Of a stretch of 64,000 bases of DNA, positions 1 to 64,000 are shown piece after piece. Each line of letters begins with the position of its first letter. The first letter of the stretch is position 1. The notes under the pieces are model-generated. The model did not search any database. It saw only the letters and a list, made by a program, of their open reading frames with translations, and was not told the origin of the DNA. Position numbers and translations under genes: made by a program. This DNA comes from Kitasatospora sp. Root107 (lineage in GTDB: Bacteria > Actinomycetota > Actinomycetes > Streptomycetales > Streptomycetaceae): contig NZ_LMCT01000012.1 in the NCBI RefSeq assembly GCF_001424875.1, positions 218,679 through 282,678 on the forward strand, read 5' to 3'.

Positions 1-41
1 ATCAGCCCCGGCCCACGGCCCGTTCCGCTACTCCCGCGCGG

Positions 42-2057
42 TCAGCCCTGGACCGGCGTGTGCAGCACGGTGACGGTCTTGTTCTTGAGCGAGCCCAGAT
101 CCCTGCGGAGGCTGTCGGCCGTCGTCGCGTCCGCGACCAGCAGGGTCACCTTGCCGGCCGGCATCAGCTCGATCGCATGCTTGAGCGACGTGACCGAGTT
201 GTCGTACTGCGCCTTCGCGACCGGGCTGCCACCGATGTAGACGTTGAGCAGGTCGCTGTACTTCGCGGCCAGGCCGCCCCGACGGGCCAGCGTGGTGGCG
301 AAGAAGCTGAGCTTCCAGTTCACGTAGCCATCGTTGGTGTAGAGGGTGACCACGGCCGAGCCTTCCTCGACCCGCGCCATGTCGCGGGTGACCAGGATCC
401 TGGCGACGGTACTGTCCCCGCCCTTCTCCTTGCTCCACTGGGCCAGCTCACTGCTCTGCCAGACCGTGGGAGCGGCCTGCACCGACGGGACTCCCCACTG
501 GATCCCGGCGAACAGGCTCAGTCCGGCCGCGAACGCCACCACCGAGGCGACGCCCTCGATCCACCAGCCCTTGCGGAAGGTCTTGGCCGACGGACCGAAC
601 GGACGCAGCATCGTCCCCACCGTGCCGAGCCCGACCAGGCAGAGGACGAAACCGCCGGTGGCGAGCTTCTCGAAGTAGTACGGCAGGCTCCCTATGGTGT
701 GCATCTGCCAGGCGCCGAACACCCCGAGCACCAGGGCCCCACCCGCGACGGTGCCGAGCATCATCATCCCGACGCCGGTGCGCCGCCGGCCGGCCAGCAG
801 TGCGACCAGCACGATCAGCAGCGCGAGGCCGAGCAGCAGCGACCGGTCGAACGGCAGCACCATCCCCCGGGCCTGAGCCTGGGCCTCGACGTCGAACGTA
901 CCCATCACCGACATCAGGCTCGGGAGCACGGCCACCGCGCCACCCACCGCCTGGATCGCGTACAGCAGCCAGCAGTGGCGGGCCTGGCGCTTGCGGTACA
1001 CGAAGGCCGCGACCACCAGCGCGATGCCCACGAACACCGCGAGGATGTTGTAGGTGTACGCCACCGTGATCAAGGCGGCCACCGACACCGCCGCGTACGT
1101 GCCCCAGCCCATCGCGGGGCGGACGATCAGCGGGATGGCCACCGCCAGGAAGATCAGGCCCGAGATCTGCGAGTCGAAGCCGACCTTGACCATGCCCCCC
1201 AGCGGGCTCGCCACCGCCAGCCCGGCCACCAGGGTGCACACCGCCGCCGTCCGCCAACCGGTCAGCCGCGGTCCGGCGATCCACCGGGCGCCCCAGACGA
1301 TCAGGGCGCAGAGGATCGCGAACGACGCCAGCACATAGAGGTAGTAGCGGTTGTACGCGGCCGTCGGGTCACCGGTCGCGGTGTTCGACCGCACGAAGAT
1401 GTCGAACCAGGTCAGCAGGAAATGCGAGCCCTGCGGATAGACCGCCTCGGTCGGCGTGGGCACCAGGACCTTGGCGGATTCCTGGTGGAAAAAGAGAAAT
1501 CCACCGAATTGGTGGATCGCGTCAAAAATGGAGAAATGGACGATTCGGTCCTCGATGGACAGGACGAAAGGAAGACGCCCCGTCGACGAACGCCCGATCA
1601 GCGGGTGGTGGATGTAATGCCAGACGAGCGCACCGGTACCGATGATCACCAGGTCGGAGGTGCGGAAACGCCAGGGCAGCCGGGGTGCCCGGCGACCGAC
1701 CCAGGCCGCGATGCTGACCGTCGAGAGGATCACACCGGAGGTCGGGACTGGCTGCATCCCCCAGGGCCACAGCGACAGCACGAGACCGAGTGCCAGGAGT
1801 GAACCGCAGAGCACGAAGGTGGCGATGACCAGCCGGTCGAGCAGGCCTCCGCCGACCCTCAGCAGACTCGCAACCGCGAGCACGAAGACCGGGATCAGGA
1901 CGATGTCCAGATTCAGCGCGTCGAGCACGACGGGGAGGACCCAGGAGGCGGTCAGCGCGCCGGCCAGCAGCCCCAACCGCCGACCGCGCGGGCCCGGGGC
2001 GGGGCTCGGCTGCGGGACGCCCGGGCGCTCCGTCGACTCCGATAGCTGGCTTGCCAT
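42..2057 (-). CDS. Polytopic membrane protein, possible GT-C type glycosyltransferase
   Basis: A protein of about 671 residues with a short charged N-terminus, then many hydrophobic segments, and a soluble C-terminal domain of roughly 150 residues. I do not recognise a named family with certainty. Size, topology and neighbours (GT2, GtrA-like, acyltransferase) suggest a GT-C type enzyme or a membrane protein of surface glycan assembly. The first loop after the early membrane spans holds an aromatic- and acid-rich stretch (FDAIHQFGGFLFFHQ), the place where GT-C enzymes carry catalytic acids. I chose the ATG at 2057 because AAGGAG lies just upstream; a start 9 codons earlier would bury that site. 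It is the last gene of a leftward group and lies about 200 bp from the GtrA-like gene, so it may have its own promoter. Confidence 0.6.
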   Translation of the reverse strand: MASQLSESTERPGVPQPSPAPGPRGRRLGLLAGALTASWVLPVVLDALNLDIVLIPVFVLAVASLLRVGGGLLDRLVIATFVLCGSLLALGLVLSLWPWGMQPVPTSGVILSTVSIAAWVGRRAPRLPWRFRTSDLVIIGTGALVWHYIHHPLIGRSSTGRLPFVLSIEDRIVHFSIFDAIHQFGGFLFFHQESAKVLVPTPTEAVYPQGSHFLLTWFDIFVRSNTATGDPTAAYNRYYLYVLASFAILCALIVWGARWIAGPRLTGWRTAAVCTLVAGLAVASPLGGMVKVGFDSQISGLIFLAVAIPLIVRPAMGWGTYAAVSVAALITVAYTYNILAVFVGIALVVAAFVYRKRQARHCWLLYAIQAVGGAVAVLPSLMSVMGTFDVEAQAQARGMVLPFDRSLLLGLALLIVLVALLAGRRRTGVGMMMLGTVAGGALVLGVFGAWQMHTIGSLPYYFEKLATGGFVLCLVGLGTVGTMLRPFGPSAKTFRKGWWIEGVASVVAFAAGLSLFAGIQWGVPSVQAAPTVWQSSELAQWSKEKGGDSTVARILVTRDMARVEEGSAVVTLYTNDGYVNWKLSFFATTLARRGGLAAKYSDLLNVYIGGSPVAKAQYDNSVTSLKHAIELMPAGKVTLLVADATTADSLRRDLGSLKNKTVTVLHTPVQG

Positions 2058-2258
2058 GTCCCCACCGTCTCCTTGAATACCCATACGCGAAATAAGTATC
2101 GTTCACATCACGGTCGGGTCTGATTTGTGCAACCGCCGCGCCGCCTGTCGGAAAGCCCGATCTGCGGATTCCCGGAAGCCACCGGTCATGGTACTTGAGC
2201 GCCCGGCAGCTCCTACCGGAACTCCCTGGTTATCAGCACGGCCTACCACTGAAAAGGC

Positions 2259-2753
2259 TTAGTCGGACTTGAAAACCCAGACCTTCATCAGCAGGAACCG
2301 CACGAGCGTCGCCAAGCCGTTGGCCACGATCAGGCCCCCGACCTCGACCGCCCGCGAGGCGTCCGGCGCAGCCAGCTCGAGCAGGGCCAGCGCACCGCTG
2401 CTGAGGGCGAGGCCGACCACGAAGGCCACCCCGCCCTGGAGCTGGTGCCGGAGCGCGCCCTCGGAGCCGGTGATACCGAACGTGAAGCGGCGGTTGGCCG
2501 CGGTGTTGGCGACCGCGCTGACCAGCAGTGCGATCAGATTGCCCAGCTGCGCGTCGACGACCTGACGGGCCGCCACGTAGAGGAGCAGATAGAAGAGGGT
2601 GCTCAGGATCCCGATGACCAGAAAAGCCGGGAGCTGCCGCTTCATCGTGCCGGACGACCCGGCGTCCGGACCGGCCTGCGGCGCAGCGGCCGAGTCGTCG
2701 AGAGGGAGCATGGGAGAAGCCACCGATTCGCTTGGGATATGGACTGGTGCCAT
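2259..2753 (-). CDS. GtrA-like small membrane protein (putative lipid-linked sugar flippase)
   Basis: 164 residues with an N-terminal tail of about 35 residues followed by four hydrophobic segments, the topology of the GtrA family. The segment ANTAANRRFTFG and the ending LVRFLLMKVWVFK match the family pattern (N..RR.tF early, Rf...k.wvF at the end). GtrA proteins are thought to move undecaprenyl-phosphate-linked sugars across the membrane. The start ATG overlaps the stop of the upstream large membrane protein (ATGA), indicating translational coupling. With the GtrB-like GT2 enzyme at 5277-6290 it would form the donor-supply half of a three-component glycosylation system. Confidence 0.8.
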   Translation of the reverse strand: MAPVHIPSESVASPMLPLDDSAAAPQAGPDAGSSGTMKRQLPAFLVIGILSTLFYLLLYVAARQVVDAQLGNLIALLVSAVANTAANRRFTFGITGSEGALRHQLQGGVAFVVGLALSSGALALLELAAPDASRAVEVGGLIVANGLATLVRFLLMKVWVFKSD

Positions 2754-5173
2754 CAGGAGATCTCGTAGACGGCCACCCGGCCGTTGTCGTACACCGGCCG
2801 AGCCAGCGACTTCAGCAGCGCGGACTCGGCGTGGACCTTGCGGTCCACCACCACGTACCGGACGTGGTGCTCGACCCGCAAGGTGTGGAGCAGCCCGGCC
2901 GTCGGGGCGTAGACGGCGTCCTCGTTGAGCTTGAGCAGCGGAAGGTCCCAGAAGGCCGTCGACTGCTCCGACATCAGCCGGGGCGAGTAGGCCCAGCCCT
3001 CGACCAGCACCGATCGCTCGGAGTAGCCGCTGAGCCAGAAGGACTGCGCGTTGTTGGTGCAGACCCAGCCGGGGTCGGCGTAGTCGTCGAACGACTGGCA
3101 GTGGCTGTTGGTCGCCAGGACGTCCGAAGGATCGCTGTGGGCGCGGACCCAGCGGGCGGCCTGGACCTGCTCCGCCGGGAGCAGCGCCGTCCCGATCCAT
3201 GCACTCTGCGAGGTCTGGAGGACGTCCAGTACGAGCGCGGGGGCGCTCGCCATCAGGGCTGCGGTGAGCAGCACGACGCCGCCGCGCCTGCGCAGGCCCG
3301 GCAGCAGCCACCCCGCGCCCCGCCACAGGAGGCCCAGCACGGCGGCGATGGCGGCCAGCGCCGCCGCGGCGCCGAGCGCCGGCAGCAACGCCGTGTACGA
3401 CTTGGTGCCCGTGCTGTCGTCGAACAGCTTCAGCACGAACGTCGCCCAGTCACCGGCATACCGGTAGATGCCCACCGTCAGCAGGGCCGTGAAGGCGAGG
3501 CTGCCCACCCCGAGCAGGACCTTCGCGCGGACGGACAGCTCCGCCCGCTCGAAGACCTCGCAGTATCCCCAGGCGGACAGCAGCACGCCGAACGGGATCC
3601 CGGCCAGGGTGAAGTAGCTGGCGTTGAAGCCGTTCACCACGAGGTAGACGGCCGGGCCCGCGATCGCGCCGCCGAGCAGGAACCACTGGACCGGGTCGAG
3701 CCTCAGCCGCCGACGCCAGATCAGCGGGATCGCGCCGACCATGCGCAGCTGGTGGTTGAGCAGGAACGCCGCCAGCGTCATGGCGACCACCGCGGCCTGG
3801 CCGGTCGTGGTGCGGGTGTGCAGCGGGTCGGCCCAGTACCGGCTGATGTTGCCGGCCGGCACGACCTGCAGACCGTAGCTCTCGAACTTGAACAGGACGG
3901 CGGTGGCGAAGAGCTGCGCCGCCCCGACGATCGCGCCCAGACCCACGATGGCCCAGGGGATCCGCCGCGTGCCGATGAGCACCATCAGCCCGGCGAAGGC
4001 GAGCGCGGCCAGGGTGACCGGGAGGGAGCTGGCCTTGGCCGCGCTGGAGGCCACCGCGAACATCGCGGTGAGGACGAAGGCCCCGCGCCCCAGCCCCGGG
4101 ACCTGCCCACCGGTGCCGCCGGGCGGCGTGTCACCTGCGGCACCGCTGTCGACGCCGTCCGCCTGCCGACCGCGCAGAACGTCGCCGATGACGCCGATGA
4201 GGGCGATCAGCAGCGGCAGGCTGTAGGTCAGTGAGAGGCTCGCCCAGGCCATCAGGGGGACGGCGGTCGCGCCGAACGTCCAGTTCGGGACGTTGTTGGG
4301 GTAGATCGCGTTGAAGTCGCCGATCAGGAAGACCAGCACGGCAGCCACCGGGCCGGCCCAGGCGCGGCCGGTGAGCCGCCGGGCCACCACCGCGGTGATC
4401 ACCATGGTGAGCGCCACCAGCGCGGGGACCATCAGCCGCATCTGCACGACGGCCAGGTCGATGTGCCCGACCATGTCGGTCATCGCCATGTGGACGAAGG
4501 TGAACCAGTGGTAGTGCAGCGGTTCACCGGCCGCCTGCGGGAAGGTCAGCGGAAAGTTGTGCTTGGCGTTGCCCGCCAGCGAGAGCAGGTAGGGCAGGTC
4601 GACGTACTGCTTGGCGTATCCCTCGACCGGCAGCACCTCGTACTTCCGCAGGAACACCGCGTACAGGTAGGTGCTGCCGAGGCCGACCGTTGCGGCGACC
4701 GACCACGACCACCCGAGCGAGGTGGCCAGGTAGCCGCGCGGCCGCCAGTGCCGGCGAAGCCGCGGCACCGCCGCGAAGGGGACGACCACCAGCAGCGGCC
4801 AGGCCATCACCGCCGACTGGACGCCCGCCGCCATGAAGACCGCCCAGGCCGCCAGCTCAAGGACGAGACCGGTGACCGCGCCGAACGCGAGGTCCTCGAC
4901 CAGGGTGTGCGGCCGCCGGCGCAGAGCCCGGAAGACGAGCGTGCCCGGCAGCAGCACGCCCCAGGCGACATACCCGGTGTAGCGCGCGATGTCACCGGCC
5001 GAGGTGTCGGCGGCCAGCAGCAGCCCGGCGAGCAGGAGATAGGCGCTGACGGCCGGCAGGAACCTCCACAGCGCGGCACCGACCGGTCTCGCACCCCGGC
5101 CCGCGGTCTTCGACCGCCCTCCTGGCGCGGTCAACGCGCCGGAGACGGGTGCGGTGCTGTCGGTGGTGTCCAT
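2753..5173 (-). CDS. Large polytopic membrane protein, candidate GT-C glycosyltransferase
   Basis: 806 residues with a hydrophilic N-terminus of about 38 residues, roughly a dozen or more hydrophobic segments and a C-terminal soluble domain of about 130 residues. The loop near residues 188-200 contains QYVDLPYLLSLAG with an acid at D192, reminiscent of the catalytic first loop of GT-C transferases, and ends in an LHYHWF stretch. The protein is coupled to the GtrA-like gene by an ATGA overlap and lies about 100 bp after the GT2 gene. The ATG at 5173 follows AGGAG at good spacing; an upstream in-frame extension would overlap the GT2 gene and is rejected. The role as the transferase that uses the lipid-linked sugar is inferred from context. 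Confidence 0.65.
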   Translation of the reverse strand: MDTTDSTAPVSGALTAPGGRSKTAGRGARPVGAALWRFLPAVSAYLLLAGLLLAADTSAGDIARYTGYVAWGVLLPGTLVFRALRRRPHTLVEDLAFGAVTGLVLELAAWAVFMAAGVQSAVMAWPLLVVVPFAAVPRLRRHWRPRGYLATSLGWSWSVAATVGLGSTYLYAVFLRKYEVLPVEGYAKQYVDLPYLLSLAGNAKHNFPLTFPQAAGEPLHYHWFTFVHMAMTDMVGHIDLAVVQMRLMVPALVALTMVITAVVARRLTGRAWAGPVAAVLVFLIGDFNAIYPNNVPNWTFGATAVPLMAWASLSLTYSLPLLIALIGVIGDVLRGRQADGVDSGAAGDTPPGGTGGQVPGLGRGAFVLTAMFAVASSAAKASSLPVTLAALAFAGLMVLIGTRRIPWAIVGLGAIVGAAQLFATAVLFKFESYGLQVVPAGNISRYWADPLHTRTTTGQAAVVAMTLAAFLLNHQLRMVGAIPLIWRRRLRLDPVQWFLLGGAIAGPAVYLVVNGFNASYFTLAGIPFGVLLSAWGYCEVFERAELSVRAKVLLGVGSLAFTALLTVGIYRYAGDWATFVLKLFDDSTGTKSYTALLPALGAAAALAAIAAVLGLLWRGAGWLLPGLRRRGGVVLLTAALMASAPALVLDVLQTSQSAWIGTALLPAEQVQAARWVRAHSDPSDVLATNSHCQSFDDYADPGWVCTNNAQSFWLSGYSERSVLVEGWAYSPRLMSEQSTAFWDLPLLKLNEDAVYAPTAGLLHTLRVEHHVRYVVVDRKVHAESALLKSLARPVYDNGRVAVYEIS

Positions 5174-5276
5174 CGGTACGTGATCTCCTGCGAGCTCTGC
5201 GGTCAGCCGCGTGGTTGTGCCGGGTCCTGCTGAATCGTCCCGTGGCAGTGGCCGCACTGCCACGGGACCGCCTGCC

Positions 5277-6290
5277 TCACCCTGCGGCGTGCGCCGCCTG
5301 AGCGAGGCCGACCCGGGGGGCCTCCTCCGCCGAGTCGTAGCCGACGAAGTAGGCCGGGCGGGCCTGGGCAGCCTCGTAGATCCGGCCGACGTACTCGCCG
5401 AGCAGGCCCATGCAGATGAGCTGGACCCCCCCGATGAACAGCATGGCGATGAAGAGCGAGGACCAGCCGGGCACGGTGGCACCGGCCAGGTACCTGACCG
5501 TGGTGTAGACGGCGAGGCCGAAGCAGACCAGGAAGCTCATCGCGCCGAGCCAGGTGGCCAGCCGCAGCGGGCTGGCGGAGAAGTTGGTGATGCTGTCGAG
5601 AGCCAATCGGATCATCTTGGACAGCGGGTACTTGGTGCTGCCCGCCACCCGCTCCTCGCGGTCGTAGACGACCTCCCCGCTGCTGAAGCCCAGCCACGGA
5701 ACGAGCAGGCGGTAGACCGGCTGGTGTTCGGGCAGCGACTTGAGCGCGTTCACGGCGGCCCGGCTGAGCAGGCGGAAGTCACCGGCGTGCGCGGGCATCT
5801 TCTTGCCGACGAGCTTGCGCATGAGCCAGTAGTAGCCACCTGCGGTGCGGCGCTTGAAGAAGGTGTCGGTGTTGCGGTCACCACGCACGCCGTAGACGAT
5901 GTCGAGGTTCTGCTCGCGGGCGAGTGCGAGCATCTCCGTGATCTTCTCCGGCGGGTCCTGGAGGTCAGCGTCGATGCTGACGACGTAGTCTCCGAAGGCC
6001 CGGTGGATCCCGGCGGTGAGCGCGGCCTGGTGGCCGGAGTTGCGAGCGAACCGGACGATACGCAGCTGTGGCCAGTCCTGGCGGATCTTGTGCATGATCT
6101 GCGGCGTCGCGTCGGTGCTGCCGTCGTCGATGCCGACGACCTCGTAGGTCACGTCGAGCGCGTCCAGGATCGGACGCAGCCGCTCGACGGTCAGCGGCAG
6201 CGCCTCCTGCTCGTTGTAGATCGGGATCACTACCGACAACAGAGGAGCGGGCGCCGTGGTGCCGCCGGCCGGTGCTGCTGCGTTGTACAT
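5277..6290 (-). CDS. GT2 polyprenyl-phosphate sugar synthase (GtrB/DPM1-like)
   Basis: 337 residues. The GT-A domain shows VVIPIYNEQEALP near residue 20, the DDGS motif at 55-58 and the metal-binding D-A-D at 107-109 followed by QDPPE, all typical of dolichol/undecaprenyl-phosphate mannose or glucose synthases. The conserved REERVAGSTKYPLSK stretch precedes two C-terminal membrane helices (about 233-290) of the GtrB subtype. It transfers a sugar from a nucleotide sugar to a polyprenyl phosphate on the cytoplasmic face. I chose the ATG at 6290 because the family N-terminus begins just before VVIPIYNE; AAGGA lies about 14 nt upstream. It lies in the leftward surface cluster between the acyltransferase and the large membrane protein. 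Confidence 0.88.
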   Translation of the reverse strand: MYNAAAPAGGTTAPAPLLSVVIPIYNEQEALPLTVERLRPILDALDVTYEVVGIDDGSTDATPQIMHKIRQDWPQLRIVRFARNSGHQAALTAGIHRAFGDYVVSIDADLQDPPEKITEMLALAREQNLDIVYGVRGDRNTDTFFKRRTAGGYYWLMRKLVGKKMPAHAGDFRLLSRAAVNALKSLPEHQPVYRLLVPWLGFSSGEVVYDREERVAGSTKYPLSKMIRLALDSITNFSASPLRLATWLGAMSFLVCFGLAVYTTVRYLAGATVPGWSSLFIAMLFIGGVQLICMGLLGEYVGRIYEAAQARPAYFVGYDSAEEAPRVGLAQAAHAAG

Positions 6291-6480
6291 CGCTGTTCGC
6301 CTGTCCTTATGTCTCTGAGAGCGTTCGGCCGAGGTCGGTGGGTTCGCCGGATCCGCCGGCCGACCGACTACGGATGCGGGGGAGCTGCGTGGTCGGGCCG
6401 GGGCCACGGAGTCTGGCAGCCGGGCGGTTACCGCCCCACGCGGTTCGTCGTCCCACGAGCGGTCACCGGGGCGATCAGGA

Positions 6481-7671
6481 TCACTTCTTGTCGGGAGCGG
6501 GTTCGTCGGACACCCGGCGAAGGGTGGCCATCGAGCGGTCCATCCCCTTCTTCAGCCACTTCGAGACCGGGCGTTCGACCAGCCGGTGGATCAGCCACGC
6601 GGTCAGCAGCGCCGTGGCGAGCGCCACCAGCAGGGCGGACTTGACTCCCAACCCGCGGGTGAGCGAGAAGTGGATCATGGTCCAGCCGGCCTCCTGGTGG
6701 ATCAGGTAGAGCGGGTAGGTCAGCGCACCGGCGACCGTCAGCCACTTCCACTGCACCCAGTTGAACAGACCCAGCGCCGCGCCGAGGACCAGAGCGAAGG
6801 CGAGGGTGACCCCGAGGGCCATCACCTTCCACGACAGGGGGTGGTTCAGGACCCCGACGTAGATCGTCTGGATGGAGGTCAGCCGGGTGAGCGCCAGGAT
6901 CCAGGAGAAGCCGACGATCCCCCAGAGCAGCAGGTTCTGGCCGAAGCGGTACATCAGGAACATGCCGATGCCCGCAATGAAGAACGGCGACTCGTTCGGC
7001 ATCGCGAAGGTGGTCAGCAGCGGGATCTGGGCCTGCGGGGCGAGCACCGCGAATATCGTCCAGATGCCGCAGAAGGCGACCACCTTGCGGTAGGTCAGAC
7101 CGGCCGCGACCACGATGGCGAAGAGCAGGTAGAACCGCATCTCGACCCAGAGCGTCCAGTAGACGCCGTCGACGTGCCGCATGCCGAGCGGCTGCTGAAG
7201 CATCGTCAGGTTGCCGAGGACGGTCTTGGTGTCGAGGCCCTCGTCGGCCCCCCAGCGGGCGTACTGGGTGAAGGTGAGCACCACGAAGGCGGTCAGCCCG
7301 ACGGCCGCCCAGTAGGCCGGGTACAGGCGTACGACCCGGGAGGTGAAGAACTCACCGGCTCGCTTGCCCCAGCAGCTCATGCAGATCACGAAGCCGCTGA
7401 TGACGAAGAACAGCTCGACGCCGAGCCAGCCGTAGGCGGCCACCCGGTTCAGCGCCGGAAGTACCTCTTTCGGGGTGACGCCCTGCCATACACCGGCGAT
7501 TCCGACATACGCCGTCCAGTGGAAGGAGAGCACGCTCAGCGCCGCGAAGAGCCGCATGCCGTCGAGCGCGTACAGCCGGGGCCGCTGGGGACGAGCGGAA
7601 GGATCCTGCGAGCGGGCCGCCGAGCGGCGCCGAAGGCGCGATGGCTTCGTCAGGATCGGAGCAGAAGTCAT
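6481..7671 (-). CDS. Acyltransferase 3 family membrane protein
   Basis: 396 residues. After a basic cytoplasmic tail comes [17 protein letters not shown] with the family's R-X10-H signature (R40, H51), then about ten hydrophobic segments typical of Acyl_transf_3 proteins. These O-acylate surface sugars or other extracytoplasmic acceptors. It is the first gene of the leftward glycan cluster and sits next to a GT2 enzyme, so acylation of the same glycan is a reasonable inference; the acceptor is unknown. It ends about 190 bp before the GT2 start. Confidence 0.85.
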
Positions 7672-7805
7672 TCGAGAGAGCTTTCGGCGAGTTGGGCTCA
7701 GAAGCCTCGATCAACCCTCGCACCTGGCGAAGGCTGTGGGGCGCTCAGTCTAGCGGCCTGTCTCCGACGGCTGCCGAACCGGTTGGCCCCAAGGAGGGAC
7801 GAACG

Positions 7806-7856
7806 GCCGAGGGGCTCCGCACCACGTCCTTGCGGACGGGTGCGGAGCCCCTCGGC
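7806..7856 (-). terminator. Terminator of the str operon after tuf
   Basis: An inverted repeat with 18-bp arms (left arm 7806-7823, right arm 7839-7856) and a 15-nt loop lies about 30 bp after the tuf stop codon. It closes the rpsL-rpsG-fusA-tuf unit. No long U tract follows, as is common in Streptomyces. Confidence 0.8.
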
Positions 7857-7889
7857 TTGCCTGTGGTGCAGGCAGGTCAGGCCCTCGAA

Positions 7890-9083
<1,194 letters not shown>

Positions 9084-9185
9084 TGCAGTCCTCCTGAGGA
9101 CAGTTCTGTACGCCGTGCTGACGTCAGTTGGTCTTTGATCGGGTTTGGCACGGAGCGTGCCGTCCCGCGGGTGGGGGCGGAGGAG

Positions 9186-9213
9186 CCTGGGGGATCCGGG
9201 AGGATCCCCCAGG
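9186..9213 (-). other. Stem-loop between fusA and tuf
   Basis: A perfect 12-bp inverted repeat (CCTGGGGGATCC and its complement) with a 4-nt loop lies about 50 bp after the fusA stop. It could be an attenuator, partial terminator or processing site that sets tuf level apart from fusA. It is not followed by a U tract on either strand. Confidence 0.5.
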
Positions 9214-9262
9214 TTCGCCTCCTAATAGCCTAAGGGTTTACGAACATCCCGATTGCGGGACG

Positions 9263-11368
<2,106 letters not shown>

Positions 11369-11407
11369 GGTGGCTCGTTCTCTCTCTGTCTAGTGACGGG
11401 GTTAGGA

Positions 11408-11878
11408 CTACCAGCGGTAGTGCGCGAAGGCCTTGTTGGACTCGGCCATCTTGTGAGTGTCCTCGCGACGCTTCACGGAAGCACCGAGGCCATTGCTGGC
11501 GTCGAGGATCTCGTTGAGCAGACGCTCGGTCATGGTCTTCTCGCGACGGGCGCGGGAGTAGCCGACCAGCCAGCGCAGCGCCAGGGTGTTGGCGCGGCCC
11601 GGACGGACCTCGACCGGCACCTGGTAGGTGGCGCCACCGACGCGGCGGGACTTCACCTCAAGGGTGGGCTTGACGTTCTCAAGCGCGCGCTTGAGGGCGA
11701 CCACGGGGTCGGCACCGGTCTTCTCGCGGACACCCTCGAGGGCGCCGTAGACGATCCGCTCGGCGGTGGAGCGCTTGCCGTGGAGCAGGATCTTGTTGAC
11801 CAGCGAGGTCACAAGCGGCGAGCCGTAAACCGGGTCGATGATGACCGGGCGCTTCGGGGCAGGACCCTTACGAGGCAT
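11408..11878 (-). CDS. rpsG: 30S ribosomal protein S7
   Basis: 156 residues starting [10 protein letters not shown], typical of actinobacterial S7, a primary 16S rRNA binding protein and organiser of the 30S head. The start codon lies 2 nt after the rpsL stop, and its AAGGAG sits inside the last codons of rpsL, so the two genes are translationally coupled. Confidence 0.97.
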
Positions 11879-11880
11879 TC

Positions 11881-12252
11881 TTACTTCTCCTTCTTGGCGC
11901 CGTAGCGGCTACGAGCCTGCTTGCGGTTCTTGACACCCTGGGTGTCGAGCGAGCCGCGGATGATCTTGTAGCGGACACCAGGAAGGTCCTTCACACGGCC
12001 ACCGCGCACCAGCACGATGGAGTGCTCCTGCAGGTTGTGGCCCTCACCCGGAATGTAGGCGGTGACCTCGATCCCGCTGGTGAGGCGCACACGGGCCACC
12101 TTGCGAAGCGCGGAGTTCGGCTTCTTCGGGGTGGTGGTGTACACACGCGTGCAAACACCGCGGCGCTGAGGGGAACCCTTCAGCGCGGGCGTCTTGTTCT
12201 TCTCGACCTTGTCCTGCCGGCCCTTTCGGACCAGCTGCTGGATCGTAGGCAC
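11881..12252 (-). CDS. rpsL: 30S ribosomal protein S12
   Basis: 123 residues starting at a GTG preceded by GGAG; the first codons give [11 protein letters not shown] as in all S12 proteins. TPKKPNS at 41-47 and VKDLPG near 88 carry lysines at the positions where streptomycin-resistance changes occur (about K43 and K88), so the allele looks wild type. It is the first gene of the str operon. A much longer upstream in-frame reading is rejected because it has no coding character and S12 is this size everywhere. Confidence 0.98.
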
Positions 12253-12468
12253 CGTTTCTCCGTTTTCTGTGTGCCAAGGCTGCGTAAAACTAACCTGCGG
12301 TGACCCCAACACTCCGACCCACGCGGTCGGGTGTGTTGAGCCTCTTTCGAGGGCGGAATCCATGAGCCGATGTGCAGCGGCGGCGCTCACGGAGTGGTGA
12401 ACACTCCGGTACGGCGGCCGGTCTGCTGGCACGCACAAGGACCCGGGGACACCCCAGGCACAGATCAG

Positions 12469-12497
12469 AGCGTACCTAGCGCATCGGCGCCGGTCAA
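12469..12497 (-). promoter_or_regulatory. Candidate str operon promoter
   Basis: On the minus strand TTGACC (12492-12497) and TACGCT (12469-12474) are separated by 17 nt, a good match to the principal sigma factor consensus. It would start transcription near 12460, leaving an rpsL leader of roughly 200 nt. The rest of 12253-12551 holds only a short hairpin near 12315-12340 and no gene. Confidence 0.6.
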
Positions 12498-12551
12498 AAC
12501 AAATGCAACGCCGCAGCTCGGCCCCCGAAGAGCGGTTGCATCCGGCATACC

Positions 12552-13082
12552 TCAGGTGATGCTGCCGAGCAACCCGAGCAGGACCAACAGTGCCCAGCCA
12601 CCGACCGACAGCCAGCCAAGCACCAGCCCGGCGGTGGCCATCCCGTCGCCCTCCTCGCCGCTGCCGCGCAGCTGGCTCTTGGCGAGGTGGCCGGTCACCA
12701 CGGCGGGGATGCCGAACATCCCGAAGCTCGGCAGGCAGAGCAGGCCCAGCACCAGCGAGGCGACGGCCAGCGGGTTGTTCCTCGGCCGGGGCGTGTACAC
12801 CGGCTGCATCATCATCGGCGGCCCGGCCATCGGACCCATCATCGGCAGCGCCACCGGGCCGACCGGCAAGTCCGAGACCAGGTAGGCGAGCTGACCGTAC
12901 GTCTTGGCCCGCTGCACCCCGTCGAACCGGGCGCTGTACTCGTTCGCCGACAGGCGCCCCTCGGCGTACGCGGCCTTGATCACGTCCACCGCGCGCTCGC
13001 GGTCGGTGTGCCCGGCGCGCATGGCGGCCTGACCGGCGCCGTACGGCTGCGGCTGCTGCGGTCCCCATGACTGCATGCTCAT
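12552..13082 (-). CDS. DUF1707 and DUF4190 domain membrane protein
   Basis: 176 residues. The first 70 contain [24 protein letters not shown]...EYSARFD, the DUF1707 pattern common in actinomycete membrane proteins. After a Pro/Met-rich linker come two hydrophobic segments ([14 protein letters not shown] and [20 protein letters not shown]) of the DUF4190 type. The function is unknown; such proteins are membrane anchored with a small cytoplasmic domain. The first of two close ATGs is chosen because AGGAGG lies 9 nt upstream. It is divergent from the ABC exporter at 13248. Confidence 0.8.
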
Positions 13083-13247
13083 CCCGACCCACCTCCTGAC
13101 GGACTCTCATGGTGCATGACGAACGGCACACCCGCACAGTTGCACGTTCACCCGATCGGAGCAGACAAACCAGTCGTTCGCGGGGTGCCGCTGCCGGTCC
13201 CACCTCTGAAAAGCTGACCGCACATCCGTACCAACAGGAGTACCCAC

Positions 13248-14009
13248 ATGACACCTGCCGTCAGCATCCACAACCTGTGGAAGCGCTTCGGCGACCACGC
13301 CGCGGTCGCAGGACTCACCCTGGACCTGCCCGCCGGCTCCTTCATCGGCCTGGTCGGCCCCAACGGGGCGGGCAAGACCACCACCCTCTCGATGGTCACC
13401 GGCCTGCTCAGGCCGGACCAGGGCACCGTGCTGGTGCACGGCGCCGACGTCTGGACCGACCCGGTCGGGGTCAAGGCGCGGATCGGCATCCTGCCCGAGG
13501 GCCTGCGGATGTTCGAGCGGCTGAGCGGGCGTGAACTGCTCCAGTACAACGGTCGGCTGCGCGGTCTGCCCGGTGCCGAGGTGGACCGCCGGGCCGAGGA
13601 GCTGCTGACCGTCCTCGACCTGTCCGCTGCCGCGGACAAGCTGGTCGCCGACTACTCCACCGGGATGCGGAAGAAGATCGGTCTGGCCGCCGCGCTGCTG
13701 CACAACCCGGACGTGCTGTTCCTGGACGAGCCGTTCGAGGGCGTCGACCCGGTCTCCGCGCAGACCATCCGGGGTGTGCTCAAGCGGTACGCCGCCAGCG
13801 GCTCCACCGTGGTCTTCTCCAGCCATGTGATGGAGCTGGTCGAGCAGCTCTGCGACTGGGTCGCGGTGATAAACGCGGGCCAGGTGATCGCCCAGGGCCC
13901 GCTGGACACCGTCCGGGGCGAGCGCTCGCTGCACACTGCCTTCCTGGACCTGATCGGGGTCCGCGAGCAGGACGAGCAGAGCCTGGACTGGCTGGGCGAG
14001 GCCCGATGA
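13248..14009 (+). CDS. ABC transporter ATP-binding protein (ABC-2 type exporter)
   Basis: 253 residues with Walker [10 protein letters not shown] at 37-45, signature YSTGMRKK, Walker [14 protein letters not shown] and a switch histidine in SSHVMELVE. The start ATG follows an AACAGGAG-like site. It energises export through the adjacent permease, whose ATG overlaps this gene's stop (ATGA). The substrate is not evident; architecture is that of the CcmA/DrrA-like exporter ATPases. Confidence 0.92.
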
Positions 14010-15592
14010 ACGCCCCTGCGGACCGCGTGGTGGTCCGGACCCTCGTCTCGCTCAAGCTCCGGCTGCTCGCCAACGGGCTGCGCCGCAGCCCCGGCCGCCG
14101 GGCGCTGTACATGGCCGGTTCGGTGCTCGGCGTGCTCTTCACCGCCGCGATCGCGACCGCCTTCGCCTTCCTGAACGGACACGCCGGCGCCGCGGACGCG
14201 GCTGTGATGCTCACCACTTCGCTGGTGATCGGCTGGGCCGCGCTGCCGCTCTTCCTGTTCAGCAGCGACGAGAGCTCCGACCCGACCCGGCTCACCATGC
14301 TGCCGCTGCGGCCGGGCCCGCTGCTGCGCGGCACCCTGCTGGCCGCGCTGATCGGGCCGGGACCGGTGATCGCGCTGGTGCTGCTGTCCGGCGCCGTGAT
14401 CGCCGCCGCCGCGGGGGCGGTGTCGGTCCCGTTCGCCGTGCTCGGGGTACCGCTGACGCTGGCCTGCCTGGTCACCCTCTCCCGCTCGGTCGCGGCCGGG
14501 AACGCCAAGCTGCTCTCCAGCCGCCGGGGCAAGGACTTCGCCATCTTCGGCGGTCTGCTGTTCGCGGTCCTGATCCAGGTCGGCAACCTGGCCTCGCAGA
14601 GCGTCCTGGGCCGGCCCGGCGAAGAGGGCCTCGACCTCTCACCGTTGAAGCCGTTCGCCTCGGTGCTGCGCTGGATCCCGCCGGTCAGCGCCCTGGACTC
14701 GGCCCGTACCGCCGGGGACTCCGTCCCGCTGGCGCTGCTCCAGCTGGCCTCCACCGGCGCGCTGCTGGTGCTGCTGCTGCGCTGGTGGCAGCGGAGCCTG
14801 CAGGACCTGATGGTGACCGCCGACGCGTCGACCCTGATCACCGCCAGGTCGGTCGGCCGGTCCTCCTCGCGGACCTTCTTCCCGGACGGCCGGGTCGGCG
14901 CGGTGATGCAGCGTCACCTCCGGTACGCCTGGCGCGAACCCCGGGCCAAGGCGGCGGTCTTCACCAGCATCGGGATGACCCTGGTGTTCTGCGTGCTCTC
15001 GGTGGTGCAGGGCTGGGGCACGGTGTACGTGGTGGTGATGGCCGGTCTGATGCTCGGCCTGCAGATGGTCAACCTCTTCGGCATGGACGGCTCGGCGTTC
15101 TGGATGGTCTCCAGCACGCTGGCCACCCCGGCCGACGCCCGGGACGAGCTGCGCGGCCGGGCCTACGCGGTGCTCTCGTACGCCGTCCCGGCCGCCACCG
15201 TGCTCGGCCTGGTGCTGGCCGCCGCCACCGGGCAGTGGGCCGAGCTGGCCCCCGCGCTGGGCCTGACCTACGCCGCGCTCGGCGCCGGGGTCGGCCTCGG
15301 CGCACTGCTCAGCGTGCTGGCGCCGTACGCGATGCCGGCCGACTCCAACCCGATGCGGAACGCCGCGCCGGGCCAGAGCGGGGTGGTGGTGCTGAACACC
15401 TTCGGCTCGATGATCGGAGTGTTGATCGTCACTGCCCCGGTCGGGCTGCTGGTGTTCGTCCTGCCGGGTTGGGCGCTGCTGCCGATCGGCCTCGGCTTCG
15501 GGGTGCTGCTGGCTCTGGGCGGCACCCGGTTCGCCGCCGGGCGGCTGCTGGACCGGCTGCCGGAGATCCTGGCCACCGCGATCGAGCGCTGA
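14006..15592 (+). CDS. ABC-2 type exporter permease
   Basis: 528 residues with a basic N-terminus and about ten to twelve hydrophobic segments arranged in two halves with a central cytoplasmic region near residues 270-310. It is coupled to the ATPase by a 4-nt overlap and followed by a strong hairpin, so the pair forms a two-gene unit. No substrate-specific motif is visible. Confidence 0.85.
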   Translation: MNAPADRVVVRTLVSLKLRLLANGLRRSPGRRALYMAGSVLGVLFTAAIATAFAFLNGHAGAADAAVMLTTSLVIGWAALPLFLFSSDESSDPTRLTMLPLRPGPLLRGTLLAALIGPGPVIALVLLSGAVIAAAAGAVSVPFAVLGVPLTLACLVTLSRSVAAGNAKLLSSRRGKDFAIFGGLLFAVLIQVGNLASQSVLGRPGEEGLDLSPLKPFASVLRWIPPVSALDSARTAGDSVPLALLQLASTGALLVLLLRWWQRSLQDLMVTADASTLITARSVGRSSSRTFFPDGRVGAVMQRHLRYAWREPRAKAAVFTSIGMTLVFCVLSVVQGWGTVYVVVMAGLMLGLQMVNLFGMDGSAFWMVSSTLATPADARDELRGRAYAVLSYAVPAATVLGLVLAAATGQWAELAPALGLTYAALGAGVGLGALLSVLAPYAMPADSNPMRNAAPGQSGVVVLNTFGSMIGVLIVTAPVGLLVFVLPGWALLPIGLGFGVLLALGGTRFAAGRLLDRLPEILATAIER

Positions 15593-15596
15593 ACCC

Positions 15597-15632
15597 GATG
15601 CCCGGGCCCGGAGTGTCCCGGGCTCGGGCATC
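15597..15632 (+). terminator. Terminator after the ABC exporter pair
   Basis: Starting 4 bp after the permease stop, GATGCCCG... pairs with ...CGGGCATC over about 15 bp with a short loop. It separates the exporter genes from the DUF2786 gene. Confidence 0.7.
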
Positions 15633-15671
15633 ATTGCCAGTTCAACCCCCAACTTCTTGAGGCGATCCCCC

Positions 15672-16937
15672 GTGGCCCAGCCGTCCGCCGCCGAAGCCCT
15701 GGTCACCCAGGCCGCCACCCAGGTCGTCGCCGCCTCCCCCGACACCCTCGACCTGGCGCTCGACACCGCCGCGTCGATGCTGGCGGCTGCCGACTGGCCC
15801 GAGGTCAGCCGGGCGCTGATCGCCCAGGTCGAGCGCACCGTCACCCGTGCCTGGGCGATCGGTTGGCGGCCCGCCGACCTGGTCCGGCTGGTCCGACGCG
15901 AGCTGGGCGCGGTGCACCAGCCGCTGGCGGTCGACCTGATCGCCGCCGAGAACCGCAGCCACCCGGCGGCCACCCTGGACCGGCGCTGGCACGAGCAGCT
16001 GCGCGAGCTGGCCGTCGAGATCTGGTGGTCCGGCGACGAGGCGTACCTCGCCGACTTCGCGACCCGGCACCGGCTGGACCGGTTCGCGCTGGCCACCGCC
16101 GTGCTGGAGCTGAACCGGCTCTGGGCGCAGCTCCCGCCGGTCACCCCGGTCGGCCCCACCCCCGGTCGGGCCACCGTGTACCGGCCGAACGGTCCGATGC
16201 CGGGCGAGCCCCGGATGCTGTCCCGGATCCGGGCGTTGCTCGCCAAGGCCGAGTCCACCGAGTTCCCCGAGGAGGCCGAGGCGCTCACCGCCAAGGCCCA
16301 GCAGCTGGTCGCCCAGCACTCCATCGACGAGGCCCTGCTGACGGCCAGTCAGCCCTCCCGGGACACCCCGGGAGCGCTGCGGATCGGGGTGGACAACCCG
16401 TACGAGAGCCCGAAGGCGATGCTGCTCGACGCGGTGGCCTCCGCGAACCGCTGCCGGACGGTCTGGGCCAAGGAGTTCGGCTTCTGCACCATCATCGGCT
16501 TCGACTCCGACCTGGACGCGGTCGAGCTGCTCTACACCTCGCTGCTGGTGCAGGCGAACGCCTCCATGCACCGGGCCGGCAGCCGGCACCACAAGGAGGG
16601 CGCGGCCAGGACCAAGTCCTTCCGGCAGTCCTTCCTGATCGCGTACGCCACCCGGATCCGCGAGCGGCTGGCCGCCGCCACCGAGGAGACCACCCGCGAG
16701 GCCGCGGCCGGCCGGCACCTCAACCCGGACGGCAGCAGCGAGCAGCTCACCCCCGACGAGCGCCTGCTGCCCGCGCTGGCCGCCCGCGAGCAGGCGGTCG
16801 ACCACGCCGTCGGCGAGATGTTCCCCAAGCTCACCACCCAGCGGGTCCGGATCAGCAACGCCCACGGCTGGCACGAGGGCCGCGCCGCCGCCGACCGGGC
16901 CGCCCTCCACCACGGCACGGGGGCCATCGAGCGGTAA
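15672..16937 (+). CDS. DUF2786 domain protein
   Basis: 421 residues from a GTG at 15672 preceded by TGAGG at 9 nt; a TTG five codons earlier is possible but would place that site inside the gene. The middle section SRIRALLAKAESTEFPEEAEALTAKAQQLVAQH is the DUF2786 pattern, often fused to metalloprotease-like domains. The C-terminal half (SYLLVQANASMHRAG..., then AAREQAVDHAVGEMFPKL) is typical of the long actinomycete versions. The function is unknown. The gene is monocistronic between a terminator and a repeat element. Confidence 0.82.
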   Translation: MAQPSAAEALVTQAATQVVAASPDTLDLALDTAASMLAAADWPEVSRALIAQVERTVTRAWAIGWRPADLVRLVRRELGAVHQPLAVDLIAAENRSHPAATLDRRWHEQLRELAVEIWWSGDEAYLADFATRHRLDRFALATAVLELNRLWAQLPPVTPVGPTPGRATVYRPNGPMPGEPRMLSRIRALLAKAESTEFPEEAEALTAKAQQLVAQHSIDEALLTASQPSRDTPGALRIGVDNPYESPKAMLLDAVASANRCRTVWAKEFGFCTIIGFDSDLDAVELLYTSLLVQANASMHRAGSRHHKEGAARTKSFRQSFLIAYATRIRERLAAATEETTREAAAGRHLNPDGSSEQLTPDERLLPALAAREQAVDHAVGEMFPKLTTQRVRISNAHGWHEGRAAADRAALHHGTGAIER

Positions 16938-16970
16938 GGCCTGGGCAGGTGCTCGGCCCGCTACGGAGTC

Positions 16971-17111
16971 AGGGGCTCGGGGAACTGCGACGCCGACCTC
17001 GTACGAGGTGATCCGTACATGGGCGGTCAGGCACCTTCGCATTGGCCCCGCCGGCCACGAACCGTCGCCCCGGCGGCGGAGCCGCACATCAGCAGAGCCC
17101 TGAGCCCCTGG
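16971..17111. repeat. Interspersed palindromic element, copy 1
   Basis: The left end AGGGGCTCGGGGAACTGCG and the right end GAGCCCCTGG form inverted termini. The inner blocks ...CGACGCCGACCTC and GGTCAGGCACCTTCGCA are shared nearly word for word with the second element at 50599-50693. This copy is longer (about 141 bp) because of extra GC-rich sequence before the right arm. It sits directly beside the remains of an ADP-ribosylglycohydrolase gene. Confidence 0.75.
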
Positions 17112-17112
17112 G

Positions 17113-17595
17113 CAGTGCAACCCATTGCCAGGACGGACCTGCATCGCTCGTACCAGCACTGGTTGCTGACGCAGCATCGGGCGGGCGCCGGGGAACGCCT
17201 GTCTGAGCGGGCTGGGGCCCGGGGCTTCCTTCGAACTGGCCGCGCAGTGCGCGCAGCTGACTCACGGTCACCCGACCGGGCAGCTGGCGGCGGGTGCGTT
17301 CGCGGCGCTGGTCGACCTGGTGCTGACCGAGGCATTGGCGGCGACCGTCGGGCTGGGCTGGATCGCCGAGGAGTGCCCGGCCATCGCGGTGACCGCCCCC
17401 GACGCCCGCTCGGCGCTGCTGCTCTCGGTCAACCACTCGGGCGACAGCGACTCGACCGGCGCGGTCTGCGGCAACCTGGCCGGCGCGCTGTACGGCGCAG
17501 CGGCGCTGCCCGCCGACTGGCTGGCGGTGGTCGAGGGCCGGGAGTTGATCGTCCGGATGGCCGATGCGCTGCTGGAGCGGGCCGAACTAGCCTGA
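17113..17595 (+). pseudogene. Decayed ADP-ribosylglycohydrolase
   Basis: Two reading frames carry pieces of one DraG-family protein. SYQHWLLTQ (17148-17174) matches the family's AYxRWLxTQ stretch. It is followed at once, in another frame from 17170, by RAPGNACLSGL, then FELAAQCAQLTHGHPTGQLA and near the end NHSGDSDSTGAVCGNLAGA, the C-terminal metal-binding motif. The N-terminal third with the DDT motif is missing and replaced by the palindromic element, and residues between the two pieces are lost. No start codon serves the second frame. An intact relative lies at 25137-26138. Confidence 0.75.
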
Positions 17596-17600
17596 CGGGT

Positions 17601-18023
17601 ATGGCCGAGCCGAAGACCAAGCCGACCGCCGCCGACCCCGCCGCCTTTCTGGCCGCCGTGCCGGACGAGCGGCGGCGGGCCGACGCCGAGGCGCTCTGCG
17701 CGCTGATGGCGGAGGTGACCGGGGCGCCGCCGGTGATGTGGGGCAGCTCGATCGTCGGCTTCGGCACGTACCACTACCGGGGCGCGAGCGGGCGCAGCGG
17801 CGACTGGCCGCCGGTCGGCTTCTCGCCGCGCAAGCAGGCGTTGACGCTGTACGTGGCCGAGGGCTTCGAGCCGCACCAGGATCTGCTGGCCCGGCTCGGC
17901 CCGCACACCACCGGCAAGGGCTGTCTGTACGTCAAGCGGCTGGACGCCCTTGACGAGACGGCCCTGCGCGAGCTGATCGAGCGGGGCTTCGCCGCGTACG
18001 ACGGGAAGACGATCAGCTCCTAG
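17601..18023 (+). CDS. DUF1801 domain protein
   Basis: 140 residues starting ATG at 17601, 5 bp after the decayed gene. The core PAAFLAAVPDERRRADAEAL, PPVMWGSSIVGFGTYHY and GFSPRKQALTLYV matches the DUF1801 (YdhG-like) fold, whose function is unknown. The C-terminus GKGCLYVKRLDALDETALRELI is also typical. It is convergent with the GntR regulator, 2 bp apart. Confidence 0.85.
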   Translation: MAEPKTKPTAADPAAFLAAVPDERRRADAEALCALMAEVTGAPPVMWGSSIVGFGTYHYRGASGRSGDWPPVGFSPRKQALTLYVAEGFEPHQDLLARLGPHTTGKGCLYVKRLDALDETALRELIERGFAAYDGKTISS

Positions 18024-18025
18024 AC

Positions 18026-18871
18026 CTAGATCGTCGGCTGCACGTCCCCTGTGGTCAGGGTGTGGCTGCTGCGCGGGGTGGCCAGGTCGCCGGGTGGGAT
18101 GCCGGGGTGGTGGCGGTCGGCGCCGGGGGCCGGGGGCGGGGCGGTCTCGCCGAGGGTGATGCGGGACAGGATGCGGTAGCGGTCGCCTCGGTAGAGCGAG
18201 TGGACGTACTCGACCGGGCGGCCGTCGTGGTCGGTGGTGAGGCGTTCGAAGTGCAGGGCGGGTGAGAAGGCCGGGACGCCGAGCAGGTGGGCCTCCTTCT
18301 CGCTGACCACGGTGGGTTCGATCGACTGGACGGCCTGGCGCACCCGGACGCCGTGGCGCTCGCGGAGCAGTTCGTAGAAGTCGCCGCTCTCCATGTCGGC
18401 GGGCTGCAGCCCCGGCACCAACTCGGCCGGTACGTGCAGGTATTCGATCGCCATCGGTTCGCCGTCGACCAGCCGCAGCCGGGCGATGTAGGCGACCTCG
18501 GCCGTCGGGGAGAGGCGGAGCTTGCGGCCGACCCGGGCGCCGGCCCGGACCACCGAGAACTCCAGCACCCGCCCGGCCCAGGAGCCGCCGGCCCGGGGCA
18601 GGGTGAAGCCGTGCTCCTCGGGAGCGGCGGTCAGCTCCTGAGTGATCTTCGCGGGGGCGACGAACATGCCCCTGCCGTGCTCCCGGACGATCAGCCCGGT
18701 GCTCACCAGCTCGTCCACCGCCGACCTCAAGGTGGGCCGGGAGACGCCGAGTTGCTCGCAGAGCGTGCGTTCGGAAGGGATCGGGTCACCGGCCGAGCGG
18801 GCCTCCACCAGGTCCCGCAGGTAGTCCCGTACCCGGGTTCGCTTGTACGCCGGGCCCACCGCCTCCGCCAT
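18026..18871 (-). CDS. GntR/HutC family regulator of the das-like locus
   Basis: 281 residues. The N-terminal winged helix shows PSERTLCEQLGVSRPTLR and RGMFV, and the UTRA ligand domain follows, with GEPMAIEYLHVP and PVEYVHSLYRGDRYRI near the end as in DasR. The ATG at 18871 is preceded by AAGGAG at ideal spacing. It is divergent from the sugar transporter operon. In S. coelicolor dasR lies next to dasABC in the same arrangement and responds to glucosamine-6-phosphate; whether this protein is the true orthologue or a local paralogue cannot be settled here because the DNA-binding region differs noticeably from the DasR I remember. Confidence 0.85.
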   Translation of the reverse strand: MAEAVGPAYKRTRVRDYLRDLVEARSAGDPIPSERTLCEQLGVSRPTLRSAVDELVSTGLIVREHGRGMFVAPAKITQELTAAPEEHGFTLPRAGGSWAGRVLEFSVVRAGARVGRKLRLSPTAEVAYIARLRLVDGEPMAIEYLHVPAELVPGLQPADMESGDFYELLRERHGVRVRQAVQSIEPTVVSEKEAHLLGVPAFSPALHFERLTTDHDGRPVEYVHSLYRGDRYRILSRITLGETAPPPAPGADRHHPGIPPGDLATPRSSHTLTTGDVQPTI

Positions 18872-18984
18872 GCCGCCACTCCTTGACCAGTTCACCGGAT
18901 CTGACCACTTGAGCCTAGCCGGTCCTGGATCTTGACGCCACGGCACCCCGCACCTTCCGCCACATCCCGGTCAGCACAAGGGTA

Positions 18985-18990
18985 TTGACG
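18985..18990 (+). promoter_or_regulatory. Candidate -35 box of the das-like transporter operon
   Basis: TTGACG on the plus strand lies 80 nt before the start of the binding-protein gene. The matching -10 hexamer is not clear. The dre-like operator begins 6 nt downstream, so a bound regulator would overlap the polymerase site. Confidence 0.4.
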
Positions 18991-18995
18991 GCCCA

Positions 18996-19011
18996 ACTGG
19001 TCTATGCCACC
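18996..19011. promoter_or_regulatory. dre-like operator 1
   Basis: ACTGGTCTATGCCACC matches 13 of 16 positions of the DasR-responsive element as I recall it (ACTGGTCTAGACCACT). It lies in the 190-bp gap between the divergent regulator and transporter genes, just downstream of a TTGACG hexamer. Confidence 0.6.
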
Positions 19012-19016
19012 TTCTC

Positions 19017-19038
19017 TTACCACTGGCCCAACTGGTAA
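19017..19038. promoter_or_regulatory. Palindromic operator 2 upstream of the transporter operon
   Basis: An imperfect 22-bp palindrome, TTACCA and TGGTAA separated by 10 nt, with an inner CTGG...CAAC. It shares the ACTGG/CCA halves with operator 1 and is six bases downstream of it. Further half sites (CTGACCACTTG, TTGACCAG) lie at about 18883-18912 before the regulator. Confidence 0.5.
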
Positions 19039-19064
19039 ACATCAACACCGAGGTGGCAACCCCC

Positions 19065-20321
19065 GTGCGTTCGCGTCTACTCCCCCTCTCCCTGGCCGCC
19101 GTCACCCTGCTCACGGCGGCCGGCTGCTCCTCCGCGGGCTCGGCCGGCTCCACCGGACCGGCCGAGCTGACCGTCTGGATCATGCGTGACAGCCTGACCG
19201 ACGGCCTGCTCCAGCGCTTCGAGGCCGACTTCGAGGCCACCCATCCCGGCACCACCCTGAAGATCCAGATCCAGGAGTGGGACGGCATCGGCCAGAAGAT
19301 CACCAGCGCCCTGGCCAGCAACGATGCCCCCGACGTGATCGAGGTCGGCAACACCCAGGTCGCCCAGTACGCGGCCGGCGGCGGCGTCCGCGACCTCTCC
19401 GCGAGGACCGCCGAGCTGAACGGCGCCGACTGGCTGCCCGGCCTCGCCGAGCCTGGCAAGGTCGACGGCAAGCAGTACGGCATCCCCTGGTACGCGGCGA
19501 ACCGGGTGGTGATCTACCGCAAGGACCTGTTCGCCCAGGCCGGGATCACCGCCCTGCCGAAGACCCGGGACGAGTGGACCGCCGCCACCGCGAAGCTCAA
19601 CTCCGGTGACACCGAAGGGATCTACCTGCCGGGGCAGAACTGGTTCGTACTGGCCGGCTTCCTCTGGGACGAGGGCGGCGACCTGGCCGTCAAGGGATCG
19701 GACGGCAGGTGGCAGGGCGCCCTGGACACCCCGCAGGCCGCCGCCGCGACCGCGTTCTACCAGCAACTCCAGGCGCTCGGCCACGGCCCGAAGGACTCCG
19801 ACGAGGCCAAGCCGCTGCAGGCCGAGGTGTTCGCCAAGGGGAAGACCGCCCAGCTGATCTCCTCCCCCGGTGGCGCCGCCGCGATCCTCAAGGCCAACCC
19901 CGCGCTCAAGGACAAGCTGGGCTTCTTCCCGATCCCCGGCAAGACCGCCGCCAAGCCCGGCGCCGTCTTCACCGGCGGCTCCGACCTGGTGATCCCCGAG
20001 GCGTCCCGGCACGCCGACGCCGCGTACCAGGTGGTCAGGGAGCTGGCGGGCGAGAAGTGGCAGCGCGAGATCGCCAAGGAGATGAGCTACGTCCCCAACC
20101 GCACTTCGCTGGCCGGGGCGCTGAGCGGCAACGAGGGCGCGGCGGCGATGGCGGCGGGCGCGGCGAACGGCCACGCCACTCCCAACTCCCCCACCTGGGC
20201 GGCCGTGGAGGCCAACAACCCGGTCAAGCAGTTCCTCACCCAGGTGCTCACCGGGGCCGACCCCGCCGCCGGGCGGGCCGCCTCCGCAGCGATCACCAAG
20301 GCCCTGAACAGCGCCGGATGA
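19065..20321 (+). CDS. Sugar ABC transporter substrate-binding lipoprotein (DasA-like)
   Basis: 418 residues from a GTG at 19065 with GAGG 11 nt upstream; a GTG four codons earlier lacks a ribosome site. The signal peptide ends in the lipobox LTAAGC, so the mature protein is lipid anchored outside the membrane. The body has the type 1 extracellular solute-binding pattern (LTVWIMRDS near the start, then DAPDVIEVGNTQ and YGIPWYAANRVVIYRKD). By context with the divergent GntR regulator and a downstream hexosaminidase the ligand is probably an N-acetylglucosamine oligomer such as chitobiose, as for DasA; this is inferred. Confidence 0.88.
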   Translation: MRSRLLPLSLAAVTLLTAAGCSSAGSAGSTGPAELTVWIMRDSLTDGLLQRFEADFEATHPGTTLKIQIQEWDGIGQKITSALASNDAPDVIEVGNTQVAQYAAGGGVRDLSARTAELNGADWLPGLAEPGKVDGKQYGIPWYAANRVVIYRKDLFAQAGITALPKTRDEWTAATAKLNSGDTEGIYLPGQNWFVLAGFLWDEGGDLAVKGSDGRWQGALDTPQAAAATAFYQQLQALGHGPKDSDEAKPLQAEVFAKGKTAQLISSPGGAAAILKANPALKDKLGFFPIPGKTAAKPGAVFTGGSDLVIPEASRHADAAYQVVRELAGEKWQREIAKEMSYVPNRTSLAGALSGNEGAAAMAAGAANGHATPNSPTWAAVEANNPVKQFLTQVLTGADPAAGRAASAAITKALNSAG

Positions 20322-21229
20322 CCGCGACCCGCGCCCGGCTCGGCGCCCTCCTGCCCTACCTGCTGGTCGCCCCGACCCTGCTGGGCGCGGCCTACCTGCT
20401 GCTCTACCCGGTGCTGCGCAACCTGCTGATGTCCGTCCAGCACTTCCGGATGGCCCAACTCATCCGGGGCAACCCGGAGTTCGTCGGTCTGCGGAACTAC
20501 ACCGAGCTGCTCGGCGACCCGGAGTTCTGGACCGTGGTCCGCCGCACGCTCGGCTGGACGGCGCTGAACACCGCCCTGATCACGGTGCTCGGCACCCTGG
20601 TCGCGCTGCTGCTGGTGCGGCTCGGCCGGTGGCTGCGGCTGGCGGTGCTGAGCGCCCTGGTGCTCACCTGGGCGACGCCGGTGATCGCGGCCACCACCGT
20701 CTTCCAGTGGCTGTTCCAGTCCAGGTACGGAGTGGTCAACTGGCTGCTTGACCAGTTGGGGCTGCACGGCTTCCGCGAGTACGCCTGGTTCGCGCACGGC
20801 GGCCCGACCTTCGCCGTCCTGGTGGCGCTGGTGGTCTGGCAGTCGGTCCCGTTCGCCGCACTCACCCTGTACGGCGGACTGACCACCGTCCCGGCCGAGT
20901 TGTACGAGTCGGCCCGGCTGGACGGCGCGGGGCGGTGGCAGACCTTCCGGCTGGTCACCTTCCCGCTGCTGCGGCCACTGTTCGCGCTGGTCACCTCGCT
21001 GGAGGTGATCTGGACCTTCAAGTGCTTCGCCCAGATCTGGGTGGTCAGCCAGGGCGGCCCGAGCGGCGCCACCACCACGCTGCCGGTGTACGCCTTCCAG
21101 GTCGCCCAGTCGCTGCACAAGTACGACGTGGGCTCGGCCGCCTCCACCCTCACCGTGCTGATCCTGCTCGGTGCCCTGCTGGTCAACCTCCGCCGGATGT
21201 TCCGTCAGGAACGCGAGGAACAGTCATGA
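20318..21229 (+). CDS. Sugar ABC transporter permease (DasB-like)
   Basis: 303 residues with six hydrophobic segments and the permease EAA loop ELYESARLDGAGRWQTFRLVTFPLLRP (only the core is quoted in this length class of proteins). The ATG overlaps the stop of the binding-protein gene (ATGA). It forms the first membrane subunit of the MalF-type pair; no ATPase gene is in the cluster, as expected for sugar importers that use a shared MsiK ATPase. Confidence 0.9.
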   Translation: MTATRARLGALLPYLLVAPTLLGAAYLLLYPVLRNLLMSVQHFRMAQLIRGNPEFVGLRNYTELLGDPEFWTVVRRTLGWTALNTALITVLGTLVALLLVRLGRWLRLAVLSALVLTWATPVIAATTVFQWLFQSRYGVVNWLLDQLGLHGFREYAWFAHGGPTFAVLVALVVWQSVPFAALTLYGGLTTVPAELYESARLDGAGRWQTFRLVTFPLLRPLFALVTSLEVIWTFKCFAQIWVVSQGGPSGATTTLPVYAFQVAQSLHKYDVGSAASTLTVLILLGALLVNLRRMFRQEREEQS

Positions 21230-22053
21230 GAACCCTGCGCCGACTACCGCTCAACCTCGCGGCACTGGCCGTCCTGGCGGTCGCGGTCTTCCCGGTCTAT
21301 TGGATGGTGCTGACCGCCTTCAAACCGGCCGTCGAGATCCAGGCCGAGACCCCGACCTTCCTCCCGCTGCACCCGACCCTGGAACACTTCCGCACCGCCG
21401 TCGGCTCGGCCGGGTTCGCCGGGTTCTGGCGCAACAGCCTGCTGGTCACCGTCGGCGCCGTACTGCTCGCCCTGCTGGTCGCGCTGCCCGCCGTCTTCGC
21501 GGTCGGCCGGCTGCGCTGGCGCGGGCGGCGAGCGTTCGTCCTGCTGGTGTTCACCGCGCAGATGGCACCTTGGGAGGCGCTGCTGATCCCGATGTACGTG
21601 ATCGCCCGGGACACCGGTCTGCTGGACAGCCTGACCATGCTCACCCTGGTCTACTTCATGACCACGCTGCCCTTCACCATCGTCACCCTGCGCGGCTTCC
21701 TGGCCACCGTGCCCGCCGAGCTGGAGGAGGCCGCGCAGGTGGACGGCTGCACCCGGCCGGCCGCGTTCCGCCGGGTCACCCTGCCGCTGCTGGCCCCGGG
21801 GCTGCTCGCCACCTCGCTGTTCGGCTTCATCACGGCGTGGAACGAGTTCGCCTTCGCCAACACGCTGATCATCAAGAACCAGGACGCCCGGACCCTGCCG
21901 GTCTGGCTGTCCTCCTTCGGCAACGTCTTCGGCACCGACTGGGGCGCCACCATGGCCGCCGCCTCGCTCTTCATGCTGCCCGTGCTGCTGGTCTTCCTGG
22001 TCCTGCAGAACAACGTCACCACCGGGATGACCGCCGGTGCCGTCAAGGGCTGA
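21226..22053 (+). CDS. Sugar ABC transporter permease (DasC-like)
   Basis: 275 residues, MalG type, with six hydrophobic segments and the EAA loop ELEEAAQVDGCTRPAAFRR followed by TLPLLAPG. The start overlaps the previous gene by ATGA. It is the second membrane subunit of the importer. It is followed after 36 bp by the hexosaminidase gene, so all four form one operon. Confidence 0.9.
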   Translation: MRTLRRLPLNLAALAVLAVAVFPVYWMVLTAFKPAVEIQAETPTFLPLHPTLEHFRTAVGSAGFAGFWRNSLLVTVGAVLLALLVALPAVFAVGRLRWRGRRAFVLLVFTAQMAPWEALLIPMYVIARDTGLLDSLTMLTLVYFMTTLPFTIVTLRGFLATVPAELEEAAQVDGCTRPAAFRRVTLPLLAPGLLATSLFGFITAWNEFAFANTLIIKNQDARTLPVWLSSFGNVFGTDWGATMAAASLFMLPVLLVFLVLQNNVTTGMTAGAVKG

Positions 22054-22089
22054 TCGCCTTCCTGGCCGCCCTCCAACAGAGGACCACTC

Positions 22090-23592
22090 GTGATCCTGCC
22101 AACTCCCGTCGAACTCACCTGCAGCGCAGGGGAGTTCGTCCTCGACCGGGACACCGCCGTGCACGCCCCGGGCCGCGCCGGACCGGCCGCCGCGCTGCTC
22201 CGCACCCTGCTCGGCCCGGCCACCGGGCTGCCGCTGCCGCTCAGCCCCGACGGCGCTCTGCGGCTCGGCCTCACCGGGGACGAAGGCGAGGGCTACCGCC
22301 TGAGCATCACCCCCGAGGGCATCCGGCTGACCGCCGCAGGACCCGCCGGGCTGCGGCACGGCATCCAGACGCTGCGTCAGCTGCTGCCGCCCGAGGCACT
22401 GTCACCGCGCCCGGCCCCCGGGGTGGTCTGGCGGCTGCCCTGCGTCGAGATCACCGACGCCCCCCGGCACGCCTGGCGCGGCGCACTGCTGGACGTGGCC
22501 CGGCACTTCCAGCCGTTGCCCTTCCTGCTCCGGACGGTCGACCTGCTGGCCCTGCACAAGCTGAACGTGCTGCACCTGCACCTGACCGACGACCAGGGCT
22601 GGCGGTTCCCGGTCGACGCCTACCCCCGCCTGATCGAGGTCGGTTCGCGCCGGTCCCGGTCCATGGTCGGGCAGGCCGGGTCCACCGAGTACGACGACCG
22701 GCCGCACCAGGGCTCGTACACCAAGGGTGAGTTGGCGGAGCTGGTCCGGTACGCCGCCGTGCGCGGCGTGACCGTGCTGCCGGAGATCGGGATGCCCAGC
22801 CACACCCGGGCCGCGCTGGCGGCCTACCCGCCGCTGGGAAATCGGCCTGACCGGCAGCTGGATGTGTGGACCGACTGGGGCGTCTGCGAGAACGTGCTCG
22901 GCGTGCACGACCAGGTGCTGGACTTCTGCCGCACGGTGCTCGGCGAAGTGACCGACCTCTTCCCGTCCCGCTATGTGCACCTGGGTGGCGACGAGTGCCC
23001 GACCACCGAGTGGGAGCACAGCCCGGCCGCGGTGGCCCGGGCCGCCGAACTCGGGCTGGCCTCGCCGAAGGAGCTGCACGGCTGGTTCCTCGGCCAGGTC
23101 GGCGGGTTCCTGCTGGAGCGGGGGCGCAGCCCGGTCTGCTGGGCCGAGGACAGCACCTCCGCGCTGCCGGCCGAGTTCACCGTGATGCCCTGGCGGGACG
23201 CCGACCACGGCCTGGCGGCGGCCCGCCGGGGGCACGACGTGGTGATGGCCCCGCACCGCTCCACCTACCTGGACTACCCCCAGCGCGACCACCCGGACGA
23301 GCCGCTCGGCCAGGCGGGCGCGGTGGTCGACCTGGCCACCGTGCACGCCAACGAGCCGACCCCGGCGCACTGGACGGCCGCCGAGCGGGGCCGGGTGCTC
23401 GGCACCCAGGCCCAGTTCTGGAGCGAGTTCATGGCCACCCGGGACGCGTTCGACCACCTGGCCTTCCCCCGGCTGGCCGCGCTGGCCGACCGGGCCTGGA
23501 ACCCGGCCTCGGACTGGACCACCGACTTCCTCCCGGCCCTGCCCCGGCACGAGCGGCGCCTCTCGGCGTTCGGCGTCCGGGCCCGGAGGTGA
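22090..23592 (+). CDS. Family 20 beta-N-acetylhexosaminidase
   Basis: 500 residues from a GTG with AGAGGA upstream. The N-terminal GH20b-type domain is followed by the catalytic barrel with RGALLDVARHFQP, LHLHLTDDQGWR and the catalytic pair D301-E302 in HLGGDECP; a W/Y-lined -1 site appears later (VLGTQAQFWSEF). No signal peptide is visible, so it probably cleaves imported chito-oligosaccharides in the cytoplasm to N-acetylglucosamine. Its place at the end of the transporter operon matches the dasD position in S. coelicolor. Confidence 0.92.
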   Translation: MILPTPVELTCSAGEFVLDRDTAVHAPGRAGPAAALLRTLLGPATGLPLPLSPDGALRLGLTGDEGEGYRLSITPEGIRLTAAGPAGLRHGIQTLRQLLPPEALSPRPAPGVVWRLPCVEITDAPRHAWRGALLDVARHFQPLPFLLRTVDLLALHKLNVLHLHLTDDQGWRFPVDAYPRLIEVGSRRSRSMVGQAGSTEYDDRPHQGSYTKGELAELVRYAAVRGVTVLPEIGMPSHTRAALAAYPPLGNRPDRQLDVWTDWGVCENVLGVHDQVLDFCRTVLGEVTDLFPSRYVHLGGDECPTTEWEHSPAAVARAAELGLASPKELHGWFLGQVGGFLLERGRSPVCWAEDSTSALPAEFTVMPWRDADHGLAAARRGHDVVMAPHRSTYLDYPQRDHPDEPLGQAGAVVDLATVHANEPTPAHWTAAERGRVLGTQAQFWSEFMATRDAFDHLAFPRLAALADRAWNPASDWTTDFLPALPRHERRLSAFGVRARR

Positions 23593-23597
23593 GACAC

Positions 23598-23622
23598 CGG
23601 GCGCGCCCCCACCGCGCGCCCG
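23598..23622 (+). terminator. Short hairpin after the hexosaminidase gene
   Basis: CGGGCGCG pairs with CGCGCCCG across a 9-nt loop, 6 bp after the stop codon. It may end the transporter operon and leave the following secreted enzyme under separate control. Confidence 0.4.
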
Positions 23623-23658
23623 TACGCGCAGCAACTCCCCCACGAGGAAAGGACTCCG

Positions 23659-25095
23659 ATGTCCGTACGACTGCGTAAGAACACCCGGCTGCGGGCGGCC
23701 CTGGCCGTCTGCGCGGCCGCCGGGCTGGCCGGCTCCGTCCTGCTCACCCCGACCGCCTCGGCGGCCGGGGAGGCGGTCACCGCCCAGTACCGGACCAGTG
23801 CGAGCGGGGCCACCGCCGACCAGGTCGAGCCGTGGTTCCAGCTCACCAACACCGGCACCGGCACCGTGCCGCTCAGTCAGCTGACGCTCCGCTACTACTT
23901 CAAGTCCGACGGCCCGTCGGTGAGTTACCGCTTCGCCTGCTCCTGGGCGGTGAAGGGCTGCGCCAACATCACCGGCACCTTCGGCACCCTGGCCAACCCG
24001 ACCGCCACGGCCGACCGCTACCTGGAGGTCGGCTTCACCGCCGGGGCCGGGTCGCTCGCGCCGGGACAGTCCACCGGTGACATGCAGTTGCGGTTCTACC
24101 GCTCGGACTGGCAGACCATCACCCAGTCCGACGACTACTCGTTCGGTGGCGGCCAGACCTCGTACGTCACCTGGGACAAGGTGACGGTGCAGCGGTCCGG
24201 CGCGGTGGTCTTCGGCACCGCACCGGCGGGCAACACCCCCAGCCCCTCGCCATCGCCGTCGCCCAGCACCAGTACGAGCACGCCGCCGAACCCGAACGCT
24301 CCGGTGCTGTTCGACGACTTCAACTACTCGTCCAGCTCCGACGGTTCGCTCCAGCAGCACGGCTGGACGGTGAAGTCCGGGCAGGGCGGCCCGGGGGTGC
24401 CCGGTGCGACCTGGTCGCCCGGGGACATCACCTTCGCCGCCTCCGGCGGCAACAGCATCATGAACATGCGGCTGACCACCGACGGCACCGCAGCGGGCAC
24501 CAAGGAGACCGAGCTCCAGACCACCGCGCGGAAGTTCAAGAACGGCACCTACGCGGCCCGGGTGAAGTTCGACGACACCCCGACCGGCGGCCCGGACGGC
24601 GACCACGTCAACCAGACCTTCTTCACCTTCACCCCGCTCAACGCGCCGATGGATCCGGACTACAGCGAGCAGGACTTCGAGTACCTGCCGAACGGCGGCT
24701 GGGGCGAGACCGGCAACATCATGTACACCACCTCCTGGGAGACCTACAACCCCGACCCGTGGAACGCGGTGAACGCCCACGGCGAGCAGCGCCGCTCCTA
24801 CGACGGCTGGCACGACCTGGTGCTGACCGTCGACAACTCCGCCATCACCTACTGGATCGACGGGGTGCAGTTCGCCAGTCACGGCGAGCCGTACCTGCCC
24901 GAGACCCCGCAGTGGATCGACTTCAACCACTGGCTGATCGACCTCAACGGCCAGACCAGCAGCACCCCGCGCTCGTACGACGAGCAGGTCGACTACGTCT
25001 ACTTCGTCAAGGACCAGGTGCTCAGCCCGGCCCAGGTGACCGCGAACATCGCGGCCCTGCGCTCGGCCGGCACCACCTTCAAGGACACCGTCTGA
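23659..25095 (+). CDS. Secreted CBM3-GH16 glycoside hydrolase
   Basis: 478 residues with a clear Sec signal peptide ending TASAAGEA. Residues about 37-190 resemble a family 3 carbohydrate-binding module (QYRTSASGATADQVEPWFQL, LRYYFKSDG, and SDWQTITQSDDYSF). A Pro/Ser/Thr linker at about 193-215 leads to a GH16-like domain with the catalytic E-x-D-x-E at E337, D339 and E341 (SEQDFEYLP). GH16 enzymes cleave beta-glucans, agar-like or related polymers; a CBM3 suggests binding to cellulose or chitin. AGGAAAGGA precedes the ATG. The substrate is unknown, and its place beside the das-like locus suggests a role in extracellular polysaccharide use. Confidence 0.8.
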   Translation: MSVRLRKNTRLRAALAVCAAAGLAGSVLLTPTASAAGEAVTAQYRTSASGATADQVEPWFQLTNTGTGTVPLSQLTLRYYFKSDGPSVSYRFACSWAVKGCANITGTFGTLANPTATADRYLEVGFTAGAGSLAPGQSTGDMQLRFYRSDWQTITQSDDYSFGGGQTSYVTWDKVTVQRSGAVVFGTAPAGNTPSPSPSPSPSTSTSTPPNPNAPVLFDDFNYSSSSDGSLQQHGWTVKSGQGGPGVPGATWSPGDITFAASGGNSIMNMRLTTDGTAAGTKETELQTTARKFKNGTYAARVKFDDTPTGGPDGDHVNQTFFTFTPLNAPMDPDYSEQDFEYLPNGGWGETGNIMYTTSWETYNPDPWNAVNAHGEQRRSYDGWHDLVLTVDNSAITYWIDGVQFASHGEPYLPETPQWIDFNHWLIDLNGQTSSTPRSYDEQVDYVYFVKDQVLSPAQVTANIAALRSAGTTFKDTV

Positions 25096-25099
25096 CCCA

Positions 25100-25131
25100 C
25101 GGTCACCCGGGGCCCGTGCCCCGGGTGACCG
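25100..25131. terminator. Bidirectional terminator
   Basis: A perfect 13-bp inverted repeat (CGGTCACCCGGGG and its complement) with a 6-nt loop fills the 41-bp gap between two convergent genes, so it can end transcription from both sides. Confidence 0.8.
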
Positions 25132-25136
25132 CTCGT

Positions 25137-26138
25137 TCAGTCCCAGAGCGCGCCCAGCTCCAGCAGCTCGTCGCGGTACTCGATCCGCTCCACCCAGTCG
25201 GCCGGCCAGGCCGCCGCACCGTGCCGGGCACCCGCGAAGGCACCGGCCAGGCAGGCGATCGAGTCCGAGTCACCCGAGGAGAACGCACCCCGCCGCACCG
25301 CCGCCACCGGGTCGTCCGGGAACAGCAGGAAGCAGAGCAGCGCGGTGCCGAACGCCTCCTCCGCCACCCAGCCCTCGCCGGTCACCGTGCACGGGTCACC
25401 CTCCGGCTCCGGCCGGGCCAATGCGGCGTCCAGCCGGTCGAGTTCGAGCAGGCAGTCGTCCCAGCCCCGGTCGCTGAACATCCTCGGCGACGGGTCCTGC
25501 GCGTGCGCGGCCAGGTCGCCGAGCCAGTACTCGTCGTAGCCCCGGGCCTTGGTGGTCAGCGCGTACTCCCGCAGCCGGGCGGGCAGTTCGGCCGGCTCGA
25601 CACCGTCCACCAGCAGCCGGACCGTGTACGCGGTGAGGTCGCTGGCCGCCAGCGCGGTCGGGTGACCGTGGGTCAGCGCCGACTGGAGCTGCGCCACACC
25701 GGACCTGGCCTGGTCCGTCAGCCCCGGGAGCAGGCCGACCGGGGCCACCCGCATGTTGGCGCCGCAGCCCTTGGAGCCGATGTCGCTGGCCTCCTGCCAC
25801 CGGCGCTCGGGCTTGCTGAGCCGCAGGCACGCCTTCAGGCAGGTCATGCCCGGCGCGCGGTTGTTGTCCGGGTCGAAGTACCAGTGCACGAACTCCTCCC
25901 GGACCGGCCGGGCCAGCCGCAGCGGCCCCAGCGGGCCGCGCTCCTGGGCGGTCCGCAGACCCCGGGCCAGCGCCAGCGTCATCTGGGTGTCGTCGGTCAC
26001 CGAGGCGGGCTCGGGCAGCGGGAGTTCACGCCACTGCGCGCCCCACTGGAGCAGCTCGTCGTACTCCTTGAACTCGGTCGGCTTGCCCAGCGCATCGCCG
26101 ATCGCCAGACCCAGCAAGGTGCCCGTCGCGCGCTTCAT
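25137..26138 (-). CDS. ADP-ribosylglycohydrolase family protein
   Basis: 333 residues. GLAIGDALGKPTEF at the start, the metal-binding TDDTQM at 48-53, RAPGMTCLKAC, GCGANMRVAP, LTHGHPTALAA and the C-terminal SSGDSDSIACLAGA are the full set of DraG/ARH motifs, so it looks active. Members remove ADP-ribose from proteins, nucleic acids or O-acetyl-ADP-ribose with two magnesium ions. GAGGGGAC precedes the ATG. The start lies 10 bp after the P450 stop, and the sirtuin gene lies upstream on the same strand, so the three are probably cotranscribed. Confidence 0.92.
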   Translation of the reverse strand: MKRATGTLLGLAIGDALGKPTEFKEYDELLQWGAQWRELPLPEPASVTDDTQMTLALARGLRTAQERGPLGPLRLARPVREEFVHWYFDPDNNRAPGMTCLKACLRLSKPERRWQEASDIGSKGCGANMRVAPVGLLPGLTDQARSGVAQLQSALTHGHPTALAASDLTAYTVRLLVDGVEPAELPARLREYALTTKARGYDEYWLGDLAAHAQDPSPRMFSDRGWDDCLLELDRLDAALARPEPEGDPCTVTGEGWVAEEAFGTALLCFLLFPDDPVAAVRRGAFSSGDSDSIACLAGAFAGARHGAAAWPADWVERIEYRDELLELGALWD

Positions 26139-26148
26139 ACTCGTCCCC

Positions 26149-27354
26149 TCAGACCTCGACCACCAGCTCCGTCAGCCCCCGGATCACGTACCCGGGCTGC
26201 CAACTCGGCTCGCGGACCAGCCGCAGCCCGGGCGCCCGCCGCAGCAGGGCCCCGTACGACTCGATGAGCTCCAGTCTGGCCAGCGGGGCGCCCAGGCAGA
26301 AGTGAATTCCGGCGCCGAAGGTGATGTGCGGGTTGTCGACCCGGCCGACGTCCAGCCGGTCGGGGTCGGTGAACCGCTCCGGGTCGCGGTTGGCCGAGCC
26401 GAACAGCAGCGCCACCTCGGCGCCGCGCGGCACGGTCACCCCGCCGACCTCGATGTCGTCCAGCACCCAGCGCTCGAACATCTGCAGCGGGGTGTCGTAG
26501 CGCATCAACTCCTCGACGGCGGTGGGCAGCAGCTCGTCCACCGAGCCGCGCAGCCGGGCGAGTTCGTCCTCGTTCCGGAACAGTGACCACCAGCCGTTGC
26601 CGGTGGTGTTCACGGTCGCCTCGTGGCCCGCGTTGAGCAGCAGGACGCAGGTGGAGACCATCTCCTGCTCGGTCAGCGCGTCGTCGCCGTCCGCCGCCCG
26701 GACCAGGCCGCTGATCAGGTCGGTGCCGGGCACGGCCCGCCGCTGCCGGATCAGCTCCCGCAGGTAGTCCGAGAACTCGACACTGGCCGCCACCGCCCGC
26801 CGGGCCACCTCGGGCGCCGGGTTGAGCTCGAACATCGCGGTGATGTCGGCCGACCAGGGGCGCAGCAGCCCCCGGTCCGCCTCCGGCACCCCGAGCAGCT
26901 CGGCGATCACCGCGACCGGCAGCGGCTCGGCCACGGCCTTGATCAGGTCACCACCGCCGTCCCGGACCAGCCCGTCCACCAGCTCCCCGGCCAGCCGGGC
27001 CACCGTCGGGCGCAGCTCCTCGACCGTCCGGGGCGTGAACGCCTTCGACACCAGCCGCCTGATCCGCCCGTGGTCCGCCCCCTCCAGGTCGAGCAGCCCC
27101 TGCTCGTTGAGGGTGTTGAACGGCTCGTACGCCGGATCGGGCTCCGGCCGGCCGAACTCCTGGTGACTGAACCGGTGGGTGTACGTCCGCCCCAGCCGAC
27201 GGTCCCTCAGCAGCGCGCTGACGTCGGCGTGCCGGGCCACCAGCCACTGGCCAGTCGGCTCGTGGAAACTGACCGGCGCCTCCTTCCGCAGCCGCTCGTA
27301 GGCTCCGTACGGATGCGCCACGAACTCCGGCGACCACGGGTCGTACTCGGTCAT
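26149..27354 (-). CDS. Cytochrome P450
   Basis: 401 residues, the usual size of a soluble bacterial P450. The I helix shows LLNAGHEATVN, the K helix EELMRY gives the ExxR motif, and the heme loop FGAGIHFCLGAPLARLE carries the cysteine ligand C353. GGGAG precedes the chosen ATG at 27354; a longer reading is rejected. The substrate is unknown and no ferredoxin gene is adjacent. It lies 43 bp after the sirtuin gene and 10 bp before the ADP-ribosylglycohydrolase gene. Confidence 0.93.
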   Translation of the reverse strand: MTEYDPWSPEFVAHPYGAYERLRKEAPVSFHEPTGQWLVARHADVSALLRDRRLGRTYTHRFSHQEFGRPEPDPAYEPFNTLNEQGLLDLEGADHGRIRRLVSKAFTPRTVEELRPTVARLAGELVDGLVRDGGGDLIKAVAEPLPVAVIAELLGVPEADRGLLRPWSADITAMFELNPAPEVARRAVAASVEFSDYLRELIRQRRAVPGTDLISGLVRAADGDDALTEQEMVSTCVLLLNAGHEATVNTTGNGWWSLFRNEDELARLRGSVDELLPTAVEELMRYDTPLQMFERWVLDDIEVGGVTVPRGAEVALLFGSANRDPERFTDPDRLDVGRVDNPHITFGAGIHFCLGAPLARLELIESYGALLRRAPGLRLVREPSWQPGYVIRGLTELVVEV

Positions 27355-27397
27355 CGTCCACTCCCAGCTCGTCGGGAGCGCCATCGTACGCAGCCGG

Positions 27398-28132
27398 TCA
27401 GCTCGCCAGCAGCCGGGCCACCAGGGCGGGGAGCGCGGTGCCGATCGGCTCACGGATCAGTTCCTGGGCGAGCACGTCGTACGGGGTCGGCTCGGCGTTC
27501 ATCACGGTCAGTCGGGCGCCGTACTGGACGGCGGTGTCGACCAGTCCGGCGGCCGGGTGCACCTGGAGGCTGGTGCCGACCGCGATGAAGTGGTCGCAGT
27601 TCTTGGCGATCGCGTCGGCCTGCTGGATCACCTCCCAGTCGAGCTGTTCGCCGAACATCACCGTCGCGGGCCGGAGCACACCACCGCAGCGCACGCACTC
27701 CGGGTCGCTCTCCCCGGCCGCGACGCGCTCCAGCGTCCCGGCCATCGACCTCCGGTCCTCGCAGGTCTCGCAGGCCACCTCCTGCGCGGTGCCGTGCAGT
27801 TCGAGCACCTTGCGGGGCGACTGGCCGGCCGCCTGGTGCAGCCCGTCCACGTTCTGGGTGAGCACCCGGAGCGGAAAACCGGCCCGCTCCAGCTCGACCA
27901 GCGCGTGGTGCGCCGCGTTCGGCTCGGCCGCCAGGGCCCCGGCGTCCCGGCGCATCAGCCAGGCCCGCCGACGCACCTCCGGGTCGGCCAGGTACGGGCC
28001 GATGGTCACCAGGTCCTGCGCGCTCGGATCGCGCTGCCACAGACCCTTCGGGCCCCGGTAGTCGGGAATACCCGAGTCGGTGGAGATCCCGGCTCCGGTC
28101 AGGACGGCGATCAGCGGTCGCTTGGCGTTCAT
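27398..28132 (-). CDS. Sir2 family NAD-dependent protein deacylase
   Basis: 244 residues from the ATG at 28132. Visible are the NAD motif LTGAGISTDSGIPDYRG at 11-27, TQNVDGLH at 92-99, the catalytic His113 in ELHGT, and a zinc knuckle with C121, C124, C146 and C149. These indicate a small class III sirtuin-like deacylase producing O-acyl-ADP-ribose and nicotinamide. A GTG at 28171 is an alternative start adding 13 residues. It is divergent from the gene at 28194 and upstream of the P450 and ADP-ribosylglycohydrolase genes. Confidence 0.92.
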   Translation of the reverse strand: MNAKRPLIAVLTGAGISTDSGIPDYRGPKGLWQRDPSAQDLVTIGPYLADPEVRRRAWLMRRDAGALAAEPNAAHHALVELERAGFPLRVLTQNVDGLHQAAGQSPRKVLELHGTAQEVACETCEDRRSMAGTLERVAAGESDPECVRCGGVLRPATVMFGEQLDWEVIQQADAIAKNCDHFIAVGTSLQVHPAAGLVDTAVQYGARLTVMNAEPTPYDVLAQELIREPIGTALPALVARLLAS

Positions 28133-28193
28133 ACCGGCCGACGCTACGGGCTCGCGCCCCGGACGGGCCACCGGTTTCCCGTACCGTGGGGCG

Positions 28194-29966
28194 GTGAGCA
28201 GCGCCGAGGACCTGACCAGTTGGCTGACCAGCCGGACCGCCGATCAGCTGACCGTCCTGCTGGAGCGGCGGCAGCTGCCGTACGCGGGTGTCCCGGGGCT
28301 GGCCGAGCCGGGTCGACTGGCGGCCTTCCTGCTCGGCAACCCGTCCGTCCGGCTCGCGCTGACCACGCTGAACCTGGCCGAGCTCCAGGTGCTGTCCGCC
28401 GTGGCCGTGCTGGCGGAGCGTCGGTACGGGCCCGCCCCGGTGCCCGTGCCGAGTGCTCCGGCCGGGTTCGCCGGGCGGCGGATCAGCGGCGCCGCCGGGC
28501 CCGCCCTCGACCCCGCGTCCCGCCCGGTCCCCCGCTCCGCGCTGTTGGACCTGCTCGGCGACCGGGCCACCCCCCTGCTGGCCGGGCTGGCCGAACGCGC
28601 CCTGCTGCTGCCCCCGCACGGCGATCAGCTGTTGGTCCCCGCCGCGCTGCACCAGCAACCCCCGTACCGCTCCCTCGACTTCACGCCGGAAGCACCGCCG
28701 CTGCCGGCCACTGCGCTGCCCGCCCACGCCGCCGGAGCCGCCCGGGCCGCCGTCACGGAGGCCGCCGCCCGGGTCGGGCTGCTGCTCCGGGCCGCCGCCG
28801 CGCAGCCCCCGGCCATCCGCCGGGCCGGCGGCCTCGCCGTCCGGGAGGTCCGGCAGCTCGCCAAGGAGGCAGGGCTCACCGAGCCGCACGCGGCGCTCTG
28901 GCTCGACCTGGCCGCCAACGCCGGGCTGCTCGCCCCCTCCCCTGCGCCACTCCGGCTGCTGCCCACCGCCCGGTACGACGACTGGGTGGCCGGCCCGCCC
29001 GCCGAACGCCTGGCGCCGCTGATCGCCGCCTGGGCGGTCACCCCGGCGGTGTTCGGCACCGCCCCGGCCGTGCTCACCACTCCGAACGATCCGACCGCCG
29101 TACCGCTGCGCCATGCCCTGCTGCACGCACTGGCCCACCTCCCGCCCGGCCACGGCCTGGTGGCACCGGCGGACCTGCTCGCCGCAGCGGCCTGGCACCG
29201 CCCGCTCGGCCCCGCCCCGGAGCCGGCCGCCGTGACCGCCACCCTCGCCGAAGCCGAACTGCTCGGGGTGCTCGCGCACGGCGTGCCCACCCCCGTGGGG
29301 CGCGCCGTCCGCGAGCTGCTCGACACCGGGGCCGCGCACTGCTTCCCGGCCGTCCCGCCGACCCGCCAACTCCAGGACGCGCTGGTCGAGTTGATGCCAC
29401 CGATGGTCGACACCGCCCGGTTCCAGGCCGACCTGACCGCCGTGGTCACCGGTCCGCCCACCGCCGAACTGGCCGGACTGCTGGACCTGACCGCCGACCG
29501 GGAGTCGGACGGCCAGGCCACCGTCTGGCGCTTCACCCCCGCCACCGTCCGCCGCGCCCTCGACACCGGACTGGACGCCGCCGAACTGGTCGACCGGCTG
29601 CGCGCGAGAGGCGACCTGCCCCAGCCGCTGGAGTACCTGGTCAAGGACGCCGCCCGCACCCACGGCCAAATCACCGTGTCCCGGGTCGGCTGCGTGCTGC
29701 GCTCGGACGACGAGGCCCTGGTGCTCGAACTCGCCCATGCCCGCGTACTGTCCGGCCTCGGCCTGCGCCGGATCGCCCCCACCGTGCTGACCGGCACGGC
29801 CGACGCCGACACCACCCTGGCCGCGCTCCGGCAGGCGGGCTACGCCCCCGTACCCGAGACGCCCGGCGGGGTGGTCACGGTCGAACGGGCCGCCACCCCG
29901 CTCCCCGTGCCACCCCCGGCCGACGGCGCCGCCGCCCTCGCGGCGGCCCTGCTCAGCGCGTGCTGA
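28194..29966 (+). CDS. Helicase-associated (XPB/Ssl2 N-terminal-like) domain protein
   Basis: About 590 residues from a GTG at 28194. The N-terminus SSAEDLTSWLTSRTADQLTVLLERR and the long Ala/Leu/Pro-rich body are typical of an actinomycete family annotated as having a helicase XPB/Ssl2-like conserved domain. The C-terminal part VTVSRVGCVLRSDDEALVLELAHAR, then LGLRRIAPTVLTGTADADTTLAALRQAGYAP is the recognisable portion. No Walker A or other helicase motor motif is seen, so it is not itself a helicase. The role is unknown, perhaps in nucleic acid binding or repair. It overlaps the next gene tail to tail by 14 bp. Confidence 0.7.
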   Translation: MSSAEDLTSWLTSRTADQLTVLLERRQLPYAGVPGLAEPGRLAAFLLGNPSVRLALTTLNLAELQVLSAVAVLAERRYGPAPVPVPSAPAGFAGRRISGAAGPALDPASRPVPRSALLDLLGDRATPLLAGLAERALLLPPHGDQLLVPAALHQQPPYRSLDFTPEAPPLPATALPAHAAGAARAAVTEAAARVGLLLRAAAAQPPAIRRAGGLAVREVRQLAKEAGLTEPHAALWLDLAANAGLLAPSPAPLRLLPTARYDDWVAGPPAERLAPLIAAWAVTPAVFGTAPAVLTTPNDPTAVPLRHALLHALAHLPPGHGLVAPADLLAAAAWHRPLGPAPEPAAVTATLAEAELLGVLAHGVPTPVGRAVRELLDTGAAHCFPAVPPTRQLQDALVELMPPMVDTARFQADLTAVVTGPPTAELAGLLDLTADRESDGQATVWRFTPATVRRALDTGLDAAELVDRLRARGDLPQPLEYLVKDAARTHGQITVSRVGCVLRSDDEALVLELAHARVLSGLGLRRIAPTVLTGTADADTTLAALRQAGYAPVPETPGGVVTVERAATPLPVPPPADGAAALAAALLSAC

Positions 29967-30537
29967 CGATCCGACTGCGCACCACCGACCGGGCCGGAGC
30001 AGCCGCCGGGACGGTCAGCGGGCGCAGCGCCAGGGCGAAGAGCACCGCACCCGGCGTCATCAGGTCCAGGTCCATCGCCATCAGCACGGTGGCGACCAGC
30101 ACCAGCAGCGGACTCCACAGCGGGATCTGCCGGGCCGCCGCGACCAGCAGCACCAGCAGGCCCAGGTAGAACAGCGTCGGCAGCGCCGTGTAGAAGACCG
30201 GCAGCACCCCGGGCACGTCCTGGATCTCGCCGAACAGCCGGTGCTGGTCTGCCTTGTCCACCGCCACCGCACCGACCCAGAGGTCGATCAGCGTCTGCCC
30301 CACCGAGGCCGCCAGACCGGTGCCCGCCACCACCAGCGCGACCGTGCCCAGCAGCCGGGAGGCCACCCGGCGGCGCAGCTCCAGCAACACCGGCACGAAC
30401 AGCAGCAGCCCGGCCAGCAGGGCGGCGTGCCCGAGCAGCCAGCCCGCCTCGGGCTCCTTGCTGCCCGGCAGCAGCCGGATCGCGCCGTACAGGCCGATCA
30501 ACAGCGGGGCGGCCAGGGCAGGCTGGTACTTCTTCAT
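29953..30537 (-). CDS. Small six-helix membrane protein
   Basis: 194 residues with about six hydrophobic segments starting just after MKKYQP and no motif that I can assign to a named function. The ATG at 30537 follows GAGAGGGAC; upstream in-frame codons have no ribosome site. Its stop overlaps the end of the convergent gene. Confidence 0.65.
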   Translation of the reverse strand: MKKYQPALAAPLLIGLYGAIRLLPGSKEPEAGWLLGHAALLAGLLLFVPVLLELRRRVASRLLGTVALVVAGTGLAASVGQTLIDLWVGAVAVDKADQHRLFGEIQDVPGVLPVFYTALPTLFYLGLLVLLVAAARQIPLWSPLLVLVATVLMAMDLDLMTPGAVLFALALRPLTVPAAAPARSVVRSRIVSTR

Positions 30538-30620
30538 CTCAAGTCCCTCTCGGAGCAGCTCGGTTCGACACCCGAATCCTGCTCCGGCCACCCCTCGCCC
30601 CGGATCGCCCGCACCGGCGA

Positions 30621-30656
30621 AAAGGTCCCCTCCCCCACGCGGGGGAGGGGACCTTT
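30621..30656. terminator. Terminator between a membrane protein gene and the two-component system
   Basis: A perfect 16-bp inverted repeat (AAAGGTCCCCTCCCCC and its complement) with a 4-nt loop, 28 bp after the response regulator stop. This is one of the strongest hairpins in the window. Confidence 0.85.
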
Positions 30657-30684
30657 CAGGGCTGAACCCCTAGGGGCTCAGTCC

Positions 30685-31359
30685 TCAGTCCTCGCCCGCG
30701 ACCACCGCGCCGGACTCGTACGCGAACACCACCGCGTGCACCCGGTCCCGGAGTCGGAGCTTGGCCAGCACGTTGGAGACGTGCGTCTTCACGGTGTGCT
30801 CGCTGACCACCAGCTCGGCCGCGATCTCGGCGTTGGAGTGGCCCCGGGCGAGCAGCCGCAGGGTCTCCGTCTCCCGTCCGGTGAGCTGCTCCAGCAGCCG
30901 GGACGGCGCCCGCACCGCCTGCGGGCCACTGCCCTTGCGGGCGGCGAACTCGGCGATCAGCCGACGGGTCACCGAGGGGGCCAGCAGCGCCTCCCCGGAG
31001 GCCACCATCCGTACCCCGTGGGCGAGGTCGTCCCGGCGGACGTCCTTGAGCAGGAAGCCGCTGGCGCCCGCGTACAGGGCGTCGTAGACGTAGTCGTCCA
31101 CATCGAAGGTGGTCAGCATGATCACCTTGGTGTCCGGGTGGTCCGCGCAGACCCGGCGGGCCGCTTCCAGGCCGTCCATCACGGGCATCCGGACGTCCAG
31201 CAGCAGGACGTCCGGCGCGTGTTCGCGGACGGCCTCGACCGCCTCGGCGCCGTTCGCCGCCTCGGCCACCACCTCGATGTCCGGCTGCGCGTCCAGGATC
31301 ATCCCGAACCCGGCCCGGACCAGCTCCTGGTCGTCCGCGACCACCACCCGAATCGTCAT
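30685..31359 (-). CDS. NarL/LuxR family response regulator
   Basis: 224 residues. The receiver domain has acidic D9-D10, the phosphoacceptor D55 in LLLDVRMP and a lysine in SGFLLKD. The C-terminal LuxR helix-turn-helix is LTGRETETLRLLARGHSNAEIAAELVVSEHTVKTHVSN (core of the class). GAGGGAGA precedes the ATG. It lies 10 bp after its partner kinase gene. Confidence 0.95.
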   Translation of the reverse strand: MTIRVVVADDQELVRAGFGMILDAQPDIEVVAEAANGAEAVEAVREHAPDVLLLDVRMPVMDGLEAARRVCADHPDTKVIMLTTFDVDDYVYDALYAGASGFLLKDVRRDDLAHGVRMVASGEALLAPSVTRRLIAEFAARKGSGPQAVRAPSRLLEQLTGRETETLRLLARGHSNAEIAAELVVSEHTVKTHVSNVLAKLRLRDRVHAVVFAYESGAVVAGED

Positions 31360-31369
31360 GCTCTCCCTC

Positions 31370-32536
31370 TCAACTCCCCAATGGCAGCGTGGCCGTGACC
31401 ACGAAGCCGCGACCGTCGGGGCCGGGACCGGCCTCCGCCCGGCCGCCACAGGCGGCGGCCCGCTCCCGGATGCCGACCAGACCACGGCCGCCCGACCAGA
31501 CCCCCGTCACCGAGACCGGCACACCCAGGCCGTCGTCCTCGACCACGACCTCCAACGCCTCCCGCACCTTCGCCACCCGCACCGCGACCCGGGTCGCACC
31601 GGAGTGCTTCACCGTGTTGGTGAGCGCCTCCTGCACGATCCGGTACGCGGCCGCCTGGACGTCGGCCGGGCCGTACTCCTGCACCGTCAGATCCACCCGC
31701 AGCCCGGACTCGCGCACCCGCTCGACCACCGCGGGCAGTTCGGCCAGGGTCGGCTGCGGGGCCAGCTCGGGACCGGCGCCCTGCTCCTTCAACACACCCA
31801 GCACGCGCCGGAGTTGGACCATCGCGTCGCGACCGGAGTCGGCGATGGTGTCGAAGGTACGGATCGCCCGGTCCGGATCGCTGCGGACCACCACCGGGCC
31901 CGCCTCCGCCTGGATCACCATCAGCGAGACGGCGTGCGCCAGGATGTCGTGCATCTCCCGGGCGATCCTGGCCCGTTCCTCCGCCACCGCCCGCGCCGCG
32001 TCCGACGCCGCCCGGCGGCCCACCTCCTCGGCCCGGCCCGCCTGCACCCGGGCCAGCCGGCGCAACTCCCGTACCACCGAACCGAAGACGAACGCCCCGA
32101 CCGAGGTGAGCAGGCTGAACAGCGCCCCGTTCACCGACTTGGTGCCCGCCACGTTGCCCCACACCAGCAACGCCAGCATCAGCCAGCGCTGCCACTCCCG
32201 GCCCCGGTCCGCCACCGTGTAGATCGCCACCACCGAGGCCAGCGGCAGCTGCGGCATCACCGAGTGCGCCGCCAGCGAAAGCAGCACCGAGGCCAGGCCG
32301 TTGAGCGCGAACACGGTGAACGGCGCCCGCCGCCGCCACGGCAGCGGCAGTACCGTCCCGGCCGCCAGCGCGTACACCCACCAGGACCAGCCCCCCTCGT
32401 CGTGCCAGACCGTCCAGAGCGCGACCCCCAACGAGGCCACCGCCAACAGCACGTCCAGCACGTACGGGTTCACCCCGGCGAAGCGTGCCTGCACCCGCTC
32501 CCCGAAACCGGCCGCCCGGGCCTGCCAGCGCGACAT
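31370..32536 (-). CDS. Sensor histidine kinase, NarL-partner type (HisKA_3)
   Basis: 388 residues with about four to five hydrophobic segments in the first 170 and little extracytoplasmic sequence, suggesting intramembrane sensing. The dimerisation box is ARIAREMHDILAHAVSLM with the phosphorylated His, followed by an HATPase with EALTNTVKHSGA and GRGLVGIRERA. GGAG precedes the ATG at 32536. A DUF4097 lipoprotein gene lies 52 bp upstream on the same strand. Confidence 0.93.
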   Translation of the reverse strand: MSRWQARAAGFGERVQARFAGVNPYVLDVLLAVASLGVALWTVWHDEGGWSWWVYALAAGTVLPLPWRRRAPFTVFALNGLASVLLSLAAHSVMPQLPLASVVAIYTVADRGREWQRWLMLALLVWGNVAGTKSVNGALFSLLTSVGAFVFGSVVRELRRLARVQAGRAEEVGRRAASDAARAVAEERARIAREMHDILAHAVSLMVIQAEAGPVVVRSDPDRAIRTFDTIADSGRDAMVQLRRVLGVLKEQGAGPELAPQPTLAELPAVVERVRESGLRVDLTVQEYGPADVQAAAYRIVQEALTNTVKHSGATRVAVRVAKVREALEVVVEDDGLGVPVSVTGVWSGGRGLVGIRERAAACGGRAEAGPGPDGRGFVVTATLPLGS

Positions 32537-32588
32537 CAACTCCACGTTCCCACCCCCGTGAAGTCGATCATGCCGCACCGTGCCCTGA

Positions 32589-33257
32589 TCAACCACCACT
32601 GACCGTGACGTCACCGGTCGCCGCCCGGGCCACGATCTTCCGCTCCGACATGGTCCGGACCGGCACCTGGACGTCCACCCTGCCGGTACCCGCGGCCGCC
32701 TCCACCGCGTACTCCTCGCCCTTCGGCACCGTCACCCGCACACTGCCCGTGCCCGCCTTCACCCGGACCTCGGCCGGCGCCACGGCGAAGCCCGCCTTCA
32801 CGTCGCCCGTGCCCGCGGTCAGCTGCACCTTCTGCCCGCCCAGCCGCTCCGCCGTGATCCCGCCGGTCCCGGCCGAGGCCTCCACCTCACCCGTCAGCCC
32901 GGTCAGCCGCACGTTCCCGGTCCCCGACCTGACCTTCACCACAGTCCCGGCCGGCACCCGTACCTGGTAGCTCACCCCGCAGCCGTCCTCCGGGCACCGG
33001 TACGACAGCGTCAGCGTCCCGTCCGCCACCTGGTGCGTCGCCTCCGGCGCCGTCCCCCGGTACGACTGATGCTCCGTCACCCGCACCTCCGACCCGTCCC
33101 CGACCACCTCGACATCCCCGGTCCCCCCGTCCACCACCAGCACCCGCACCGCCTCGGTCACCCCGTACCCGACCTCCCGCTCCTCCTGCGCCGCACACCC
33201 GGTGACCCCCGCCACCACAGCCACCGCAACCCCGAGCCCGGCCAGTACCCGCTTCAC
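32589..33257 (-). CDS. DUF4097-type beta-helical lipoprotein
   Basis: 222 residues from a GTG at 33257 with GAGGGGAG upstream. The signal peptide ends in a lipobox-like VAGVTGC. The mature part is a set of repeats containing AGTGDV, SGTGNVRL, AGTGGITA and AGTGSVRV, about 20 residues apart, a pattern of the DUF4097 parallel beta-helix proteins. It is probably exported and anchored. It is upstream of the histidine kinase gene on the same strand, which suggests a shared envelope role; this is inference. Confidence 0.82.
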   Translation of the reverse strand: MKRVLAGLGVAVAVVAGVTGCAAQEEREVGYGVTEAVRVLVVDGGTGDVEVVGDGSEVRVTEHQSYRGTAPEATHQVADGTLTLSYRCPEDGCGVSYQVRVPAGTVVKVRSGTGNVRLTGLTGEVEASAGTGGITAERLGGQKVQLTAGTGDVKAGFAVAPAEVRVKAGTGSVRVTVPKGEEYAVEAAAGTGRVDVQVPVRTMSERKIVARAATGDVTVSGG

Positions 33258-33375
33258 GACAAGCTCCCCTCGCTGCACACCTTCTGACCCCGAGAATCCT
33301 TCCGCCCGACCCCCCGGCCGCGGATCCCTCCCCCGAGCGGTTCCCCGCCCTCCCCCGCCCGGGGGAGGAAACGCC

Positions 33376-33411
33376 GCAGGGCGGCCACCCCGTGTGGGGT
33401 GACCGCCCTGC
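33376..33411 (-). terminator. Terminator after rpoC
   Basis: A 16-bp stem (GCAGGGCGGCCACCCC with one mismatch to the complement) and a short loop, 22 bp after the rpoC stop. It ends the rpoBC transcript. Confidence 0.85.
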
Positions 33412-33432
33412 GTGCGATCAGGTGACCGTGAC

Positions 33433-37323
<3,891 letters not shown>

Positions 37324-37421
37324 TGGTCGTCAAGCCCTCTTTCGTAAGTCGAAAGGTGTTCATCTGGTCTGAGGGGGCCTGGGGGCGGGCCGGCCACACT
37401 GGGTGGCCGACCCAACCTCCG

Positions 37422-40895
<3,474 letters not shown>

Positions 40896-41102
40896 GAGGG
40901 GGGTCCTTCCGAGGGCTCGGAGCTCACTGCGCGCGTACCGGCCGGCCTCGACGGGCTTGGTCCCACCCCCGGCGCCGTGGGTCTCAGCCGGGAAGATCTC
41001 CCAGGTCAGAGCCGCTTTGCGGAGGCGGTGCCAGACCCCTTCAGGGCAGTGCTTGCTCCGGGCGACGAGTCACGGAGCAGCTAACAGGCAGCGCAAAGGG
41101 AC

Positions 41103-41131
41103 AGTGTAGCCAAAAGGCACACTGCTGACAA
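41103..41131 (-). promoter_or_regulatory. Candidate proximal rpoB promoter
   Basis: On the minus strand TTGTCA (41126-41131) and TACACT (41103-41108) are 17 nt apart, a very good vegetative promoter. It would give a leader of about 200 nt before rpoB. Confidence 0.65.
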
Positions 41132-41298
41132 GCTCTGATTCGGAGACCGAATCGGAGACTCCCCTCATACCGCTCCGCCGTGCCCCGGACGCTCCGAGCC
41201 ACCGCACCTCACCAAGAGTCAATTCCCGTCGGGGCCACCGAATATGCATCCGGAACCACATCGACCGGTTGGACTCGCCTCCTGTGGGGCGCGCCTTG

Positions 41299-41327
41299 AG
41301 AATCGCGCGCCCGGTGGAGTTCGTCAA
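41299..41327 (-). promoter_or_regulatory. Candidate distal rpoB promoter
   Basis: On the minus strand TTGACG (41322-41327) and GATTCT (41299-41304) are 17 nt apart. It lies 200 bp upstream of the proximal candidate. The remaining 40896-41614 interval holds no gene; it also contains the hairpin near the rplL end. Confidence 0.5.
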
Positions 41328-41549
41328 GGCCCTCACCGGAGTGCGGACCTCGAAGCGTTCATCGTCCGAGCAGGCCACCGCGTTACAGAACCCGTGGTGG
41401 GAGCCTCCCCAGTGACTGCGCTCACCCTACCGGGCCCTGCCGACAGTGGCCGAGTACACAGTCCGCCAGGCTGGTGAAGCCCGTCCGCCGACCGGGTGGA
41501 CCCTGCTGGGCGAGCGGGTGGAGCAGGCCCGAGGCCGGGTACGCAAAAA

Positions 41550-41587
41550 GGCCGGGCCGACCACCCGCAAGGGTGATCGGCCCGGCC
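41550..41587 (-). terminator. Stem-loop after rplL
   Basis: GGCCGGGCCGACCACCC pairs with GGGTGATCGGCCCGGCC across GCAA (one mismatched position), 28 bp after the rplL stop, with a run of A/T (CAAAAAG on plus, CTTTTTG on minus) next to it. On the minus strand the T run follows the hairpin, so it looks like an intrinsic terminator or attenuator between rplJL and rpoBC. Confidence 0.75.
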
Positions 41588-41614
41588 TCGCGCCCCCTCA
41601 GAGGGGGCACTGAG

Positions 41615-41998
41615 TCACTTGACGGTGACCTTGGCGCCAGCGGCCTCGAGCTGGGCCTTGGCCTTCTCGGCAGCGTCCTTGGCAACCTTCTCCAGGACGG
41701 TGGCGGGGGTACCGTCAACGAGGTCCTTCGCCTCCTTCAGGCCGAGGGAGGTGAGGGCGCGCACCTCCTTGATGACCTGGATCTTCTTGTCGCCGGCACC
41801 CTCGAGGATGACGTCGAACTCGTCCTGCTCCTCGACGGCCTCGGCCACGACACCGGCGCCACCGGCGGCGGCAACGGCGACCGGGGCGGCAGCGGTGACG
41901 TCGAACTTGTCCTCGAAGGCCTTCACGAAGGCAGCGAGCTCGATGAGGGTGAGCTCCTCGAACTGCGCGAGCAGCTCGTCCTGGGTCAGCTTCGCCAT
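41615..41998 (-). CDS. rplL: 50S ribosomal protein L7/L12
   Basis: 127 residues starting [14 protein letters not shown]; the Ala/Val hinge (about 38-52) and the C-terminal factor-binding domain with [25 protein letters not shown] are as in all L7/L12. It forms the stalk that recruits elongation factors. GGAAGGAC precedes the ATG. It lies 91 bp after rplJ. Confidence 0.98.
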
Positions 41999-42089
41999 GA
42001 TTTGGCGTCCTTCCACTAAATCGGCAGGTAGGTGCCGGATGTACGGATTGGGCGGGCACTGGCCCGCAGCGAGGCGTGAGCCTGCCGAA

Positions 42090-42653
42090 TTATTCGGCGG
42101 CCTCGTCCTCGGCGGCGGGAGCCGGCGCACCGGCACCGCCCTGCTCGACCTTGTCGCGAAGCGCGTCCACGGTGCGGACGAGCTTCGACGGGAGAGCCTG
42201 GAAGAGCGCGGCAGCCTGGGACTGCTTGGCCTTCAGGGCACCCGCGAACTTGGCGAGCAGCACCTCGCGGGACTCGAGGTCCGCGAGCTTCTTGATGTCA
42301 TCGGCGGACAGCGCCTTACCGTCAAGGACACCGCCCTTGATGATGAGTGCGGGGTTGTCCTTGGCGAAGTCACGCAGAGCCTTCGCCGACTCCACCGGGT
42401 CACCGGTGACGAAGGCAACAGCCGTCGGACCCGAGAACAGGTCGTCCAGCTCGGAGATCCCGGCCTCATTGGCCGCAATCTTGGTCAGCGTGTTCTTCAC
42501 CACGGCGTACTGGGCGTTGTCCCCCAGCGAGCGACGCAGGGTCTTGACCTGCTTCACCGTGAGACCGCGGTACTCGGTGAGCAGCGTCGCGTTCGAGGCA
42601 CGGAACTTGTCCGTGAGCTCGGCGACGGCAGCAGCCTTGTCGGGCCTTGCCAT
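42090..42653 (-). CDS. rplJ: 50S ribosomal protein L10
   Basis: 187 residues; N-terminal rRNA-binding part with [19 protein letters not shown] and the C-terminal helix that holds L7/L12 dimers. GGAAGGAGG lies upstream of the ATG. It is preceded by a 321-bp leader region, where L10-L7/L12 autoregulation would be expected. Confidence 0.98.
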
Positions 42654-42974
42654 AGGCTTACGCCTCCTTCCGTGATGTCGAAGTCAGGCCGACCTTCGAA
42701 CAGTCGACCATCCAACGCCTCAAACCACCGGCCAGGAAGCTCTGCAGAAACAGTGAGAGCCCCGGTGCGCAGGCGCACGGGGCTCTGAATGACCTCAACG
42801 ATCCAGGCGGCAAGCCGCACGGACCGGAAGTCCAAGCTCCAAACACTCCTGCGCGGGCTGTCCGCGACGAATCGCGGAACCTTCGGTCGTCAGCACCCTT
42901 GCGGGCGCAGCCGACAACCAGCGGTCTTTGGCAGCCCCCACCGTACTCGACCCCCCGCGAATCGGCCAAATCCG
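42654..42974 (-). other. rplJ leader region with a strong hairpin
   Basis: No gene is seen. A stem of about 14 bp (AGAGCCCCGGTGCGC pairing with GCGCACGGGGCTCT, at 42756-42786) lies about 100 nt before rplJ. It could be the terminator of the preceding lipoprotein gene or part of the L10-responsive leader. No further long pairing is obvious by eye. Confidence 0.55.
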
Positions 42975-43799
42975 TCAGGAGACGAGCGGCGGCAGGCTCT
43001 GGCTGCCCGTGTCCACGGTGTCGTTCTCGGCCGGGGCCTGCACCGAGATCGGGCCGCCGAAGCCCCGGTAGGTCACGGTGTCGTCCGGGCCGCCCCCGCC
43101 GCTGCGGCGAAGCTGGACCAGCTGGTCCTTGTCGTTCAGCCACAGATCCAGGGTGAGCCGGCGCACCCCGCCGGCTCCGAGCGCGGCCTGCAGGGCCTGC
43201 TGCCGGGTGGCGGGCAGCTGGGTCTGCGCCGCGACGTACCGGTCCACGCCGATGTCCACCCGGTAGTGCTGGACGGTGGCTTCGCCCAGCTCCTCCTCAC
43301 CGACCAGCCTCGGGCTCTCGGCGGCGACGGCGGCGGTCAGCCCCACCATCGGGTTGATCCGGTCGACCAGCTCGGCGTACGGGATCTCCCGCCGGCCGCC
43401 CGGGACGGTGAACTTCTCCCAGTGCCGCCCGCCGGTCCGCTCGGCGGTGGCCTGGTCGCCGCCCCGGTAGGCGGTGGTGTCCAGCACGATCAGCTGCTCG
43501 GCGGTGTCCGGGTACTTGACCTTGAGCACCGTCTTCGGCGCCCAGAACAGCACCCCACTGGCCGGGTCGCCGCCCAGCCGGTACGAGAACTCGGCCCGCC
43601 GGGCGGTGCTCATCGCCAGCTGGGCGGAGAGCAGCACGCCGTGCGGCGACCGGTCGGTGGGGCTGGGCAGGCCGGTCGGCACGGCGCTGGCCGAGGGGGT
43701 GGCGGTGGGCCGGGGCTCCGGTCCGCCGCCACAGCCGGCCACGCCGGTGAGCAGCAGCACGGCGATCGCCGCGGCCACCGACCGCTGACCTGCCGTCAC
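42975..43799 (-). CDS. LppX/LprG-like lipoprotein, second of a tandem pair
   Basis: 274 residues from a GTG at 43799 with a G-rich site just upstream; an ATG 14 codons earlier is also possible. The signal peptide ends in VAGC (lipobox). The mature part has STARRAEFSYRLGG, GGRHWEKFTVPG and a C-terminal LTLDLWLNDKDQLVQLR, a pattern shared with the following paralogue and with LppX_LprAFG-type lipoproteins. Those proteins bind lipids or glycolipids in mycobacteria; here the ligand is unknown. It lies between rplA and rplJ on the same strand. Confidence 0.75.
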   Translation of the reverse strand: MTAGQRSVAAAIAVLLLTGVAGCGGGPEPRPTATPSASAVPTGLPSPTDRSPHGVLLSAQLAMSTARRAEFSYRLGGDPASGVLFWAPKTVLKVKYPDTAEQLIVLDTTAYRGGDQATAERTGGRHWEKFTVPGGRREIPYAELVDRINPMVGLTAAVAAESPRLVGEEELGEATVQHYRVDIGVDRYVAAQTQLPATRQQALQAALGAGGVRRLTLDLWLNDKDQLVQLRRSGGGGPDDTVTYRGFGGPISVQAPAENDTVDTGSQSLPPLVS

Positions 43800-43848
43800 C
43801 CTGTCCCCCCGCCGCCGATGTTCCCTCCGACACCCTGTCATGCGGAGC

Positions 43849-44784
43849 TCAGCCGCCGAAGCCCTTGAGCAGATCTGCGACCTCGAACACATCCGCGGCG
43901 GGCGGGGCGGCCACCTCGGGGGCCTTGCCGAGCTCGGTGTAACGGACCGTCATCTCGCCGGTCCTGGCCGGGGTGAGGTCCGCACTGCGGAGCTGGACCA
44001 GCTCGTTCCGGCCGTTGATCCACAGGTCCAGCGCGCCGCCGCCCTTGCCCAGCTCGGCCAGCGCCTGCCCCTTCTGGTCCTCCGTCAGCCCGGCCATCGC
44101 GCCGACCAGCGCCTGGGCCACCCCGGCGGCGTGGAAGTGCACCGCCTCGGCGCCGTTCACCTGCTCGACCCCGACCTTGGCCAGCCCGGGGCTGGCCGCG
44201 CCGACCGCCAGCGGCACTGCCGGGTCGAGCGCCTTCATCAGGACGGCCAGCGTCCGGGCGTCCTCGCCGCCGGCCGACAGGCCCGCGCCGTTGGCGGGCG
44301 CCGCGGCGTTCACCTTCATCCAGTGCCGCCCACCGGCCAGCGCCGAGGTCTCCGGCGAGGCGCCGACGAAACTGGCCCCGGCGGCCGAGCGCAGCCTGGC
44401 GTCCTGCCCGTCCACCTTGAAGGTCAGGTCGGCGGCGGCCGACCCGCCCCAGCGCAGGGCACCGCTGCCGGTGTCCGCTCCCCCGGTGCTGAGCACCAGG
44501 CCGGCGTTGCCCGCCTTGGCCATCACGCCGGCGGCCGCCAGCAGGACGTCCTTGGGCGCGCCGGTGGGCGCCGGGACCTGGCCGGCGCCGGCCGTGGCGC
44601 CTGCGGTGGCGGCGGCCGGGGAGGAGGCGCCCGGCTGGGGGGCCGCCGTACCGCTCGAACCGGCCGAGGGGCTGGCGGACGCCGAGGGCTTGGCCGCCTC
44701 GCCCGCCCCCGATCCGCTCGAACCGCAGGCGGTCAGGCCGCCCACCAGCAGCGCCGTGACGGCAATCGTCCGCAGGTCCCGCAT
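43849..44784 (-). CDS. LppX/LprG-like lipoprotein, first of a tandem pair
   Basis: 311 residues. The signal peptide ends in LTAC and is followed by a long Ser/Ala/Pro-rich tether (residues about 20-75). The folded part has GGRHWMKVN, EAVHFHAAGVAQA and LDLWINGRNELVQLR, matching its neighbour. The similarity, orientation and 49-bp spacing suggest a tandem duplication. GGGGAGA precedes the ATG. A hairpin at 44844-44882 separates it from rplA. Confidence 0.75.
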   Translation of the reverse strand: MRDLRTIAVTALLVGGLTACGSSGSGAGEAAKPSASASPSAGSSGTAAPQPGASSPAAATAGATAGAGQVPAPTGAPKDVLLAAAGVMAKAGNAGLVLSTGGADTGSGALRWGGSAAADLTFKVDGQDARLRSAAGASFVGASPETSALAGGRHWMKVNAAAPANGAGLSAGGEDARTLAVLMKALDPAVPLAVGAASPGLAKVGVEQVNGAEAVHFHAAGVAQALVGAMAGLTEDQKGQALAELGKGGGALDLWINGRNELVQLRSADLTPARTGEMTVRYTELGKAPEVAAPPAADVFEVADLLKGFGG

Positions 44785-44843
44785 GGCTGTCTCCCCCTCG
44801 TTCGGATCTCGGAAAGCGGACTCTAATTGATGTACATACGCCG

Positions 44844-44882
44844 ACGGGCCCGCACCCCCCTCGAAGGGGGATACGGGCCCGT
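44844..44882 (-). terminator. Stem-loop after rplA
   Basis: ACGGGCCCG pairs with CGGGCCCGT and an inner ACCCCCCT/GGGGGAT segment, 31 bp after the rplA stop. It probably ends the rplKA transcript and uncouples the lipoprotein genes from it. Confidence 0.7.
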
Positions 44883-44912
44883 TGAACGCGGTTACCGCTG
44901 GAGCTCGAGGGC

Positions 44913-45635
44913 TCAGACGGAGGCCGGGTCCTCCTCGACGAGGAGGTTCCGGGTGCGGTTCGGGTCCACCTGGATGCCGGGGCTGATCGTGGTGGAGATC
45001 GCCGTCTTCTTGATGTAGCGACCCTTCGCGGCGGACGGCTTGGCCCGGAGGACCTCGTCCAGCGCGGCGCCGTAGTTCTCGACCAGCTGCTCGTCGGTGA
45101 AGGAGGCCTTACCGATGATGAAGTGCAGGTTCGAGTGCTTGTCGACGCGGAACTCGATCTTGCCGCCCTTGATGTCGTTGACAGCCTTCGCGACATCGGG
45201 GGTGACGGTGCCGGTCTTCGGGTTCGGCATCAGACCACGCGGGCCGAGCACGCGGCCGAGGCGGCCGACCTTGCCCATGAGGTCCGGGGTGGCGACGACG
45301 GCGTCGAAGTCCAGGCGGCCCTTGGCGACCTCGTCGATGAGCTCGTCCGAGCCCACGATGTCGGCGCCCGCAGCACGCGCGGCCTCGGCACGCTCGCCGG
45401 TCGCGAAGACCAGGACCCGAGCGGTCTTACCGGTGCCGTGCGGAAGGATCACGGTGCTGCGGACCATCTGGTCGGCCTTGCGCGGGTCGACACCCAGACG
45501 CATGGCAACCTCGACGGTCGCGTCGAACTTGGCGGTGGAGGTCTCCTTGGCGAGGCGGATGGCCTCGAGGGGAGCGTAGATCCGGCTGCGGTCGACCTTG
45601 GCGTCCGCGGCCTTGAGAGCCTTGCTGCGCTTCAC
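44913..45635 (-). CDS. rplA: 50S ribosomal protein L1
   Basis: 240 residues from a GTG with AGGAGAAGCA upstream. Typical L1 features are [16 protein letters not shown], the [13 protein letters not shown] stretch and [10 protein letters not shown]. It binds 23S rRNA at the L1 stalk and can repress its own operon. It lies 73 bp after rplK. Confidence 0.98.
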
Positions 45636-45708
45636 TGCTTCTCCTGAAGGTGAATGGAGTTCGTGGGACGGGCCGCGCGGGCCCTACCACGGTGGACTAG
45701 GGGGCTTT

Positions 45709-46143
45709 TCAGCCCTCGACGGTGATGCCCATCGACCGGGCGGTGCCGGCGATGATCTTCGCCGCCGCGTCCAGGTCGTTGGCGTTCAGGTCGGGGAGCT
45801 TGGTGGTGGCGATGTCGCGGACCTGGGCGCTGGTGAGCTTCGCGACCTTGGTCTTGTGCGGCTCGGCCGAGCCCTTGTCCACGCCGGCGGCCTTCAGGAT
45901 GAGGCGCGCGGCCGGCGGCGTCTTCGTGATGAAGGTGAAGGTGCGGTCCTCGTAGACCGTGATCTCCACCGGCACGATCATGCCGCGCTGCGACTCGGTC
46001 GCGGCGTTGTAGGCCTTGCAGAACTCCATGATGTTGACGCCGTGCTGACCCAGCGCGGGGCCGACCGGCGGAGCCGGGTTGGCCGCGCCGGCCTTGATCT
46101 GGAGCTTGATAAGCCCCGTGACCTTCTTCTTCTTGGGAGGCAT
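45709..46143 (-). CDS. rplK: 50S ribosomal protein L11
   Basis: 144 residues starting [39 protein letters not shown] is the N-terminal thiostrepton-site region, and the C-terminus binds 23S rRNA at the GTPase centre. GGAG precedes the ATG at 46143. An upstream in-frame extension of 25 codons is rejected. Confidence 0.98.
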
Positions 46144-46261
46144 GCTCTCCGGGTCCTTCCGAGAGTGGATTACTGGTGCGTCCGCAGCCGGAGCGACACC
46201 CGGCCAGGCAGAACACACATCGGACCAGGCTAACCGCTGTTGCGGCCTGGACCAAAACGAG

Positions 46262-46293
46262 TTCGGGGGCGGAGCCGAAGCTCCGCCCCCGAA
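46262..46293 (-). terminator. Stem-loop between nusG and rplK
   Basis: A perfect 14-bp stem (TTCGGGGGCGGAGC and its complement) with a CGAA tetraloop, starting 14 bp after the nusG stop. It is a likely terminator or attenuator between nusG and rplKA. Confidence 0.75.
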
Positions 46294-46306
46294 TCGAAGC
46301 TTTGGA

Positions 46307-47212
46307 CTAGTTCTTCTGGATCTGGTCGAACGACAGCTCGACCGGGGTCTCCCGGCCGAAGATCTCGACCAGGCCCTTGACCTTCTTCGAGTCCGGGTTG
46401 ATCTCGTTGATGGTCGCCTGCAGGGTGGCGAACGGACCGTCGGTGACGGTGACCGAGTCGCCGACCTCGAAGTCGAGCACCTGGACCTCGACCGGGCGGT
46501 GCGGGGACGCCTTGCCGGCGGCCTTGGCCGCGTCGCGCTCGACGTCGGGGGCGAGCATCTTGACGACCTCGTCCAGGGTCAGCGGGTACGGGTCGTAGGC
46601 GTTGCCGACGAAGCCGGTGACACCCGGGGTGTTGCGGACGACGCCCCAGGACTCGGGGGTGAGGTCCATCCGGACCAGCACGTAGCCGGGGAGCTTGTTC
46701 TGCCGGACGGTCTTGCGGTCGCCGTTCTTGATCTGGACGACCTCCTCCTGCGGAACGGCGGACTCGAAGATGAAGTCCTCGACGTTCAGCGAGACGGCGC
46801 GCTGCTCCAGGTTCTGCTTCACCCGGTTCTCGTACCCGGCGTAGGTGTGGATCACGTACCACTCGCCCGGCGCGGTGCGCAGCTGCTCCCGGAAGGCGAC
46901 GACCGGGTCGATCTCGACCTCGTCCTCGGCCTCGACGTCCTCAGCCTCGGTCTCGTCCTCGACGTCCTCGGCAGCCTCGTCCTCGGCGGCCTCGGTCTCG
47001 TCCTCCTCGAGGGACTCGTCCTCGGTCACCTCGTGCACCGCGTCCTGCTCGGCCGGCACGCCCGCCTCGGCCTCGTCCGCTGCCTCGACCTCGTCCTGGT
47101 CGGCGTCGACCGCGTCCAGGATCTGCTCGGCGTCCTCGACGTCAGCAGCCTCGGCCGCGACATCCGCCTCGCGGACGGTCTCGTCGGCGTCGTACAGGGG
47201 GGACTCAGACAC
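46307..47212 (-). CDS. nusG: Transcription antitermination factor NusG
   Basis: 301 residues, longer than E. coli NusG because of an acidic Glu/Asp/Ala-rich N-terminal extension of about 115 residues as found in Streptomyces. The NGN domain begins near [18 protein letters not shown] and the KOW domain near [17 protein letters not shown]. It starts at a GTG. It binds RNA polymerase and couples transcription to Rho and the ribosome. It lies 199 bp after secE, with a hairpin between. Confidence 0.97.
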
Positions 47213-47354
47213 GGTGGCTGCTTCTTTCCTGGGATGTGAGTTGGAACGGCTCCGGACTGTCCGGCACCCTCACGGGCACGTTGCGGGGACAACTCGGATA
47301 CCTCCACAGTACCGAGTCAACGGTAGCGGGATCGCCCTGAGTGCGCCGACAGCT

Positions 47355-47384
47355 CGACCCGGACCGTTTGCACGGCCCGGGTCG
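47355..47384 (-). terminator. Stem-loop between secE and nusG
   Basis: CGACCCGGACCGT pairs with ACGGCCCGGGTCG across TTGC (one mismatch), 27 bp after the secE stop. It may attenuate or end the secE transcript. Confidence 0.6.
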
Positions 47385-47411
47385 GGATGGAGCTGGGGAG
47401 GTGACGGCCGG

Positions 47412-47771
47412 TCAGCCGAACACCCACAGGCTGAGCTTGGAGAAGCCGTAGTCCATGCTGGCCACCAGGCCCATGACCACGACCACGAAGACCACCACGA
47501 CGGTGGTGTACTGGGTCAGCTCGCTGCGGGTCGGCCAGACGACCTTGCGAAGCTCGGCAATGATCTGGCGGTAGAACAGCGCCGTCCGGGCGAAGATGCT
47601 CTTCTTGGCCCGCTTGCCGGACTTCTTCTCGCCGTCACCGCCCTCGGACTTCTGGGCACGCTTACGGTCGCGACGCGAGGGCACCTTGTCGTTGACGTCG
47701 GCGGAAGTCGCCTCCGCGCCGTCGGGGTTGCCGCTCTCAGGCGTTGCGGTGGAGCCCGTGGTCTCCGTCAC
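47412..47771 (-). CDS. secE: Preprotein translocase subunit SecE
   Basis: 119 residues from a GTG. A hydrophilic N-terminal half of about 60 residues (KKSGKRAKKS) precedes the amphipathic region with ELRKVVWPTRSELTQYT and a single C-terminal membrane helix, which is the minimal one-helix SecE. It is a core part of SecYEG. It lies just downstream of tRNA-Trp in the same direction. Confidence 0.96.
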   Translation of the reverse strand: MTETTGSTATPESGNPDGAEATSADVNDKVPSRRDRKRAQKSEGGDGEKKSGKRAKKSIFARTALFYRQIIAELRKVVWPTRSELTQYTTVVVVFVVVVMGLVASMDYGFSKLSLWVFG

Positions 47772-47913
47772 TCGTCCTCACCTGAATCCGGGTCCTGCCG
47801 AGCGTCGCTTCGCGTTGGTGCGGGCGATCCGGCGAATGCAGTGCGGTGGAGCCATCTCCGCATCAAGCCCGCTCACTCCTGTGGAGCGAACGGGCTGGAT
47901 ACGGTTCAAGCAG

Positions 47914-47986
47914 CAGGGCAAGAGGGACTTGAACCCCCAACCGCCGGTTTTGGAGACCGGTGCTCTACCAATTGAGCTATTGCCCT
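47914..47986 (-). tRNA. tRNA-Trp (CCA)
   Basis: 73 nt on the minus strand with a full cloverleaf: acceptor AGGGCAA / TTGCCCT, anticodon loop CTCCAAA with CCA, and T arm GGTTCAAGTCC. Discriminator G; the 3' CCA is not encoded. It is 142 bp upstream of secE, the usual Streptomyces position. Confidence 0.97.
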
Positions 47987-48223
47987 ACGGAGCTTTGCGG
48001 CTCCGGAGATGACCACCAACCTACCGCATCCGGGTCGCTGCGTGAGTTACGCACCGGTGGAGCCGCACTTCGGGAGCCATCGAGCAGTGAGTGTACGTGT
48101 TCCGGAGCGTTTGGTCGAACCCCATTCACGGACCGCCCACCGGCGGGTACGCATAGTGGACGGATCCGTACACATGCTGAAACCGCCGTACGCGGCCTTG
48201 AAGGACTCTGCAACGATTGCGGC

Positions 48224-49453
48224 ATGAGCGCTCCCACCCCCCGCCCCGCAGACCGCCGCGTCTCCGCCCGTGTCGGTGCCATCGCCGAGTCCGCCACCCT
48301 CGCGGTGGACGCCAAGGCGAAGGCCCTCAAGGCGGCCGGCCGCCCCGTGATCGGCTTCGGCGCCGGAGAGCCGGACTTCCCGACCCCCGGCTACATCGTC
48401 GACGCCGCCGTCGCCGCCTGCCAGGACCCGAAGAACCACCGCTACACCCCGGCCGGCGGCCTGCCGGAGCTGAAGGCCGCGATCGCCGCGAAGACCCTTC
48501 GCGACTCCGGCTACCAGGTGGACGCCTCCCAGGTGCTGGTCACCAACGGTGGCAAGCAGGCCATTTACGAGGCCTTCGCCGCGATCCTGGACCCGGCCGA
48601 CGAGGTCATCATCCCGGCGCCGTACTGGACCACCTACCCCGAGGCCGTGAAGCTGGCCGGCGGTGTCCCGGTCGACGTCGTCGCGGACGAGACCACCGGC
48701 TACAAGGTCTCGGTCGAGCAGCTCGAGGCCGCCCGCACCGAGAACACCAAGGTGGTGCTCTTCGTCTCGCCGTCCAACCCGACCGGCTCGGTCTACACCG
48801 AGGCCGAGGCCGAGGCGATCGGCCGCTGGGCGCTGGAGCACGGCCTCTGGGTGCTCACCGACGAGATCTACGAGCACCTGGTCTACGGCGACGCCACCTT
48901 CACCTCGCTGCCCGCCCTGCTCCCCGAGCTGGCCGACAAGTGCATCGTGGTCAACGGTGTGGCCAAGACCTACGCGATGACCGGCTGGCGGGTGGGCTGG
49001 ATGATCGGCCCGAAGGACGTCGTGAACGCCGCCGCCAACCTGCAGTCGCACGCCACCTCCAACGTCTCCAACGTGGCGCAGCGCGCCGCGCTGGCCGCCG
49101 TCTCCGGTGACCTGGCTGCGGTGGACGAGATGAAGACCGCGTTCGACCGCCGCCGGAAGACCATCGTGCGGATGCTGAACGAGATCGACGGCGTGTTCTG
49201 CCCCGAGCCCGAGGGTGCGTTCTACGTCTACCCCTCGGTCAAGGACCTGCTGGGCAAGGAGATCCGCGGCAAGCGCCCGGCCACCTCCGCCGAGCTGGCC
49301 ACCCTGATCCTGGACGAGGCCGAGGTCGCGGTCGTACCCGGCGAGGCCTTCGGCACCCCCGGCTACCTGCGGCTGTCGTACGCGCTCGGCGACGCAGACC
49401 TGGCCGAGGGCATCGGCCGGATGCAGAAGCTGCTCGGCGAGGCCCGCGCCTGA
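48224..49453 (+). CDS. aspC: Pyridoxal-phosphate aminotransferase, aspartate aminotransferase type
   Basis: 409 residues of fold type I, class Ib. [13 protein letters not shown] near the N-terminus, SPSNPTG, and the PLP lysine in [16 protein letters not shown] are the family motifs; the C-terminal arginine for the carboxylate is in YLRLSYA. It likely converts aspartate and 2-oxoglutarate to oxaloacetate and glutamate. The ATG at 48224 has only a distant AAGGA. The 237 bp between tRNA-Trp and this gene hold no gene. Confidence 0.93.
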
Positions 49454-49564
49454 CGGTCCGTCGCCCTCTTTCCGGTGTCCTGCCGGTCACCGCCCCTTTC
49501 ACCCCTTCGAGGGATGTGAAAGGGGCGGTTCCCGTTCGGGGCCCTGATACGGCAGGATCGGTGA

Positions 49565-50584
49565 ATGGAACGCCAGCGTGATGTCCGGAGCCTGCCGAAG
49601 GCCCATCTGCACCTGCACTTCACCGGTTCGATGCGGCCCGCCACCCTGCTGGAGCTGGCCGACAAGCACCGGGTCCGGCTGCCCGAGGCGCTCAGCTCCG
49701 GCGAGCCGCCCCAGCTGCGGGCCACCGACGAGCGGGGCTGGTTCCGGTTCCAGCGGCTGTACGACACCGCGCGCTCGGTGCTGCGGGACGAGTCCGACAT
49801 CCGGCGCCTGGTGCTGGAGACCGCCCAGGACGAGGCCACCGACGGCTCCCGCTGGCTGGAGATCCAGGTCGACCCCACCTCGTACGCGCCCCGGCTCGGC
49901 GGGCTGATCCCCGCCCTGGAGCTGATCCTGGACGCCGTCCGGGAGGCCTCCGCCGCGACCGGCGTGGGGATCCGGGTGCTGGTCGCGGCGAACCGGATGA
50001 AGTCCCCGATGGACGCCCGCACGCTGGCCAGGCTCGCGGTCCGCTACGCCGACCAGGGCGTGGTCGGTTTCGGCCTCTCCAACGACGAACGGCGGGGCCT
50101 GGCCCGGGACTTCGACCGGGCCTTCGCGATCGCCCGCCGGGGCGGGCTGCTGGCCGCCCCGCACGGCGGCGAGCTCTCCGGGCCGGAGTCGGTCCGGGAC
50201 TGCCTGGACGACCTCGGCGCGGGCCGGATCGGCCACGGCGTCCGGGCCGCCGAGGATCCGCGCCTGATGCAGCGGCTGGCGGACCGTCAGATCACCTGCG
50301 AGGTCTGCCCGTCCTCCAACGTCTCGCTCGGGGTTTACGAGCGCGCCGAGGAGGTGCCGTTGCGGAAGCTGTTCGAGGCGGGCGTCCCGATGGCGCTGGG
50401 CGCGGACGACCCGCTGCTGTTCGGCTCCCGGCTGGCCGCCCAGTACGAGCTGGTCCGCGACGTGCACGGCTTCAGCGACGCCGAGCTGGCCGAGCTGGCC
50501 CGGCAGTCCGTCCGCGCCACCCGCGCCCCGGAGGACGTCCGCAAACAACTCCTGGCGGACATCGACGCCTGGCTCGGCGCCTAG
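49565..50584 (+). CDS. add: Adenosine deaminase family protein
   Basis: 339 residues. KAHLHLHFTGSMRPATLLELA gives the two metal-binding histidines (the usual DGS is FTGS-like here), then GFGLSNDE, HGGELSGPE, RIGHGVRA, CPSSNVSLG and the GADDPLLFGS region with the catalytic Asp. It converts adenosine to inosine. The Asp-to-Thr-like change in the first motif is common in Streptomyces members that I recall, so activity is likely, but adenine or aminodeoxyfutalosine deaminase activity cannot be excluded. Confidence 0.88.
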   Translation: MERQRDVRSLPKAHLHLHFTGSMRPATLLELADKHRVRLPEALSSGEPPQLRATDERGWFRFQRLYDTARSVLRDESDIRRLVLETAQDEATDGSRWLEIQVDPTSYAPRLGGLIPALELILDAVREASAATGVGIRVLVAANRMKSPMDARTLARLAVRYADQGVVGFGLSNDERRGLARDFDRAFAIARRGGLLAAPHGGELSGPESVRDCLDDLGAGRIGHGVRAAEDPRLMQRLADRQITCEVCPSSNVSLGVYERAEEVPLRKLFEAGVPMALGADDPLLFGSRLAAQYELVRDVHGFSDAELAELARQSVRATRAPEDVRKQLLADIDAWLGA

Positions 50585-50598
50585 ACAGCCGGGCTGCA

Positions 50599-50693
50599 CC
50601 ACCAGGGGCTCGGGGAACTGCGACGCCGACCTCAGGAGTGTTCAACGTACGTACAGGGTCAGGCACCTTCGCAGTGACCCGAGCCCCTGGTGG
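50599..50693. repeat. Interspersed palindromic element, copy 2
   Basis: Perfect 16-bp terminal inverted repeat (CCACCAGGGGCTCGGG at 50599-50614 and its complement at 50678-50693), with inner partly paired arms (ACTGCGA and TCGCAGT). The whole can fold into one long hairpin. It fills the 115-bp gap between two convergent genes, where it may act as a bidirectional terminator. It matches the element at 16971-17111. Confidence 0.85.
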
Positions 50694-50699
50694 TTGCTC

Positions 50700-51740
50700 T
50701 CAGAGGTTGACGCCGATCATGACCGGTTCGTTGACCAACTCGACGCCGAACACGGCCCGTACCCCGTCCCGGATCTCGCGGGCCAGGCCGAGCAGGTCCT
50801 CGGTGCTGGCTGCGCCCCGGTTGGTGAGGGCCAGCGTGTGCTTGGTGGAGAGCGTGGCCGCGCCCGCCCCGTACCCCTTGCCGAAGCCGGCCTGGTCGAT
50901 CAGCCAGGCGGCGGAGGTCTTGGTGCATCCGCCCGGCGCGGGGTAGGCGGGCGCCGTGCGCTCCCCCAGCCGGGCCAGGAAGTCGGCGTACTGAGCGGCC
51001 GTCAGCACCGGGTTGGTGAAGAACGAGCCCGCCGACCAGGTGTCATGGTCCGCCGGGTCGAGCACCATGCCCTTGCCCGCCCGCAGGCCGAGCACCGTCT
51101 TGTAGGCGGTCCGCAGTGCGACCCGCTCCCCGGCCTCGACGCCCAGCGTCCTGGCGACCTCCGCGTACCGGACGGCCGTGGACTGCCCCTCGGCGTCCTC
51201 CAGCCGGAACCGGACCCGCAGCACCACGTACCGCTCGGGGTCGGCCTTGAAGCGGCTGTGCCGGTAGGAGAACTCGCACTCCGCGTTGGTCAGCGTGACC
51301 GTCTCGCCGACCCGCCGGTCGTACGCGACCACCTCGGTGATGCCGGTGGCCACCTCCTGGCCGTACGCGCCGACGTTCTGCACAGGCGTGGCGCCGGCCG
51401 AGCCGGGGATGCCGGCCAGGAACTCGATGCCGGCCAGCCCGGCGTCCACCACCCTCGCCACCGCGTCGGCCCAGACCTCGCCGGCCGCCAGCTCCAGCTC
51501 GACCCCGTCCAGGGCGAACCCGGTGGTGGCAAGTCGCAGCACCGTTCCGTCGAAACCCTGGTCGCCGATCACCAGGTTGGAGCCGCCGCCGATCACCAGC
51601 AGCGGCTCGCCCGCCTGGTCCGCCGCCCGGACGGTCTCGACGACCTCCTGGTCGGTGGTGGCGGTGACGAGCCGACGGGCCGGTCCGCCGAGCCGGAGGG
51701 TGGTCAGCGGGGCGAGGGGGGCGTCCAGTTCAACAAGCAC
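50700..51740 (-). CDS. murB: UDP-N-acetylenolpyruvoylglucosamine reductase
   Basis: 346 residues from a GTG. The FAD-binding region has LLVIGGGSNLVIGDQGFDG and GIEFLAGIPGSAGATPVQNVGAYGQE; the catalytic Ser-containing AGSFFTNPVL and the C-terminal GGAASTEDLLGL complete the type I MurB pattern. It reduces UDP-GlcNAc-enolpyruvate to UDP-MurNAc in peptidoglycan synthesis. It is 59 bp after the MaoC-type gene in the same direction. Confidence 0.95.
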   Translation of the reverse strand: MLVELDAPLAPLTTLRLGGPARRLVTATTDQEVVETVRAADQAGEPLLVIGGGSNLVIGDQGFDGTVLRLATTGFALDGVELELAAGEVWADAVARVVDAGLAGIEFLAGIPGSAGATPVQNVGAYGQEVATGITEVVAYDRRVGETVTLTNAECEFSYRHSRFKADPERYVVLRVRFRLEDAEGQSTAVRYAEVARTLGVEAGERVALRTAYKTVLGLRAGKGMVLDPADHDTWSAGSFFTNPVLTAAQYADFLARLGERTAPAYPAPGGCTKTSAAWLIDQAGFGKGYGAGAATLSTKHTLALTNRGAASTEDLLGLAREIRDGVRAVFGVELVNEPVMIGVNL

Positions 51741-51799
51741 GCCCCCAGCGTACGGGGGTCGCCCGGCCCGGTGGGCAGGACGACCCTCGCCTTCGGGTG

Positions 51800-52222
51800 T
51801 CAGCCGAGCTGGACCACCGCGCGGGACATGTTGAGCACCTTGTTCTCGCCGTTCTTCACCAGCAGGTCGACCCGGACCCGGCGGTCGTCCAGCAGGGCGG
51901 CGACCTTGCCGGTGACCTCGATCACGGTGCCGACGCCGTCGTTGGGGACGGGGACGGGCTTGGTGAAGCGGACTCCGTAGTCGAGCACCGCGCCCGGGTC
52001 GCCGACCCAGTCGGTGACCACCCGGATCGCCTCGGCCATGGTGAACATGCCGTGCGCGATGACGTCGGGCAGGCCGACCTCGACCGCGAACTTCTCGTTC
52101 CAGTGGATCGGGTTGAAGTCACCGGAGGCGCCCGCGTACTGGACGAGCGTGGCGCGGGTCACCGGGAAGGACTGGGCGGGCAACTCGGTGCCGACCTCGA
52201 CCTGGTCGAAGCTGATGGTCAT
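51800..52222 (-). CDS. MaoC-like hot-dog dehydratase (HadB-like)
   Basis: 140 residues from the ATG at 52222, which has GGGGGAG 8 nt upstream; a GTG at 52231 that overlaps the previous stop is an alternative. The motif SGDFNPIHWN carries the D-x-N-x-x-H active site of R-specific enoyl hydratases. It resembles mycobacterial HadB, the 3-hydroxyacyl-ACP dehydratase of FAS-II. It probably works as a heterodimer with the product of the preceding gene. Confidence 0.88.
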   Translation of the reverse strand: MTISFDQVEVGTELPAQSFPVTRATLVQYAGASGDFNPIHWNEKFAVEVGLPDVIAHGMFTMAEAIRVVTDWVGDPGAVLDYGVRFTKPVPVPNDGVGTVIEVTGKVAALLDDRRVRVDLLVKNGENKVLNMSRAVVQLG

Positions 52223-52227
52223 CCTGG

Positions 52228-52686
52228 TCACTCCCCCGCCTGGTCGGCGGCCCGGGCCACCAGCGTCATGATCGCGGTCACCACGTGCTCGCCGCTCTCG
52301 TCGTGCACCTTGCCGCTGACGGTCAGTACGTCGTTGCCGGCCAGCGACTTGATCGCGTCGATCGCGACAGTGACCGTCAGCCGGTCCCCGGCGTGCACCG
52401 GGCGGCTGTAGCTGAACTTCTGGTCGCCGTGCACCACTCGGCTGAAGTCCAGGTTCAGCTCGGGGTCGTTCACCACCTGGGCCGCGGCCCGGTAGGTGAT
52501 CACGAACGGGAAGGTCGGTGGCGCGATCACTTCCGGATACCCGAGTGCCTTCGCGGCCTCGACGTCGGTGTACGCCGGGTTGGCGTCGCCGATCGCGGTC
52601 GCGAACTCGCGGATCTTCTCCCGGCCTACCTCGTACGGCTCGGTGGGCGGGTAGGTCCGCCCGATGAACGAGGGGTCGAGGGCCAT
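52228..52686 (-). CDS. MaoC N-terminal domain protein (HadA-like)
   Basis: 152 residues starting MALDPSFIGRTYPPTEPYEV; IREFATAIGDANPAYTD and APPTFPFVITYRA match the UPF0336/HadA family. It lacks the full hydratase motif and would serve as the substrate-binding partner of the next gene. AGAGGAG lies before the ATG. The order rpmG, HadA-like, HadB-like is the same as in Mycobacterium, where it is followed by hadC and secE. Confidence 0.88.
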   Translation of the reverse strand: MALDPSFIGRTYPPTEPYEVGREKIREFATAIGDANPAYTDVEAAKALGYPEVIAPPTFPFVITYRAAAQVVNDPELNLDFSRVVHGDQKFSYSRPVHAGDRLTVTVAIDAIKSLAGNDVLTVSGKVHDESGEHVVTAIMTLVARAADQAGE

Positions 52687-52724
52687 GGGCTACTCCTCTG
52701 ACAGTGGGTCACACAGCTGGTACA

Positions 52725-52769
52725 GAAAAAAGCTCCAGGCCGTGCCCCTTGCGGGACACGGCCTGGAGC
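52725..52769 (-). terminator. Intrinsic terminator of rpmG
   Basis: On the minus strand a 17-bp stem (GCTCCAGGCCGTGTCCC, one mismatch) with a 4-nt loop is followed by TTTTTT, a textbook Rho-independent terminator, 42 bp after the rpmG stop. Confidence 0.9.
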
Positions 52770-52810
52770 CTAGAGCCTGATCACACCAGGCCCGACGACG
52801 CCTTGCGGGG

Positions 52811-52975
52811 TCAGCGGGTCTCGCGGTGCGCGGTGTGCGAGTTGCAACGGGGGCAGTGCTTCTTCATCTCAAGACGGTCCGGGTCGTTACGCCGGTTCTT
52901 CTTGGTGATGTAGTTCCGCTCCTTGCACTCCACGCAGGCCAGCGTGATCTTCGGGCGGACGTCGGTGGCAGCCAC
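52811..52975 (-). CDS. rpmG: 50S ribosomal protein L33, zinc-binding type
   Basis: 54 residues from a GTG preceded by AGGAAGG. It reads [17 protein letters not shown], then [21 protein letters not shown]; the two CxxC pairs mark the C+ (zinc-ribbon) paralogue, which in Streptomyces coexists with zinc-free copies controlled by Zur. No Zur box was identified by eye upstream. It is too short to stand out as an open frame but is unambiguous. Confidence 0.96.
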
Positions 52976-53056
52976 GGGAGTGCCTTCCTAAAAAATGGGT
53001 GATGACACAACAAGAGTAGCCGATCGGGAGTTCGATCTCCCGACCGACTACGCGGG

Positions 53057-53129
53057 TAGCGGTGACCGGACTTGAACCGGTGACACAGCGATTATGAGCC
53101 GCTTGCTCTACCAACTGAGCTACACCGCT
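53057..53129 (-). tRNA. tRNA-Met (CAT), elongator type
   Basis: 73 nt on the minus strand; acceptor AGCGGTG / CACCGCT, D arm AGCTCAGTTGGTAGAGC, anticodon loop CTCATAA, T arm GGTTCAAGTCC. The AGCGG acceptor with a normal 1-72 pair marks an elongator, not an initiator. It lies 82 bp upstream of rpmG. Confidence 0.96.
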
Positions 53130-53173
53130 TTGATGATCGTGCGTCAGACCAAGATCTGAAACCTTCTCACCAG

Positions 53174-53246
53174 AGCCCCCATGCGGAATCGAACCGCAGA
53201 CCTTCTCCTTACCATGGAGACGCTCTACCGACTGAGCTATAGGGGC
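53174..53246 (-). tRNA. tRNA-Thr (GGT)
   Basis: 73 nt on the minus strand; acceptor GCCCCTA / TGGGGGC, anticodon loop ATGGTAA with GGT, T arm GGTTCGATTCC, discriminator T. It lies 44 bp upstream of tRNA-Met and is probably cotranscribed with it and rpmG. Confidence 0.96.
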
Positions 53247-53512
53247 GAACGAGGAAGAGATTACACGTTTCCCGGCCAGAGGTGAAATCCGTATCCGGCC
53301 CGGAAGATCGCAGGTGGGCGGCCCGTACGGACGCTCCTGTGCAGTACTCGCGTTCGACGGTGCCTCGGAACCGACGGTGCCGGCCACCCTCGACCCGGTA
53401 CGACTGCTGCGAGCCTCCGAGCACCCCGCCCCGACTCCCCATAGGCTCGACCCTCAGTGATCTTGCGGCTCCCGGGGCGCCCCGAGGCCGCCGGGCAGCG
53501 AGGAGCCGGCCG

Positions 53513-54787
53513 ATGACCGCGGACAGCGCACCCGCCGAGGGGCCGCACCCGGGCGAGGGGTCGTCGAAGGGACCCAACCCGCTCGGCCACGGCCCGGTCC
53601 TGCTGCTCGCCAACGCCCGGCTCACCGACGGCCGGGTGGTGGACGTCCGGATCCGCGGCGACCGTATCCAGGCGGTCGGCACCACCGGCAGCCTCGGCCC
53701 GCTGCCCGCCACGCCGGGCAGCCCCACCAGCACCACCGGCGCCCGGATCGACCTCGGCGGCTACCTCCTGCTGCCCGCCCCCGCCGAACCGCATGCGCAC
53801 TACGACGTCGCCTTCTCCGCCGCCCTGCCGACACCCCCGCCGGAGACCCCCGCCGACCTGATCCGCCGGGTCACCGAGGGCGCGCTCACCGCGCTCGGGT
53901 ACGGGGCGACCGCCCAGCGCACCCACGTCGGGATCGGCGGCGCGCACGGGCTGCGCCGGCTGGAGGCCGTCCTGACGGCCCGCCAGGCACTGCGCGGACT
54001 GGCCGAGCTCCAGGCGGTGGCGATGCCCCGGCTGCTCACCGGCCGGGCCGGTGCGGACGGCCGGGCCCAGCTCCGGGAGGCGCTCAAGCTCGGCGCGGCG
54101 GCGGCCGGCGGCTGCCCGGACCTCGACCCGGACCCGGTGGGCTACGTCCAGGTCCTGCTGGAGGCGGCCCGCGAGGCGGACTGCCCGGTGGACCTGCACA
54201 CCCTGGGCCGCGACCCGGCTCAACTCGCCCGAATGGCCGCCGTGTTGGCGCCGCTGCGGCCCCGGGTCACGGTCGGCCCGGTGAGTGCGCTGGCGGACGG
54301 CGGGGCGGCGGTGCTGGCCGGCGCCGGACTGCGGGTGGTCTGCCTGCCGCAGAACGGCGGCTGCGTCGGCCTCGAAGGCCCGGCTGCTCCTCTGCGGCCT
54401 TTCCAGGTACGGGAGTTGACCGAGGCCGGGATCCCGCTGGCCGCCGGCGCGGGCGGCCTGCGGGACCTCGCCAACCCGGTCGGCCGGGCCGACCCGCTGG
54501 AGGCCGCGTACCTGCTCGCGGCGGGCGGCGGGATGAGCCTGGAGGCGGCGTACGAGGCGGTCTCCCACCAGGCCCGGACGGCCCTCGGGCTGCAGCCCGT
54601 CCGGGTCGACGCCGGTTTCCCGGCCGAGCTGCTGGCGGTCCGGGGCGACTCGCTGGCCGGGGCGCTGGCGGGCGGGCACAGCCGGCTGGTGATCCACAGT
54701 GGCCGGGTGGTGAGCCGGACCAGCGCCGTCCGGGAGTTCGCCGACACGGTGGCGCTGGCGCTGCCCCGGCAAAGCACCCCGGGGTGA
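53513..54787 (+). CDS. Amidohydrolase-like protein (cytosine deaminase family)
   Basis: 424 residues from the ATG at 53513, which follows AGGAG at 8 nt; an 77-codon upstream extension is rejected because it runs over the tRNA-Thr flank. The protein has the amidohydrolase layout: DVRIRGDRIQAVG, the metal motif EPHAHYD, a later QRTHVGIGG and a barrel end with VCLPQNGGC and AGGLRDLANPVG. The family usually has HxH, H, H and D metal ligands; here the usual HEAH-like third motif is only partly visible, so activity or metal use may be altered. It is divergent from tRNA-Thr. Confidence 0.75.
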   Translation: MTADSAPAEGPHPGEGSSKGPNPLGHGPVLLLANARLTDGRVVDVRIRGDRIQAVGTTGSLGPLPATPGSPTSTTGARIDLGGYLLLPAPAEPHAHYDVAFSAALPTPPPETPADLIRRVTEGALTALGYGATAQRTHVGIGGAHGLRRLEAVLTARQALRGLAELQAVAMPRLLTGRAGADGRAQLREALKLGAAAAGGCPDLDPDPVGYVQVLLEAAREADCPVDLHTLGRDPAQLARMAAVLAPLRPRVTVGPVSALADGGAAVLAGAGLRVVCLPQNGGCVGLEGPAAPLRPFQVRELTEAGIPLAAGAGGLRDLANPVGRADPLEAAYLLAAGGGMSLEAAYEAVSHQARTALGLQPVRVDAGFPAELLAVRGDSLAGALAGGHSRLVIHSGRVVSRTSAVREFADTVALALPRQSTPG

Positions 54788-54840
54788 CCGCGTGACCGCT
54801 GCGCACGCCGGGGTGGCTGTTGAGCGCGCCCCGGTAGCGG

Positions 54841-56853
54841 CTATCTGCTCTTCGGGTTGGCGGGCTCGCCCCGGCGGACCGCCCCTGGCGCGCGGCCGGT
54901 CGGGTGGTTGGCCGCGGCCGAGGAGTTGAGCTGCCAGGGGACGCTGATCACCATCACGCCGGGCGTGAAGAGCAGCCGGCTCTTGAGCCAGAGGGCGGAC
55001 TGGTTGTGCAGCAGGTTCTCCCACCAGTGCCCGACCACGTACTCCGGGATGAACACCGCGACCACGTCGCGCGGGCTGCTCCGGCGGACGCTCCGGACGT
55101 ACCCGACCACCGGCCGGGTGATCTCCCGGAACGGCGAGTCGAGCACCTTGAGCGGCACCTGGATGTCGAACTCGTCCCACTTCTGCCGGAGTTCGTCCGT
55201 GCTGTCGCGCTCGACCGCGACGGTCAGCGCCTCCAGGGTGTCCGGCTTGAAGGCCTGGGCGTAGCCGAGCGCGCGCAGGGTCGGCTTGTGCAGCTTGGAG
55301 ACCAGCACGATGCCGTGCACCTTCGACGGGCGGACTGACTCCTCGTGCGGGTCGTCGACCGCCAGCTCCTCCGCCGTCCGGTCGTAGTGGCGCCGGATGC
55401 CGTGCATCATCAGCCAGAGCACGACCGCCGCCAGTACGGCCAGCCAGGCACCCTGGGTGAACTTGGTGGCCAGCACGATCACCAGCACCAGGCCGGTCAC
55501 CACCGCGCCCAGCGCGTTGATCACCCGGGCCCGGTGCGCGTCGCGTCGCGCCTGCCGGGTGGGGTGCTCGCGCAGGGTGCGGTTCCAGTGCCGGACCATG
55601 CCGATCTGGGACAGCGTGAAGGAGGTGAACACGCCGAGGATGTAGAGGTGGATCAGGCTGGTGACGTTGGCGTCGTAGAGCCAGAGCAGCCCGCCGGCCA
55701 CCACGGCCAGCGCGATGATGCCGTTGGAGAAGGCCAGGCGGTCGCCGCGGGTGTGCAGCTGCCGTGGCAGGTAACGGTGTTCGGCCAGGATCGAGGCCAG
55801 CAGCGGGAAGCCGTTGAACGCGGTGTTCGCCGCCAGGACCAGGACCAGCGCGGTGGCTGCCTGGATCAGGTAGAACGGGATGCTGTCGCTGCCGCCGAAG
55901 ATCGCCGCCGCCAGCTGGGCGATCACGGTCTGCTGCGGTGTGTCGCAGTCCCCGGTGTATCCGATCAGCTGGCAGGTGTCGTCCGTGATGTGCACCTTGG
56001 CGACCATCGCCAGCGTGGTGATCCCCGAGAACATCGCGATCGCGGTGATGCCCATCACGGCCATCGTGGTGGCGGCGTTCCGCGACTTCGGCTTCCGGAA
56101 CGCCGGCACCCCGTTCGAGATCGCCTCCACCCCGGTCAGCGCCGTACACCCGGAGGCGAACGCCCGCAGCGCCAGCATCAGCAGCGCGAACCCGGCGAAG
56201 GTCTCCTCCCCCGGCTCCGGCGTGATCCCGTACTTGGCGCTCTCGGCCACCGGCGCGTCCCCGAGCAGGTACCGGACCAGCCCCGTGCCCACCATGATCA
56301 GGATGCCGCCGATGAAGAGATAGGTCGGCGCGGCGAAGGCGTTGCCCGACTCCCGTACGCCGCGCAGGTTCATCGCCGCCAGCAGCGCCACGAAGCCGAC
56401 CGCCATCACCACCCGGTAGTCCACCAGGCTCGGCAGCGCGGAGATGATGTTCGCCACCCCGGAGGCGACCGACACCGCCACCGTCATCACGTAGTCGACC
56501 AGCAGCGAAGCCGCCACCACCAGACCCGAGTTGGGGCCGAGGTTCCTGGACACCACCTCGTAGGAGCCACCACCGCTCGGGTAGGCGTGCACCACCTGAC
56601 GGTACGACAGCACCACGACCACCATCAGCGCCACGACCGCGAGCGCGACCCACGGGGTGAGGTAGAGGAACGCCGTACCGCCGACGGTCAGCACCAGCAG
56701 GATCTCCTGGGTCGCGTACGCGACGGAGGAGAGCGGGTCGGACGCGAAGATCGGCAACGCCAGGCGCTTGGGGAGCAGGGTCTCGCCCAGCTCCTCGCTG
56801 CGCATGGCCCGGCCGATCACGAGGCGCTTCAGCGCCTGGGGCACGTTGAACAC
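54841..56853 (-). CDS. APC superfamily permease, KimA-like potassium importer
   Basis: 670 residues from a GTG. The N-terminus KRLVIGRAMRSEELGE leads into FASDPLSSVAYATQEILL and then YPSGGGSYEVVS, LLVDYVMTVAVSVA, FASGCTALTGVEAISNGVP and GDRLAFSNGII. These are close to what I recall of Bacillus subtilis KimA (YdaO), a potassium-proton symporter. Twelve membrane helices are followed by a C-terminal cytoplasmic domain of about 190 residues, where KimA binds c-di-AMP. The last 30 residues are a Pro/Arg-rich tail. The start has no strong ribosome site but is kept because the KimA similarity begins near it. The substrate is inferred from family resemblance. Confidence 0.8.
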   Translation of the reverse strand: MFNVPQALKRLVIGRAMRSEELGETLLPKRLALPIFASDPLSSVAYATQEILLVLTVGGTAFLYLTPWVALAVVALMVVVVLSYRQVVHAYPSGGGSYEVVSRNLGPNSGLVVAASLLVDYVMTVAVSVASGVANIISALPSLVDYRVVMAVGFVALLAAMNLRGVRESGNAFAAPTYLFIGGILIMVGTGLVRYLLGDAPVAESAKYGITPEPGEETFAGFALLMLALRAFASGCTALTGVEAISNGVPAFRKPKSRNAATTMAVMGITAIAMFSGITTLAMVAKVHITDDTCQLIGYTGDCDTPQQTVIAQLAAAIFGGSDSIPFYLIQAATALVLVLAANTAFNGFPLLASILAEHRYLPRQLHTRGDRLAFSNGIIALAVVAGGLLWLYDANVTSLIHLYILGVFTSFTLSQIGMVRHWNRTLREHPTRQARRDAHRARVINALGAVVTGLVLVIVLATKFTQGAWLAVLAAVVLWLMMHGIRRHYDRTAEELAVDDPHEESVRPSKVHGIVLVSKLHKPTLRALGYAQAFKPDTLEALTVAVERDSTDELRQKWDEFDIQVPLKVLDSPFREITRPVVGYVRSVRRSSPRDVVAVFIPEYVVGHWWENLLHNQSALWLKSRLLFTPGVMVISVPWQLNSSAAANHPTGRAPGAVRRGEPANPKSR

Positions 56854-57196
56854 ACTGGCGAGCGTAAGTGCCGGGGCGTCAGGTTTCCGGGGCCAGCGGA
56901 TGTCCGGCGTGTCCCGATTCGTACCTGACGGGCACTCACCCGGTCCGCCTGGTCTGCCTGGTGGTGGGGGTGGCGGACCGGACGTCCCGGCGGGCGCCGG
57001 TTGGGAAGACGATCAGCACGGGCGGAGGGACCCCCGGCGCGACGGCCGGGACGTACGTCAGCAGGCGGCTGGACACGGGCCGGCCACCCCCGCTCGACAC
57101 TCTGCTGCCATCTGAATGTAATTGCAAGGTATACGCAATAGTGTTGGCCCGGCATGCCGCAGACCCCTACGCACAGCAACTAGGAGCCCTCTACTC
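56854..57196. other. Intergenic region between permease and sod
   Basis: About 340 bp between divergently transcribed genes. No gene is seen. The right part contains the Nur-box-like palindrome. No ydaO/c-di-AMP type riboswitch could be recognised upstream of the permease. Confidence 0.5.
57122..57138. promoter_or_regulatory. Probable Nur (nickel) box upstream of sod
   Basis: TTGCAA-GGTAT-ACGCAA fits the Nur-box pattern I recall (TTGCAA-N5-TTGCAA), with both TTGC and GCAA halves exact at 9-nt spacing. It lies 58 nt before the sod start codon. In S. coelicolor nickel-bound Nur represses sodF, so this supports assignment of the SOD as sodF-like. Confidence 0.7.
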
Positions 57197-57799
57197 ATGG
57201 GTCAGTACACGCTCCCCGATCTGCCCTACGACTACTCCGCGCTGGAGAAGGCGATGTCCGCCGAGATCCTCGAGCTGCACCACTCCAAGCACCACGCCGC
57301 CTACGTGGCCGGCGCCAACACCACCCTCGAGCAGCTCGCCGAAGCCCGCGAGAAGGAGAACTTCGGCGGCCTGGTCGGCCTCCAGAAGACCCTCGGCTTC
57401 CACCTCTCCGGCCACGTCCTGCACTCCCTCTTCTGGGAGAACCTCTCCCCCGACGGCGGCGACCGCCCCGACGGCGCCCTCGGCGACGCCATTACCGAAC
57501 ACTTCGGCAGCTTCGAGGCCTTCAAGAAGCAACTCACCGCCGCCACCGTCGGCGTCCAGGGCTCAGGCTGGGGCATCCTCTCCTGGGAACCCCTCGGCCA
57601 ACGCCTCATCGTCGAGCAGGTCTACGACCACCACGGCAACGTCGGCCAGGGCACCACCCCGCTCCTCGCCTTCGACGCCTGGGAGCACGCCTACTACCTC
57701 CAGTACCGCAACGTCCGCCCCGACTACGTCACCCGCCTCTGGGACATCGTCAACTGGACCGACGTCACCACCCGCTTCACCACCGCCACGGGCGCCTGA
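57197..57799 (+). CDS. sodF: Iron/manganese superoxide dismutase
   Basis: 200 residues from the ATG at 57197 with AGGAG 11 nt upstream. [17 protein letters not shown], the metal His near [33 protein letters not shown] and the final metal site [11 protein letters not shown] are the Fe/Mn-SOD signatures. It converts superoxide to oxygen and peroxide in the cytoplasm. The Nur box upstream and the high similarity to Streptomyces sequences favour the iron form sodF; Fe against Mn cannot be told from motifs alone. Confidence 0.93.
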
Positions 57800-57823
57800 C
57801 CCAGCCTGCCCCTGGTGACAGCT

Positions 57824-57860
57824 CTGAGCCTCGCCCCTCAAACTGAGCGGCGAGGCTCAG
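57824..57860 (+). terminator. Terminator of sod and possible source of a 3'-UTR small RNA
   Basis: A perfect 12-bp stem (CTGAGCCTCGCC and its complement) with a 13-nt loop, 24 bp after the stop. In S. coelicolor the sodF 3' UTR is processed into the small RNA s-SodF, which blocks sodN mRNA; the short stretch 57800-57860 is in the right position for a counterpart. Confidence 0.65.
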
Positions 57861-57916
57861 CCTGCGTAGCCCCGGCCCCGCCCTCAGATGTCACTCGAGT
57901 GCCATACCGTACGGCC

Positions 57917-59608
57917 ATGGAACTGGGCGCTATCACGCGAGCAGACGTGCTCGAAGTACTCGGAGAGCACGACACCCTCGGCGAAGAAACCTTCCGAAGC
58001 ACCCACGGCTACCGTGAGGCCTCCGGGTTCGTAGTCGCACATGAAGGCCAGGAGTACGAGGCCAAGGCCATCGCGGGCGTCGCGCACCGTTACACGTTCG
58101 GGAGAGCTCTCAAGCCGAACGAGTTCAGCGGCGACCAGCAGAACGCAGTCGCTTGGCTGGAACGCGAGGGCTTCACCGTGCTGAAGGTCTCCAAGTCCTT
58201 CGTCAGGCGCATTGGCGATGTGCGCCCCAAGAAAGCTGGCGATTCCCTAGCCACCCACAAGGCCCTGTTGCTGCTGTGGGCCATCGGGCGTGCGCTGGCA
58301 GGCGCGCCTCGCGCAGCTTCCTGGTCTGACACCCGGTCTGCACTGTCCCCGCTGCTGGAAAAGTACGGAGATACGCAGGACGGTGCCAAGGACGCGCTCT
58401 ACCCATTCGCGACGCTCACGCGCGATGACCTGTGGGTCATGCCGCAGGTCACCGCTACTCGTCCGGGCTCCGTCAGCCAGGAACTGCGTCACACCCTGGA
58501 ATCGCTGAACCCGAAAGCCGGACTGCCGGAGAGCGACTACGAGTTGCTGAAGGCATACCCAGCAGTCGCTGCCGAGGCAGCGGCGGGGCTCCTGCTCCGC
58601 TACTTCTCCCCACTGCCGGGCGACCTCCTAGAAGACCTGGGACTGCACGACCTGCTGACGAGCCGGTGGGCCAACGCACTGCGTCCACTCTGCGGGGAAC
58701 GTTTCAAAGACCGAACCGCCATCTGGCAGACCTACGGCGGGCAGAAGGTGGCCGGAATCGGCCACCTGAACGATGGCATCCTCAGCGTGTTCTCGGACGA
58801 CAAGGGCCCGTATGCCGATGGCCGACTCCCCGACACCAACTGGATCTCCTACGTTGGCGACGGACTCTCAGGCGACCAGCAACTTGTCGCCGGCAACCAA
58901 GTCCTGACAGAGCATCAAGCTGCGCAACGGCCCTTGCGCTACTGGCACATGCCATATAAGGGCGAGTTCACCTTCGAGACGTGGGCTGTCGTCGTCCAGC
59001 TTCGTCGACGCTGGGGGCAGGGGAAGGACAAGGCGTGGCGCCGTGAATTCCTCTGGATCCTGGCGCCCGTCCCCTCGCCCTCCCCTGAGAGCTGGCCAAC
59101 CGATGTACTGGAGGCGCTCGCCAGCGACACCGGCGAGATCCATGACGACACGACGGACTACCAGCCAGGCGACGTCGACCCCGCCCAACGGTCCACACAG
59201 GAAACCGACCAGGCCGCATACCGGCGCCTGGCCGAGGCTGCCGAGCGCCGGTCCGCAGAGCGACACAACGCCAGGCAGCAGTCCACCGTGGACCGTCACC
59301 TACGGAGCCGCAGCGCCCGAGCCGCGGTGATACGCCGCAGCGGGGGGCGCTGCGAAAACCCAGGCTGCGCCGGCCACCCCTCAGAACTCACCACCGCCGG
59401 ACGACCAATCCTGCAGGTAGACCACGTCCACGACCTGGCCAAGGGTGGGATAGACCTCCCACCCAACATGATTGCCCTCTGCCCCAACTGCCATGCACTG
59501 AAGACACATGGTGCAAACAAGGATCGGCTCAGCCGCACCCTCGCAAAGACCGCCCGTCGCCTGCACCTAGCGGCGATCAGCGACGAAGCAGACTCGCTCC
59601 CCCTCTGA
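57917..59608 (+). CDS. ScoMcrA-type type IV restriction endonuclease (SBD-SRA-HNH)
   Basis: 563 residues from the ATG at 57917. Residues 1-100 form an N-terminal domain. Residues about 110-180 look like the sulfur-binding domain of phosphorothioate-dependent enzymes (HKALLLLWAIGRAL, LYPFATLTRDDLW). Residues about 262-385 resemble an SRA domain (YGGQKVAGIGHL, FSDDKGPYADG, GDGLSGDQQL). The C-terminal HNH nuclease has H503, N517 and H526 and a zinc knuckle C479, C484, C522, C525. The catalytic residues that I recall for S. coelicolor ScoMcrA (H508, N522, H531) are offset by exactly 5 at all three places. The enzyme should cut phosphorothioated and 5-methylcytosine DNA. Codon use is less GC-rich than its neighbours. 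Confidence 0.85.
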   Translation: MELGAITRADVLEVLGEHDTLGEETFRSTHGYREASGFVVAHEGQEYEAKAIAGVAHRYTFGRALKPNEFSGDQQNAVAWLEREGFTVLKVSKSFVRRIGDVRPKKAGDSLATHKALLLLWAIGRALAGAPRAASWSDTRSALSPLLEKYGDTQDGAKDALYPFATLTRDDLWVMPQVTATRPGSVSQELRHTLESLNPKAGLPESDYELLKAYPAVAAEAAAGLLLRYFSPLPGDLLEDLGLHDLLTSRWANALRPLCGERFKDRTAIWQTYGGQKVAGIGHLNDGILSVFSDDKGPYADGRLPDTNWISYVGDGLSGDQQLVAGNQVLTEHQAAQRPLRYWHMPYKGEFTFETWAVVVQLRRRWGQGKDKAWRREFLWILAPVPSPSPESWPTDVLEALASDTGEIHDDTTDYQPGDVDPAQRSTQETDQAAYRRLAEAAERRSAERHNARQQSTVDRHLRSRSARAAVIRRSGGRCENPGCAGHPSELTTAGRPILQVDHVHDLAKGGIDLPPNMIALCPNCHALKTHGANKDRLSRTLAKTARRLHLAAISDEADSLPL

Positions 59609-59698
59609 GCTCTGCTGGGCACTTCGCGGTGCCATTCCGGCCAACGCCGGTAGGGCACCGTGACTGAACAGCCCATCGCCTTCGGCGACCGGGCTACG

Positions 59699-59801
59699 AA
59701 TAAGGGCCCCTGGCCGGCATTTCCGCCCGGCGAGGGGCCCTTATTCGCCCTACAGCTGATGCAGGGTTCGATCCTGCGCAGCTTGCGCGGCAGATTTACA
59801 G
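59699..59801. repeat. Attachment-site copy: 3' half of tRNA-Tyr plus its terminator
   Basis: Two blocks match the intact tRNA-Tyr locus. The hairpin 59699-59745 (AATAAGGGCCCCT and its complement) corresponds to the terminator at 61662-61705. The segment from about 59755 corresponds to the tRNA 3' half, including a T arm with one base change and a 22-bp identical core (59780-59801 against 61741-61762) that covers the anticodon arm and variable arm. The match stops at the anticodon stem, as expected for an integrase crossover inside a tRNA gene. Confidence 0.85.
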
Positions 59802-59852
59802 GCGCTGGCCAAACTGCGTTTGACCTGCTGCGGACCAACAACGCACAAACCA

Positions 59853-59872
59853 TGGTCCGCGATTGGTCCGGA
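59853..59872. repeat. 20-bp repeat near left att copy
   Basis: TGGTCCG repeated twice (TGGTCCGCGA then TTGGTCCGGA). The same 20-bp sequence with two changes occurs at 61553-61572 in the same orientation. A possible arm-type integrase binding site. Confidence 0.55.
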
Positions 59873-60809
59873 TCGTGGCATTCCAACCCCGCCACTCCCC
59901 GGATCTCTCACGCAGTCAGCGAATTAGGACCTTTCGTCCCGAAGCAACTCGGGCAACTAGACGCTCAATACTACTGGGGGCTCTTTCGCTCGCGACTACG
60001 CCCCTCACGGTCGCCGGACCTGTGCAATCGCAGCATGGCAAATACCTGGCAGCGCCCGCGCCGGCACCCGGAGCACCACCACGATGATGATCAACATCGT
60101 GGGCCAAGCGAGGGACTGCAGGGTTGACAGGTCATGGGGCAGAGGCGTCATGCTCACTGTGATGGTTCCCTTCGTAGGACTGTCATAGCCCGCCACGCCG
60201 CGCATGGTTGTCCAGACCCCTGCGGCGTCGGCGGGCTTCGTTATGTTCCCTTAGCTTGAGGCACGAGCTAGGGCGCCTACCACTGGCTGACCCTGGCGAA
60301 GCCTGGCGAAGTGGTCGTGGTGCATGGCGGGACTATGGCGGTTTTTTGCCTCATGAGTCACAAGAGTTCCTCCCAGCCCCATACGCCACAGGAGATATAC
60401 AACAAATGCTCGAATGGTGACGTGAGCAACATTTGACTCGCGGGTGGTGGAGCGGTTTTGCCGGTGCCCTGTCTGATCTGGGTCCGAGCATGATCGGGGG
60501 GCCGTAAGCTCATCGCGTCTCGGTCAGGGCCTTGCTCGGTGCGGGTCCCGGTCCCGACACGTGGGTAACCGTGGAACCGCCCGCCGCCAGCCACGGCGGG
60601 GTTGGCCACCCCTCTGACCGTTCCTCGCCTGGCGCGGCTGGCCGCCGCCGAAGCGGGGCGAAGACAGGAGCGACGGCGAGCGGCTGAGGCCGCGCGCGCC
60701 TTGAACCCGTAGAGAAGATTTTTGCGCACTCCTTCTCATCACTCCCTTTCCTCGCTCTCCCATGCACTTCCGGCCCGCCCGCCGCTAGGCTCGGCAGCTT
60801 GAGCTGACT

Positions 60810-61562
60810 GTGCTTCACATCCTGTGCGGGGCCCGCGGATACCATCACCCAGCTCGTGACCCGCGCCGCCGTAGCTCTGGGTGCGCAGACCACCTACGTG
60901 ACGAACCAGATGATGGAGCGGAGCAGGCGAAGGACGGACTCCAGGTCCGCTGGGATAAGAAGACGCTCGACACCTACGTCGAGTACGCCGGTGATATTCG
61001 GTCCTGCGTCTACGCAAATGTGCTGGCCTACTCGGCAACTCACGACATCAGGGCGATGCCGCGCACCGAACATGACCTGCTGATGGACCTGACCGATGCG
61101 GAGCGCCGTCGGGCCCTGGCCTTTGAGCAGCTGATGATGCTCGCTGACGAGGACCGGATCGAGGCCGGCCACGCGCCGGTCCTGGTGCGGCTGCTCCGCG
61201 AGCACATCGAGAAGTACGGCACAGCGCCGGACGAGCGGCTGTTCCAGACCTTCGGGGGCGGCCTGGTCCAGGAGAGTTCGAACGGTGTCGTCTGGTCCAA
61301 GGCCCATGCCGAGGCACTGACTCCCGAACAGCGCGAGACGTCGCTCTGCGAGCGTCCGTACGACTGGCGGCACGCCGGGATCTCAGGCTGGCTGGCTTCC
61401 GGTGTCGCGCCGGCCGAGTGCGCTCGCCGGGCCGGGCACAGCATTGCCGTGCTCCACCGGGTCTATGCGAAGTGCATCCACGGGGATGAGGAGCGGGCCA
61501 ATCAGCTGATCGGCCAGTGGCTCGACGGCCGCGCTCGGCCGGCCCCTGAGTCTGGTCCGTGA
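60810..61562 (+). pseudogene. Truncated and chimeric tyrosine recombinase (integrase)
   Basis: The C-terminal 130 residues are a tyrosine recombinase of the pSAM2/SLP1 type: HIEKYGTAPDERLFQ, then R187 in YDWRHAG, H210 in RRAGHS and the nucleophile Y219 in LHRVYAKC. The first catalytic Arg and the N-terminal DNA-binding domains are missing. The N-terminal part (about residues 40-110, with WDKKTLDTYVEYAGDIRSCV) does not look like an integrase and may come from another element gene by deletion. The start is uncertain. It lies next to tRNA-Tyr and reads toward it. Confidence 0.75.
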
Positions 61563-61572
61563 CTGGTCCGGA
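61553..61572. repeat. 20-bp repeat near right att copy
   Basis: TGGTCCGTGA then CTGGTCCGGA, matching 18 of 20 bases at 59853-59872 in direct orientation. It overlaps the last codons of the integrase fragment, where arm sites of such elements are often found. Confidence 0.55.
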
Positions 61573-61661
61573 AGTGCTGGTCGGACCTGCGATCCGGGCG
61601 AGACGGGGTGAGACAAGCCGCACAAAACGGGTGACTTTTGTGAAGGTCATCCAGACACAAC

Positions 61662-61705
61662 AGAAGGGCCCCTGACCGGCGTTTCCGCTGGTCAGGGGCC
61701 CTTCT
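61662..61705 (-). terminator. Terminator of tRNA-Tyr
   Basis: A perfect 16-bp inverted repeat (AGAAGGGCCCCTGACC and its complement) with a 12-nt loop starts 9 bp after the tRNA 3' end. Its diverged copy at 59699-59745 travels with the att repeat. Confidence 0.8.
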
Positions 61706-61713
61706 TTATCCTG

Positions 61714-61794
61714 TGGCTGGTGCAGGGTTCGAACCTGCGTAGCTTGCGCGGCAGATTTACAGTCTGCTCCCTTTGGCCGCTCGGGCAACCAGCC
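61714..61794 (-). tRNA. tRNA-Tyr (GTA)
   Basis: 81 nt on the minus strand, class II with a long variable arm. Acceptor GGCTGGT / ACCAGCC, discriminator A, anticodon loop CTGTAAA with GTA, T arm GGTTCGAACCC. CCA is not encoded. The 3' half is the attachment site of the adjacent element remnant, and the intact gene restores function after integration. Confidence 0.95.
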
Positions 61795-62010
61795 AGGATG
61801 GTGTCTTGCGGGGCGCTGCCCCGTTCGACCTCGTAAACGATACCTGATGGATGGGGGTGCTTCGCCACTTGGTTGGTCACGTGATGATCAAGGGGATGGG
61901 GCGTGGCTGGCGGGGGTGGGCGGGGGCGGGGGTGGATAGGCTTGGGCGGCGCCTGCTCCGTTGGGGTGGGGGCGGACAGTGAAGCCAGAGCATCAAGGAG
62001 ACCAAGACAC

Positions 62011-62499
62011 ATGGCCGACTCCAGTTTCGACATCGTCTCGAAGGTCGAGTGGCAGGAGGTCGACAACGCGATCAACCAGACCTCCCGCGAGATCGCCACC
62101 CGGTTCGACTTCAAGAACGTCGGCGGCGAGGTCAAGCGGTCGGGCGAGAAGATCGAGATGAAGGCCAACGGCGAGGAGCGCGTCAAGGCGATCCTGGACG
62201 TGCTGAAGGACAAGTTCATCAAGCGTGGCCTGTCGCTGAAGGCGCTCGACGCAGGCGAGCCGCAGCTCTCCGGCAAGGAGTACCGGATCACCGCGGACGT
62301 GAAGGAGGGCATCTCCCAGGACGACGCGAAGAAGGTCGCGAAGATCATCCGTGACGAGGGCCCGAAGGGCGTCAAGGCGCAGGTTCAGGGTGACGAGCTG
62401 CGGGTCAGCTCGAAGAGCCGTGATGACCTGCAGACCATTCAGGCGCTGCTCAAGGGCAAGGACCTGGAGTTCGCGATCCAGTTCGTGAACTACCGCTGA
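62011..62499 (+). CDS. YajQ family nucleotide-binding protein
   Basis: 162 residues starting [23 protein letters not shown], with [22 protein letters not shown] and the C-terminal [25 protein letters not shown] (core motifs of the two ferredoxin-like domains). YajQ proteins bind nucleotides, including c-di-GMP in Xanthomonas. AAGGAG precedes the ATG at 62011. A TAGGCT -10-like box is at 61937-61942. In S. coelicolor yajQ also neighbours this tRNA-Tyr. Confidence 0.93.
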
Positions 62500-62549
62500 C
62501 GCTGCGGCAGCGACGCCGTCGGGGCCCGGACCGTGCACGTGAGTGGGGG

Positions 62550-63197
62550 TCAGCCGGTGACCAAGGCGGTCGCGGTGGCCACGGTGGCGGTGACGGTGCT
62601 GGTGGAGAGCGGCGGGACCGCGTCCTTGACGGCCGTCGGGTCCGGCTTGGTGGCGGTGGCCTTGGTGACCAGGTCGGCCGCGGACTTCTGGACCTGGTCG
62701 AGGGCGTCCGCCGGGTTGGCCGGCAGCGGCGGGACGACCCGTGCGTCGCCGACCGGCAGGCCGGGGACGGTCGCCGGGACCGGGACCGGGGGAGCCGGCA
62801 GCAGGGCCAGCAGCGACTTCACCGCGGCCTGCAGGTCGGCCAGTTGCTTCTGCAGGGCGGCCGGGTCGGGGGCGGCGGAGGTCGCGGAGGTCACCAGCTT
62901 GGTGATCTGGCCGAGGACGTCGCCGAGCGAGCCGAGCACCGCGAGGTTCTTGGCCGGATCGGGGACGGCCGGGAGGTCGACGCCGCCCGGGGGTTTCACG
63001 GGCAGGTCGACCGGGGGCTGCACCGGCAGGTCGGGAGCCGGCGGAACGATCGGCGGCAGCGGGAGGGGCAGGGCGAGGGGACGGATGGTGGTCGCCGCGG
63101 CGGTGTCGGCAGCGTTGGCGACGGTGACGGACGTGGCGGTGACCGTGGCGAGGCCAAGGGTTGCGGTCAGCACGACGGCCGTCCAGGTGGCACGCAT
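62550..63197 (-). CDS. Secreted Pro-rich protein of unknown function
   Basis: 215 residues with a Sec signal peptide (MRATWTAVVLTATLGLATVT, cleavage near VANA). The mature part starts with a Pro-rich section (LPPIVPPAPDLPVQPPVDLP) and continues as an Ala/Leu-rich, helical region with heptad-like spacing (LQKQLADLQAAVKSLLALL). I recognise no family. GAGAGGAA precedes the ATG. A perfect hairpin lies just upstream at 63216-63247. Confidence 0.75.
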   Translation of the reverse strand: MRATWTAVVLTATLGLATVTATSVTVANAADTAAATTIRPLALPLPLPPIVPPAPDLPVQPPVDLPVKPPGGVDLPAVPDPAKNLAVLGSLGDVLGQITKLVTSATSAAPDPAALQKQLADLQAAVKSLLALLPAPPVPVPATVPGLPVGDARVVPPLPANPADALDQVQKSAADLVTKATATKPDPTAVKDAVPPLSTSTVTATVATATALVTG

Positions 63198-63215
63198 GGG
63201 ATGCGCTTCCTCTCA

Positions 63216-63247
63216 GTGAAGTTCAGGCGGAATCGCCTGAACTTCAC
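63216..63247. terminator. Hairpin between two leftward genes
   Basis: A perfect 14-bp stem (GTGAAGTTCAGGCG and its complement) with a 4-nt loop, 82 bp after the stop of the unknown gene and 19 bp before the start of the secreted protein. It is either a terminator for the former or a leader structure of the latter. Confidence 0.55.
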
Positions 63248-63328
63248 GTTGGGCCACCGCACCTGCCCCGGCCACTGCTTGTACGCCGAATGGTCCGGGA
63301 CCCGGACGCCAGAACGGTCTTGGCCAGG

Positions 63329-63802
63329 TCAGCCGGAGCACCAGTCGACCAGGCGTCGGTGCCGGTCGAGCCCGACCGCCTCGAACTCGTCCTGCCCGTG
63401 GGTGTGTTGGGCGCCGACCCGGCGCAGCGCCTGGGAGATCGGGCTGCCCTCGGCGGGGAAGGGCTGACCGGTGACCGAGGCGAGCGGGCCGAGCACCACC
63501 TGGGCGTCGAACCAGACCGCCGCGTGCTGGGTGCCCTCGCCCCCGAAGAAGTCCGCCTCGACGTAGCCGATCGGGCCCGCCTTGGACCAGGCCGCCATCC
63601 GGCGGCCGAAGCCGCCGGGGAAGGAGGCGAAGCCGGGCTGGATCGCTCCGCCGTGCTCGGTGACGGTGTCGAAGAGAAGGTCCGTCATCGGGATCAGCGC
63701 CAGTTTCTGTTCGAGTCCGGCGACCCGGGCGACGGGCACCTCGGCCGCCACCACGTCGAGCAGTTCCCGTGATGCGATCAGCGCCTTCAGTTCGTAGGAC
63801 AT
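63329..63802 (-). CDS. Conserved hypothetical protein
   Basis: 157 residues with no signal peptide or membrane segment. MSYELKALIASRELLDVV at the start and GPIGYVEADFFGGEGTQHAAVWFDAQVVLGP in the middle read like a compact alpha/beta protein seen in actinomycetes, with no function I can name. No strong ribosome site precedes the ATG. Confidence 0.7.
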   Translation of the reverse strand: MSYELKALIASRELLDVVAAEVPVARVAGLEQKLALIPMTDLLFDTVTEHGGAIQPGFASFPGGFGRRMAAWSKAGPIGYVEADFFGGEGTQHAAVWFDAQVVLGPLASVTGQPFPAEGSPISQALRRVGAQHTHGQDEFEAVGLDRHRRLVDWCSG

Positions 63803-63914
63803 CCAGCCATTCTGCGCCTTCCGACAACGGTGCGGGAGCGGATTATCGAACTCGCTGTGCGTTCGAACGGGCTCGGCGGCCGGGGTGCCGGCGGGAGCGG
63901 TGCAGACTGGCTGG

Positions 63915-64000
63915 ATGAACGAGGAGAGCGAGCCGACGGTTCGTCAGCTCAGGCCCGGAGCCGAGGAACTGGCGGCGGCCCGGGGCCGGACCGTGCCGGA
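63915..64000 (+). CDS. mug: N-terminal fragment, probable G/U mismatch-specific DNA glycosylase
   Basis: The window ends after 28 codons (MNEESEPTVRQLRPGAEELA, then AARGRTVP). The pattern EELAAARGRTVPD is typical of the start of Streptomyces Mug proteins, but the catalytic region (GINPG) is beyond the window, so the call is tentative. ATG at 63915. Confidence 0.45.
   Translation, partial: MNEESEPTVRQLRPGAEELAAARGRTVP

Follow-up and report, generated by a model that had tools for sequence, protein, structure and literature searches.

A ScoMcrA-type restriction endonuclease gene with a changed base-reading loop, probably stranded near tRNA-Tyr in Kitasatospora sp. Root107

The stretch of DNA analysed here (64,000 nucleotides of contig NZ_LMCT01000012.1; below, the window) contains a gene whose product is a well-supported orthologue of ScoMcrA, located in the expected chromosomal region and probably stranded there by the decay of mobile elements. 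Taken as a whole, the findings very probably describe a type IV endonuclease for which cytosine modification would be the more reliable trigger and whose gene was left behind as element cargo. An earlier reading, made from the sequence only, had proposed the same enzyme type and had deduced that the host can carry neither dnd phosphorothioation nor Dcm-like methylation. The reach of that deduction is limited because the base-reading loop of the enzyme is changed and because a C5-methyltransferase gene is found in the same genome.

Sequence, fold and catalytic residues of the enzyme

The gene forms an uninterrupted reading frame of 563 codons starting with ATG (Table 1). In phmmer searches against PDB sequences, residues 5-551 matched full-length ScoMcrA (5zmm_A) with an E-value of 1.6e-220 and about 60% identity. 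Further matches were obtained to its SBD-SRA part (5zmn, E 2.9e-137) and to its sulfur-binding domain (SBD; 5zmo, E 5.4e-49), and more remote ones to the SBD of SprMcrA (E 8e-15) and the HNH part of EcoKMcrA (E 1.4e-9); since the latter match is limited to the HNH part, an EcoKMcrA-type enzyme was rejected as a candidate. PADLOC assigned the protein to mREase_IV PDLC03662, a type IV restriction enzyme (E 1.7e-223), and in NCBIfam the SBD region matched a phosphorothioated-DNA-binding restriction family with an E-value of 6.8e-16, which lies below the cut-off of that model. Pfam-A, searched at E 1, reported HNH models only, one of them above cut-off.

Table 1. Features of the enzyme gene and of the neighbouring tRNA-Tyr locus (positions within the window)
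Feature	Coordinates	Strand	Evidence or remark
Fe/Mn superoxide dismutase (SOD), chromosomal flank	57197..57799	+	sister species collinear up to SOD
10-nt exact match to part of the tRNA-Tyr 3′ half, between SOD and enzyme	57861..57870	+	18/2000 shuffles reach the score
Promoter-like motif TGTCA-N11-TACCGT	57889..57910	+	ends 6 nt before the start codon
ScoMcrA-type modification-dependent endonuclease gene	57917..59608	+	563 aa; ORF, phmmer, PADLOC, AlphaFold2 model
Head domain (residues 1 to ~88)	57917..58180	+	55% identity to ScoMcrA
Sulfur-binding domain, SBD (~residues 89-257)	58181..58687	+	54% identity to ScoMcrA; sequence alignment and fold match
SRA domain (~residues 258-437)	58688..59227	+	68% identity to ScoMcrA, best conserved
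HNH nuclease domain	59228..59605	+	64% identity to ScoMcrA; zinc C479, C484, C522, C525; catalytic H503, N517, H526
att copy, 100 nt	59702..59801	+	84% identical to tRNA-Tyr 3′ half and terminator hairpin; sequence comparison
Remnant of actinomycete integrative element between att sequences	59802..61663	.	comparison with sister species
Chimeric ORF: 5′ part cargo gene, last 128 codons integrase C-terminus	60810..61562	+	junction near 61175/61176
tRNA-Tyr (gta)	61713..61794	-	the other att copy comprises its 3′ half and terminator (61664-61762)

The enzyme was modelled with AlphaFold2 from 26 aligned sequences (its own and those of 25 relatives), with a mean pLDDT of 81.9 and a pTM of 0.75. The first six rows of a Foldseek search with this model were all chains of 5ZMM; below them came SBD structures containing phosphorothioated DNA, plant and mammalian SRA domains, and the HNH domain of EcoKMcrA. 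In VIA-align, the model was superimposed on 5zmm_E with a Z-score of 43.1 (rmsd 4.8, 497 residues). The SBD folds gave Z-scores of 25.6 (5zmo), 20.9 (7cc9) and 12.6 (8h0l), the SRA domain of SUVH5 (3q0d) 12.5 over 122 residues, and the HNH domain of EcoKMcrA 9.0 over 93 residues. The four-domain architecture put forward by the sequence-only reading (N-terminal part, SBD-like part, SRA-like part and HNH nuclease with zinc) is borne out by the full-length sequence match and by this comparison with the ScoMcrA crystal structure, which that reading had suggested as a check and in which both the SBD and the SRA fold were matched. The order of the domains is head-SBD-SRA-HNH; the head module also occurs on other HNH proteins.

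The roles of the HNH, zinc, sulfur-pocket and loop residues were taken from passages of PMC6224610, those of the base-contact and acidic-patch residues from passages of PMC7470945. All seven HNH and zinc positions are kept (H508, N522 and H531 as well as C484, C489, C527 and C530 in ScoMcrA numbering). Together with the full-length match and the fold, this upholds the assignment to the enzyme type of ScoMcrA, and the gene is a well-supported orthologue coding for a predicted type IV (modification-dependent) restriction endonuclease.

The TGTCA-N11-TACCGT motif was found upstream of 14/14 orthologues examined, or 15/15 full-length genes when the window's own is counted, which supports the ATG at 57917 as the start codon; its distance to this codon suggests that the mRNA might be leaderless. 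Among phage sequences searched at E 1e-10 no relative of the enzyme was found, plasmid sequences searched at E 1e-30 yielded a single partial match, and a one-sequence scan of the genome contigs confirmed nothing.

Sulfur pocket and base-reading loop

The sulfur pocket of the SBD is formed by H114, K115, Y162, P163 and T166. In ScoMcrA numbering, H116, Y164 and P165 are kept, R117 is replaced by Lys and A168 by Thr. As far as the relevant passages of PMC6224610 go, R117K leaves binding intact and Lys is usual at this position among homologues, A168 is not strictly conserved, and A168I cut binding by 51%; the Thr at the A168 position of the pocket may have an effect.

The loop S187-RGRR191, with which ScoMcrA reads the bases of GpsGCC, is SQELR in the window enzyme, where R190 corresponds to Leu. 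Residues were counted in an alignment of 30 sequences, 27 of which, including the window enzyme, have an alignable loop; the frame-broken copies L050, L065, L066 and L068, the partial L069 and the partial or weak L070-L079 were left out, and L006 (genome G067), absent from this alignment, was aligned separately. R190 is Arg in 26/26 of the other sequences and the window enzyme has the sole Leu among 27, with the reservation that a two-residue insertion makes the alignment of the loop loose; two alignments differ in its placement and neither yields an RR pair. Apart from its ends, the model is also least confident in this loop (residues 179-186, pLDDT < 50). According to passages of PMC6224610, R190 is one of two arginines reading GpsGCC, and R190A lost 82% of binding. 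The same passages describe the residues of this loop as variable among SBD homologues, and SQELR therefore bears on specificity and not on membership of the ScoMcrA type. Further changes (ScoMcrA numbering) are D160 to Lys and R109 to Ala in the contact surface and E156 to Gln in the acidic patch. The SBD/SRA conservation ratio of the window enzyme is 0.80, the lowest of 15 full-length sequences; the orthologue of K. xanthocidica follows with 0.84, and the remaining 13 range from 0.90 to 0.99.

All these observations imply that the reading of GpsGCC phosphorothioate cannot be assumed to transfer from ScoMcrA, and that its specificity may be altered or lost. The recognition of phosphorothioate as in ScoMcrA, postulated by the sequence-only reading, is not secure in view of the Leu at R190, even though the pocket is kept. 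It is plausible, if not quite probable, that phosphorothioate recognition by the SBD persists, though in a sequence context that differs from GpsGCC or is wider than it. Such a change would fit the intact pocket combined with the loop SQELR and the replacements E156 to Gln and D160 to Lys in the acidic patch, where, according to parts of PMC7470945, E156R/D157R widened the specificity of ScoMcrA to GpsAAC and GpsATC. The other Kitasatospora enzyme, L037, is altered in the acidic patch as well (Q, K, Q). On the other hand, E156Q alone gave no wider binding (PMC7470945, Table 2), the lost charge is made up for by two new acidic residues (154 and 161 in the numbering of ScoMcrA), and a structure of a comparable loop with DNA was not found.

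Rather unlikely, albeit not far-fetched, is that the SBD has become a scaffold devoid of useful phosphorothioate reading, in which case the enzyme would in effect work through SRA and HNH and target nothing but modified cytosine. The contact surface is changed at R190 (Leu), D160 (Lys), R109 (Ala) and A168 (Thr), measured against the SRA, the SBD has diverged fastest, and other enzymes went the same way: three Nocardiopsis enzymes are without loop and pocket (R117, Y164 and P165 changed in 3/3, H116Q in 2/3), L006 has lost the loop, Y164 and P165, and the HNH domains of all four are still recognisable. Unlike these four, the window enzyme has an intact H, K, Y and P in its pocket. Moreover, SprMcrA reads phosphorothioate via an HGD motif, as stated in passages of PMC7470945, so that phosphorothioate reading may survive a change of the loop.

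The tRNA-Tyr locus

The enzyme gene lies 2.1 kb from the tRNA-Tyr gene, with an att copy and an integrase remnant in between. A 31-nt piece of att, searched with up to three mismatches, occurs at only two sites of the window (59702-59801 and tRNA-Tyr) and in 0/100 shuffles. For S. coelicolor, a portion of PMC3009677 places scoMcrA near attR of SLP1, an element in tRNA-Tyr with a 112-bp repeat. The corresponding chromosomal place claimed by the sequence-only reading was recovered as far as the tRNA-Tyr region is concerned, but relative to the att copy the gene lies on the opposite side. A position inside the surviving att pair was rejected, as the att copy sits between enzyme and tRNA-Tyr.

A sister species (G013) is 98% identical to the window over the tRNA-Tyr region and collinear with it up to the stop codon of SOD; about 90 nt further on it has an att copy, followed by an element of about 12 kb. 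This element is pSAM2/SLP1-like. Beside the att copy it has a GmrSD_N and HEPN pair, and further genes code for a GntR-type regulator, a transfer protein (FtsK/SpoIIIE), RepSA of the pSAM2 type and an integrase of 461 aa, which is XerD-like with an E-value of 3e-6, under the cut-off of that model. The window matches both ends of the element and is without 9.0 kb of it (G013 positions 9513-18535, reversed orientation). Because this part is missing, the ORF at 60810-61562 is chimeric; its C-terminal end matches phrog_1 (integrase) with an E-value of 9.7e-5. With respect to SLP1/pSAM2-like elements, the duplication of a tRNA 3′ end as att is present in the window, a replication initiator and an FtsK-type transfer gene were not found in the remnant, and the integrase was found as a C-terminus only.

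The simplest account of this arrangement would be tandem accretion, in which the enzyme arrived with an older element whose outer att then disappeared, before a younger one integrated at the tRNA and decayed. The match at 57861-57870 might possibly be the scar of an older, decayed attR, for which ten nucleotides give a faint hint. As the gene stands outside the surviving att pair, its tie to this particular element is indirect.

To see how the site is used in relatives, 33 named loci with an enzyme relative, of 43 found, were scanned for tRNA genes; the flanks comprised up to 10 kb a side and were shorter than asked for at eight loci, so that a tRNA-Tyr could be missed. Four of the 33 loci lie in the same tRNA-Tyr region, namely L044 and L050 with four domains (L050 being frame-broken) and L051 and L065 without a head. 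L051 shows tRNA-Tyr itself; for the remaining three, tRNA-Met, tRNA-Thr and an adjacent amidohydrolase gene gave the position. In L044, L050 and L065 the att copy is on the far side, which places the enzyme gene inside.

Within the genus, the tRNA-Tyr/YajQ locus is present in 70/70 genomes; in 13/70, among them the own genome, its contig bears another att copy no more than 70 kb away. Nine such loci were taken from other species (L110 and L118-L125) and selected genes were typed in seven of them (all except L120 and L123). Near the att copy, L119 contains a type I restriction-modification set, L122 an AIPR/AbiU gene and L110 a GmrSD_N and HEPN pair; the ORC-CDC6-like ATPases of L121 and L124 and the NB-ARC-TPR protein of L125 had no PADLOC match, and L118 gave only a helix-turn-helix match below cut-off. 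The slot beside attR at tRNA-Tyr consequently tends to hold defence-like cargo, which suggests that this site swaps such cargo among related species. The four-domain enzyme occurs in 2/70 genus genomes, and in G069 it is located on a different contig from tRNA-Tyr; both observations point to a horizontal gain of the enzyme in the genus.

Host modification genes, proposed mechanism and comparison with known systems

A search of the host genome for dnd and 5mC methyltransferase genes, another check named by the sequence-only reading, gave opposite answers for its two parts: dndC was not found, whereas a 5mC methyltransferase gene was. The searches for phosphorothioation covered DndC alone among the Dnd and Ssp proteins, and DndC (TIGR03183) was absent from the 73 contigs of the own genome at E 1e-3. 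For the claim of a host without dnd this is weak support, since 369/394 family genomes likewise lack dndC and 25/394 have it. Among the carriers of a three- or four-domain relative, dndC was present in 0/31 in comparison to 25/394 in the family, a difference that is not significant (p 0.24). These 31 genomes include the four frame-broken enzymes (L050, L065, L066, L068) and exclude L069 and L070-L079, and L044 shares its genome with L042. Similarly, 0/13 SBD carriers of the genus were among the dndC genomes listed (at least 7), with p 0.33 if the listing covers all 70 genus genomes. An exclusion of dnd by carriers is at p 0.24 not demonstrable at the population level. Parts of PMC7461809 already report that SBD-HNH enzymes are rarely adjacent to dnd genes.

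For cytosine methylation, the own genome contains on contig C6 an intact-looking PF00145 gene (E 3.0e-30) and a weaker second one (E 2.5e-5). By eye, the product of the former contains PC, ENV, QxLR..RR and GN motifs. A PAPS-reductase-like gene, a TraG/TraD coupling protein and a DnaB-like protein are encoded nearby, and the putative methyltransferase gene likely sits in a conjugative element. This gene need not be Dcm-like. At the level of genes, the predicted absence of Dcm-like methylation is contradicted in the own genome, while the rule behind it holds across the other carriers. At E 1e-25, PF00145 was present in 1/26 family carriers in comparison to 221/388 family genomes (p 2.8e-8, without phylogenetic correction; the carriers are mostly Streptomyces and the 388 control genomes may include carriers), and in 2/31 carriers in all against the same 221/388 (p 1.4e-8, likewise without phylogenetic correction). 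Among the 26, L066 is the sole exception; the match to its enzyme gene is split over two frames, as it is in L050, L065 and L068. Within the genus alone, the counts at E 1e-25 were 1/6 carriers and 43/64 other genomes (p 0.024); at the looser E 1e-10 the contrast was smaller, with 9/26 carriers against 48/64 other genus genomes (p 6e-4). The exclusion of C5-methyltransferases does hold across carriers, and the own genome is an exception. That carriers rarely have such genes argues for a real SRA function in the enzyme family. No paper on the exclusion of C5-methyltransferases by ScoMcrA-type enzymes was found in the literature searched.

If expressed, the C6 methyltransferase would count against a broad 5mC-dependent nuclease activity, as the host should not tolerate both. 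One speculative solution, to which we assign a modest chance, would be that the ScoMcrA-type family excludes C5-methyltransferases and that the window enzyme, the one intact copy among 27 family carriers (26 and the own) with a strong match (E 1e-25), has retuned readers. It would have given up the reading of GpsGCC by the change of R190 to Leu and of neighbouring residues, and perhaps have a narrower SRA context, so that the host could keep an element-borne C5-methyltransferase and still restrict other modified DNA. Improbable in comparison is a decaying, functionless passenger in a decaying island: although 9.0 kb and the larger part of the integrase are gone from the adjacent element, the copies L050, L065, L066 and L068 look frame-broken and a C5-methyltransferase gene is present in the same genome, the frame of 563 aa is open, the catalytic and zinc residues are kept, the SRA is 68% identical to that of ScoMcrA and the upstream motif is retained. 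A homing-type or generic HNH nuclease that reads no modification, as Pfam taken alone might suggest, is excluded as far as homology goes by the full-length match to ScoMcrA in sequence and fold, both reader domains included.

We favour a ScoMcrA-type enzyme which, if it is expressed and cuts as predicted, would act as a dimer scanning entering DNA with two readers. The SRA would recognise 5-methyl- or 5-hydroxymethylcytosine and the SBD an Rp phosphorothioate, with cleavage nearby by the HNH domain. Since the enzyme lacks R190 and its SBD has changed faster than its SRA, modified cytosine would be a more reliable trigger than phosphorothioate, whose reading is probably weaker at GpsGCC or directed to another context. 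Probably an SLP1/pSAM2-like element at tRNA-Tyr carried the gene in as cargo, and the decay of the elements at this site left it stranded. As a natural variant of a structurally solved restriction enzyme, changed at residues that read the bases next to sulfur, it offers a clear test of what sets the sequence specificity for phosphorothioate. The counts of 1/26 carriers and 221/388 family genomes give figures for the notion that type IV enzymes bar methyltransferases from a genome, and the own genome is a named exception worth study. Provided that the enzyme is active, plasmids destined for this host are best prepared in dam dcm E. coli.

Among known systems, ScoMcrA/ScoA3McrA (SCO4631 of Streptomyces coelicolor; 5ZMM, 5ZMN, 5ZMO) is the closest, with nearly equal length, the same four-domain order, about 60% identity, shared catalytic, zinc and sulfur-pocket positions and a location in the tRNA-Tyr chromosomal region. 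It differs in that the window enzyme has SQELR for SRGRR, Thr for A168, Lys for R117 and Lys for D160, and in that the window gene lies outside the surviving att pair of a decayed element in a host with a C5-methyltransferase gene. The orthologue L037 of Kitasatospora xanthocidica, from the same GTDB genus, shares 63% identity and the four domains. Unlike the window enzyme, L037 keeps the RR pair (SKPRR), has Val at Y164 and a changed loop 34, and its gene is located near tRNA-Val and tRNA-Trp on a contig other than that of tRNA-Tyr. SprMcrA (SBD-HNH; 7CC9, 7CCD, 7CCJ) has a homologous SBD (E 8e-15, Z about 20) but no SRA, and contacts the bases through its HGD motif, as far as the published portions used here describe it. 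EcoKMcrA shares the HNH domain and, according to parts of PMC7461809, has a different N-terminal reader, whereas TagI is comparable in its HNH domain and in an SRA-like part (Z 11.8 over 127 residues for the latter) but is, in the part of PMC6212794 drawn on, an SRA-HNH enzyme. With SLP1/Gi11 and pSAM2-type elements, the locus has in common the use of the tRNA-Tyr 3′ end as att and a long direct repeat (100 nt in the window, 112 bp in SLP1); in SLP1 the enzyme is close to the attR side, and RepSA, an FtsK-type Tra and the integrase are found in the copy of the sister species. In contrast to these elements, what is left in the window measures 2 kb and contains no gene for transfer or replication and no complete integrase gene.

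The head domain in proteins of other build

The ScoMcrA head domain (~90 aa) was also found as the N-terminal start of a separate protein family with a different middle part. In eight such proteins, the head shows 46–54% identity to that of the window's enzyme; in those whose sequence was read through (e.g., L013, L014, and L017), the middle part is followed by an HNH end. When L017 was compared with the full-length ScoMcrA structure (5zmm), the match was limited to the head (E 3.8e-20). The head is thus a module common to different protein families. PMC6224610 ascribes no function to this domain. The head also precedes the other domains in an SBD-containing endonuclease (L030), the HNH end of which is TagI-like (E 1.3e-31).

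Features of the enzyme, its relatives and their surroundings (L, loci from other genomes or contigs; G, genomes)
Feature	Location	Strand	Remarks
Head-domain proteins of other family	L013, L014, L016, L017, L018, L020, L021, L029		motif KAIAGVAH or KAVAGVAH
Endonuclease, head + further domain + SBD + HNH end	L030:400-2361		G063
Endonuclease, further domain + SBD + HNH end	L025		G033
TGTCA-N11-TACSGT motif	window 57889-57910		also 5′ of enzyme gene in L037-L050
Second enzyme relative	L038:4222-5647		Streptomyces sp. NBC_00620; 4 kb from four-domain gene
Candidate conjugative element	contig C6, L130 + L131 (also L031, L032)		window's genome
GmrSD_N + RiboL-PSP HEPN gene pair	L110:11233-12994	−	sister species G013

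Upstream motif and catalytic residue

The TGTCA-N11-TACSGT motif is kept in all 15 full-length genes compared and ends a few bases 5′ of the start codon, a placement that points to either a leaderless transcript or a site for a regulator. According to the HNH alignment, the catalytic residue N522 (ScoMcrA numbering) is conserved in 14/14 four-domain enzymes besides the window's and in the five aligned headless enzymes of other genera; the headless Streptomyces/Kitasatospora enzymes (L051-L059, L067) carry A, T, F or V at this position (10/10). In the second relative in NBC_00620, the head domain is missing its beginning, and the match is split over two frames.

A likely conjugative element and a defense-like gene pair

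The C6 region, with two C5-methyltransferase-like genes, one PAPS-reductase-like gene and one gene for a TraG/TraD coupling protein, is likely a conjugative element. At tRNA-Tyr of the sister species, the GmrSD_N gene (PF03235; PADLOC NsnA/PD-T4-2_A) and its HEPN partner lie immediately inside attR. The pair occupies the same slot as the window's ScoMcrA-type enzyme and is another kind of defense-like cargo.
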